Positions 1 through 38,412 of a stretch of 38,412 nucleotides of DNA are shown piece by piece. Position 1 is the first letter of the stretch, and every line of letters begins with the position of its first letter. Origin of the DNA: Methanomicrobiales archaeon (GTDB lineage: Archaea > Halobacteriota > Methanomicrobia > Methanomicrobiales > Methanospirillaceae); assembly GCA_025350045.1 (NCBI GenBank), contig JANXYM010000018.1, forward strand, positions 1 to 38,412, in the 5' to 3' direction. The position numbers were made by a program, and so were the translations under genes. The notes beneath the pieces are model-generated. The model had not been told where the DNA came from and did not search any database. It saw only the letters and a list, made by a program, of their open reading frames with translations.

Positions 1-206
1 TTGCCGGTGGCAAGTTTAATATCGGGAACTCCGTAGCTGTCCCTGAGTACCAGTCCAATCTTGCTGCTCGACGCGCCTTCCTTCCGGAGTTCAAGGATAA
101 CTTTTGTGATCCCTGCAACGTCCTTGTTGGACCATGCGGGAGCTTCCTTGCGGTAGGGGCGGACTGAGCATGACTTGCCTCTTCTTCGAGCATGCATTCG
201 TGCCAT
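1..206 (-). CDS. rps15: 30S ribosomal protein S15 (uS15), 5' part only
   Basis: Reading leftwards from the ATG at 206-204, the protein begins MARMHARRRGKSCSVRPYRK and continues through PAWSNKDVAGITKVILELR to the window edge, about 68 residues. This is the N-terminal extension and first helices of archaeal/eukaryal-type S15, a primary 16S rRNA binder of the small subunit platform. The strong Shine-Dalgarno AAGGAGG (complement of 214-220) fixes the start. The C-terminal half, which contacts rRNA helix 22, lies outside the window. The family call is secure because the basic MARMHAR start is characteristic of archaeal S15. Confidence 0.95.
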   Translation of the reverse strand, partial: MARMHARRRGKSCSVRPYRKEAPAWSNKDVAGITKVILELRKEGASSSKIGLVLRDSYGVPDIKLATG

Positions 207-213
207 AGTATAG

Positions 214-258
214 CCTCCTTATAGACTAAACGTAAGTCCAGAAAAGTACAGTATATTA
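214..258 (-). promoter_or_regulatory. rps15 promoter and ribosome binding site
   Basis: On the minus strand a TATA-like TAATATAC (complement of about 251-258) lies roughly 45 nt ahead of the rps15 ATG, and AAGGAGG (complement of 214-220) sits 7 nt before it. Transcription would start near 228-230, leaving a short leader. The rest of 207-400 shows no gene. Confidence 0.5.
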
Positions 259-400
259 CTGACTCTCTGTAATCCCAAAGCCTTGTTTGAGGCCATGCGT
301 TATATCGCACGTCGGACTTACATCTGCCAGCACAATTGTTAAAAGTGCTGATCACCATTCGACGGGAGGTGTAATAAGGGTAACTGAGGGAAAAGACCCC

Positions 401-1582
401 TTAAGGATTCACGGTGCCGGAAACCAGGTAACCACCATCCGGTGTCGGGTTCACCGAATAGATGCTGGCAATTTCCTTGTCGGTAACCGTATTTTCAACG
501 GTAAAAAAAGCCCTCAATTTCCCTTCAGACAGTGTTCTCACGGTGACGCTGGATGCAGGGAGGGTTGAGGTATAAAAACCGACGGGTAACCCGGGACTTT
601 CAACCGCTGTGCCCTCTCCCTCTGCAACGACACCCCGACTCAGAATTTTGCCTTGTGCATCCAGCAGGAGGGTCTTGCCATTGGATATAGTCAGGAGAAA
701 TTTCCCTTCTACAGGATCGATTGATGTAATTCTGCCGGGATTTTCAGCTTCACGCTCAATCGGCAGGTGTATATCCCAGACAACAGTTCCCCTGCAATCC
801 ACGTTGATGGCACGCATTGCAATCCAATGCTCCCCGGGCATCCAGTACGTACCGTAGACAATATATCCACATTCGGGTAGTGGTTTTACCCTAACCGGTT
901 CGAGACTGTATCCGGGCAGGACTGTCTGCCACTCTGGAGTACCATTCTGGCTGACCCTGATGAGCAGGGTATCCTGCGCTTTGGGTAATCCGAGATCCTT
1001 AAAAAAAGGGATGTGCGACGCGATGAGGGAGAAACCGACAGGGATCAAAATCGCCCAGATGAACATTAGCGCTATAACACCCGCTATCCCGATAATAATC
1101 GTTATGGTGCAGGGTTTTATCTCATGTTCAGGAGCGCTTGCCCCAGAGGCCGGGGTCTCTTTGTCCCCCTTTTCCTTTCCCGTGTCCCACCGGGTGGCAA
1201 TAGTATTGGCAATGAAATACAGGACAGGGATGAGGAAAAAGATGGCGAGCACGATCGAGAACGATACCCGCCCCCCGGTATTTTTCTGGATAGTAGTTGC
1301 GGAATCGGACAGGATAAATCCGAAATATGCAACCGCCATGAGGGTGATGACTTTTTTGTAGTTCGGGAACTGAACAAGGAGAACGGTCAACACGATTGCA
1401 GTAACCGTTTTTGCCAGCAGGTACATACCTGCCGACAACCCGGCTAGTTTTGTACCAAAGAACCAGTCCTCCCAGTTGATGATGAAGACAAAGGAGTACA
1501 TTAACGCTGACAGGACGAGGATGGCGAGAAGGCACCAGAAGAGAATCGTATCGAGGGATTTTATGGCTTTACTGTAATTCAT
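401..1582 (-). CDS. Membrane protein with C-terminal beta-repeat-like extracytoplasmic domain, unknown function
   Basis: About 393 residues. The N-terminal third has four hydrophobic spans (FWCLLAILVLSALMYSFVFI and three more up to about residue 125). A charged Lys/Glu linker and a fifth hydrophobic segment (IIIGIAGVIALMFIWAILIPV, about residues 160-185) follow. The C-terminal half is soluble with recurring short segments of the type GEHWIAMRAINVDCRGTVVW and NGKTLLLDAQGKILS, and ends PTPDGGYLVSGTVNP; such segments resemble single blades of PQQ/WD-like propellers, but there are too few for a full propeller. I do not recognise a named family. ATG 1582 is preferred because GGTGA lies 5 nt before it; a GTG at 1591 is in frame but is part of that Shine-Dalgarno. 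It is divergent from the TrmO gene, with an AT-rich shared control region. Confidence 0.75.
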   Translation of the reverse strand: MNYSKAIKSLDTILFWCLLAILVLSALMYSFVFIINWEDWFFGTKLAGLSAGMYLLAKTVTAIVLTVLLVQFPNYKKVITLMAVAYFGFILSDSATTIQKNTGGRVSFSIVLAIFFLIPVLYFIANTIATRWDTGKEKGDKETPASGASAPEHEIKPCTITIIIGIAGVIALMFIWAILIPVGFSLIASHIPFFKDLGLPKAQDTLLIRVSQNGTPEWQTVLPGYSLEPVRVKPLPECGYIVYGTYWMPGEHWIAMRAINVDCRGTVVWDIHLPIEREAENPGRITSIDPVEGKFLLTISNGKTLLLDAQGKILSRGVVAEGEGTAVESPGLPVGFYTSTLPASSVTVRTLSEGKLRAFFTVENTVTDKEIASIYSVNPTPDGGYLVSGTVNP

Positions 1583-1631
1583 CCAGTTCACCGTTTAATG
1601 CTGTAAAATTCTGTATTAAAAATAATTCGTA

Positions 1632-1649
1632 TTCAGATTTTAATCTGAA
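1632..1649. promoter_or_regulatory. Palindrome in the divergent promoter region
   Basis: TTCAGATT-TT-AATCTGAA is a perfect dyad (8-bp arms, 2-bp spacer) midway between the divergent membrane-protein and TrmO genes. It abuts TTTATTTAAAAC (1651-1662), a possible TATA box for the rightward gene. It could be an operator; no dedicated regulator is adjacent. Confidence 0.4.
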
Positions 1650-1764
1650 ATTTATTTAAAACAGCTATCTTGTTCATAGGTCTTCTACAGAGAACCAAAA
1701 ACAAACCCCTTGGACTGTCCCTCACTATTCGTAAATACTCCCTCTCCCCAATCTCTGTTTGTAT

Positions 1765-2184
1765 ATGATCCCCCAGCCCATAGAGCTCCACCCCGTAGGT
1801 TACGTCCGATCCCCCTACAAGGAAAAGGGCGATGCCCCTCGACAGGGGCGTTTTTCGGAAACCGTTTCCGAGATCGTGATCTTTGAATGCTACCTTCCCG
1901 CTCTCTGGCAGATGGAAGGCAGGAAACATCTCTGGGTTCTCTGCTGGTTTGACCGGGCGGACCGGACCGTGCTCCGGGCAATACCGCCAGGAACCTCAGC
2001 AGAGAAAGGTGTGTTTTCGATACGATCACCGGACCGGCCGAACCCCGTCTCGCTCTGCATGGTGGATCTTCTCGAAGTGAACAATGGTATCCTGAAAGTC
2101 CGGGGACTGGATGCATTCGACGGGACACCGGTCATTGATATCAAGGTGTACTCAGATGAGATTGACTGCGCCAGAAACCGCTGA
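1765..2184 (+). CDS. trmO: TrmO/TsaA-family tRNA t6A37 N6-methyltransferase
   Basis: About 139 residues, the usual size of a single-domain TrmO (VirR/TsaA, UPF0066). The family N6-methylates threonylcarbamoyladenosine at tRNA position 37 using SAM, bound in an unusual beta-barrel. Visible motifs are the opening LHPVGYVRSPYKEK, the central FSIRSPDRPNPVSL (the best-conserved family signature) and the closing GLDAFDGTPVIDIKVY. Bacterial enzymes have an extra C-terminal domain that is absent here, as is typical in archaea. The start is uncertain: ATG 1765 gives the usual N-terminus, while TTG 1759 adds two residues. No Shine-Dalgarno is visible. In archaea some TsaA-like proteins act on other substrates, so the exact modification is inferred. 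Confidence 0.88.
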   Translation: MIPQPIELHPVGYVRSPYKEKGDAPRQGRFSETVSEIVIFECYLPALWQMEGRKHLWVLCWFDRADRTVLRAIPPGTSAEKGVFSIRSPDRPNPVSLCMVDLLEVNNGILKVRGLDAFDGTPVIDIKVYSDEIDCARNR

Positions 2185-2229
2185 TCCCCTCACCCTTTTT
2201 ACCTCAGAAAGAAAAAGGCACTAGTACAG

Positions 2230-2967
2230 ATGGACAAGATCCCCCTTGAAACGAGTGGCGATGAATCCCCGATCCAGTTCCGGGACTGCTTCTCCGTACG
2301 CTATATCCAGTCGGCCGCCCTCCTCTGCCAGCTCGCGTTTGCCATAGAGCAGGAATACCGGGAGACAAAAGCGATCTCAGCGGATCTCCCGCTCCGGCAC
2401 GAGGTTTTTGTCCTCAACTCGGTCCTGTCTTCTGTGTCGTTCCTCGAATCCACCATCAATGAACTCTATGCCGATGTGGCTGACGAGGCCTACTATTTTG
2501 CCGATGAGAAGCACGAAGCGCTCCTGAAGCTGATTGGCGAGAAATGGAAGAACGAGAAGAACTTCGACCGTGCCCCGCTGTTATCAAAATACCAGAAGAT
2601 TCTCCTCATAGCGGGAAAGCCTTCGTTCGATGAGGGCGACCAGGCATTTGCGAACCTGCGGATCCTCATTGAGATTCGCAATCACCTAATGCACTACACG
2701 CGGGAATGGGTGGTCATCGGGGACGGGGTGTCCCGGGGTGCCGGCGAAGAAACGACCGGCGGAAAATTTGAAAAAATCCTCCGTCAGAAGTTCGCCATAA
2801 ACCCGCTCGCCTCAAAAAATCAGCCATTTTTCCCCGACAAATGTTTAGGACACGGGTGTGCAGAATGGGCAGTAGTCAACAGCCTGATCTTCACTGATGA
2901 GTTCTTCCGGCGGCTGGAACTGCCGGCGCCGTACGAGGGGATACGGGGCGAGATGAGGACGCGGTAA
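2230..2967 (+). CDS. Helical protein with HEPN-type RX4H motif, unknown function
   Basis: 245 residues, predicted mostly helical from its Leu/Glu/Lys pattern. A central stretch reads LIEIRNHLMHYTREW (about residues 146-160); RNHLMH matches the RX4-6H motif that forms the RNase active site in HEPN domains, and an upstream helix (about residues 57-80) would be the first helix of such a fold. A Cys/His pair lies near the C-terminus (KCLGHGCAEW). No toxin partner (MNT nucleotidyltransferase or antitoxin) is adjacent, so it is not a standard HEPN-MNT pair; it could equally be a HEPN-like domain with no nuclease role. It follows trmO by 45 bp on the same strand and may share its transcript. No clear Shine-Dalgarno. 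Confidence 0.6.
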   Translation: MDKIPLETSGDESPIQFRDCFSVRYIQSAALLCQLAFAIEQEYRETKAISADLPLRHEVFVLNSVLSSVSFLESTINELYADVADEAYYFADEKHEALLKLIGEKWKNEKNFDRAPLLSKYQKILLIAGKPSFDEGDQAFANLRILIEIRNHLMHYTREWVVIGDGVSRGAGEETTGGKFEKILRQKFAINPLASKNQPFFPDKCLGHGCAEWAVVNSLIFTDEFFRRLELPAPYEGIRGEMRTR

Positions 2968-3031
2968 GAAAAAGCGGGACTCTTGCGGACCGGTACGTTA
3001 ACCAAAGACCCTGACAGATATCTTTTACTCG

Positions 3032-3051
3032 ATGTAAGGTATACCTTACAT
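3032..3051. promoter_or_regulatory. 20-bp perfect palindrome, putative autoregulatory operator
   Basis: ATGTAAGGTA followed by its exact reverse complement ends 9 bp before the ATG of the DUF2178 gene. The core is GTAA-GGTATACC-TTAC, that is GTAA-N8-TTAC. A TATA-like AGATATCTTTTA lies just upstream (3017-3028), so the dyad would cover the transcription start of a nearly leaderless message, a typical repressor position. The XRE-type regulator encoded at 3524-3730 in the same operon is the obvious candidate to bind it. The same dyad recurs at 3792, 4541 and 4562. Confidence 0.65.
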
Positions 3052-3060
3052 ACACAGCCT

Positions 3061-3534
3061 ATGAAGCAGAACGCATTTTATATCCTGACCGGTCTCGTGG
3101 TGACGGCCCTCGTTGGTATCTTCTGGCTTTCACTGGAGTGGAACAATGCACTCCCGATCCAGATCGGATTTATTATCGGCATTATCATGCTGTACCTCGC
3201 CCGGAGCAGGGTTGTGGGGATCATTGCAGACGAGCGCTCGATCGCCATCTCCCAGAAAGCTGCTTTCCATACCCTCGAGATCTTCTGGGTGGTCTTTTTC
3301 ACGTTCAGTCTTGGATTTATTGTCTGGACCAGCAGTATTTTTTTCGGTCTAGAGAGGACCCCGCCATTCAGGTTTATGCGCGAGCACAACCCCACGGATA
3401 TGGAGTTTGGCCGGCCGTTCCTGAACCCCGGGTTTATCCAGCTCCTCTTCCTGTGTATAATCATCTTCCTCTATGTCGGCTTTAAGTTCTATTACGAGCG
3501 GAAGTACGGCGGGGAGGATACCGATGAAGAATAG
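3061..3534 (+). CDS. DUF2178-type membrane protein paired with XRE regulator
   Basis: 157 residues with four hydrophobic spans: about residues 8-24, 32-47, 72-95 and 125-145, arranged as two close pairs, with an acidic C-terminal tail (YYERKYGGEDTDEE). The conserved stretch between the pairs, SRVVGIIADERSIAISQKA, fits DUF2178 (a family of small archaeal membrane proteins of unknown function often encoded next to a small XRE protein). ATG 3061 is chosen because it follows the operator and promoter directly; an in-frame extension upstream would run through the palindrome. It overlaps the regulator gene by 11 bp, so the two are translationally coupled. A role as membrane sensor or regulator-sequestering partner is inference from the pairing. 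Confidence 0.82.
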   Translation: MKQNAFYILTGLVVTALVGIFWLSLEWNNALPIQIGFIIGIIMLYLARSRVVGIIADERSIAISQKAAFHTLEIFWVVFFTFSLGFIVWTSSIFFGLERTPPFRFMREHNPTDMEFGRPFLNPGFIQLLFLCIIIFLYVGFKFYYERKYGGEDTDEE

Positions 3535-3730
3535 CATCAAGGTCTTCAGGGCAAAAGCGAATATTACCCAGGAGCAGCTGGCAAATGCGCTTGGAGTGTA
3601 CCGCCAGACCATCATAGCGATAGAAAAAAGCAAGTATGTTCCCTCCCTTACCCTCGCGTTCAAGATTGCGCGGCATTTCAATGTGAATGTCGAAGAGATC
3701 TTCGAATGCGAAGAGGCAGATCTCAAATAA
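3524..3730 (+). CDS. Small XRE/Cro-type helix-turn-helix regulator
   Basis: 68 residues, essentially one HTH domain: MKNSIKVFRAKANITQEQLANALGVYR is cut by the turn before the recognition helix (RQTIIAIEKSKYVPSLTLAFKIARHF), then NVNVEEIFECEE. This is the HipB/YozG-like group of very short XRE regulators that commonly travel with DUF2178-type membrane proteins. GGAGG (3513-3517) lies 6 nt before the ATG. Being a single domain it must dimerise or rely on the membrane partner for signal input. It probably binds the dyad at 3032-3051 and, by the shared GTAA-N8-TTAC pattern, the promoters of the two secreted-protein genes downstream; that last link is inference. Confidence 0.93.
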   Translation: MKNSIKVFRAKANITQEQLANALGVYRQTIIAIEKSKYVPSLTLAFKIARHFNVNVEEIFECEEADLK

Positions 3731-3770
3731 TCCCCTTTTTAATTCCCTGTTTTTTTATTTCCTGGATAAG

Positions 3771-3828
3771 GTAATTTCAATAATACATAAAGTAACTTTT
3801 AAATTACATTAAGTAATACATAAGCTAC
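3771..3828. promoter_or_regulatory. Promoter with three operator-like dyads at 21-bp spacing
   Basis: Upstream of the 3893 gene, GTAA-N8-NTAC sites start at 3771 (GTAA..ATAC), 3792 (GTAA-CTTTTAAA-TTAC) and 3813 (GTAA..CTAC), each exactly 21 bp apart, two helical turns. The middle site's spacer CTTTTAAA is itself the likely TATA box, so bound protein would compete with TBP. The 28 bp at 3789-3816 are identical to 4538-4565. Transcription should start near 3825-3830, followed by a leader with GGAGG at 3880-3884. Confidence 0.6.
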
Positions 3829-3892
3829 GTAAGCGGTAACCGGCAGATGACGAAAACCTGCAGCACTCCGCTTCTCCTATGGAGGAATACTT

Positions 3893-4384
3893 ATGAAAAC
3901 ACCCAAACTATATTTCGGCGCACTTGCGCTCTTCTGCACCTTCGCGCTGGTCATCGGCACAGCGGGTGCAGCAGCGGTATCAGGCCCTGACAGCAGCTGT
4001 TTCGGCAACAAGACCGCACATGGAGGGCCGGTAAAAATGCTCGACCGCCTCGAAGAGCAGGGCATTGATGTATCCGCAATCCGTGCGGCTGTTGAGAGTG
4101 GGAATATGGATGTCGTCCACACCCTGATGCAGCAGTTCATGGAAGCACACAAGGATCTCCTTCCCGCCCGGAATGCAACCGAAAGGGATGGGCCCGGCTT
4201 TGGACCCGGCATGATGGGCAACCATCTCGACCAGCTTGAAGCAAAGGGGTACGATGTATCCGCTATCCGTGCAGCTGTTGCAAGTGGTGACCGGGAAACC
4301 GTCCGCACCCTGATGCAGCAGTTCATGGAAACGCACAAGGACGAACTGCCCCGGCCCGGGGCCGGTTGTATCCGCTCCCCGTAA
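3893..4384 (+). CDS. Secreted small protein with two duplicated ~42-residue units
   Basis: 163 residues. A signal peptide (MKTPKLYFGALALFCTFALV, cleavage expected near AGAAA-VSG, residue 27) precedes two near-identical units: LDRLEEQGIDVSAIRAAVES to EAHKDLLP (about residues 50-92) and LDQLEAKGYDVSAIRAAVAS to ETHKDELP (about 111-152). Each is a pair of short amphipathic helices containing DVSAIRAAV and TLMQQFME. The linker is Gly/Pro/Met-rich (GPGFGPGMMG). The units resemble short helical repeats seen in methanogen secreted proteins of unknown role; I do not recognise a named family. A Shine-Dalgarno GGAGG supports the ATG. It shares a promoter element with the CARDB-like gene, so a role with the downstream exporter is plausible. 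Confidence 0.82.
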   Translation: MKTPKLYFGALALFCTFALVIGTAGAAAVSGPDSSCFGNKTAHGGPVKMLDRLEEQGIDVSAIRAAVESGNMDVVHTLMQQFMEAHKDLLPARNATERDGPGFGPGMMGNHLDQLEAKGYDVSAIRAAVASGDRETVRTLMQQFMETHKDELPRPGAGCIRSP

Positions 4385-4425
4385 CGGAGCTTCGCCATAC
4401 TTTCTGGATGATGGAATTCCTGCAT

Positions 4426-4485
4426 ATCCGGGGACGAATCCCCCGGATGAAGGGGGGGGAAGCTTTCACACCGGTTTTCCCCCCC
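4426..4485. terminator. Two stacked hairpins after the small secreted protein gene
   Basis: ATCCGGGG (4426-4433) pairs with CCCCGGAT (4441-4448), 8 bp with a 7-nt loop. It is followed by GGGGGGGAA (4453-4461) pairing with TTCCCCCCC (4477-4485). A T-run occurs at 4524-4530. This is probably the transcript end of the 3893 gene, separating it from the next promoter. Confidence 0.5.
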
Positions 4486-4537
4486 ATGTCAGAATTTCAT
4501 TGCGTGCGAAGCCGGGCATGAAGTTTTTTTCTGATAA

Positions 4538-4577
4538 AAAGTAACTTTTAAATTACATTAAGTAAGAAATAAATTAC
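4538..4577. promoter_or_regulatory. Promoter with two operator-like dyads, 28 bp identical to the 3789 region
   Basis: The stretch 4538-4565 repeats 3789-3816 without mismatch. It holds GTAA-CTTTTAAA-TTAC at 4541-4556, and a second site GTAA-GAAATAAA-TTAC follows at 4562-4577, 21 bp downstream. The TATA box CTTTTAAA again lies inside the first dyad. This drives the CARDB-like gene and probably the ABC exporter operon. Confidence 0.62.
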
Positions 4578-4641
4578 ATGATCATAGCATTGGGCTCTCA
4601 GTAAAAACCCGGTGTTTCCAAATACAAAAAAGGGAGAAGTT

Positions 4642-5946
4642 ATGCATTACAGACTCTGGATATCCACTCTCATCCTGCTTTTCTGCCTTGTGGCAGCAGC
4701 CAGTGCCGCCACAACCGTGGCCGCCACAAATCCCCAGGATGCAGCCGCGCTCGTCTACGTATCGGGATACGAATCCGATCCCCAGGTATTCTATCCATAT
4801 GAAACCGGTACGATCACCGTGCATGTAACGAATGCCGCCAATGCATCGGTCGGGGTTTCCCAGCCGAATCTCATTGATGACCATTTCCATATATTAAACC
4901 GCGACTCGTTCAGCACCACGACAAACATTGGGCCGGGATCTACGGTTGACTACACGTTTCTTGTCACCGTAGATCCCCCCGAAGGAACCCACTTCCCCAT
5001 CTTTACCGTCTCATCAGACGCGTGGGGTGCTCAGGCCATACATTCCACGCTCAAAGTCAAAGTGGACTCGACTGATGTCAGGGCAAGTATAGCAAAAAAA
5101 CCGGATGCTTTCTCGCTTTCCAAAAAGGATACGGTCAATGTCAGCATTGTCAACCCACGCGACGGGGATGTCACCGATGTCCTGATAATTCCAGAAGGAC
5201 CCGGTGTTGATGTATCCCCGTCAGAGTCTTATATCGGCACTCTTAAAGCCGGAAGTTCTGTCCAGGTCCCGTTCCAGGTCACCCCCGGCAAGCCGACCGA
5301 TCTCACCTTCCATGTCAGTTTCCGCAACGGGGATAACAAGCATACAACCGATCTCATTCTCCCCCTAGCCCTTGGCGAGGATAAGATGGGTGCCGAACTG
5401 GTAGTAAATAATATCGCGAGTTCAGTTTCCGGAGGAACGACCACCTTAAAGGGAGATGTGACCAACAACGGGCTGACCGATGCAAAGTCAGTCCTGGTGA
5501 CCGTGGGGAGCCCTGCAAACCCTATCAACCCGAACCCGGTCTACGCGATCGGCAATCTTCAACCCGATGACTTCTCCAGTTTCGAAGTGACCTATACTAC
5601 GACAGGTACCGGTCCTGTCCCCATCCTTGTTGAATTCAAGGATACCGACGGCAGCGTCTTTCATGAATCCTTCTCCTTCAGTGCAAGCACGAACACCGGT
5701 GTACCGGGCGCCGCGGGAGTGCCAAATGCAGCCATTGGATCTGCAGCCGGTCCATCGAATAACCGCCGCGGCGGATTGTTTGGTTCGTTTGGATCCGGTT
5801 TCGGCCAGATCCCGGTGACCGAAATTGTCATCGGTCTCATTGCGATTGTCGTTCTCCTGGTTGCATGGAGAAAAGGGCTTTTGCGCCGCCTTGCAAATAA
5901 GTTCCGGAAGGACCCCCTCCCCGAAAGTCAGCCGCGGGAGCGGTAA
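4642..5946 (+). CDS. Secreted, membrane-anchored CARDB/COG1361-like protein
   Basis: 434 residues. A signal peptide (MHYRLWISTLILLFCLVAAA, cleavage near ASA) is followed by three beta-sandwich-like modules: about residues 30-140 (PYETGTITVHVTNAANASV, then GPGSTVDYTFLVTVDPPEG), 145-245 (KKDTVNVSIVNPRDGDVTDV) and 250-345 (GTTTLKGDVTNNGLTDAKSV). This is the CARDB/S-layer-associated adhesion-like pattern. A Gly/Ser/Asn-rich spacer leads to a C-terminal span (VIGLIAIVVLLVAW) and a basic tail, anchoring it outside the membrane. GGGAG lies 5 nt before ATG 4642; an upstream in-frame ATG at 4612 would precede this site and is rejected. It is 27 bp ahead of a MacB-type transporter, where COG1361 proteins often sit in archaea, possibly as the periplasm-side adaptor that MacA provides in bacteria (inference). 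Confidence 0.85.
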   Translation: MHYRLWISTLILLFCLVAAASAATTVAATNPQDAAALVYVSGYESDPQVFYPYETGTITVHVTNAANASVGVSQPNLIDDHFHILNRDSFSTTTNIGPGSTVDYTFLVTVDPPEGTHFPIFTVSSDAWGAQAIHSTLKVKVDSTDVRASIAKKPDAFSLSKKDTVNVSIVNPRDGDVTDVLIIPEGPGVDVSPSESYIGTLKAGSSVQVPFQVTPGKPTDLTFHVSFRNGDNKHTTDLILPLALGEDKMGAELVVNNIASSVSGGTTTLKGDVTNNGLTDAKSVLVTVGSPANPINPNPVYAIGNLQPDDFSSFEVTYTTTGTGPVPILVEFKDTDGSVFHESFSFSASTNTGVPGAAGVPNAAIGSAAGPSNNRRGGLFGSFGSGFGQIPVTEIVIGLIAIVVLLVAWRKGLLRRLANKFRKDPLPESQPRER

Positions 5947-5973
5947 TTCCCCCAAACGATACGGTATAATCCC

Positions 5974-6654
5974 ATGCAGGACATTCCGGTTATCGAACTC
6001 AATGACGTCAGCAAGATCTATCCCCTGCTGTCAGGAGATGTTGTTGCACTTGACCATCTGTCCATACGGATAGATCGCGGGGAATTTGTTGCCATCATGG
6101 GCCCTTCCGGGTCCGGCAAGTCCACCCTCCTCAACCAGATTGGCGGTCTGGACGTCCCCACCTCCGGCGTCCTGAAGATCACGGGGAAGAACATCCGGCA
6201 CATGTCGGATATTGAACTCACGGACCTCCGTCTCAACGCGATCGGGTATATCTTCCAGAAGTTCAACCTTATCCCGCTCCTCACCGCGTACGAGAATGTC
6301 GAATACCCGTATATCCTCAAGCACCGGGACAATGATACCACCGGGCGGGTCAGCAGGTTGCTGGCTGATGTCGGGATTGACCGGAAGATGGCAGAACATA
6401 AGCCGGCAGAACTCTCGGGTGGCCAGCAGCAGCGTGTCGCCGTTGCCCGGGCACTCGTGAACGATCCGGACATCCTGCTCTGCGACGAGCCGACCGGCAA
6501 CCTCGACACGAAGACCGGGGGCCAGATCATGGACATGCTCACCGATCTCAACCGACAGGGAAGAACGGTCATCATCGTCACGCACGATCCCCTGGTGGGG
6601 GAGCGGGCGGAGCGGATCATCAGGATCAAGGATGGGAAGGTGGAGGGATCATGA
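5974..6654 (+). CDS. ABC transporter ATP-binding protein, MacB/LolD type
   Basis: 226 residues, a complete ATPase subunit. Walker A GPSGSGKST (residues 43-51), Q-loop in YIFQKFNLIPLLT, signature LSGGQQQRVAVARAL, Walker B ILLCDEPTGNLD and H-loop VIIVTHD are all intact. FQKFNLIP, DEPTGNLD and the size place it in the LolD/MacB/FtsE group, whose permeases are mechanotransmission exporters acting on lipoproteins, peptides or macrolides rather than classic import. The gene overlaps the permease gene by 4 bp (ATGA). Exported substrate unknown; the neighbouring secreted proteins are candidates. Confidence 0.96.
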   Translation: MQDIPVIELNDVSKIYPLLSGDVVALDHLSIRIDRGEFVAIMGPSGSGKSTLLNQIGGLDVPTSGVLKITGKNIRHMSDIELTDLRLNAIGYIFQKFNLIPLLTAYENVEYPYILKHRDNDTTGRVSRLLADVGIDRKMAEHKPAELSGGQQQRVAVARALVNDPDILLCDEPTGNLDTKTGGQIMDMLTDLNRQGRTVIIVTHDPLVGERAERIIRIKDGKVEGS

Positions 6655-7898
6655 AGAAAGATATCATCCTCCAGCTCTCGGTACGCAGTATCCGGCTCAA
6701 CTTCCTCCGTTCCGTGCTTGCTGCCATCGGCATCGTGATCGGGGTGGTTGCCATCGCGTCCATGGGCATGATGGGGGCGAACATGACCATGTCAGTCACT
6801 GAGCAGCTCTCTGCCATGGCCAACGTGCTGGTCGTGAAAGCGGATACCGGGGGTGGCGGGGGATTTTTTGGAGGCGGACCGGGAGAGTCATCCGGCACCA
6901 TCTCCAAAAAAACATCATCGTCTTCAGTAAGTACTAAAGATTACATCACCAAATCGGAGTTTGATGATCTCCTCCGTGCTGCCGGTAAATATGGCACGGT
7001 GTATCCTCTTTACCAGACCAGCGATAAGATACAAGTGGGGGACAACCAGGGCCGGGCCGCCATCTACGGGATGCGGGAGGATGATATGGCATCGGTCCTT
7101 ATCGTTGATCAGGGAGAACTGCCGAAAAGCGCAGGCTCTGTCGTGGTCGGCCCAACGCTCGCGGATCGCCAGGGGCTTACCCTTGGGAGCCGTATCACCA
7201 TTGGCGATGCAACCAAGAATGAATCGGTACAGAAATTCCGTGTTGTCGGCATTCTCAAACAGAAGGGCATGTCGATGGACCTCAACAGCGATAACGGCAT
7301 CATCATGCCCGAGAAGTCCTACGTCGGGATTGTTGGAGGAATGGAGCAGTACGACCAGGTCAACGTAATTGTCAGCGACATCAAGAACATAAACACAACA
7401 AAATCAGCCATTACAGACCAGCTCAACCGTAAGAAGAATGTCGTCAGCATCCAGGACAGCAGCAGGATGCTGGAGAGCATCACGTCAACGGTCGGAACGC
7501 TCACGACATTTGTCATGGCAATTGCCGGCATCTCGCTGCTGGTTGCCGCGATCTCGATCTTCAACGTGATGATGATGTCCGTGACCGAGCGTATCCGGGA
7601 GATCGGTATCCTGCGCAGCATCGGCACGCAGAAAAGCGAGATCCGGAGGATGTTCCTCTACGAGGCAATCATCCTCGGGCTTGTCGGCGCCGGTATCGGT
7701 GCGATCATGAGTGTCATCTTAGGTTGGCTCGTCGTGCTTGCCATGGTCGGCACGACAGATTATTTCTTCACCTACCAGAGCCTGATCTACGTCCCGGTAT
7801 CAATGACAATCGGCATCGCCATCTGTATCTTTTCGGGAGTCTACCCCGCGTGGCGGGCAGCAAACCTCGATCCGATTGAAGCGCTCAGAGCAGAGTAA
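6651..7898 (+). CDS. ABC transporter permease, MacB/FtsX family
   Basis: 415 residues with the MacB topology: one N-terminal span (SVLAAIGIVIGVVAIASMGM, about residues 20-42), a long extracytoplasmic domain with a Gly-rich stretch (GGGGGFFGGGPGE), then three C-terminal spans (about 283-307, 335-362, 383-403). The FtsX-domain hallmark IFNVMMMSVTERIREIGILR and the closing YPAWRAANLDPIEALRAE are present. The extracytoplasmic domain (VYPLYQTSDKIQ, VVGPTLADRQGLTLG, FRVVGILKQKG) fits MacB_PCD. It pairs with the ATPase whose gene overlaps it, giving a homodimeric exporter. GGAGGGATC precedes the ATG. A T-run at 7905-7911 just after the stop probably ends the operon. Confidence 0.95.
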   Translation: MKKDIILQLSVRSIRLNFLRSVLAAIGIVIGVVAIASMGMMGANMTMSVTEQLSAMANVLVVKADTGGGGGFFGGGPGESSGTISKKTSSSSVSTKDYITKSEFDDLLRAAGKYGTVYPLYQTSDKIQVGDNQGRAAIYGMREDDMASVLIVDQGELPKSAGSVVVGPTLADRQGLTLGSRITIGDATKNESVQKFRVVGILKQKGMSMDLNSDNGIIMPEKSYVGIVGGMEQYDQVNVIVSDIKNINTTKSAITDQLNRKKNVVSIQDSSRMLESITSTVGTLTTFVMAIAGISLLVAAISIFNVMMMSVTERIREIGILRSIGTQKSEIRRMFLYEAIILGLVGAGIGAIMSVILGWLVVLAMVGTTDYFFTYQSLIYVPVSMTIGIAICIFSGVYPAWRAANLDPIEALRAE

Positions 7899-8635
7899 AA
7901 ACCATTTTTTTGTCTGCCAGGTCAGAGAAGATTTTCCTTTTTTAAAAAAGCCGGCATTGTTGAGCAATGCATTATTTTAGCTCTGCTGAAACCCTCTGTT
8001 TCCCGTGGTCGCTTATTATTTTAGGGCTGCCGGGAGGGTACCCCTCACTCTCCCCGGGAGAGGGAAGCAGCCCAAAGGGAGCATCCGCTTAACCCCCTGT
8101 TTTTTGGGATTTTAATCTAATATTCTGAGATCTATCGCAATACCGGGGGATGCCCGTTTGGCAGGGGCAGAAGTACTCTGTGCAAAGAGCCCTCATGAGC
8201 GGCTGTGTGTCTCTCTTTAAGGTATCCCATGAAAATTATCTATTTCAGGAATTGTGGTGGGGGGTTGAGACCCTCATACCCCCGGATACGATAAACTCCG
8301 CCGCCCCCGGGGCGGTTCAATGATGGAAAAATGCTAAAACACTCCTTGCCCTGCCGTGCTTAAAGAGAGGCCCTGAGGCGGGGAACCCTCGCATTATCGG
8401 GAATTTTCATGGTCCGGGTGCGAACACCCGTTCATGTGCGTTTCAACAGTGCCCTATTATCAAAAAAAAATTGTCATGGTTATACTCGCCGCGAAGGTGA
8501 ATCGTGTAAGAAAATCATCAGAAATTTTCAGGCATCTCTCCGGGTAAGTCCCATCTCTTAAAAGGAGATGTGCTGCGCAACCAGACGAGGAGAACGAATA
8601 TTGCGATTATTAAAAAAAGAAGATTATTTTTACCC
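7899..8635. other. Structure-rich intergenic region without a gene
   Basis: No credible reading frame is found in these 737 bp, which separate convergent transcripts. They contain many self-complementary segments: GCATTG/CAATGC at 7954-7970; GGGCTGC (8024-8030) with GCAGCCC (8067-8073) enclosing CTCTCCC/GGGAGAG; CTCTCTTTAAG (8212-8222) with CTTAAAGAGAG (8359-8369) about 140 bp apart; and CGGGTG-CGAA-CACCCG at 8415-8430. A shortened copy of a dispersed GC-rich repeat lies at 8298. It may hold one or more structured RNAs or decayed repeats; I could not match SRP RNA or RNase P RNA motifs. Confidence 0.45.
8298..8323 (+). repeat. Dispersed GC-rich hairpin repeat, shortened copy
   Basis: CCGCCGCCCC-CGGGGCGG then TTCAATGA. 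It looks like the 32-bp repeat of 15517 and 18271 with its centre deleted, and shares the flanking TTCAATGA with the 15517 copy. It can fold as one hairpin. Confidence 0.5.
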
Positions 8636-9034
8636 TCACTTCTTCCTGTGCTTCCTCTTTGGCTCTTCTTTTGCCATGGACATGAGATCGATAATATAGG
8701 AGCCTTCTTCGCCAACGCTCACGATCCGCTCATCGCTTTTTGCCATCTTCTCAAGGTTCAGTTCATACGAGCCGGGCGCAACAATCCGGATGGTCTCAAC
8801 CCGGTCATACATCTCCACTTCCTTTTTTGTGGACCCGGGTTCGACAACCTCAAGCACCTCTTCATGGGATTCGTCAGCGATCTCTTCGATGGACTTCTCT
8901 TCAAGTACATCCTTGTTGAGCTCAGCTTCCTTGATGTAGAGGAACTTCTTGCCGCCGCAGCTTGCGCACCCTCGTAAGATCTCGGTTGATCCATCCTTGT
9001 ATTCCCGCCCGCATTTCGTACACTTGTGCGGCAT
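8636..9034 (-). CDS. Zn-ribbon protein of the DUF2072/COG3364 type
   Basis: 132 residues. The N-terminus MPHKCTKCGREY holds CxxC and a second pair follows in GCASCGGKKFLYI, together a zinc ribbon (about residues 5-30). An acidic linker (LEEKSIEEIADESHEEVLEV) leads to a C-terminal part with ETIRIVAPGSYELNLEKMAK and a very basic tail KEEPKRKHRKK, which suggests nucleic acid contact. The pattern fits the archaeal family of Zn-ribbon, possibly nucleic-acid-binding proteins (DUF2072) of unknown function. ATG 9034 gives the usual MPHxCTxCG start; a GTG at 9043 overlaps the stop of the GTPase gene. It is cotranscribed with that GTPase, a recurrent archaeal pairing as far as I recall. Confidence 0.83.
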   Translation of the reverse strand: MPHKCTKCGREYKDGSTEILRGCASCGGKKFLYIKEAELNKDVLEEKSIEEIADESHEEVLEVVEPGSTKKEVEMYDRVETIRIVAPGSYELNLEKMAKSDERIVSVGEEGSYIIDLMSMAKEEPKRKHRKK

Positions 9035-9039
9035 GGTCT

Positions 9040-9693
9040 TCACCCGAAGTATTCGAGCATGGTCTCGTAGAGATCCTCCACGTTCCTGCCTTCAAGACCT
9101 GAGATAGCAACAACCGGGTGCTGGGGGAAAGCGCTGCGGATACGGGCCGGTGCGGCACCGGGCAGGTCGATCTTGTTTGCTACGATGATGACCGGAAGAT
9201 TCCTGCTCTCGATGATCCCTATCATCATGATGTTGACCTGCATGAACGGATCGAGCGTAGAATCGAGCATGTAAATCACCCCGTCGATATCCTCGCGCAG
9301 CCAGTGCATGGCCTCAGCAACACCCTCGGTAGCTTCCCGGGCGCGGATGATCGCCTCATCCTTCTCCATGCCGAATTCCAGGAATTCATGGTAATCGATC
9401 TTAGTCGTAACCCCCGGGGTATCCACGATATCCATCGTTACCGTGCTGCCGTTCGCGCCCGAGATGATGATATCTTCTTTCTTCCGGGCCCTGCGGGTCT
9501 CGTGGGGGATCTCACTTACCGGCCCGACAGCATCGCCGGACCAGTCCCGGGCAATACGGTTTGCCAGCGTGGTCTTTCCCGCATTGGGTGGACCGTAAAT
9601 GCCGATCCGGGTCCGTTTCTTCTTGAAAAATGAGTTGAGGAAATTGGAAAATTTCTTCTTTGCCGTACCAAACGTCTGATAAAATATTTTCAC
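9040..9693 (-). CDS. Era/Der-like small GTPase (COG1100 type)
   Basis: 217 residues with a full G domain: G1 GPPNAGKT (34-41), a Thr-rich switch I region (PHETRRARKK), G3 DTPG (91-94), G4 NKID (173-176) and G5-like SGLEG. The basic N-terminal segment (KKKFSNFLNSFFKKKRTRIG) precedes G1. A loop between G3 and G4 (YHEFLEFGMEKDEAIIRARE) seems specific to this archaeal group. The start is GTG 9693 with GAGGTG 4 nt upstream. The cellular role is unknown; relatives bind ribosomes or membranes. The downstream Zn-ribbon gene begins at the stop codon, so the two are coupled. Confidence 0.92.
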   Translation of the reverse strand: MKIFYQTFGTAKKKFSNFLNSFFKKKRTRIGIYGPPNAGKTTLANRIARDWSGDAVGPVSEIPHETRRARKKEDIIISGANGSTVTMDIVDTPGVTTKIDYHEFLEFGMEKDEAIIRAREATEGVAEAMHWLREDIDGVIYMLDSTLDPFMQVNIMMIGIIESRNLPVIIVANKIDLPGAAPARIRSAFPQHPVVAISGLEGRNVEDLYETMLEYFG

Positions 9694-9885
9694 TCTACAC
9701 CTCGTTGGCTACGCATCGTACCTGGGTACAAAGAATTCACCATGATTCGTTAGTAGTGTATTGAATACGCAGTTTATTAGGTTTCTCGTATTTTGAGAAC
9801 AGGGAGTCGCCGGAGGACAAACGGTACCCCGTATGCGAAGTACTCCCGTTATTACTGCCGTGCATTGGTACCTGCCCCTGCCAAA

Positions 9886-9957
9886 TTGTATTTATACAAG
9901 GGGATGGGAGTATGCTAATTGTAAAGCATCAGAACAAAAACGCACCCAAGGAGGTGA
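9886..9957 (+). promoter_or_regulatory. Promoter and strong RBS of the CBS gene cluster
   Basis: TTGTA-TTTA-TACAA (9886-9899) is both a dyad and a TATA box; transcription should begin near 9920. The Shine-Dalgarno AAGGAGGTGA (9948-9957) matches the 16S rRNA tail over its full length but sits only 3 nt before the ATG. The rest of 9694-9885 shows no gene; it also serves as upstream region of the divergent GTPase. Confidence 0.55.
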
Positions 9958-9960
9958 CTC

Positions 9961-10527
9961 ATGAAAAAGACTAACGACGCAATCCGGTTTGAAACCCGCG
10001 TCCCTATCGGGGAAGTGATGAAACGCAATCCGACTATGATCGACATAACCGCCACGGTAGCAAAGGCAGCCAAGGTGATGTGCCAGGAAGGAGTCGGCAG
10101 CGTAATCGTCCTTGATCACAACAAGCCCATCGGCATTGTTACCGAGGAAGATATCAACTGCAAGGTGGTGGCAAAGGATCTCAAACCGAGCAAAGTACAC
10201 GTGAACGAAATCATGAGCACGCCACTCATTACGGTGAGTGTTGATAAAACATCCGGCGATGCAGCCCATATGATGGTCAAGCACAAGGTAAGGAGACTCC
10301 CCGTGGTGGATGACCACCACCAGGTGATCGGTATTGTAACGGTCCGGGATCTCCTTACCGTCTCTACCGAACTCAATGATCTGTTAGAGGATCTCATGGA
10401 GATCAACCGTGAGGAGATCATTGAGCAGGGGGTCTGCGACCGCTGCAACCAGATGTCTGATGACCTTAAGCGGGTGGATGGTGCAATGGTCTGCCCAGGC
10501 TGCCGTGACGAGGACAAAATCACATGA
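9961..10527 (+). CDS. CBS-pair protein with C-terminal zinc ribbon
   Basis: 188 residues. Two CBS motifs (about residues 17-70, VPIGEVMKRNPTMIDITATV to VTEEDIN, and 80-138, VNEIMSTPLITVSVDKTS to VTVRDLL) form one Bateman module, which in this superfamily binds adenine nucleotides or SAM. A helical linker leads to a zinc ribbon CDRCNQ...CPGCRDED (about 160-183). CBS-plus-ribbon proteins are common in methanogens and may sense ligand and bind nucleic acid or protein; no specific role is known. It is the first of five CBS genes and overlaps the next by 4 bp. Confidence 0.9.
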   Translation: MKKTNDAIRFETRVPIGEVMKRNPTMIDITATVAKAAKVMCQEGVGSVIVLDHNKPIGIVTEEDINCKVVAKDLKPSKVHVNEIMSTPLITVSVDKTSGDAAHMMVKHKVRRLPVVDDHHQVIGIVTVRDLLTVSTELNDLLEDLMEINREEIIEQGVCDRCNQMSDDLKRVDGAMVCPGCRDEDKIT

Positions 10528-11273
10528 AAACAGCACAGGATTTCCTCATAGAGATCCCTGTGCTGAAAAACAATGACCAGATAACAAAGGCACGGCAGAT
10601 ACTCAGGGATGGCCGGTTTCGTGAAGTCTATATCGTTGACGGGAAGAAAACTCTTATCGGCTATATCGATCTCACGGACGGGTTGCGGGTGACTGCAACG
10701 AAATCGAATGTGACGGTTGAGGGATTTGTCAAGGATGCACCTATGGTAAATCCACAGGACTCAATCGAACAGGTGGCAAAAACCATGAGACGCTTCCATA
10801 CGGATAGTGCTGCGGTGGTTGATGGTATGCACCATATGCAGGGAGGGGTTCTGCTTTCGGCACTCTTCCCGGTCATCATCTCGCGCAATGAACTGCACGG
10901 GATCGTAGCTTCATGTATGAATAGTAAGGTGATTGCGGCAGATCCCGGGGATGAACTCCAGAAGATCCAGTCATTGATCATCGAGAGTGGGTTCTCAGCT
11001 TTTCCTGTCACTAAGAAGAAGCGGCTCGTTGGGCTTATCTCGCGGCGTGATCTGATCAGTACCCGGCGGGTGCGTTCAGCGGTTGCACAGCATGCCCATA
11101 CAACGATAGAGGATGTGATGACCCGCGATGTCGTCACCATCACTCCGAACGAGCCGGTAAGCCATGCAGCAGAACTGCTGGTCAAACATGATATCAGCCG
11201 GCTGCCCGTCATTGACGGGGAGCTCCTGGTCGGGATTGTTGACCGGCACGATATCCTTGCTGCACTGGCTTAA
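10524..11273 (+). CDS. Four-CBS-motif protein
   Basis: 249 residues, all CBS sequence. Motif 1 (about 1-60, IPVLKNNDQITKARQILRDG) and motif 2 (about 65-130, FVKDAPMVNPQDSIEQVAKT) are divergent; motif 3 (about 132-188, MNSKVIAADPGDELQKIQSL) and motif 4 (about 192-248, VMTRDVVTITPNEPVSHAAE, ending LVGIVDRHDILAAL) are canonical. Two Bateman modules should stack into a disc. There is no attached enzyme or channel domain, so it probably acts as a stand-alone nucleotide or SAM sensor. It starts inside the stop of the previous gene (ATGA). Confidence 0.88.
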   Translation: MKTAQDFLIEIPVLKNNDQITKARQILRDGRFREVYIVDGKKTLIGYIDLTDGLRVTATKSNVTVEGFVKDAPMVNPQDSIEQVAKTMRRFHTDSAAVVDGMHHMQGGVLLSALFPVIISRNELHGIVASCMNSKVIAADPGDELQKIQSLIIESGFSAFPVTKKKRLVGLISRRDLISTRRVRSAVAQHAHTTIEDVMTRDVVTITPNEPVSHAAELLVKHDISRLPVIDGELLVGIVDRHDILAALA

Positions 11274-11376
11274 AACCGCGCTTTCCGTCGGCAGGATAAA
11301 AAAGGGAAAAGGAAACGATCTGGAAGGATTCTTTCAGGACTAATCAGGCAGGCGGGTCGCAGGATCCGTAAACGAG

Positions 11377-12324
11377 GTGAGAATGCACCAGAACGAAAGG
11401 GGCATCAAACAGGGCGACCGGCTCTTAAAGATGCAGGGAAAACTTGACCGCGGGCCGGTTGAGTTCAAATCACATATTGCTGAGCAGGAAGGTGAGATTA
11501 TGGCGATCGCAACCCGCGACGTTATCTCCGTTCCCCCGAGCACGAGTATTATCGGGGCGGTGGAGCAGATGACAAAGTGCGGCTTCCGGAGGCTTCCTGT
11601 CACCGATGCCGGCACCAGGAAACTGCGGGGCATCGTCACTTCCAGCGATGTGATCAATTTCATGGGCGGGGGTGACAAGTACCGGCTCGTACAGGTCAAA
11701 CATGGCGGCAACCTTCTTGCGGCGGTCAACGAGAATGTTCGCACGATCATGACCCAGCAGGTTGTCACGCTCTCGCACGATGCAACCATCCGGGAGGCGG
11801 TTAAAGAGATTGTTGGAAAAAAGATCGGCGGGCTTCCCATTGTTGATAACGATGGGGTGCTGGAGGGTATCGTGACCGAACGGGATGTGATGCGGGTACT
11901 GGGGGCACAGCAGAGCGGGCTCAAAGTCGAAGACATCATGAGCACGTCCCTGCGGGTGACTGCTCCGGACTGTCCGATTGCCACGGTTACCCACGATATG
12001 ACGAAATACCGTTTCCGCCGGCTTCCGGTAGTGAGCGATGATGTGCTCTATGGTATTGTCACCGCTACGGATCTGATGTGCTATCTCGGCAACCGGGAAG
12101 TCTTTTCCCGGCTGACCACCGGGAATGTCTCGGAAGTGATGGCACTGCCTATACGGACACTGATCAACGGCAATCTCTCCACGACCACACCAGACCGTAG
12201 CATCAACGAGGCAGCTCGCGAGATGCTGGATAAGAATATCGGTGCCTTACCGGTGATTGAGGGTTCGCGCCTGATCGGGCTCGTGACCGAGTTCGACCTG
12301 GTCCGGGCATTTACGGGGGGTTGA
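11377..12324 (+). CDS. Four-CBS-motif protein with N-terminal extension
   Basis: 315 residues from GTG 11377; ATG 11383 is equally possible (GAGGTGA overlaps this region). A charged 45-residue N-terminal segment (RGIKQGDRLLKMQGKLDRGP) precedes four canonical CBS motifs at about 46-98 (RDVISVPPSTSIIGAVEQMT), 120-175 (IMTQQVVTLSHDATIREAVK), 184-236 (IMSTSLRVTAPDCPIATVTH) and 250-313 (ending LIGLVTEFDLVRAF). FRRLPV, GGLPIV and RRLPVV mark the ligand-facing strands. The 100-bp gap before it is the largest inside the cluster and may contain a separate promoter. The next gene begins at its stop. Confidence 0.88.
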   Translation: MRMHQNERGIKQGDRLLKMQGKLDRGPVEFKSHIAEQEGEIMAIATRDVISVPPSTSIIGAVEQMTKCGFRRLPVTDAGTRKLRGIVTSSDVINFMGGGDKYRLVQVKHGGNLLAAVNENVRTIMTQQVVTLSHDATIREAVKEIVGKKIGGLPIVDNDGVLEGIVTERDVMRVLGAQQSGLKVEDIMSTSLRVTAPDCPIATVTHDMTKYRFRRLPVVSDDVLYGIVTATDLMCYLGNREVFSRLTTGNVSEVMALPIRTLINGNLSTTTPDRSINEAAREMLDKNIGALPVIEGSRLIGLVTEFDLVRAFTGG

Positions 12325-12329
12325 CTGCC

Positions 12330-13166
12330 ATGTTCGCACGCGATGTGATGACCGCACCGGTCTTCTTCGTCTCCCCGGATGCAACCGTAGCGCATGCCCG
12401 GAACCTGATGGTGAGGCACAAGATCTCCCGCATCCTGGTCATGGAAGATGAGAAACTGACAGGAATTCTTACAAAAAAAGATATTGCCTATCGCTTAAAA
12501 CAGGGCGAACCGGCATGGAGGCGGCGCCCGCTCGACCGGATCCCGGTGGGCGCCCTTGCCACAAAAAACCCCGTGACAGTCGATCCCGGTACCGGGATCC
12601 AGACGATCGCAAAGCTGTTTGCAGAAAGAAACATCAGCAGCGTCCCGGTGGTTGAAGGAGGATCCGTTGTGGGGATCATCACCAAGACTGATCTGATGAA
12701 ATCCGTCTCGGTCCGGGGCCTGAGCCTTCCGGTGAGAGACGTGATGGAGGATGTGGTGACGGTCAGCCGCTACCATTCGCTCGATCATGTGATCAGCGTG
12801 ATGCGTGAACGCAATGACAAGGTGCTGGTGATGGATGATGGAGAGCCTGCCGGAATCATCACCGAAACGAACCTTGCATTCTATGAAGATGAGCCCAAGA
12901 TATCAGGTGTAGTTGGAAAAGACGTAGCCCTCATGAGACGTGAAAAGGCGGACGGGGCACGGGGCACGAGTTCGCTCATGGTCGCCTCGGTGATTGCAGA
13001 AGACGTGATGACGAGTCCCGTTATCACGGTGCCTGCGACCACCCTGCTCCAGGAAGCTATCGCATTGATGGACAGACATCATGTCAACAGCCTTGTTGTC
13101 ATGGAGAACAGCACGATTTCCGGGATCATAAAACGCGATGATATCATAAAGGAAGTGGCGAAATGA
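12330..13166 (+). CDS. Four-CBS-motif protein
   Basis: 278 residues from ATG 12330; a TTG at 12321 overlapping the previous stop is the alternative. Four motifs: about 1-54 (MFARDVMTAPVFFVSPDATV), 72-130 (ATKNPVTVDPGTGIQTIAKL), 135-190 (VMEDVVTVSRYHSLDHVISV) and 215-275 (VMTSPVITVPATTLLQEAIA), joined by a charged linker (VALMRREKADGARGTSSLM). No other domain. As a pure Bateman protein, its ligand (AMP, ATP, SAM or other) cannot be read from sequence. It overlaps the next gene by 4 bp. Confidence 0.88.
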   Translation: MFARDVMTAPVFFVSPDATVAHARNLMVRHKISRILVMEDEKLTGILTKKDIAYRLKQGEPAWRRRPLDRIPVGALATKNPVTVDPGTGIQTIAKLFAERNISSVPVVEGGSVVGIITKTDLMKSVSVRGLSLPVRDVMEDVVTVSRYHSLDHVISVMRERNDKVLVMDDGEPAGIITETNLAFYEDEPKISGVVGKDVALMRREKADGARGTSSLMVASVIAEDVMTSPVITVPATTLLQEAIALMDRHHVNSLVVMENSTISGIIKRDDIIKEVAK

Positions 13167-13939
13167 CAAAAGAAGTTTTTATCAAAGATGTAATGGTAAA
13201 ACCGACCTCCATAGCCAAATCGGCAACGATCACCGAAGCGCTCGATAAGATGCTTGCAGAAGGCATTGACCCTCTGATAGCCGTTAATAATAGTACCGTA
13301 ATTGGCACGGTTTCACGACAGGCAATCGCTGAGAAGCTGGGGAGCAGACAGAATGCCAATCTCGCCCCTGCTGCAATCCATGTAGCCAGTGTCATTGAGG
13401 AAGACTTCACCAGCGTCTATCCAGATGAGAGCATCAACGTGCTCATACCGCTGCTCCAGCGCTACAAGCTGGTAGTTGTGTACGACGGGGATCACAAACT
13501 CATCGGCCAGGTAGGAATGGTTGACCTGCTCAGGAAGGTCCGGCCCGAGAACAGCATGGACGAGGTGATAGAAAAGGCAGTCACCATAGAAGCAAACGAA
13601 CGTGTGGTCCACCTGCGGCGCCGGATGCTCGATGATAATATCACCCGGTTTATCGTAACCGAGCACGAGAAGTTCACCGGCATTGTAACAGAGACGGATG
13701 TAGCGATCGCGATGCGCAAGTTCCGCGAAGCGGTTGGGGACAATCACCAGGATCACCGGATCCGGAACCTGCTTGTCAAGGATATCATGAGTGCTCCGCT
13801 CTTACTAGTGGAACGCACAGCTCCGGTATCCGGGGTGATCGATACGATGATAAAGAAAAATATCAGTTCGATTGCCGTGATGGACAAGGGCAAACTCTTC
13901 GGCATCATCACCCGCAGGTCGCTGGTCAATGCGATGTAG
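13163..13939 (+). CDS. Four-CBS-motif protein, last of the cluster
   Basis: 258 residues. Motifs at about 5-58 (IKDVMVKPTSIAKSATITEA), 70-122 (EEDFTSVYPDESINVLIPLL, divergent), 130-186 (VIEKAVTIEANERVVHLRRR) and 202-257 (IMSAPLLLVERTAPVSGVID, ending LFGIITRRSLVNAM). The second motif lacks the usual VMT start, so one module is probably degenerate. It begins with ATGA at the previous stop, so genes four and five are coupled. A T8 run at 13953-13960 follows the stop as a probable terminator. Confidence 0.88.
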   Translation: MTKEVFIKDVMVKPTSIAKSATITEALDKMLAEGIDPLIAVNNSTVIGTVSRQAIAEKLGSRQNANLAPAAIHVASVIEEDFTSVYPDESINVLIPLLQRYKLVVVYDGDHKLIGQVGMVDLLRKVRPENSMDEVIEKAVTIEANERVVHLRRRMLDDNITRFIVTEHEKFTGIVTETDVAIAMRKFREAVGDNHQDHRIRNLLVKDIMSAPLLLVERTAPVSGVIDTMIKKNISSIAVMDKGKLFGIITRRSLVNAM

Positions 13940-13952
13940 GATAACCCTCCTC

Positions 13953-13960
13953 TTTTTTTT
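13953..13960 (+). terminator. T-run terminator after the CBS cluster
   Basis: Eight consecutive T lie 13 bp after the last CBS stop codon; archaeal RNA polymerase terminates at such runs without needing a hairpin. Confidence 0.5.
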
Positions 13961-13991
13961 CATGTGTTTTTCCGATATTGTACCTTAGTAT

Positions 13992-14005
13992 TGTACTATA
14001 GTACA
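13992..14005. promoter_or_regulatory. 14-bp perfect palindrome upstream of the GNAT gene
   Basis: TGTACTATAGTACA is fully self-complementary. It lies about 130 bp before the acetyltransferase start and includes a TATA-like CTATAG, so it could be an operator over a promoter with a long leader. No other element supports this. Confidence 0.3.
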
Positions 14006-14132
14006 GCAGAACCAACATGGACCGGATCGCACAGTAATAACATACTCTGAAAGATGTCCCTCTGAATCTGTTAAAAAACCGTCACGCGTATGTAGTCTTC
14101 CTGCCAATAACCGTACCAGGATATGAGGAAAG

Positions 14133-14978
14133 ATGGCTGGCGTGAAGTTCCGTGTGATGACGAAAGAGGGAGTTGCAGTCGCGGTGTCGTGGGCAGCCAG
14201 TGAGGGCTGGAACCCCGGGCTTCGAGATGCGGCATGTTTCGCAGTTGCCGATCCGGAAGGGTTCTTTTGTGCGGAACTTGACGGGAAGATTGTGGGTATG
14301 GTCTCGGTAGTCAACTACGATGACCGCTTCTCATTTTACGGTCTCTTTGTTGTTGATCCCGTCTACCGTGCGAAGGGGATTGGGATGCAGCTCTACCGGT
14401 TTGCAATGCGGCATGCCGGTACCCGGGTGGTGGCCTGTGACGGGGTTGTCGCAATGGTGGACAAGTACGAGAAAGATGGCGGGCTTTTCCTGCACTACAA
14501 CAATGCCCGGTACGAGGGTATTGGCGGAGGTGCAGTGCCAGAGGGACTGACACCGGTTCAGGATGTGGATTTCAACATGCTGGCTGACTATGACGCAGCG
14601 CACTTCCCTGCCCGCAGGGAGCGGTTCCTTCGGTGCTGGATTGCCCAGAAGGGGCATTACGGTCTTGCACAACTGGACGGCGACGGGAAGATCCTTGGGT
14701 ATGGTATCCGGCGGGTCTGCCACACGGGTCACAAGATCGGCCCGCTCTTTGCCCGTGACCGGGCAACTGCTGATATGATCCTTGACGGGTTGGTTGCAGG
14801 AATCCCCGGCGAGCAGTTTTATCTTGATATTCCGGTTCCGAATGCCGCAGCGGTTGCGCTGGTGCAGGACCGGAAGATGACGCCGGTCTTCTTCACGGCC
14901 CGGCTCTATTCCACGCCGGATCCTGTGCCCCTTCCGCTTGACGAGATCTTCGGGGTCACATCGTTTGAGCTGGGATAG
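14133..14978 (+). CDS. GNAT N-acetyltransferase with C-terminal second GNAT-like domain
   Basis: 281 residues. The N-terminal GNAT domain (about 1-140) shows beta strands GKIVGMVSVVNYDD and FYGLFVVDPVYRAKGIGMQL; R79-A-K-G-I-G84 is the acetyl-CoA pyrophosphate-binding motif. The C-terminal half (about 150-280, FPARRERFLRCWIAQ to FYLDIPVPNAAAVALVQDRK) matches the second domain seen in YdhJ/YitI-like two-domain acetyltransferases (Acetyltransf_18 type). The acceptor is unknown. GAGGAA precedes the ATG. It stands alone between two non-coding stretches. Confidence 0.9.
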   Translation: MAGVKFRVMTKEGVAVAVSWAASEGWNPGLRDAACFAVADPEGFFCAELDGKIVGMVSVVNYDDRFSFYGLFVVDPVYRAKGIGMQLYRFAMRHAGTRVVACDGVVAMVDKYEKDGGLFLHYNNARYEGIGGGAVPEGLTPVQDVDFNMLADYDAAHFPARRERFLRCWIAQKGHYGLAQLDGDGKILGYGIRRVCHTGHKIGPLFARDRATADMILDGLVAGIPGEQFYLDIPVPNAAAVALVQDRKMTPVFFTARLYSTPDPVPLPLDEIFGVTSFELG

Positions 14979-15103
14979 ACGCGGGAGTATTGGGCAGAAA
15001 TCTCACCATCCTCTTTTTCCTGAAGTCCGGTTTTATTGGTCGTTGTTGTGACAGATCCAAAAACAAACATTTCTTTTCTTGTATCAAATCACCAGGACCC
15101 GCG

Positions 15104-15220
15104 GGAGGGGGGTGGTACCCTGTCTTGGTCAAGAGAGGGGGTACCCTGTCTTTTCCCGGAGAGGCGTACATGGGGCGGGTATCCCCCTCTCATATTTTCG
15201 ACAGGGTACCACCCCCCTCC
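15104..15220. repeat. Nested inverted repeat forming a 117-nt hairpin
   Basis: The 21 bp at 15104-15124 (starting GGAGGGGGGTGG) are the exact reverse complement of 15200-15220. Inside, GAGAGGGGGTACC (15133-15145) pairs with GGTATCCCCCTCTC (15178-15191) with a single bulged T. GGTACCCTGTCTT occurs twice in direct orientation (15114 and 15141). A diverged copy of the left part is at about 15294-15339. Confidence 0.8.
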
Positions 15221-15353
15221 GAGATTTGTATGATGGAGTTGAATCACTGTCGTAACTCCAAATGAAGCGATGGTCGGGTGTGTGTAAAACAAGGGTGGGG
15301 GATGCCTGTCTTGCGCAGAAGAGGGGGTAGGGGTCCTTCTCCCGGGTTTTGGA

Positions 15354-15389
15354 GTGGGGATACCCCTCATTTACTGGAGGGGTCCCCAC
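15354..15389. repeat. Hairpin related to the 15104 element
   Basis: GTGGGGA-(TA)-CCCCTC at 15354-15368 pairs with GAGGGGTCCCCAC at 15377-15389: 13 base pairs with a two-base bulge and an 8-nt loop. It shares the G-rich GGGGGT style and GGGGTCC words with the neighbouring element. Confidence 0.6.
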
Positions 15390-15439
15390 CCCCCTTTGGG
15401 AAAAAGAGTATGGTCGTGTTCTGGGTCCGAGAATTCACA

Positions 15440-15456
15440 CACATACTTAGTATGTG
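15440..15456. repeat. 17-bp palindrome
   Basis: CACATACT-T-AGTATGTG is a perfect dyad around one base. It may be an operator for the protease gene 186 bp downstream or another intergenic repeat unit. Confidence 0.4.
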
Positions 15457-15516
15457 CAATTTCTTGCTGGCGAATCGCCATACTAAGGTAAGACTCGCTA
15501 ATACGTTAGGATGGTG

Positions 15517-15548
15517 CCGCCGCCCCCGAAGGGGCGCCCCCGCGGCGG
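15517..15548 (+). repeat. 32-bp GC-rich hairpin repeat, copy 2
   Basis: Identical over 32 bp to 18271-18302. CCGCCG at the left pairs with CGGCGG at the right, and CGCCCC with GGGGCG around GAA within it. TTCAATGA follows, as in the shortened copy at 8298. Confidence 0.75.
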
Positions 15549-15641
15549 TTCAATGACCGGGTTCAAAAATATTTCACAATATATTTACCCGATGGAACTC
15601 ACTTTTTGTTCAGGTAATTTTCCTTGAATGCTGACCGCCCC

Positions 15642-17399
15642 ATGACTCCCCTCCGTGTTACGTTTGCCCTGATGCTGGTGGTGGTGGCGGTGCTGCTGGC
15701 GACGGGGTGTGCGGGAAACCCCCCCATCTCTACGCTATCCTCCCAACCGCATACTCTCACCCCAGAAGCCACACAGAAACTCTCAACCGATCTGCGCCAG
15801 CTTATCGATACCCGGCTCATCCCCGCGAGCCAGACTCCGGAGCAGTTTAAGAACCTGATGCAACGGAAAAATCTCCTTATCCCCGCAAAGGATGTCACAT
15901 CCCGGCTCAATGTCAGCCAGCCGGCAGATAACACCTTCAATGACCACGTCCCGGTGTATCTCTACCTCACTCCCGGCACACAAACGAAGGTTGTCGACCC
16001 GTATGTCACGGTTGTGATAAACCGGAAAGAACAGTATCATGTCGTCGTCGCATGGGTTGATGTCGCCAACTTGGAAAATCTTGCTGCACTGAATGGGGTA
16101 CGGGCGATCAGGCCCATAGAACCCCCGGAATTTTCTATGGGAGTGGTCACTTCAGAGGGTGATCGAATTCATGGCACTGAGTCACTGCGGAACATCTCTC
16201 TGGAGTACAACGGCACCGGGGTGAAAGTCGGTGTCATCTCAAACGGTGTGAATAACTGGCAGGTCGCCCGGGATACCGGGGACCTTCCTGCCAATATCCA
16301 TGTGCTCAACACATCAGCAGGGGATGAAGGGACCGCCATGCTCGAGATTGTGCATGACATGGCACCCGGTGCCGATCTCTATTTCCATGACTGTGGCAGC
16401 GATGTCTACACTTTCATGGATGCAATCGACAAACTGGTGGCGGCAGGATGCACGGTAATCGTTGACGACATCAACTGGAAATATGAACCATTCTACGAGG
16501 ACGGTGATGTTGGATCCTACATCAGTGAGATCCTCAGTCACAACAATGTGATGTACGTTTCATCGGCCGGCAACACCGCGAACAAGCATTATTCTGGCGC
16601 ATTTCTGGACAACGGCAACCATTACCATGACTTCAGCAGGGGAGAAAACCGGTCCTTTGATTTCACTCTCAACCGGATTGCCGATGCCACGGTAGTACTG
16701 CAATGGAACGATCGTTTCACAGCTTCAGATAATAATTACGATCTTTACCTGTACGACAAAAACACCGGGCAACTTCTGGCATACAGCGACAATTCGCAGA
16801 CCGGAACGCAGGATCCCCTTGAGGTTCTGGGGTACGAAAACCCGGGAAAAACTCCGATTGATGCAGAGATCCGTATTGTTAACGTTAACGGAACCGCACA
16901 AAACCGGAACCTGGAGTTGTTCATCCACGATAACGGCGGTATCTTACGGTCGGATTATTCCGTCAAGAACGGATCGATTGTCGGTCACCAGGCACTCCCC
17001 GGGGTCATCACGGTTGGTGCAGTCGGTGCGGATCATCCCAGTTCAACGGAATTCTACTCCTCACGCGGACCTGCAATCATTTCCTATCCGGTTGCAGAGA
17101 ACCGGCAGAAACCCGATATCTGCGGGATCACGGATGTCCGTATTTCCGGAGCCGGTGGTTTTCCCGCGGTGAACCCGGGGTACTTCATCGGAACCAGCGC
17201 AGCTGCCCCGCATATTGCCGGTATTTTTGCATCGGTGTGGGGAGCTTACCCGGACCTGACCCCCGATCAGGTCAGGGAATATCTGTACCGATCGGCGGAT
17301 CCAGCGGATGATGTTAACGGCTGCGGGTACGGATTAGCAAACGCAACGGCGCTGGTGAGGATGATTCAGGTGGATGAGAAAGCAGGGAGTAAGCCGTGA
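15642..17399 (+). CDS. Lipoprotein S8/S53-like serine protease homologue with altered active site
   Basis: 585 residues. An N-terminal signal ends in a lipobox, LLATGC, so Cys23 should be lipid-anchored outside the cell. After a propeptide-like region (about 40-165) comes a subtilisin-fold domain: GVKVGVISNGVNNW (194-206), DEGTAMLEIVHDMAPGA (228-244), oxyanion region SSAGN (307-311), an inserted beta domain (about 335-435, pre-peptidase-like FDFTLNRIADATVVLQW) and GTSAAAPHIAGI with Ser519. The usual His of HGT is Glu229, as in the sedolisin-like branch of the clan; the usual Asp of SDG is Asn201, so activity is doubtful. ATG 15642 is chosen because it aligns with the start of the next gene's product; TTG 15624 is an alternative. 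It overlaps the following gene by 4 bp. Confidence 0.85.
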   Translation: MTPLRVTFALMLVVVAVLLATGCAGNPPISTLSSQPHTLTPEATQKLSTDLRQLIDTRLIPASQTPEQFKNLMQRKNLLIPAKDVTSRLNVSQPADNTFNDHVPVYLYLTPGTQTKVVDPYVTVVINRKEQYHVVVAWVDVANLENLAALNGVRAIRPIEPPEFSMGVVTSEGDRIHGTESLRNISLEYNGTGVKVGVISNGVNNWQVARDTGDLPANIHVLNTSAGDEGTAMLEIVHDMAPGADLYFHDCGSDVYTFMDAIDKLVAAGCTVIVDDINWKYEPFYEDGDVGSYISEILSHNNVMYVSSAGNTANKHYSGAFLDNGNHYHDFSRGENRSFDFTLNRIADATVVLQWNDRFTASDNNYDLYLYDKNTGQLLAYSDNSQTGTQDPLEVLGYENPGKTPIDAEIRIVNVNGTAQNRNLELFIHDNGGILRSDYSVKNGSIVGHQALPGVITVGAVGADHPSSTEFYSSRGPAIISYPVAENRQKPDICGITDVRISGAGGFPAVNPGYFIGTSAAAPHIAGIFASVWGAYPDLTPDQVREYLYRSADPADDVNGCGYGLANATALVRMIQVDEKAGSKP

Positions 17400-17959
17400 C
17401 TTGCATCCGTGTAACGCTTGCCCTGGTGCTGGTGATGGTGGCGGTGCTGCTGGCGGCGGGGTGCGCCGGGTTCTTTACACCCCAGAAAAGCCAGGAACAT
17501 ATTTGGGTGGGTGCACCACATCAGGCATCCTCCCCACTGTATGTTGTCGGCAATGTATCTGCTACCGGGACCGATGGAAAGATTACCTCAGTTAACTTCA
17601 CGGTTGCTCTTGCACCAGGTAGAAATGCCGTTGACTTTGAAAAGATAACAATAGTGTACACGAACCAGTCTCAGAACCAGTCTCAGAACCTGTCTGAGTA
17701 CCAGCTGCTCCAGCGGGAATCGCCCATTTCCTCAAATGTCACTGAAGGCTTTTGGAATATTATTGCCATCCGGAATGATACCGGTGGCAGTAATCTGGTC
17801 CTTGAGAAAAACGAACAATTTGAGATCGTTATCAAACCGGTCGGTGGCATCTATAAGAACGACAGATTTGTGATTGACGTCAAACCAGTAACGGGTCAAT
17901 CGCTTGCTTTCGCTAGGAATGCACCAACAGTAATTCAGGTTTTCAACATCGTCTATTAA
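17396..17959 (+). CDS. Archaellin-like secreted lipoprotein
   Basis: 187 residues. Start GTG 17396, overlapping the protease stop (GTGA). The signal MTCIRVTLALVLVMVAVLLA and lipobox AAGC nearly copy the signal of the preceding protease, which points to local duplication of the 5' coding sequence. The rest (VNFTVALAPGRNAVDFEKIT, then NEQFEIVIKPVGGIYKNDRF and FVIDVKPVTGQSL) resembles the outer beta domain of archaellins and pilins, but the class III signal peptide of true archaellins is missing. A small tandem repeat encodes NQSQNQSQN (about residues 84-92). It is probably a surface-anchored partner or substrate of the protease (inference). A T-run follows at about 17967. Confidence 0.7.
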   Translation: MTCIRVTLALVLVMVAVLLAAGCAGFFTPQKSQEHIWVGAPHQASSPLYVVGNVSATGTDGKITSVNFTVALAPGRNAVDFEKITIVYTNQSQNQSQNLSEYQLLQRESPISSNVTEGFWNIIAIRNDTGGSNLVLEKNEQFEIVIKPVGGIYKNDRFVIDVKPVTGQSLAFARNAPTVIQVFNIVY

Positions 17960-18043
17960 TCTCTCCTTTTTTTGCATCATATCGTTTTTATAAGCCAGAC
18001 TTACGATGCGATCTATCAATTGTCCAATTCATAGTTTTTGTAT

Positions 18044-18270
18044 TTACTCATCCCTGCATCTTTGAGGGATAAGTGGAAACCCGTTTAGGGCATTAAAAAT
18101 AGCTTTGACAGGATTCAACCATTTTTCTTGACCGTAGAAATATATCCTTGGTTTCGACACAATGTCTTAGCCCCCGATTCCGATCTGAACACTACCGATC
18201 GATTTTGATTGACTTTCGTCATCCGTAGACTCCGTTCAACTTGGTTATTGGTGAAAGGTAACGATGAACC
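18044..18270 (-). pseudogene. Decayed C-terminus of an IS66-family transposase
   Basis: Read leftwards from 18261: LPFTNNQVERSLRMTKVNQ, then VVFRSESGAKTLCRNQGYIS and TVKKNG, then an in-frame TGA (18117-18115). After a frame change, LNPVKAIFNALNGFPLIPQ runs to TAA at 18046-18044. The order FTNNQxERxLRMxKVxQ, FRSExGAKxxCRxxGYIST, KKNG and NALxGxPxIP is the C-terminal signature of IS66 TnpC, so this is a remnant with a frameshift and no N-terminal part. It breaks off exactly where the 32-bp repeat begins (18271). No terminal inverted repeats were found. Confidence 0.75.
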
Positions 18271-18302
18271 CCGCCGCCCCCGAAGGGGCGCCCCCGCGGC
18301 GG
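18271..18302 (+). repeat. 32-bp GC-rich hairpin repeat, copy 3
   Basis: Identical to 15517-15548 and followed by GATCATGGTGGGTTCAATA instead of TTCAATGA. It abuts the truncated transposase, which suggests that the repeat or its insertion marks the breakpoint. Confidence 0.75.
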
Positions 18303-18524
18303 ATCATGGTGGGTTCAATAAACATGATAGATATCCGGACCCGGCCCTTTTGAATACAATGCACACATACTAAGGTACTAACAATAACCTCCCGGAAACC
18401 CGGCATACATACAGGGAAAAATAATTGCCAATCACAAAAGATCCCGGATCCTCTTCTCCCCGGGCACACCCGTCCATCCCGCGTTCAGGTGACTGCCCGC
18501 AATGCTTATTACCCAACTCTGCCC

Positions 18525-18566
18525 ATATTATAAAGCACCATTCATGGAGCAGTGATCATCCACTGC
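18525..18566 (+). promoter_or_regulatory. Promoter and leader hairpin of the tRNA-Ser/ribosomal operon
   Basis: CATATTATAAAG (18524-18535) is a good archaeal TATA box. GCAGTG-ATCATC-CACTGC (18549-18566) would form a hairpin close to the predicted transcription start. No gene is seen in 18303-18524. Confidence 0.55.
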
Positions 18567-18597
18567 GAGTGTCTGTTACAAGATGCGAGATTCCTCT

Positions 18598-18681
18598 GTT
18601 GAGGTAGCCAAGCCTGGTATGGCGCAGGTTTGCTAAACCTGTGTTCGAAAGGACTCGGGAGTTCAAATCTCCCCCTCAGCG
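18598..18681 (+). tRNA. tRNA-Ser (anticodon GCT)
   Basis: Acceptor GTTGAGG pairs with CCTCAGC (one G-U), discriminator G. Anticodon stem CAGGT/ACCTG encloses TTGCTAA with anticodon GCT (reads AGC/AGU). A long variable arm GTTC-GAAA-GGAC, required for serine tRNAs, is followed by T-arm GGGAG-TTCAAAT-CTCCC. CCA is not encoded. It heads the ribosomal protein operon with 34 bp to rps13. Confidence 0.95.
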
Positions 18682-18715
18682 CTAAAGAGACAATCTCACC
18701 AATCGAGGGGATTGG

Positions 18716-19174
18716 ATGGCTCAGGAAAACGATATAAAATACTTTGTAAGGGTTGGAACCACCGATCTCGATGGTACCAAATCCGTGAGGGTTGCCCTCA
18801 CCGGCATCAAGGGTGTCGGCAGGCATACCTCCACGGTTATTTCCCGCATGGCGAAGGTTGACGAATACGCGTTACTCGGTCGCCTTGAAGAGGAGTCGGT
18901 CAACCGGCTCCGGGTCGCTGTTGAAGAGTACATCACCAAGATTCCGGCCTGGATGGCAAACCGGCCGAAAGATGTGTACACCGGCGAAACAAAGCACCTC
19001 TTTGGCGCTGATGTCACGCTCGCAAACGATGAAGACATCAACCTGTTAAGGAAGATTCGGTGCTACAAGGGCATCCGGCATGAGACCGGCCAGAAAGTCC
19101 GTGGTCAGCGCACCAAGTCAACTGGCAGAACCGGCAAGACTGTTGGCGTGAGCAAGAAGAAGGCAGGTAACTAA
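18716..19174 (+). CDS. rps13: 30S ribosomal protein S13 (uS13)
   Basis: 152 residues, archaeal length. [20 protein letters not shown], then [20 protein letters not shown] (helix-two-turns-helix), [17 protein letters not shown] and the basic C-terminal tail [20 protein letters not shown], which reaches the tRNAs in the decoding site. It sits in the small-subunit head and contacts 23S rRNA and uL5. A Shine-Dalgarno GAGGGGAT precedes the ATG. First protein gene of the rps13-rps4-rps11-rpo3 cluster, conserved across archaea. Confidence 0.99.
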
Positions 19175-19176
19175 TC

Positions 19177-19767
19177 ATGGGATACCCCGGAAAGAACCAC
19201 AAGTCCTACCAGACGCCAAAGCGCCCCTTTGAAAAGACGCGTATCGAATCAGAAACGCGCCTTGTCATCGAATACGGGCTCCGCAACAAGCGTGAAGTCT
19301 GGAAGGCACAGGAAGAGATGCGCAAGTACCGCAAGGGTGCCCGTAACCTTCTCGTGCTCGCATCCAGCGGTGTTGACAAGAAGATCTTCGAGGCCAAGAA
19401 AGACGAGCTTCTCAGCCACCTTCAGCGCGCAGGATTTCTCGGTGTCGATGCGGATATCGAAACTGTGCTCTCCTTAAAGGTGCAGGCCCAGCTCGACCGC
19501 CGGCTCCAGACCATGGTACACCGCAAGGGACTCGCCCGCTCGCCGAAACAGGCGCGGCAGATGGTCACCCACGGTCACATTGCAATCGCCGGAAGGCGTA
19601 CCACCATCCCCGGATACCGCGTCAACCGCATCGAAGAAGGACAGATCTCCTACTATGGACCGTCCCCCTTCGTCAGCGAATCAAATGCAGAGCGGACCCG
19701 CATTGCCAAACCGGCAAGCAACCCCAAGGCAGCTCCCCAGCAGGGATACCAAAGGGGAGGTAGATAA
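19177..19767 (+). CDS. rps4: 30S ribosomal protein S4 (uS4)
   Basis: 196 residues: [20 protein letters not shown] is the archaeal/eukaryal-type start, and the S4 RNA-binding domain is seen as [20 protein letters not shown] and [20 protein letters not shown]. The C-terminus is extended and Pro/Gly/Gln-rich ([20 protein letters not shown]), with no Zn-binding N-terminus as in bacteria. It is an early 16S rRNA binder. The stop overlaps the rps11 start by one base (TAATG). Confidence 0.99.
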
Positions 19768-20165
19768 TGGCAGCAAATGACAAGGAAAAATGGGGCGTTG
19801 CTCACATCTTTGCGTCGTTCAACAACACTATCATCACGGTAACTGACCTCTCCGGTGCAGAGACGGTCACAAAAAGCAGTGGTGGTATGGTCGTCAAGCA
19901 GGATCGCAATGAGAGCTCCCCGTATGCTGCCATGCAGATGGCAGGAAACGTTGCACAGGCAGCCCGTGAAAAGGGCATAGTCGGTGTCCATGTCAAGGTG
20001 CGTGCACCCGGACAGGGTAAGCAGCGCAGCCCCGGGCCCGGTGCCCAGGCAGCCATCCGTGCACTCGCTCGTGCAGGCATGCGCATAGGGCGCATTGAAG
20101 ATGTTACACCCGTTCCCCACGACTCATGCCGCGCTAAAGGCGGACGACGTGGCAGGAGAGTGTGA
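19767..20165 (+). CDS. rps11: 30S ribosomal protein S11 (uS11)
   Basis: 132 residues. [40 protein letters not shown] and the C-terminal [19 protein letters not shown] are family hallmarks; it forms the platform near the mRNA exit and the E site. The final basic tail is of the archaeal type. Translationally coupled on both sides. Confidence 0.99.
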
Positions 20166-20995
20166 TGCAGATAGAATTCGCCAGTCTGGACGATTCCTTG
20201 GCGCGATTCACTCTCTCGGGAGCGAGCCCTGCATTTGCCAACGCCTTCCGGCGGGCAATGATCGGCGAAGTGCCAACCCTTGCAATCGAAGATGTGCGCA
20301 TCTATAACAATACCAGTGCGCTCTTTGACGAGATGCTGGCCCACCGCCTCGGGCTTATCCCCATCAAGACCGATCTCTCATCCTATTCGACACAGGCAAA
20401 ATGTACGTGCGGCGGGGCAGGATGCCCGGGCTGCACGGTGACCTTCACCTTAAGCGCCGAAGGCCCCCGCATGGTCAGTTCCAATGACCTTATCCCGGCG
20501 GACCCCAAAGCGGTACCGGTGTTCGACAATGTGCCCATCGTCAAGCTGACGAAAGGGCAGACCCTTGTCCTTGAAGCAAAAGCAGTCCTCAATACCGGCA
20601 GGGAGCATGCAAAATGGCAGCCGACCCTTGTCTGCGGGTACAAGAATCACCCCGTAGTCTCGATCAGCGAAGCCTGTGATGCCTGTGGTATGTGCGTGGA
20701 AGAATGTCCCCGCAGGGTGCTTGCAGTTCGTGGCAAGAAAGTCGAAGTAGTAGACGGCAAACTTCCCGACTGCTCTATGTGCAGGCTCTGTGAAAAGGCA
20801 TGCATTGCGAGCGGTATCGGTGATGAACCGGCAATTCGTGTATCCGCCGAAGCAGACCGCTTTATTTTCGTGGTCGAAGGCGACGGTTCACTGACGGTTA
20901 AAGAGATCATGAATCGTGCACTACTGTTTATCAAGGAACACGCAGACGAGCTGGAACACCAGCTAGGCGAAATATCAGGGGATGAAAAGAAATGA
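20165..20995 (+). CDS. rpo3: DNA-directed RNA polymerase subunit Rpo3 (D) with two ferredoxin-like clusters
   Basis: 276 residues from ATG 20165, which overlaps the rps11 stop (TGATG); GTG 20162 is an alternative. It is the alpha/Rpb3 homologue nucleating polymerase assembly with Rpo11. SGASPAFANAFRRAMIGEVP is the dimerisation signature. CTCGGAGCPGC (about 79-89) is a zinc-type cysteine cluster. The inserted domain carries two complete 4Fe-4S motifs, CDACGMCVEECPR and CSMCRLCEKACIA, so both clusters should form, as expected for methanogen D subunits. The C-terminus is the alpha dimerisation helix. Historical name rpoD should not be confused with bacterial sigma-70. Confidence 0.98.
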   Translation: MQIEFASLDDSLARFTLSGASPAFANAFRRAMIGEVPTLAIEDVRIYNNTSALFDEMLAHRLGLIPIKTDLSSYSTQAKCTCGGAGCPGCTVTFTLSAEGPRMVSSNDLIPADPKAVPVFDNVPIVKLTKGQTLVLEAKAVLNTGREHAKWQPTLVCGYKNHPVVSISEACDACGMCVEECPRRVLAVRGKKVEVVDGKLPDCSMCRLCEKACIASGIGDEPAIRVSAEADRFIFVVEGDGSLTVKEIMNRALLFIKEHADELEHQLGEISGDEKK

Positions 20996-21357
20996 CAAGA
21001 ATCGTAGAAAAGACGAACCCCCGTCTTACCAGCCTTATCTTACTCCTGAAGAACAAGTCACGGGAGAATGAGGCTCGGATCTGGCGCGAGATTGCAAGCA
21101 GGCTAGAGACTCCCAACAGGAATTATGCTGAGGTCAACCTGTCAAAGATCAACCGCTACGCCCAGAATGGTGAGACGATCATTGTCCCCGGCAAAGTCCT
21201 GGGCAGCGGCCTGCTGGAGCAGTCCGTCAAGGTTGCCGCGCTGAACTTTTCAGAAGCAGCAACCATCAAGATCAAGGACGCAAAGGGACAGTGTATGACA
21301 ATTGAGCAGCTCCTGCAGGACAACCCGAAAGGCAGCGGTGTCCGGATCCTGAGGTGA
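20992..21357 (+). CDS. rpl18e: 50S ribosomal protein L18e (eL18)
   Basis: 121 residues. [59 protein letters not shown] and [20 protein letters not shown] define the archaeal L18e (L15-like fold). It overlaps rpo3 by 4 bp (ATGA), and its stop lies inside the Shine-Dalgarno AGGTGA of rpl13, keeping the set coupled. Confidence 0.98.
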
Positions 21358-21364
21358 AGAAGAT

Positions 21365-21793
21365 ATGGTAACAGTTATCAACGGTGACGGACTGCTTCTC
21401 GGGCGTCTCGCAAGCCTTGTCGCACAGCGCGGGCTTGCCGGCGAAACGATCGCGATTGTCAACGCAGAAAAAGTAATCATCTCCGGCAGCCGTGCACGGG
21501 TGCTTGGCAACTACAAGCACAAGGTTGAACGCGGTGCCAGCGGCAATCGCTGGGGTCCGTTCGTACCCCGCCGGCCCGACCACCTCATGAAGCGGACGAT
21601 CCGCGGCATGCTCCCGTACAAACGCCCCCGTGGTGTTGAGGCGATGAAGCGCATCAAATGCTACGTCGGTGTTCCGGTTGAGTTAGTCGGCAAGGAGATG
21701 GTAGTGCTCGAAGACGCACACATGAACCGTCTGAACAACCCGAGCTTTATTTCGCTCGGTGCAGTGAGCACGTTCCTCGGAGCAAAGTTCTAG
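21365..21793 (+). CDS. rpl13: 50S ribosomal protein L13 (uL13)
   Basis: 142 residues: [60 protein letters not shown] and [20 protein letters not shown] are the archaeal L13 pattern. It binds 23S rRNA early in assembly. AGGTGA lies 7 nt before the ATG. Confidence 0.98.
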
Positions 21794-21805
21794 AGGCTGG
21801 TTCCC

Positions 21806-22207
21806 ATGGTAAAGATCATTAACACAAGCGGAAAACGCAAGACTGCAATTGCACGGGCAACCTTAAAGGCAGGCAAAGGCGTAATCCGGGTCAACTCCGT
21901 ACCCCTCGAAGCGTATGGTTCGGACGTTACCCGGATGAAGATCTCTGAACCCCTCCTCCTGGTACCCAATGCGGTAAACGGCATCGATGTCACCATCAAT
22001 GTCGCAGGTGGCGGAGTAATGGGACAGGCAGAGGCGGTCAGGACCGCACTTGCCCGTGGCATCCTCCTCTGGCACAACGAACCCCAGATCAAGGACATCT
22101 ACCTGACCTATGACAGGACGCTCCTTGTCAACGACTCGCGACAGAAAGAAGCGAAGAAGCCTCACGGTTCCGGCGCCAGAGCGAAGTTCCAAAAGTCTTA
22201 TCGTTAA
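21806..22207 (+). CDS. rps9: 30S ribosomal protein S9 (uS9)
   Basis: 133 residues. KIINTSGKRKTAIARATLKA, NVAGGGVMGQAEAVRTALAR and the C-terminal tail DSRQKEAKKPHGSGARAKFQ ending KSYR are typical; the terminal Arg reaches the P-site tRNA anticodon loop. GAGG lies about 10 nt before the ATG. It follows rpl13 as in nearly all archaea. Confidence 0.98.
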   Translation: MVKIINTSGKRKTAIARATLKAGKGVIRVNSVPLEAYGSDVTRMKISEPLLLVPNAVNGIDVTINVAGGGVMGQAEAVRTALARGILLWHNEPQIKDIYLTYDRTLLVNDSRQKEAKKPHGSGARAKFQKSYR

Positions 22208-22236
22208 GATAAAAGATATGATGAAAGGTTAAATTT

Positions 22237-22425
22237 ATGATACCCGTACGATGTTTCACCTGTGGAAAACCTGTTTCCACTGCGTGGGAAGAGTTCAGGC
22301 AGAGGCGGGAGAAAGGCGAGGATCCCAAACAGATCCTCACCGATCTTAATATTACCCGGTACTGTTGCAGGCGCATGCTGCTGACACATAAAGTGATCAT
22401 AGACGAGCTCAACCCTTACCAGTAG
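22237..22425 (+). CDS. rpo10: DNA-directed RNA polymerase subunit Rpo10 (N)
   Basis: 62 residues, the normal size. MIPVRCFTCGKPVSTAWEEF supplies the first two zinc ligands and RYCCRRMLLTHKVIIDEL the adjacent CC pair, the unusual zinc-bundle of Rpb10/RpoN. It helps to assemble the Rpo3-Rpo11 platform. It is followed 17 bp later by a tRNA gene. Confidence 0.98.
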   Translation: MIPVRCFTCGKPVSTAWEEFRQRREKGEDPKQILTDLNITRYCCRRMLLTHKVIIDELNPYQ

Positions 22426-22442
22426 ATTGACCAGATGAACGA

Positions 22443-22517
22443 GGGGTCGTAGGGTAGCCTGGACCATCCTATTGCGTTCGGGACGCAGTGACCTGAGTTC
22501 GAATCTCAGCGACCCCA
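22443..22517 (+). tRNA. tRNA-Pro (anticodon CGG)
   Basis: Acceptor GGGGTCG pairs with CGACCCC, discriminator A. Anticodon stem TTGCG/CGCAG encloses TTCGGGA, anticodon CGG (reads CCG) with G37. T-arm CTGAG-TTCGAAT-CTCAG. No encoded CCA and no intron. It lies between rpo10 and rpo6 in the same direction, so it is probably excised from the operon transcript. Confidence 0.95.
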
Positions 22518-22558
22518 TATATCAACAACCAGTTAAATCATCATTGAGAGGAAGAACA

Positions 22559-22732
22559 ATGCAGACGCAGACATATTCCCGGTTTGAACGGGCAAGGATC
22601 ATTGGAGCAAGGGCTCTGCAGATATCAATGGGTGCTCCGTTACTAGTCACCACGACACGGATCGATCCCCTTGAGATCGCCATCGAGGAATTCAACAATC
22701 ACACCATCCCCATTACCGTAAAAAGGAAATAG
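22559..22732 (+). CDS. rpo6: DNA-directed RNA polymerase subunit Rpo6 (K)
   Basis: 57 residues. [20 protein letters not shown] then [20 protein letters not shown] is the Rpb6/omega core, which clamps the C-terminus of the largest subunit. GAGAGGAAG precedes the ATG 22559; the in-frame sequence upstream runs through the tRNA and is excluded. The acidic N-terminal tail of eukaryotic Rpb6 is absent, as usual in archaea. Confidence 0.97.
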
Positions 22733-22741
22733 AGGACTCTT

Positions 22742-23929
22742 ATGACGACCATAGAGGTTATCGAACTGCGGACAATCCTGGACAGCCGGGGAAATGCGAC
22801 CGTTGAGGCGGACGTGTACACGGCGAACGGTTTTGGAAGGTCCGCAGCGCCCAGCGGTGCCAGCACCGGGGCCTTTGAGGCAAAAGTCAAACCCCCCCGT
22901 GAAGCGGTCGACTACGCCTACCAGAATGTGCTTCCCGCACTCATCGGCATGGATGCCTGTGACCAGGAAGCATTCGATGAGCAGCTCCGTGATATCGACG
23001 GGACTGCCGATTTCTCTGAGATTGGGGCCAATATTGCTGTAGCCCTTTCGCTGGCCAATGCCAAGGCAGCAGCATCCTCAAGCGATATGCCGCTCTTCCG
23101 CTATCTTGGCGGGGCATTTGTAAAAGAGATGCCCCTGCCCTTAGGCAACATCATCGGTGGCGGGGCACATGCAGCAAACGCGACCGAGATCCAGGAATTC
23201 CTTGTCGTGCCGGGAGGGGCCGCCGATACCGAAGAGGCAGTCTTTGCCAATGCGGCAGTCCACCGGCATGTCAAGGAACTCTTGAAGAAGAACGGGAAAT
23301 CCTGCGGCAAGGGTGATGAGGGTGCGTGGGCACCGCAGATTGACGATGCCCTCGCATTTGAGCTCATTGCCGAGGCGACCGGACTTGTTGCCGACGAACT
23401 GAATGTAGAAGTCGACATGGGGATAGATGTTGCGGCAAGCCAGATGTGGACCGGGGAAGGGTACAAGTACCGCAACCAGACACGCTCAACTGAAGATCAG
23501 ATTGCCTATATTGGCGAGCTGGTCGACACGTATAACCTTGTGTATGTTGAAGATCCTCTCTTTGAGAATGACTTTGACGCCTTTTCCGAGCTCAACCGCC
23601 AGATCGGTGATCGCTGCCTGCTCTGCGGGGACGACATCTTTGTGACCCAGGTTGACCGGATCGCGCAGGGCATCGAGATGGATGCCGCAAACTGCGTGCT
23701 CATCAAACCCAATCAGGTGGGAACCCTCACTGAAACCTATGATGCAGTGCGGCTCGCCCACACCCATGGCCTGGACACGGTGATGAGCCACCGGTCCGGC
23801 GAAACTACCGATACGACAATCGCCCACCTTGCAACTGCGTTCTCCTGTGTTTTCTTAAAATGCGGAGCCGTTGGCGGAGAACGCATTGCCAAACTAAACG
23901 AACTGATACGCATAGAGGAACAGCTATGA
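22742..23929 (+). CDS. eno: Enolase
   Basis: 395 residues, somewhat shorter than the common 410-430. It interconverts 2-phosphoglycerate and phosphoenolpyruvate in central carbon flow. [19 protein letters not shown] and [11 protein letters not shown] (mobile loop) are at the N-terminus. [20 protein letters not shown] and GDEGAWAP carry the catalytic Glu region, DPLF and GDDIF metal ligands, [13 protein letters not shown] the catalytic Lys, and [19 protein letters not shown] the substrate His and Ser. All are intact. It overlaps rps2 by 4 bp, the standard archaeal rpo6-eno-rps2 order. Confidence 0.98.
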
Positions 23930-24537
23930 ACCCTGTAAACGAAATGGAAATTGAATTAAAAGAGCCGCTCATCCCCGTCGAAGAGTACCTTGCAGCCGGT
24001 GTCCACATCGGCACCCAGCAGAAAAGCAAAGATATGAAGAAGTTCATTTACCGCGTCCGCGGCGATGGACTCTATATCCTTGATATCCGCGAGACCGATG
24101 CCCGGATCAAGACCGTGGCCAAGTTCTTAAACCAGTTTGAGGCACCCAACATTCTCGTTGTCACCTCCCGCCAGTACGGCCAGTACCCGGCAAAGAAGTT
24201 CGCCGATACTCTCGGTGCAATGTCTGCCACCGGCCGTTTCATCCCGGGACTTATGACCAACCCCGTCCTCTCCGAATACATCGAGCCATCAGTGATTGTT
24301 GTCACTGACCCGATTGGAGATGCACAGGTGATAAACGAGGCAGTCCAGTGCGGTATTCCTGTTGTTGCACTCTGCGACACCAACAACATGACCAAGTACG
24401 TTGACCTGGTCATCCCGACCAACAACAAGGGCAGAAAAGCGCTCTCCATGATCTACTTCCTGCTCACCCGCGAGATGCTCCGTCTCCGCGGTATCTCGAC
24501 AGCACTCACTGCCGAGGACTTCGAAACAGAGTTCTGA
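23926..24537 (+). CDS. rps2: 30S ribosomal protein S2 (uS2)
   Basis: 203 residues from ATG 23926 inside the enolase stop. [59 protein letters not shown] and [20 protein letters not shown] identify archaeal S2 without the bacterial coiled-coil insertion. It is the last gene of the translation/transcription operon and is followed by a hairpin with a T-rich loop. Confidence 0.98.
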
Positions 24538-24542
24538 TCCGT

Positions 24543-24561
24543 TCACCTTTTTTTCAGGTGA
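24543..24561 (+). terminator. Hairpin terminator after rps2
   Basis: TCACCT and AGGTGA flank a T-run (TTTTTTC), giving a short stem directly after the rps2 stop. It separates the ribosomal and the isoprenoid operons. Confidence 0.55.
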
Positions 24562-24570
24562 CCGATCGTT

Positions 24571-24598
24571 AGATATAATAGTTCAACCAGAGGGTTGA
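24571..24598 (+). promoter_or_regulatory. Promoter of the isoprenoid operon
   Basis: AGATATAATA (24571-24580) is a good TATA box only about 23 bp before the MEMO1 ATG at 24603, so the message would be nearly leaderless. GAGGG at 24591-24595 is nonetheless present. Confidence 0.5.
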
Positions 24599-24602
24599 TT
24601 CG

Positions 24603-25391
24603 ATGAAAATGCGTACATGCGCAGTAGCCGGCATGTTTTATCCGCGGGATCCCTCTCATCTGGAACAGCTGCTCGAGAAATATTTCTCCGGCACCCGGGT
24701 GGAGGGAGCACCTCTGGGTATCGTATCGCCCCATGCAGGATATATCTATTCGGGACAGGTTGCCGCCCATGCCTTCGGCACTATCGCTTCTGATTTTTCC
24801 GGAACCTTTGTGGTGATCGGTCCTTCCCATCGCGGGTATATCAGCTGTGTTTCTGCCGTTCCCTGGGAGACGCCGCTCGGTGTTATTGATACGGACACCG
24901 GGTTTGTCGAGGCGCTTGATATGGAGACCGATGAACTGTCTCACAAGGATGAGCATTCGCTGGAAGTGCAGATGCCCTTGATCAAGTACCGGTTCCCGCG
25001 TGCCCGGATTGCACCGGTCATGATGGGGCCGCAGGACTATGCGAGCGCGATACGGCTTGCAGAGAAGATAGAATCAGCAGTCCGACAAACGAAGCGGGAT
25101 ATCAGGATCGTAGCATCGAGCGACTTCTCGCACTATGTTCCGGATGCGAAAGCGAAATCAGATGATCTTTATGCGATCGAGCCCTTAACTACTCTCGATA
25201 CGGTAGAATTCTACCGGAGGATTGAGGAGCGACGCGTAACTGCCTGCGGGTACGGCCCGATCACCGCTATGGTGACGGCCTGCAGCAGGCTTGGGGCGAA
25301 AGAGGCAAAGCTTATCCGGTATGCGACCAGCGGGGATGTCACCGGAGACACCCGCGAAGTCGTGGGGTATGCAGCCATTACGGTGATATAA
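24603..25391 (+). CDS. MEMO1-family protein (AmmeMemoRadiSam protein B)
   Basis: 262 residues. MRTCAVAGMFYPRDPSHLEQ, GIVSPHAGYIYSGQVAAHAF, VVIGPSHRGYISCVSAVPWE, LSHKDEHSLEVQMPLIKYRF and VASSDFSHYVP are the conserved MEMO blocks; the His residues in SPHAG, DEHSLE and SDFSHY line the pocket related to extradiol dioxygenases. In archaea MEMO genes sit beside mevalonate pathway genes, as here, and the protein is functionally unassigned (redox or radical-SAM-linked role proposed for the family). It is followed at 2 bp by mevalonate kinase. Confidence 0.95.
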   Translation: MKMRTCAVAGMFYPRDPSHLEQLLEKYFSGTRVEGAPLGIVSPHAGYIYSGQVAAHAFGTIASDFSGTFVVIGPSHRGYISCVSAVPWETPLGVIDTDTGFVEALDMETDELSHKDEHSLEVQMPLIKYRFPRARIAPVMMGPQDYASAIRLAEKIESAVRQTKRDIRIVASSDFSHYVPDAKAKSDDLYAIEPLTTLDTVEFYRRIEERRVTACGYGPITAMVTACSRLGAKEAKLIRYATSGDVTGDTREVVGYAAITVI

Positions 25392-25393
25392 AG

Positions 25394-26263
25394 TTGGCAA
25401 CGTGGAGTGCACCGGGCAAGGTATTCCTGTTCGGTGAGCATGCAGTGGTATATGGAAAGCCCGGCATAGCCATGGCCATAAAGCCCCGGGTCTTTGTCAC
25501 CGTACGAAGCACCAAACGTCCCCAGCGGGCGAAATCCGCATATATTGACGGGTGTTTCGAAGCCCTGGGCGTGACGGGCAGTGTTTACATCAACTCCCAG
25601 ATCCCGAGTTCTTCGGGCCTGGGCTCATCTGCCGCAGTCACGGTTGCCACGCTCTCTGCCATCAACGATGAATTTTCCCTGCATAAGACCCGGGAAGATA
25701 TCGCCGATATGGCCTTTGAGATCGAAAAGACCGTGCAGAAAGGAAGGGCCAGTCCCACCGACACGACCGTTTCTGCGTACGGGGGGATCGTTCTTATCAG
25801 TGGAGGCTCCCGCAGGAGACTGCCCCCGCAGAATATTCATCTGGTGATCGGGGACTCGCTCGTCTCCCACAGCACCTCAAAGATGGTGGAGCAGGTGAGC
25901 GAACTCAAGAAGAAGCATCCGAATATTGTCGATCCGGTTCTTGATGCGATCGAAGGGGTGAGTATGAGCGCGATTCACCATCTCAACAATCCCAAGGAAC
26001 TGGGGAAATATATGAACATGAACCATGCCCTGCTCGAAGTGCTGGGGGTCGGGCACCCGCAGCTGGGAAAGATGGTCTTAGCTGCACGTTCGGCAGGAGC
26101 CTTCGGGGCCAAGATCACCGGGGCCGGTGGCGGGGGCTGCATGGTTGCACTCTGCCCAAAGCCAATCAAACACCGGATTGCCAGCGCCATTGAGGCATGT
26201 GATGCCCGGGCAATCATTACCGGCATAGACACGGAAGGGGCACGCAAGGAGAAGAATGTCTGA
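25394..26263 (+). CDS. mvk: Mevalonate kinase
   Basis: 289 residues, GHMP superfamily. It phosphorylates mevalonate to mevalonate-5-phosphate. Motif 1 APGKVFLFGEHAVVYGKP, the ATP loop IPSSSGLGSSAAVTVATLSA and the C-terminal KITGAGGGGCMVAL are all present, with Glu and Asp catalytic residues in the expected places (GRASPTDTTVSAYGG). The start is TTG 25394 with GGTGAT about 7 nt before it; no nearby ATG would keep motif 1. It overlaps the next gene by 8 bp. Confidence 0.96.
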   Translation: MATWSAPGKVFLFGEHAVVYGKPGIAMAIKPRVFVTVRSTKRPQRAKSAYIDGCFEALGVTGSVYINSQIPSSSGLGSSAAVTVATLSAINDEFSLHKTREDIADMAFEIEKTVQKGRASPTDTTVSAYGGIVLISGGSRRRLPPQNIHLVIGDSLVSHSTSKMVEQVSELKKKHPNIVDPVLDAIEGVSMSAIHHLNNPKELGKYMNMNHALLEVLGVGHPQLGKMVLAARSAGAFGAKITGAGGGGCMVALCPKPIKHRIASAIEACDARAIITGIDTEGARKEKNV

Positions 26264-27017
26264 CCGCTTGATCTTAAAACTGGGCGGGAGTGTCATAACC
26301 GACAAGAGTGCCGACTGTGCGATCAACCGCGACCAGCTGGCATCCATTGCCGGCTCGATTGCCCGGGCACGAACCGCTGGCATTGCGGTGATCCACGGCG
26401 CCGGCTCCTGCGGGCATCCCGAGGCGAAGCGGTACCACCTTGATGTCGGTGCCGTTACCGGGCAGACCGAGGGGATCTACGTCACCCACCGGGCAGTCAG
26501 CCGGTTGAACGACGAGGTCGTAGCCACCCTCCGTGAACAGGGAGTTGCCGCCATCGGGGTTCACCCTCTCCATACCGCGATTGCGGATAATGGCAGGCTT
26601 GTCAACTTTGAATGCAGGCATCTGGAAACAATGCTTGAACTCGGGATGGTCCCTGTGATCCACGGTGACGTGGTGATGGACCTTTCGAGAGGAGCCTGTA
26701 TCGTATCGGGCGATCAGCTCGTGCGGTATCTCGCGGTTGGACTCGCAATCAGCCGCGTGGGGCTCGCCACCGATGTACCGGGAGTGCTGGATGGAGAGCG
26801 GGTTGTTCCCGAAATCAACCGGGACACTTTGCCAACTCTCCGCATCGGCAACTCCATACATACCGATGTCACCGGTGGAATGAGAGGCAAGATCAATGAA
26901 CTGCTCGAACTCAGCCAAGCGGGTATCGGGTCAGATATCTTTCACGTCTCGCGGGTGGCAGACTTCCTTGCAGGGGCTGCCCACGGCGGGACCATAGTTA
27001 AGGGGATGAAAAAATGA
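26256..27017 (+). CDS. ipk: Isopentenyl phosphate kinase
   Basis: 253 residues, amino acid kinase fold. LILKLGGSVITDKS is the phosphate-binding start, IHGAGSCGHPEAKRYHLD carries the diagnostic His of IPK, and VIHGDVVMDLSRGACIVSGD and VGLATDVPGVLDGE follow. It converts isopentenyl phosphate to IPP in the archaeal modified mevalonate pathway, where decarboxylation precedes the second phosphorylation. Its presence between mvk and the IPP isomerase shows which pathway variant is used. ATGA overlap with fni. Confidence 0.96.
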   Translation: MSDRLILKLGGSVITDKSADCAINRDQLASIAGSIARARTAGIAVIHGAGSCGHPEAKRYHLDVGAVTGQTEGIYVTHRAVSRLNDEVVATLREQGVAAIGVHPLHTAIADNGRLVNFECRHLETMLELGMVPVIHGDVVMDLSRGACIVSGDQLVRYLAVGLAISRVGLATDVPGVLDGERVVPEINRDTLPTLRIGNSIHTDVTGGMRGKINELLELSQAGIGSDIFHVSRVADFLAGAAHGGTIVKGMKK

Positions 27018-28105
27018 GTGACAAGAAGCGGTTTACGTCATCGCGCAAGCTCGACCACCTGCGCATCTGTGCAGAAGAGGCAGTCGAGAGCGGGGATGCC
27101 GGGTTTGCGGGCATCAGGTTTGTGCACAATGCACTGCCGGAGTGTGACATGGGAGCCATCGATCTCTCCACACGGTTCCTGAACCATTCGTTCTCATCCC
27201 CCCTGTTCATCTCGGCGATGACCGGTGGCCACCCGGGAACAAAAGACGTGAATGCCCGGCTTGCCCGGGCAGCAGAGCGCTTCGGGGCCGGCATGGGTGT
27301 CGGTTCCCAGCGGGCTGCACTCGAGAACCCCCAGCTTGACGATACCTTCTCGGTTGTGCGGGACGAGGCGCCCCATGCCTTCCTGGTAGCAAATCTCGGG
27401 GCCGTCCAGCTACGGGACCACGGGATCGAATGGGCGGAGCGTGCCGTCTCGATGATCGAGGCGGATGCACTGGCGATTCACTTAAATTTCCTGCAGGAGG
27501 CCATTCAGCCGGAAGGCGATCACAATGCGATCGGCTGCTTCAAGGCAATCGAGGAACTCTGCCGGGAATTCAAGAAACCGGTCATGGTAAAGGAAACCGG
27601 GTGCGGTATCTCTGCACCCGTAGCCCGGCAGTGCTGGGGTGCAGGTGTCAGTGCGATCGATACCGGCGGCTGGGGCGGGACGTCCTGGGCTGCTGTCGAG
27701 AGCGTTCGGGCCGACGAGAGTAAGAATGCAAAGGACCATGCCCTCAAGTCACTGGGGCAGGATTTTGCGTGCTGGGGTATTCCCACCGTAGTGAGTCTTG
27801 CAGAAGTGCTTGCAACGGGCAGCCCGGTGATTGCGTCCGGCGGTGTCCGGAGCGGCATTGATATGGCAAAGGCGCTTGCATTCGGGGCGGATCTCTGCGG
27901 CATGGCACTCCCCCTGCTCAAACCGGCGATGGAAAGCGACGAGGCACTTGGTAATGCGATCGATGTGATACACCAGCAGCTTAAGGTCACCATGTTTTTG
28001 ACCGGCTCTGCACGGGTATCTGCACTCAGGAAAGCCCCGATGTATCTCACCGGTCCGACGCGCCAGATGATCGATAAGGACAATCCGGCGCGTATCAAGC
28101 GATAA
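27014..28105 (+). CDS. fni: Type 2 isopentenyl-diphosphate delta-isomerase
   Basis: 363 residues, an FMN and NADPH-dependent TIM barrel. KRFTSSRKLDHLRIC, PLFISAMTGGHPGTKDVNAR, GVGSQRAALENPQLDDTFSV, FLVANLGAVQLRDHG, HLNFLQEAIQPEGDHN (catalytic Gln region), VMVKETGCGIS and SGGVRSGIDMAKALAFGADL are family blocks in order. It interconverts IPP and DMAPP. GGGGATGA precedes the ATG. Confidence 0.97.
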   Translation: MSDKKRFTSSRKLDHLRICAEEAVESGDAGFAGIRFVHNALPECDMGAIDLSTRFLNHSFSSPLFISAMTGGHPGTKDVNARLARAAERFGAGMGVGSQRAALENPQLDDTFSVVRDEAPHAFLVANLGAVQLRDHGIEWAERAVSMIEADALAIHLNFLQEAIQPEGDHNAIGCFKAIEELCREFKKPVMVKETGCGISAPVARQCWGAGVSAIDTGGWGGTSWAAVESVRADESKNAKDHALKSLGQDFACWGIPTVVSLAEVLATGSPVIASGGVRSGIDMAKALAFGADLCGMALPLLKPAMESDEALGNAIDVIHQQLKVTMFLTGSARVSALRKAPMYLTGPTRQMIDKDNPARIKR

Positions 28106-28181
28106 CCTTAATCAGGGGAATTGTCCAGACCGGGCAATTCTTCAGGCAGAATAACATACAGACAAGTAAGGAGATAAAAAA

Positions 28182-29519
28182 ATGGATATAGAAATTATTG
28201 CAGTGGGCGGATACGACGAAGTCGGTCGGAATATGACCGCTGTCCGCTGCGGAAAGGAAATTGTCATCTTTGACATGGGACTCCGGCTGGACCAGATAAT
28301 GATCCACGAGGACGCTGAAATTGAGAATATGCATTCCCTTGACTTAATCAAGATCAAGGCAATACCGGACGATACCATGATGAATGGGATCGAAGGCACG
28401 GTCAAGGCGATCGTCTGCTCGCACGGGCACCTCGACCACATCGGGGCGATTCCCAAACTGGCACACCGGTACAATGCGCCGATCATCGCATCCCCGTATG
28501 CCACCGAACTCATCCGGCAGCAGATATCCGGTGAGCAGAAGTTCGGGGTGAACAACAAGCTCTTTGCCCTCAAGGCCGGCCAGCGCTACACGCTCTCCCA
28601 GAACCTGGTGCTTGAGTTCGTCCGCACGCAGCACTCGATCATCGACACCGTCACCCCGGTGCTTCACACCCCCCACGGTGCGATCGTCTATGCGTGTGAT
28701 TTCAAGCTTGACCGGACCCCGGTCATTGGCGAACCGCCGGACTTTGCCCGCTTCCGCCAGATCGGCAAGGAGGGAGTGCTCGCCCTTATCGTGGAGAGCA
28801 CGTACATCGATCGCCCGGGCCGGTGCCCGAGCGAACGCATTGCCCGGGATCTCGTGAGGAACGTCATCACCAGCTACGAGGATGACAAGAGCGCGATCAT
28901 CGTCTCTACCTTCTCATCCCACATTGCCCGGGTCAAAACGATCGCGGAATGTGCCCACGAGATTGGCAGGAAACCCGTGCTCCTTGGCAGGTCCATGGAA
29001 AAGTACTCGGTCACGGCAGAACAGATGAAACTCTGCTCGTTTCCCGAGACCACCAGTGTCTTTGGGAACCGGCGGACCGTTGACCGGCAGATGCGCAGGA
29101 TGATGAAGGATGGCAAGGAACAGTTCCTCCCCATCGTCACCGGGCACCAGGGCGAACCGGGCTCCATTCTCACCCGCCTCGCCGTAGGGGATACCCCCTA
29201 CCAGCTGGCCAAGGGTGACAAGGTGGTCTTCTCGGCGAACGTGATCCCCAACCCCATGAACTTCGGCCAGCGCTACATGATCGAGCAGCACCTCAAGCAT
29301 GCCGGTGCACGCATCTTTGAAGACCTGCACGTATCCGGTCACGCCTACCGCGAGGATCACTATGAGTTCATCCAGCTCCTCAACCCCCAGCATATCATCC
29401 CTGCCCACGGGCACCTGAAGATGACGGCCGGTTACACGGACTTTGCATCGGAAATGGGATACACCGCCCAGTCCACCGTCCACATGCTGAAGAACGGCCA
29501 GCGGGTCAAGCTCAATTAA
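28182..29519 (+). CDS. rnj: Archaeal ribonuclease J
   Basis: 445 residues, the archaeal length (about 100 shorter than bacterial RNase J). GGYDEVGRNMTAVRCGKEIV, metallo-beta-lactamase motif CSHGHLDHIGAIPK (HxHxDH), PHGAIVYACDFKLD, ALIVESTYIDRPGR, TFSSHIARVKTIAE (beta-CASP), TGHQGEPGSILTRLA and VSGHAYREDHYEFIQLLNPQ, HIIPAHGHLKM give a complete beta-CASP nuclease. It degrades RNA 5' to 3'. GGAGAT precedes the ATG. Its location between the isomerase and the prenyl synthase is typical of methanogens. Confidence 0.96.
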   Translation: MDIEIIAVGGYDEVGRNMTAVRCGKEIVIFDMGLRLDQIMIHEDAEIENMHSLDLIKIKAIPDDTMMNGIEGTVKAIVCSHGHLDHIGAIPKLAHRYNAPIIASPYATELIRQQISGEQKFGVNNKLFALKAGQRYTLSQNLVLEFVRTQHSIIDTVTPVLHTPHGAIVYACDFKLDRTPVIGEPPDFARFRQIGKEGVLALIVESTYIDRPGRCPSERIARDLVRNVITSYEDDKSAIIVSTFSSHIARVKTIAECAHEIGRKPVLLGRSMEKYSVTAEQMKLCSFPETTSVFGNRRTVDRQMRRMMKDGKEQFLPIVTGHQGEPGSILTRLAVGDTPYQLAKGDKVVFSANVIPNPMNFGQRYMIEQHLKHAGARIFEDLHVSGHAYREDHYEFIQLLNPQHIIPAHGHLKMTAGYTDFASEMGYTAQSTVHMLKNGQRVKLN

Positions 29520-29534
29520 CCACGAGGTATTACG

Positions 29535-30500
29535 ATGTCGGAACTTTCCCCGTACCTGGAATCGGTTGCAGCACATATTGACCGCATGATTGACCGGTAT
29601 TTCGTTGACACGGTTGGTGAACTGAACAAGGCTTCAGCCCACCTGCTCGCTGCCGGCGGCAAGAGGCTCCGCCCCGCGGTTGTCATGCTCTCGGCTGATG
29701 CAGTAAAACGCGGAAGCTCCGACGATATTATGCATGCGGCACTCGCGCTCGAGATCACGCACACGTTCACGCTCATCCACGATGATATCATGGATGACGA
29801 TACCCTGCGCCGGGGAGTCCAGACGGTCCACACGAAATGGGATATGCCGACCGGCATCCTTGCCGGAGACGTGCTCTATGCCCGGGCATTCGAGTATATC
29901 TGCAAGGCCAACGCTACAGACGAGGCAAAAGTCCGTTCGGTCACCATGCTAGCCAATGCCTGTGCCGATATCTGCGCAGGGCAGCACATGGACATGTCCT
30001 TTGAGCGCCGCAATGATGTGGATGAGTTCGAGTACATCGAGATGGTCAGGAAAAAGACAGGTGTGCTCTACGCAGCAGCAGCCGGTATCGGCGGCATTCT
30101 TGCCGGGGGCACTGCCCCGCAGGTAAAGGCCCTCTATAACTTCGGGCTCAATACCGGTATTGCATTCCAGATCCAGGATGACCTCATTGACCTGCTCACC
30201 CCTTCCGAGAAGAGCGGCAAGGACCAGGCTTCCGATCTCCGGGAAGGCAAGCAGACGATCATCATGATCAAGGCCCGGGAGAAGGGTATCGACCTGCAGA
30301 AATACCGGCGCGAACTGTCAAAAGCCGATATCGATGCGGCGATAAAAGAGCTCACCGAAGCCGGTGTGATCGACGAGGTCAAAACAATGGCAGCGGATCT
30401 TGTTGCCTCCAGCAACAAGCATCTCTCCTTACTCCCCGCTTCAAAAGAACGCCAGCTCCTCATGGATATTGGCGAATTTTTTGTCACCCGGAGTTATTAA
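29535..30500 (+). CDS. idsA: Polyprenyl (geranylgeranyl/farnesyl) diphosphate synthase
   Basis: 321 residues, all-helical isoprenyl synthase. GGKRLRPAVVMLSADAV, first Asp-rich motif in LIHDDIMDDDTLRRG and second in FQIQDDLIDLLTPSEKSGKD are intact, binding Mg-diphosphates. It chains IPP onto DMAPP to supply C15-C20 chains for archaeal ether lipids. Product length cannot be safely read from sequence. It uses the product of the upstream isomerase directly. Confidence 0.96.
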   Translation: MSELSPYLESVAAHIDRMIDRYFVDTVGELNKASAHLLAAGGKRLRPAVVMLSADAVKRGSSDDIMHAALALEITHTFTLIHDDIMDDDTLRRGVQTVHTKWDMPTGILAGDVLYARAFEYICKANATDEAKVRSVTMLANACADICAGQHMDMSFERRNDVDEFEYIEMVRKKTGVLYAAAAGIGGILAGGTAPQVKALYNFGLNTGIAFQIQDDLIDLLTPSEKSGKDQASDLREGKQTIIMIKAREKGIDLQKYRRELSKADIDAAIKELTEAGVIDEVKTMAADLVASSNKHLSLLPASKERQLLMDIGEFFVTRSY

Positions 30501-30502
30501 AA

Positions 30503-32194
30503 ATGGCAGGGGAAGATCCAAAAGAGCTCCTCTTTTTATGTGCACTCCAGAACGCCGTGAAGCATGGCGGAGTTCCCCAGGTGGGGGCCGTGATTGGCAT
30601 GGTGATGGGTGCGCATCCGGAACTGCGGAGCCGGGCCAAGGAAGTATCTGCTGTTGCAAAGGAAGCGATTGCCGACGTTGCAGCGCTCTCTCCTGAAGAG
30701 CGGGTAACGACACTCCAGACCCGTGCGCCGGAAATGTTTGCGGCCCTCTCCGAGAAGCACGAGCACAAGAAGGTGCTGCCGGATCTCGAAGGAGCTGAAA
30801 ATGGCGTAGTGATGCGGTTTGCCCCCAATCCCTCGGGTCCGCTCCATATCGGGCATGCCCGGGCGGCAGCGCTCAATGACGCTTACATCAGGCAGTACGG
30901 CGGGCGCTACATCCTGCGCATCGAGGATACCGATCCCAAGCGGGTTGATCCCGAAGCCTACGAGATGGTAGTCGAGGACCTCAAATGGCTGGGTCTCGCC
31001 ATCACCGACACCGTTACCCAGAGCGATCGCCTGCACCTGTACTATGTGCTCTGCACGCAGTTGATCGAGCGGGGCGGGGCGTATGTCTGCACCTGCGATA
31101 ACGAGGTCTTCAAGGAGCTCAAGAACAAGAAGACTGCCTGCCCCTGCCGGGAGCAGTCCGTAGAGACGAACCTCGTGCTCTGGGACAGGATGCTCACCCA
31201 CGGGTTCAAGGAAGGCGAGGCATCGGTTCGGATCAAGACCGACCTGCTCCACCCGGACCCGGCCATGCGGGACTTCCCCGCTTTCCGTATCCTGGACGCA
31301 CCCGCCCACCCGAAAGTCATCGCCCACGTCTACCCGCTGATGAACTTCTCGGTGGTTGCAGACGATCACCTGCTCGGGGTCACGCATGTCATCCGGGGCA
31401 AGGATCATATCGCGAACACGCGGCGCCAGCGCTACATCTACGATCATTTCGGCTGGAAGGTGCCGGTATACCGGCACTATGGCCGGATGGGTATCGAGGG
31501 GGTTGTGCTCTCGACTTCCCAGATGCGGCTCGGCATCAATGACGGCACGTATTCCGGCTGGGACGATATCCATCTCGGCACCATGAGGGCACTTGCCCGG
31601 AGGGGGATCAGCCCTGAGGCCGTCAAGAATGCGATGCTGGCGATCGGCATCGGGGATACGGATATCTCGTTCTCGTGGGACAACCTGTATGCCGAGAACA
31701 AGAAGATCGTGGACCCGATCGCGAACCGGTACTTCTTTGTTCCTGAGCCGGTGACGGCCAAGATTGAGGGAGCCGGGCCCCATACTGCGCACGCGATGCT
31801 CCACCCGAGCGATGCAGCCCGGGGCACCCGGACGCTGGAGTTTACCGGTACGGTGCTCCTTCCGAAGAGCGAGATCTCACCGGACGTTACGATGCTCCGG
31901 CTCAAGGATCTCTTCAACGTGAAGATCAGCTGGAATGGTGACACGCCTACCTTTACCTACGCGGGGGATTCCCTTGCGGATGCCCGGGCTGCGAAGGCCC
32001 ACATTGTGCAGTGGCTGCCGGCACAGGCAACGATTGCCTGTACGATCAAGACGCAGGAGGGGGATATGTCGGGAGCATGCGAGCCTGCGGTACGGTCGGA
32101 ACTCGGGAAGGTTATCCAGTTTGAGCGGGTCGGGTTTGTGAAGATTGATGCGGTTGGGGATGAGGGGATTGTGGCGTATTATACGCACAAGTGA
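30503..32194 (+). CDS. gltX: Glutamyl-tRNA synthetase, archaeal type
   Basis: 563 residues, class I synthetase of the archaeal/eukaryotic GlnRS-like type. The first about 100 residues form the archaeal N-terminal helical domain. MRFAPNPSGPLHIGHARA holds HIGH at 115-118. RILRIEDTDPKRVDPEAYEM, FPAFRILDAPAHPKV and HYGRMGIEGVVLSTSQMRLG follow, the last with a degenerate KMSKS loop (STSQM, where a Lys is often found). The C-terminal beta barrels bind the anticodon. It charges tRNA-Glu and probably tRNA-Gln for later transamidation. The gene ends the isoprenoid operon, and a T9 run lies at 32232-32240. Confidence 0.96.
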   Translation: MAGEDPKELLFLCALQNAVKHGGVPQVGAVIGMVMGAHPELRSRAKEVSAVAKEAIADVAALSPEERVTTLQTRAPEMFAALSEKHEHKKVLPDLEGAENGVVMRFAPNPSGPLHIGHARAAALNDAYIRQYGGRYILRIEDTDPKRVDPEAYEMVVEDLKWLGLAITDTVTQSDRLHLYYVLCTQLIERGGAYVCTCDNEVFKELKNKKTACPCREQSVETNLVLWDRMLTHGFKEGEASVRIKTDLLHPDPAMRDFPAFRILDAPAHPKVIAHVYPLMNFSVVADDHLLGVTHVIRGKDHIANTRRQRYIYDHFGWKVPVYRHYGRMGIEGVVLSTSQMRLGINDGTYSGWDDIHLGTMRALARRGISPEAVKNAMLAIGIGDTDISFSWDNLYAENKKIVDPIANRYFFVPEPVTAKIEGAGPHTAHAMLHPSDAARGTRTLEFTGTVLLPKSEISPDVTMLRLKDLFNVKISWNGDTPTFTYAGDSLADARAAKAHIVQWLPAQATIACTIKTQEGDMSGACEPAVRSELGKVIQFERVGFVKIDAVGDEGIVAYYTHK

Positions 32195-32231
32195 CCGGGT
32201 ATTTGATTTGTGCTCTCTAAAATTTTTCACC

Positions 32232-32240
32232 TTTTTTTTT
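32232..32240 (+). terminator. T-run terminator after gltX
   Basis: Nine T follow the gltX stop by about 38 bp, preceded by AATTTTTCACC. Composition turns AT-rich from here to about 37.6 kb. Confidence 0.5.
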
Positions 32241-32392
32241 GGAGCATTATGGGTTTATTTTAATTATCAAGTATCGGTTTTAGAGGATATATGGGCTTCA
32301 AATCGTAAACAGCGCATGTAAATCATTTTCATACGGCGCACACCATAAATCTATTTAGCAGCATTTATTTTGGGGATTTTGGGAGTACTGGT

Positions 32393-32554
32393 GTGGAGAG
32401 GCTTGAGGTTAGAGAACTTGAGTCGGCTAGGATTACGAAAAAAAGATACGAGCGGACTTTTTCTTTCAGAAATCGACTTATGCAACCATTTCTTCAACCG
32501 ATGTTCTCGTCAAAGATTTTTCCGTTCCTATCCATAAAAAATCAAAAACTCTAG
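32393..32554 (+). pseudogene. Possible 5' remnant of an interrupted gene
   Basis: GTG 32393 opens VERLEVRELESARITKKRYE, with GGGAG about 7 nt upstream and a TATA-like CATTTATTTT (32362-32371). The frame runs on into the 3' end of mcrC (antisense) and stops at 32554. The first about 27 residues look protein-like and the rest is the reverse of mcrC, as if a gene had been cut by insertion of the restriction island. Weak; it could be chance. Confidence 0.25.
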
Positions 32555-33833
32555 AGAGTTCGCCAATGAATTTTTGAACCTCCTCCTCTTTTGATAAATC
32601 AAAATGCAATGGGATCGTTTTCACATAGAGCGTGATTGATTTTTTAACTCCGAGTTTGAGCATACGGTCAATTTGTGTATTAATTCCTTCAGGATACAGA
32701 AGTATTGCAGTGTTTGATCCGGATTCTTTACAATATGTGAACATCTGATAGAGATCTGACTGTGAGATTTTATTTTTACTATCCTCGGAATCAAGCATTT
32801 TGTATTTCGTATCGAGGATAATCCGTTGCGGCCCATTGAGGAATACATCCACCATCATTTGGAATAATTCACGATCTTCATCAAAGACCAGAGCGCCAAT
32901 CCTTTTTTGGATATGGATATTTTGACGATATTCCAACGGCAAGATCTCCGGATTATTAACGAGCATTTGTGCAATAAATTCTTCAAATAATTTCTCCATG
33001 GGGATCATGAGTGAGAAAAATTCAACCTGGGATGCCTGGAGAGTGAGCGTCGAACGACGTAAGAACAGATCACAAAATCTGATGTAAGGAACGAATGTTT
33101 TGTTGAGCCGGTTAAATGTGATCTTCTTGATTTCTGATGGATGAATTTGTGTTAAATTTGTAGCATCCAAAAGGGATATGATATATTTCAAATATCGATT
33201 CGTTTCTTGACTTTTTACTTGTTTTGACAATAAAAATGCTGTGTATTTTATTGTCTGGTTCAGGAGTGTATCCATACTTCTTTCATGAAACCTGCAGGGA
33301 ATTATATGAAGACGAGCAGGATTCGAAGAATATTGAGCAGTAATGATCTTCTCTCTTACAAAACGCAATTCATCATCATGTTTAAGATATTGGCGATCTT
33401 GTTGGTTCTTGAGAAGATGTGCAAGATTTTTCGCAAAAAGGTAGATAAAAACTTCCAGGAAATCATTTTTTATATCCAGATCAGCGCTATCCAGTTCTTT
33501 GAAATTGAATAAATTTGAATGTTGCAGCATGTAGAGGAGATTATTCATTATTTTCGTTTTATCGGTCTGGATATCTCCGTCTTCAAAAAATTTTGGAAGA
33601 ATCTCAATTTTTAGATTACCAATCTTTGCAACACCCGCGAAATTACGTGCTTTAAGGTAATCATGGTGAATCTCTAAAAAATTTACATCATTTGTGAGAA
33701 TTTCAAGTTGATCCAAGGATTTTTCGGTAATGAATACAGCATTTTCTTCCTTATTCAATCCCTCATCTTTTGGATCCTTACATACCCTGTAGACGATCCT
33801 TCCATATTCCTGGAGCGTTATGAGATCTTCCAT
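32478..33833 (-). CDS. mcrC: McrC-type nuclease subunit of a McrBC system
   Basis: 451 residues. McrC proteins supply the PD-(D/E)XK endonuclease and stimulate the McrB GTPase. LTLQEYGRI-like start LITLQEYGRIVYRV, KIGNLKIEILPKF (DUF2357/McrC N-terminal style), MEKLFEEFIAQML and the nuclease core MVDVFLNGPQRIILDTKYKM, with Asp329, Asp341 and Lys343 as expected catalytic residues, are visible. It lies 13 bp after mcrB on the same strand, the normal order. Codon use is AT-rich compared with the upstream operon. Confidence 0.93.
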   Translation of the reverse strand: MEDLITLQEYGRIVYRVCKDPKDEGLNKEENAVFITEKSLDQLEILTNDVNFLEIHHDYLKARNFAGVAKIGNLKIEILPKFFEDGDIQTDKTKIMNNLLYMLQHSNLFNFKELDSADLDIKNDFLEVFIYLFAKNLAHLLKNQQDRQYLKHDDELRFVREKIITAQYSSNPARLHIIPCRFHERSMDTLLNQTIKYTAFLLSKQVKSQETNRYLKYIISLLDATNLTQIHPSEIKKITFNRLNKTFVPYIRFCDLFLRRSTLTLQASQVEFFSLMIPMEKLFEEFIAQMLVNNPEILPLEYRQNIHIQKRIGALVFDEDRELFQMMVDVFLNGPQRIILDTKYKMLDSEDSKNKISQSDLYQMFTYCKESGSNTAILLYPEGINTQIDRMLKLGVKKSITLYVKTIPLHFDLSKEEEVQKFIGELSRVFDFLWIGTEKSLTRTSVEEMVA

Positions 33834-33846
33834 TTTTCACACCAGG

Positions 33847-35418
33847 CTATTTCGTCATTGTCACGGCTTGAAGTGCTTCGATGATGTCATCTTCCGTTTT
33901 CAAAACAAAAGATGAACCTCTTTTTTCAAAGAATCGATTATTGGAGATATATAGCAATTTTTCAGGGCTGTCGTAAAAGTATTCCTGGAGAAGCGGGATT
34001 ATTTCATATTTCCAGATATTTGTCAAGGTTTCTTTCGTTTCTTCAACTGAGGTATCCAGTGATAATTTCACGAGATAACTATGACCAATCTGGTGATCTC
34101 GATCATATATTTCTGTTATTTTGTCATTCACGCTTTTGAGAGATTGGATGGCGAGACGTCGATATTCCTTCACATCTTCAGACCGGTTCTGATCATTTAT
34201 CAGTATCTTCGTGAGTACGTCATAATCCGGTAATAATTCAATAAAACCAAATCTTCGTCGTAAGGCAATATCCATAAGACTGATACTTCTATCAGCAGTA
34301 TTCATCGTCCCCAGGATGAACAGGTTAGGGGGGATACCAAATTCCATTTTGGAGTAGGGAAGTATACACCGGATTTCGTTATCAGAAAACAAGCGCTTAT
34401 CAGATTCTACGAGAGTAATAAGTTCCCCGAATATTCGGGAAATGTCCCCGCGATTAATCTCATCGATGACGAGATAACACGGGACCCTCTCAACTACTCC
34501 CTTGATTTTTTCTATTTCTTCCAGGGAGAATGTTGGTACCGGGAATTGATCCTGCCATCGCTTGTCAATTTCTGCAACATCAAGAAGAGCATTCAGTGCT
34601 TCACGAGATGCACGTTTGAAAATGCCCTCTTGAATTTCATAACGGATATCTCCCCCATCATCTGCATTTGGACGGAGACCTTCAATGAATTCTTCATATG
34701 CATAGCTCGGATGGAATGTGACGAAGTTGCAGGGACTTATTTTTTCAGTCTGTTCTACAACTGCAATATCGAGATCATTCAACGAAACTTGAGCTAATTC
34801 AAGGAGTCGCAATCCCTCTTGGGGTGTGAGAGAAAACAATGTACCTAATGCTTTCTTGCGTACAGGTTTTGAATTCTGGAGAACAGAATCAGCAGAGATG
34901 GTTTTCCATTCAGGACCTTGAACAGGTTTAATACCTCGAATAAATACGTTGGGAACACCTTCTTCGTAGAATCCTTTTCGAGAACAGGTAGCGAGTCCAT
35001 ATAATCGGCCACCTTTTCCAGGAACATAAATAATTACAATATCCCCCTCTGTAATCTCGTCATAAGCACGGTGTTCTTGCCCATACCATATTTCGCTTTC
35101 TTCCTGTTTTTCCAATAAAACATCTAATGATTGAGGTTCATCCCAACTCTCTAACTTTGTAGTAAACCAGAAGAATTTTTTGTCAGTATCAATCTTTATC
35201 ACACTTATATCGGGAATATTTCTTGATTTTATGAAATTATTTGCGATCCAGGTTTTACCCGTACCGGGCGGGCCATAAAGGATAACCTGTTTCTTATAAT
35301 CCAGAACATTTTGGATTTTTGTAAACATTGGATTAGCAGGTTGTCGCGGTTTTTGTCGAATGCGATCGTTGAACTCCTTCTCAGAAATTGACTTTACTTC
35401 TGGTTCTGTTTTCCCCAT
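33847..35418 (-). CDS. mcrB: McrB-type AAA+ GTPase with EVE-like domain inserted after Walker A
   Basis: 523 residues. Only about 45 residues precede Walker A GPPGTGKT (49-56), so the usual N-terminal DNA-binding domain is missing. The strand that normally follows within about 30 residues, FVTFHPSYAYEEFIEGLRP, comes at 232. Between them, residues about 82-207 read KFFWFTTKLESW, EIWYGQEHRAYDEITEGDIV, YGLATCSRKGFYEEG and RKKALGTLFSLTPQEGLRLL, which match the EVE (PUA-like) modified-base reader. Walker B is CYLVIDEINRGD (314-325), the McrB signature MNTAD is 372-376, and an arginine triplet lies at 387-389. It is a motor that translocates DNA (or RNA) for McrC. GGAGTGA precedes ATG 35418. Confidence 0.92.
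   Translation of the reverse strand: MGKTEPEVKSISEKEFNDRIRQKPRQPANPMFTKIQNVLDYKKQVILYGPPGTGKTWIANNFIKSRNIPDISVIKIDTDKKFFWFTTKLESWDEPQSLDVLLEKQEESEIWYGQEHRAYDEITEGDIVIIYVPGKGGRLYGLATCSRKGFYEEGVPNVFIRGIKPVQGPEWKTISADSVLQNSKPVRKKALGTLFSLTPQEGLRLLELAQVSLNDLDIAVVEQTEKISPCNFVTFHPSYAYEEFIEGLRPNADDGGDIRYEIQEGIFKRASREALNALLDVAEIDKRWQDQFPVPTFSLEEIEKIKGVVERVPCYLVIDEINRGDISRIFGELITLVESDKRLFSDNEIRCILPYSKMEFGIPPNLFILGTMNTADRSISLMDIALRRRFGFIELLPDYDVLTKILINDQNRSEDVKEYRRLAIQSLKSVNDKITEIYDRDHQIGHSYLVKLSLDTSVEETKETLTNIWKYEIIPLLQEYFYDSPEKLLYISNNRFFEKRGSSFVLKTEDDIIEALQAVTMTK
34798..35175 (-). other. EVE-like domain inserted in McrB
   Basis: This covers McrB residues about 82-207. The order aromatic strand FFWF, WYG, GDIVIIYVPG, LYGLATC and the closing GTLFSLTPQEGLRLLEL follows the EVE domain. 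In E. coli McrB the same junction is only a short turn. Boundaries are by eye. Confidence 0.7.
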
Positions 35419-35424
35419 ACAAAA

Positions 35425-36498
35425 TCACTCCATATTATCATCTGTTACAGGTTCTTGCATTGCAGTGTTTTTCCATTCAATTTGTCGATACACAGGAAAT
35501 TCTTGAGAGTAACCATATATTGGACCAGATTTGATAATTCCCCAACCCAAATCTGATTCTCCGTGATCGATAAGTACATAGTGCCCCTCTTTCATCTTTT
35601 GTAAAAAATTTATGATGTTGTCGGTTTCCTTCTCTGAATTTGGATCTTCGGGATATGCATCTTTATATAGTTTTTTTATTTCATCCTCTGACATTCCAAG
35701 AATTTTTTCACCAGCCGACTGGAACACTTCCTTAAAACCAATAGCTATGATTTTGTTCTTCTTCCATTCGTCCCACATTGTTGCATTTTCCCCGAGGGAA
35801 ATCTGCCAATAATATCGAGGGGGAACTGGATTAATGTGTAAAGAAGTGATTTTAAAAACTTCTAGCAAATTATCGAAGGTTTCAGTAATTTTTTCTTCGA
35901 TGGTATCATCAATATCGGATTGATAAATCTCTTTACCAATCCAAATGTTATTGGACCAATTTTTGATTAACTCCTCAAATGTAACAATTTTTATGGGATT
36001 ACCATCTGATTCAATTATAATTTTGTCATCATTTTGTGAATAATCAAATAATTTCCTTAGTTCATTCGTCCATTCTCTCCCTCGTTGAACGTAGTCACTA
36101 TCCTCTTCCACCAAACTACCATAACTAAAACCAATACGAATAAAATCGGGTCCAATCATTATTTGGAGAAAAGGAAAAAATCGGACGGGTATTTTCTCGT
36201 TAATAGGTACATTGCTGTATATACGTACTTCTGTGGTGGCGAAGACCATTCGGGACGGGTGAAAATGAAAGCTTTGAACTTTGAAATTAAGTTGAAGATT
36301 ATGGTCATTGACATACTTTTTTGCATAAGTTGCCAGGATTAAATTGGAAGTCTTGCCATACTTTTGTTTAAATTTCTCAATTTTTGGCTTGTAGACCGTT
36401 TTGTATTTGTGTAAATTTTCTTGGACAAGAGTATCTATCTTCTCGAAATTTTTCGCGAGATCCATGGTGGCAGATACCATCTCTCTGGTAATGATCAA
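35425..36498 (-). CDS. Predicted specificity partner of McrBC with C-terminal PUA/EVE-like domain
   Basis: 357 residues, not a named family by eye. Residues about 20-65 form a basic amphipathic helix (KYKTVYKPKIEKFKQKYGKT), and 75-150 a beta-rich part (PSRMVFATTEVRIYSN, VRFFPFLQIMIGPDFIRIGF, REWTNELRKLF) resembling the N-terminal modules of some McrB proteins. Residues about 229-345 (YYWQISLGENATMWDEWKKN, IIAIGFKEVF, FLQKMKEGHYVLIDHG, GWGIIKSGPIYGY) fit the PUA-like/EVE-like reader found at the N-terminus of other McrB homologues. It ends 6 bp before mcrB, so the specificity part appears split off. The start TTG 36498 has GAGGT 7 nt upstream; ATG 36480 lacks a site. Confidence 0.75.
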   Translation of the reverse strand: MIITREMVSATMDLAKNFEKIDTLVQENLHKYKTVYKPKIEKFKQKYGKTSNLILATYAKKYVNDHNLQLNFKVQSFHFHPSRMVFATTEVRIYSNVPINEKIPVRFFPFLQIMIGPDFIRIGFSYGSLVEEDSDYVQRGREWTNELRKLFDYSQNDDKIIIESDGNPIKIVTFEELIKNWSNNIWIGKEIYQSDIDDTIEEKITETFDNLLEVFKITSLHINPVPPRYYWQISLGENATMWDEWKKNKIIAIGFKEVFQSAGEKILGMSEDEIKKLYKDAYPEDPNSEKETDNIINFLQKMKEGHYVLIDHGESDLGWGIIKSGPIYGYSQEFPVYRQIEWKNTAMQEPVTDDNME

Positions 36499-36716
36499 AC
36501 AATCAACCTCTGATACTGTGCTTGTTAATTCCGAGATGCTTAACCTTTTGGATTTATTTATTTTGGGAATGAATTATTGATTTTTAATTACACAACTGAT
36601 ACATAAATGTAGGATTGATTATGTTGATTATCCACTAACCTTCCTTCCATTCACCAACATGAGTTGAAATTATTTATTTTTCCTTTGACTTCGAACAATT
36701 ATTCCAAAAAAGGAAT
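36499..36716 (-). promoter_or_regulatory. AT-rich leader/promoter of the McrBC operon
   Basis: AT-rich 218 bp. AATAAATAAATCC (complement of about 36550-36562) is a TATA box for leftward transcription with a start near 36525. No gene is seen. Confidence 0.4.
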
Positions 36717-37508
36717 TTACCATTCTTCTCTTTCTATCATCAAAGGCATTTGACCATGGTGTTTTACGAATTCTGTTTTTAATTCAGCCGCGTATTTTTT
36801 TGGATAGTCACAGACCATCCACCCAAAGTCCAGTTTCCAGTTATACTTCAGCAATGCCCACACATAAAAATGAGTAGGGTGGCAATACGCAAGTTCCCGG
36901 TATTTGTCTGCAAGGGTTTGCCGGCTTTCCGGGTTCGTCCCTGCATGACCGATATATAAAATCGGACAGTTTGACATATGTACAATCTGATCCAGGCGGT
37001 GGGAAAAGGCGTGTTGCATCGCCTTCCATTTGATCTCGCAGATCTCCCCAGTCAATTCATTGGAAATCTCACATTCATCTGTCCCTCGCTTTTGCACTTT
37101 AATAACAAAAACACCGGGTTTTTCCGGAGGGTGTGCACTTTTGATATCCTGATATTTGAAATCATTAAAAATATCAAGACTGCAATTTTGTTCTACCGAA
37201 TCAATGCCCCCCCGGTCTTGTGCCTGGAACTGATAATAGTCATTACAACCGTCATTGATTACCAGAATAATTTTGCATCTGGATACCATTTCACGGAAAT
37301 GTACTATTTCGTTGTTCAAATTTTCATTTTCTGAAGAAATTCCTTTCAAAGCCTTTCTGAGTGTGACTAAATCTTCAGTGTAACCATTATCAAACAATTC
37401 CCGAAAGACACGTCGTTTGTTTCCCAGAAAATCCATCAATGCTTCGATTCCCGCGAAGGCTTCGAATTCTCCGATATATCCGTATGCGTCATCTATATGA
37501 TAATCCAT
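36717..37508 (-). CDS. GIY-YIG-like protein of the defence island
   Basis: 263 residues. The C-terminal half holds the elements of a GIY-YIG fold: PGVFVIKVQKRG (GIY position, 131-142), CPILYIGHAGTN (YIG, 185-187), ESRQTLADKYREL with Arg196, and YAAELKTEFVKHHGQMP with Glu242 as the likely metal ligand. About 45 residues separate the first two motifs, which is long. The N-terminal half (1-110) is acidic and helical with no recognised domain (ALMDFLGNKRRVFRELF). It could be a nuclease effector or a repair/anti-phage factor; being in the AT-rich island next to McrBC supports a defence role (inference). The start MDYHIDD has GGAG about 7 nt before it. Confidence 0.7.
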   Translation of the reverse strand: MDYHIDDAYGYIGEFEAFAGIEALMDFLGNKRRVFRELFDNGYTEDLVTLRKALKGISSENENLNNEIVHFREMVSRCKIILVINDGCNDYYQFQAQDRGGIDSVEQNCSLDIFNDFKYQDIKSAHPPEKPGVFVIKVQKRGTDECEISNELTGEICEIKWKAMQHAFSHRLDQIVHMSNCPILYIGHAGTNPESRQTLADKYRELAYCHPTHFYVWALLKYNWKLDFGWMVCDYPKKYAAELKTEFVKHHGQMPLMIEREEW

Positions 37509-37708
37509 TTTTTCATCTCCTTTCTCTTAATTGGCCGTTCTGGTCATAAAGATCGTATCTCATTTATCCTCCCAAATGCGGCACTGGTGGCACCAAGGGG
37601 TTAATAAAACCTTTCTCATTGTACATCTTCGACGTGCTCACACTGGCTCCGCGACCCGCTTCTCATTTTCCTGCAATTATGCATAAATCAATAACACACG
37701 AACCCGTA

Positions 37709-37735
37709 TCTTTAAAAACAGGATTTTAAACAGGA
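37709..37735 (+). promoter_or_regulatory. Promoter and RBS of the AlbA_2 gene
   Basis: TCTTTAAAAA (37709-37718) is a TATA-like box and CAGGAG (37731-37736) a weak Shine-Dalgarno 11 nt before the ATG. The rest of 37509-37708 shows no gene. Confidence 0.4.
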
Positions 37736-37746
37736 GTAGCTGCCCA

Positions 37747-38412
37747 ATGGACAATCTCACTGCACTTATCAAACACGGCGAAAGCGAGATCGTGGAATTC
37801 AAAGAGCAGTGGAACGACCACGGTCTTGAAGCACTCGCCTCATTTGTCAATACCAAGGGCGGGGCCCTCATTATCGGGGTAAGGGATAACGGAACGGTCA
37901 TTGGTTGGACCGGTGATGACCGGGCACAGCAAACCATCATCAACCAGATTGTCGAAATTCTCCGGGTCCAGCCATCGGTCTCTGTCCAGCAGGAAAAGAA
38001 AAAATCCGTGCTTGTTATCGAAGTCAGGCCCGGTACCACTCTTGCCACATGTCGGGGCAGGTATTTTCAGCGCGTAGGCAACACAACCCGCGAGATCCCG
38101 GCAGAGCAGCTCGGGCGTTACTTCATTACAAAACTTGGGGTTCAATGGGACAGTATCGCTGACAACTGTACCCTTGAGCAGATCGATCCCACAGCAGTAA
38201 AACGCTTTCTCGAACTTGCAAAAAACCGGCTCCCGTTTGCCCGCGATGATGAATCTGTTGAGAGCCTCCTGCAAAAACTCGAGTTAATCCGGGACGGAAA
38301 AATTACCCGTGGCGCAATACTGCTGTTTGGGAAAAATCCCCAGGCATCATTCACCTCTGCCCAGATACACATGGGCCGGTTCAAGGACGCCATTACCATC
38401 ATCGATGACAAA
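37747..38412 (+). CDS. AlbA_2 (Schlafen-like) transcriptional regulator/ATPase, 5' part
   Basis: 222 residues to the window edge, open at the 3' end. KHGESEIVEFKEQWNDHGLE is the ESxxLEFK-type start, and SFVNTKGGALIIGVRDNGTV and VIEVRPGTTLATCRGRYFQR complete an AlbA_2 domain (about 8-125), which in Schlafen proteins has nuclease-like fold. From about 140 on, DNCTLEQIDPTAVKRFLELA and ITRGAILLFGKNPQASF match the usual middle region of 'RecG-like/ATP-dependent DNA helicase' annotated AlbA_2 proteins. Many are regulators and some are defence effectors. GC content returns to that of the core genome here, so it may not belong to the island. Confidence 0.88.
   Translation, partial: MDNLTALIKHGESEIVEFKEQWNDHGLEALASFVNTKGGALIIGVRDNGTVIGWTGDDRAQQTIINQIVEILRVQPSVSVQQEKKKSVLVIEVRPGTTLATCRGRYFQRVGNTTREIPAEQLGRYFITKLGVQWDSIADNCTLEQIDPTAVKRFLELAKNRLPFARDDESVESLLQKLELIRDGKITRGAILLFGKNPQASFTSAQIHMGRFKDAITIIDDK

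Follow-up and report, generated by a model that had tools for sequence, protein, structure and literature searches.

A McrB protein that appears to hold a reader domain within its AAA+ fold raises the question of what this domain does: whether it only helps to select the DNA that is attacked, or whether it has become part of the motor. One such protein is encoded in the window analysed here, which is the whole stretch of 38,412 nucleotides. The host is a methanogenic archaeon, because its genome encodes the methyl-coenzyme M reductase alpha subunit; a search for archaeal 16S gave no match, and the gene is probably missing from the assembly.

The mcrB gene of the window is an intact open reading frame (33847-35418; minus strand, as are all features of mcrB, mcrC and the upstream reader gene given below), and its product of 523 aa is read as a McrB AAA+ GTPase with an internal EVE domain. 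The initial annotation had also identified it as McrB, and our searches agreed. The protein matched PF07728 (2.1e-12, Pfam), and its best sequence match was the McrB of Thermococcus gammatolerans (TgMcrB, 6UT3; 1.1e-65, phmmer), to which it aligned in three blocks (query residues 33-64, 220-275 and 313-504). Consistently, the AlphaFold2 model of the whole protein (pLDDT 82.5) gave 6UT5 as its best structure match (7e-24, Foldseek). Walker A (GPPGTGKT, residues 49-56; 35251-35274) was located by alignment to the Walker A of TgMcrB, and the TFHPSYAYEEFIEGL motif (residues 234-248; 34675-34719) by alignment to TgMcrB and to a set of 17 sequences. Walker B (DEINRG, residues 319-324; 34447-34464) and the McrB signature NxxD (NTAD, N373-D376; 34291-34302) are invariant in 17 relatives, and Walker A, Walker B and NxxD are all intact and invariant or nearly so among them. 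The protein thus combines the AAA+ core, the Walker motifs and the NxxD by which a McrB is recognized. Its match to NCBIfam NF008457 (7e-37) is below a cut-off that is specific for E. coli. Membership in the CoCoNuTs, the NxD branch of McrB with fused long coiled coils, was ruled out, since the motif of the window protein is NxxD; no coiled coil was predicted, and the model has no coiled-coil N-terminus.

The gene located 13 nt downstream of mcrB (32478-33833) encodes the McrC nuclease subunit (451 aa), which covers the full PF10117 model (9.5e-64) and provides the adjacent mcrC (DUF2357/PD-(D/E)xK) of a McrBC pair; its match to NF007277 (1e-25) is below the cut-off of that model. Judged by homology, the methanogen carries at this locus a McrBC restriction system of type IV (modification-dependent). 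The GC content is 35-41% across the cassette (32478-37508) and 56-60% in the flanking housekeeping genes. The low GC suggests that the cassette was horizontally acquired, as would be expected for a defence cassette gained in this way. An AT-rich open reading frame of 263 aa lies upstream of McrBC (36717-37508); it has a GIY-YIG-like C-terminal stretch (LYIG...KYREL) and gave no match in a Pfam search. Another one, on the plus strand (37747-38412), runs off the end of the window and looks by eye like an AlbA_2/Schlafen-type, putatively DNA-binding, protein.

No N-terminal DNA-binding domain had been seen in the protein at first. This is correct for the mcrB reading frame alone, which has 48 residues before Walker A versus 273-664 in complete insert-bearing relatives, but the reader region is present in an adjacent, in-frame open reading frame that ends 6 nt upstream (35425-36498; 357 aa, TTG start). 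Its product is probably a separate N-terminal reader subunit, as indicated by homology to the N-termini of fused McrBs and by a match of its residues 230-346 to PADLOC PDC-S02 (1.5e-8). The N-terminal half is homologous to the N-termini of two fused McrBs (L084 and L086), and the C-terminal half to a PUA/EVE-like domain that several McrBs, among them L093 and L098, have at their N-terminus. For the N-terminal half, Pfam and PDB searches gave no match, and a resemblance to DUF3578 is a visual impression only. A profile of the C-terminal half found no match in the PDB, and hhalign aligned this half partially with EVE (91.7% probability, 80 columns).

The two reading frames are separated only by one TGA and 6 nt. 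The N-terminus is fused to the motor in all relatives that have not lost their start at a contig edge, except L091, whose own N-terminus is broken, and sequence similarity continues across the linker. These observations would fit a decaying locus, in which the TGA is a recent nonsense mutation or an assembly error that cuts a fused McrB, some 880 residues long, into fragments. We regard this as rather unlikely. The TGA sits in a good ribosome-binding-site-like GGAGTGA (35425-35431), which overlaps the upstream stop and precedes the ATG of mcrB by 6 nt, an arrangement known from translationally coupled genes, and the upstream frame, mcrB and mcrC are otherwise intact. The N-terminal readers appear to have been kept, either as the product of their own gene or as a part severed from McrB by a recent stop or an error of assembly. 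Decay concerns the split only, and is compatible with the explanation of the insert that we prefer below.

Where the extra segment enters the motor was examined by sequence alignment and in the predicted structure. The initial annotation had pointed to an unusually long spacer after Walker A, and 185 residues were indeed counted from Walker A to the start of TFHPSYAYEEFIEGL (residue 234), versus 26-38 in insert-less members of the subfamily. About 155-160 extra residues separate the Walker A helix from the VTFHPSYAYEEFIEG strand, where TgMcrB is continuous: query residues 33-64 correspond to residues 14-45 of the 6UT3 chain and query residues 220-275 to residues 44-102, which are adjacent blocks. 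The segment without counterpart in insert-less relatives covers approximately residues 71-229 (34732-35208), and it has predicted flanking strands at 71-78 and 220-227, which may pair into a stalk. In the AlphaFold2 model the Walker A helix has 12 residues (H55-66) and the next core strand is E230-234; the chain passes from the C-terminal end of the former into the insert and rejoins the core at the start of the latter. By AAA+ topology, this predicted insertion site is at the end of the sheet distal to the P-loop and does not adjoin the nucleotide. This result does not support the earlier placement of the EVE domain beside the nucleotide pocket, since the insert exits from the Walker A helix at its far end, away from the P-loop. 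A misassigned Walker A, which could have made the domain N-terminal in the true fold, was also looked for and ruled out: the motif aligns to the Walker A of TgMcrB and is joined directly to the strand in insert-less relatives.

The best 50 Foldseek matches of the whole model were AAA+ proteins only; therefore the insert was folded alone. AlphaFold2 predicted it with high confidence (pLDDT 90.2, pTM 0.87) and with its elements in EVE order. In the PDB, the EVE proteins 2GBS, 1ZCE and 2AR1 together with THYN1 (5J3E) were the leading Foldseek matches (TM 0.59-0.74, with 0.67-0.74 for the best matches among the EVE proteins), and ASCH and YTH domains ranked after them. A coiled coil or a disordered segment was ruled out by the pLDDT of 90 for the isolated domain. 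Structure prediction had been proposed as the check on the EVE-like reading, and the insert was predicted to be PUA/EVE-like.

Sequence profiles were also compared. The isolated insert matched PF01878 (EVE) with an E of 6e-4 and 20.1-20.3 bits, below the 23-bit cut-off, which is a curation threshold; the EVE domain is defined here by the fold test. PF01878 matched 14 of 20 homologous inserts (best 2.9e-12), and three inserts located at the same site in other McrBs (L117, L120 and L125) were above the cut-off with 28-46 bits. EVE matches were also found in 9 of 17 full-length relatives from the phylum of the window (best 1.5e-6). A profile of the inserts, which takes in three bacterial ones that are clear EVE domains, matched the EVE structures 1ZCE (8.5e-6), 2GBS and 2EVE (1.2e-4) over nearly the full length. 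Taken together, the Pfam, profile, AlphaFold2 and Foldseek results predict that residues 82-208 (34795-35175) form an EVE domain internal to the AAA+ fold, as had been proposed from the sequence.

The aromatic base pocket of EVE domains consists of P24, W82 and Y130 in VcaM4I (PMC7897488), and of W26 and Y82 in 2EVE. By eye, W111 in the W-x-G motif of the window insert matches W26 of 2EVE. The other pocket positions sit in variable loops, so the pocket may have been emptied, and the modification that is read is not predictable because only the W-x-G aromatic can be placed. This bears on the reading that the EVE insert has lost base reading and is now a structural or protein-interaction element, which may for example dock the upstream reader, McrC or another ring. 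Such a role would suit the separate polypeptide that carries the N-terminal readers of the window, which must somehow join the ring, and the inserts, which are only 21-47% identical to each other. However, many relatives with the insert have fused readers, so the docking of a free reader is not its general role, and the GD, Y and W-x-G signature positions are retained in most inserts. We consider such a structural or interaction element highly unlikely.

McrB relatives and their motif spacings were surveyed in 232 genomes of the class, in 393 genomes drawn from the phylum and in 348 genomes of the Anoxynatronum phylum, with the window McrB as bait, so that proportions among them do not represent population frequencies. 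A search for other McrBs with insertions at this site had been suggested along with the annotation, and it was successful. At least 15 further genomes of the window's phylum encode McrBs with the same insert at the identical site, and an EVE domain occupies the same site in a separate McrB subfamily (L117, L120 and L125, each from a different genome of the Anoxynatronum phylum). The same EVE family is found at the N-terminus of other McrBs (L130, L132 and L138). In the window subfamily the spacing is 175-191 residues with the insert and 26-38 residues without it, at the same place.

Two further kinds of insert were seen among the McrBs. An EVE-like insert occurs at a second McrB site, between the GIFK helix and Walker B, in L004, L006, L012, L109 and L110, and also in L111, L113, L114 and L118; these second-site inserts are related to the C-terminal domain of the protein encoded upstream of the window mcrB. 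A different domain of 120-147 aa is found at the first site in six or seven McrBs (L002, L003, L048, L049, L070, L071 and L104). By eye it is possibly winged-helix or HARE-HTH-like, and the two of these inserts that were searched against Pfam matched no family.

A tree of the AAA+ core, with the insert left out, grouped the 27 rows of the window subfamily into one clade with a support of 99. Insert-positive and insert-negative McrBs are mixed within this clade; the well-supported branches by themselves require a minimum of three gains or losses of the insert, and the best tree requires seven. The clearest pair is L041, which bears the insert, and L047, which lacks it and has an open and intact reading frame; the two are 92% identical over 408 aligned columns outside the insert. 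The motor thus tolerates both presence and absence of the insert, because McrBs of both kinds intermingle and this pair is nearly identical. As far as sequence comparison can tell, the EVE insert behaves as an exchangeable module that is cleanly absent from L047.

These data help to decide whether base recognition by the internal EVE domain could directly control GTP hydrolysis in the same subunit, as an allosteric switch. The insert is tied to the Walker A helix and to the next core strand, so a mechanical link is conceivable, and several McrB subfamilies have different domains at this site. But topology places the connection points at the sheet end remote from the P-loop, and the insert is gained or lost cleanly while the motor stays 92% identical; we consider the switch very unlikely. 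In published work on E. coli McrBC, DNA binding and GTP hydrolysis are described as separate in vitro, and the stimulation of the GTPase is attributed to McrC. A specificity module is favoured over an obligatory allosteric part because near-identical motors occur cleanly with or without the insert. Based on sequence, model and analogy, the locus is probably a type IV McrBC system whose insert serves as a specificity module or additional reader, and not as a regulator built into the nucleotide pocket.

If the insert is such a module, McrB would form the GTP-driven ring and McrC would be the nuclease, with the two flanking strands carrying the EVE domain out from the ring. The domain would bind DNA and flip out the modified base, by analogy with VcaM4I, a reader of 5mC/5hmC in which base flipping by EVE is established (PMC7897488), and the internal EVE would add a second reader to the one encoded upstream. 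Base reading would recruit the complex to modified foreign DNA or hold it there, and GTP-driven movement and cleavage by McrC would come next, as they do in known McrBC. RNA binding and other roles also occur among EVE domains. PcdA, an EVE-McrB relative, serves cell division (PMC10602043).

Several known systems share parts of this arrangement. McrBC of T. gammatolerans (PDB 6UT3-6UT8) has the AAA+ ring, Walker A and B, NxxD, the TFHxSYxYEEFIEG strand and the McrC partner in common with the window system, but its reader is an N-terminal YTH domain and no insert follows the Walker A helix. VcaM4I (PMC7897488) is likewise a type IV restriction enzyme that reads modified bases through an EVE domain, and base reading in the window protein is proposed by analogy with it; unlike in the window, its EVE domain is at the N-terminus, the fusion partner is an HNH nuclease, and there is no NTPase. 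In EVE-McrB fusions, EVE and McrB are joined in one protein as they are here. Bell et al. (2020, PMC7641849) describe EVE-McrB in their main text as the commonest EVE architecture in defence systems, found in nearly 300 genera, whereas that text does not state an internal position. According to the main text of Bell et al. (2024, PMC11090510), McrB GTPase domains often hold insertions that are likely specificity domains, and the window protein is a case of this kind, while this text gives no insertion site and does not name EVE for the inserts. The insertion site is stated in none of the main texts of the McrB papers found. The internal placement, which had been thought possibly new, nevertheless recurs in many genomes, and inserts in McrB GTPase domains were already reported in 2024 in the main text just cited. 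The internal EVE of the window McrB is a further case of known modular restriction systems, shared with close relatives and distant bacteria.

A broader reading is that McrB rings in general exchange domains at the turn that joins the Walker A helix to the next core strand, and that different readers were inserted there independently because DNA engagement at this point is transmitted to the motor. We find this unlikely. If it were true, the site would hold EVE in methanogens and bacteria and, in other subfamilies, the different domain of about 130 aa, and the window system would read with an EVE domain inside the ring and with readers on a separate subunit.

In conclusion, an exact insertion site, a confidently predicted fold and a natural pair with and without the insert (L041 and L047) are now given. 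With these it can be asked whether a reader placed inside a AAA+ restriction motor acts on specificity alone or has control over the motor as well. Annotation of McrB by its N-terminal domain misses readers, and predicting which DNA modification is attacked by a McrBC system requires that internal and separately encoded readers are both counted.
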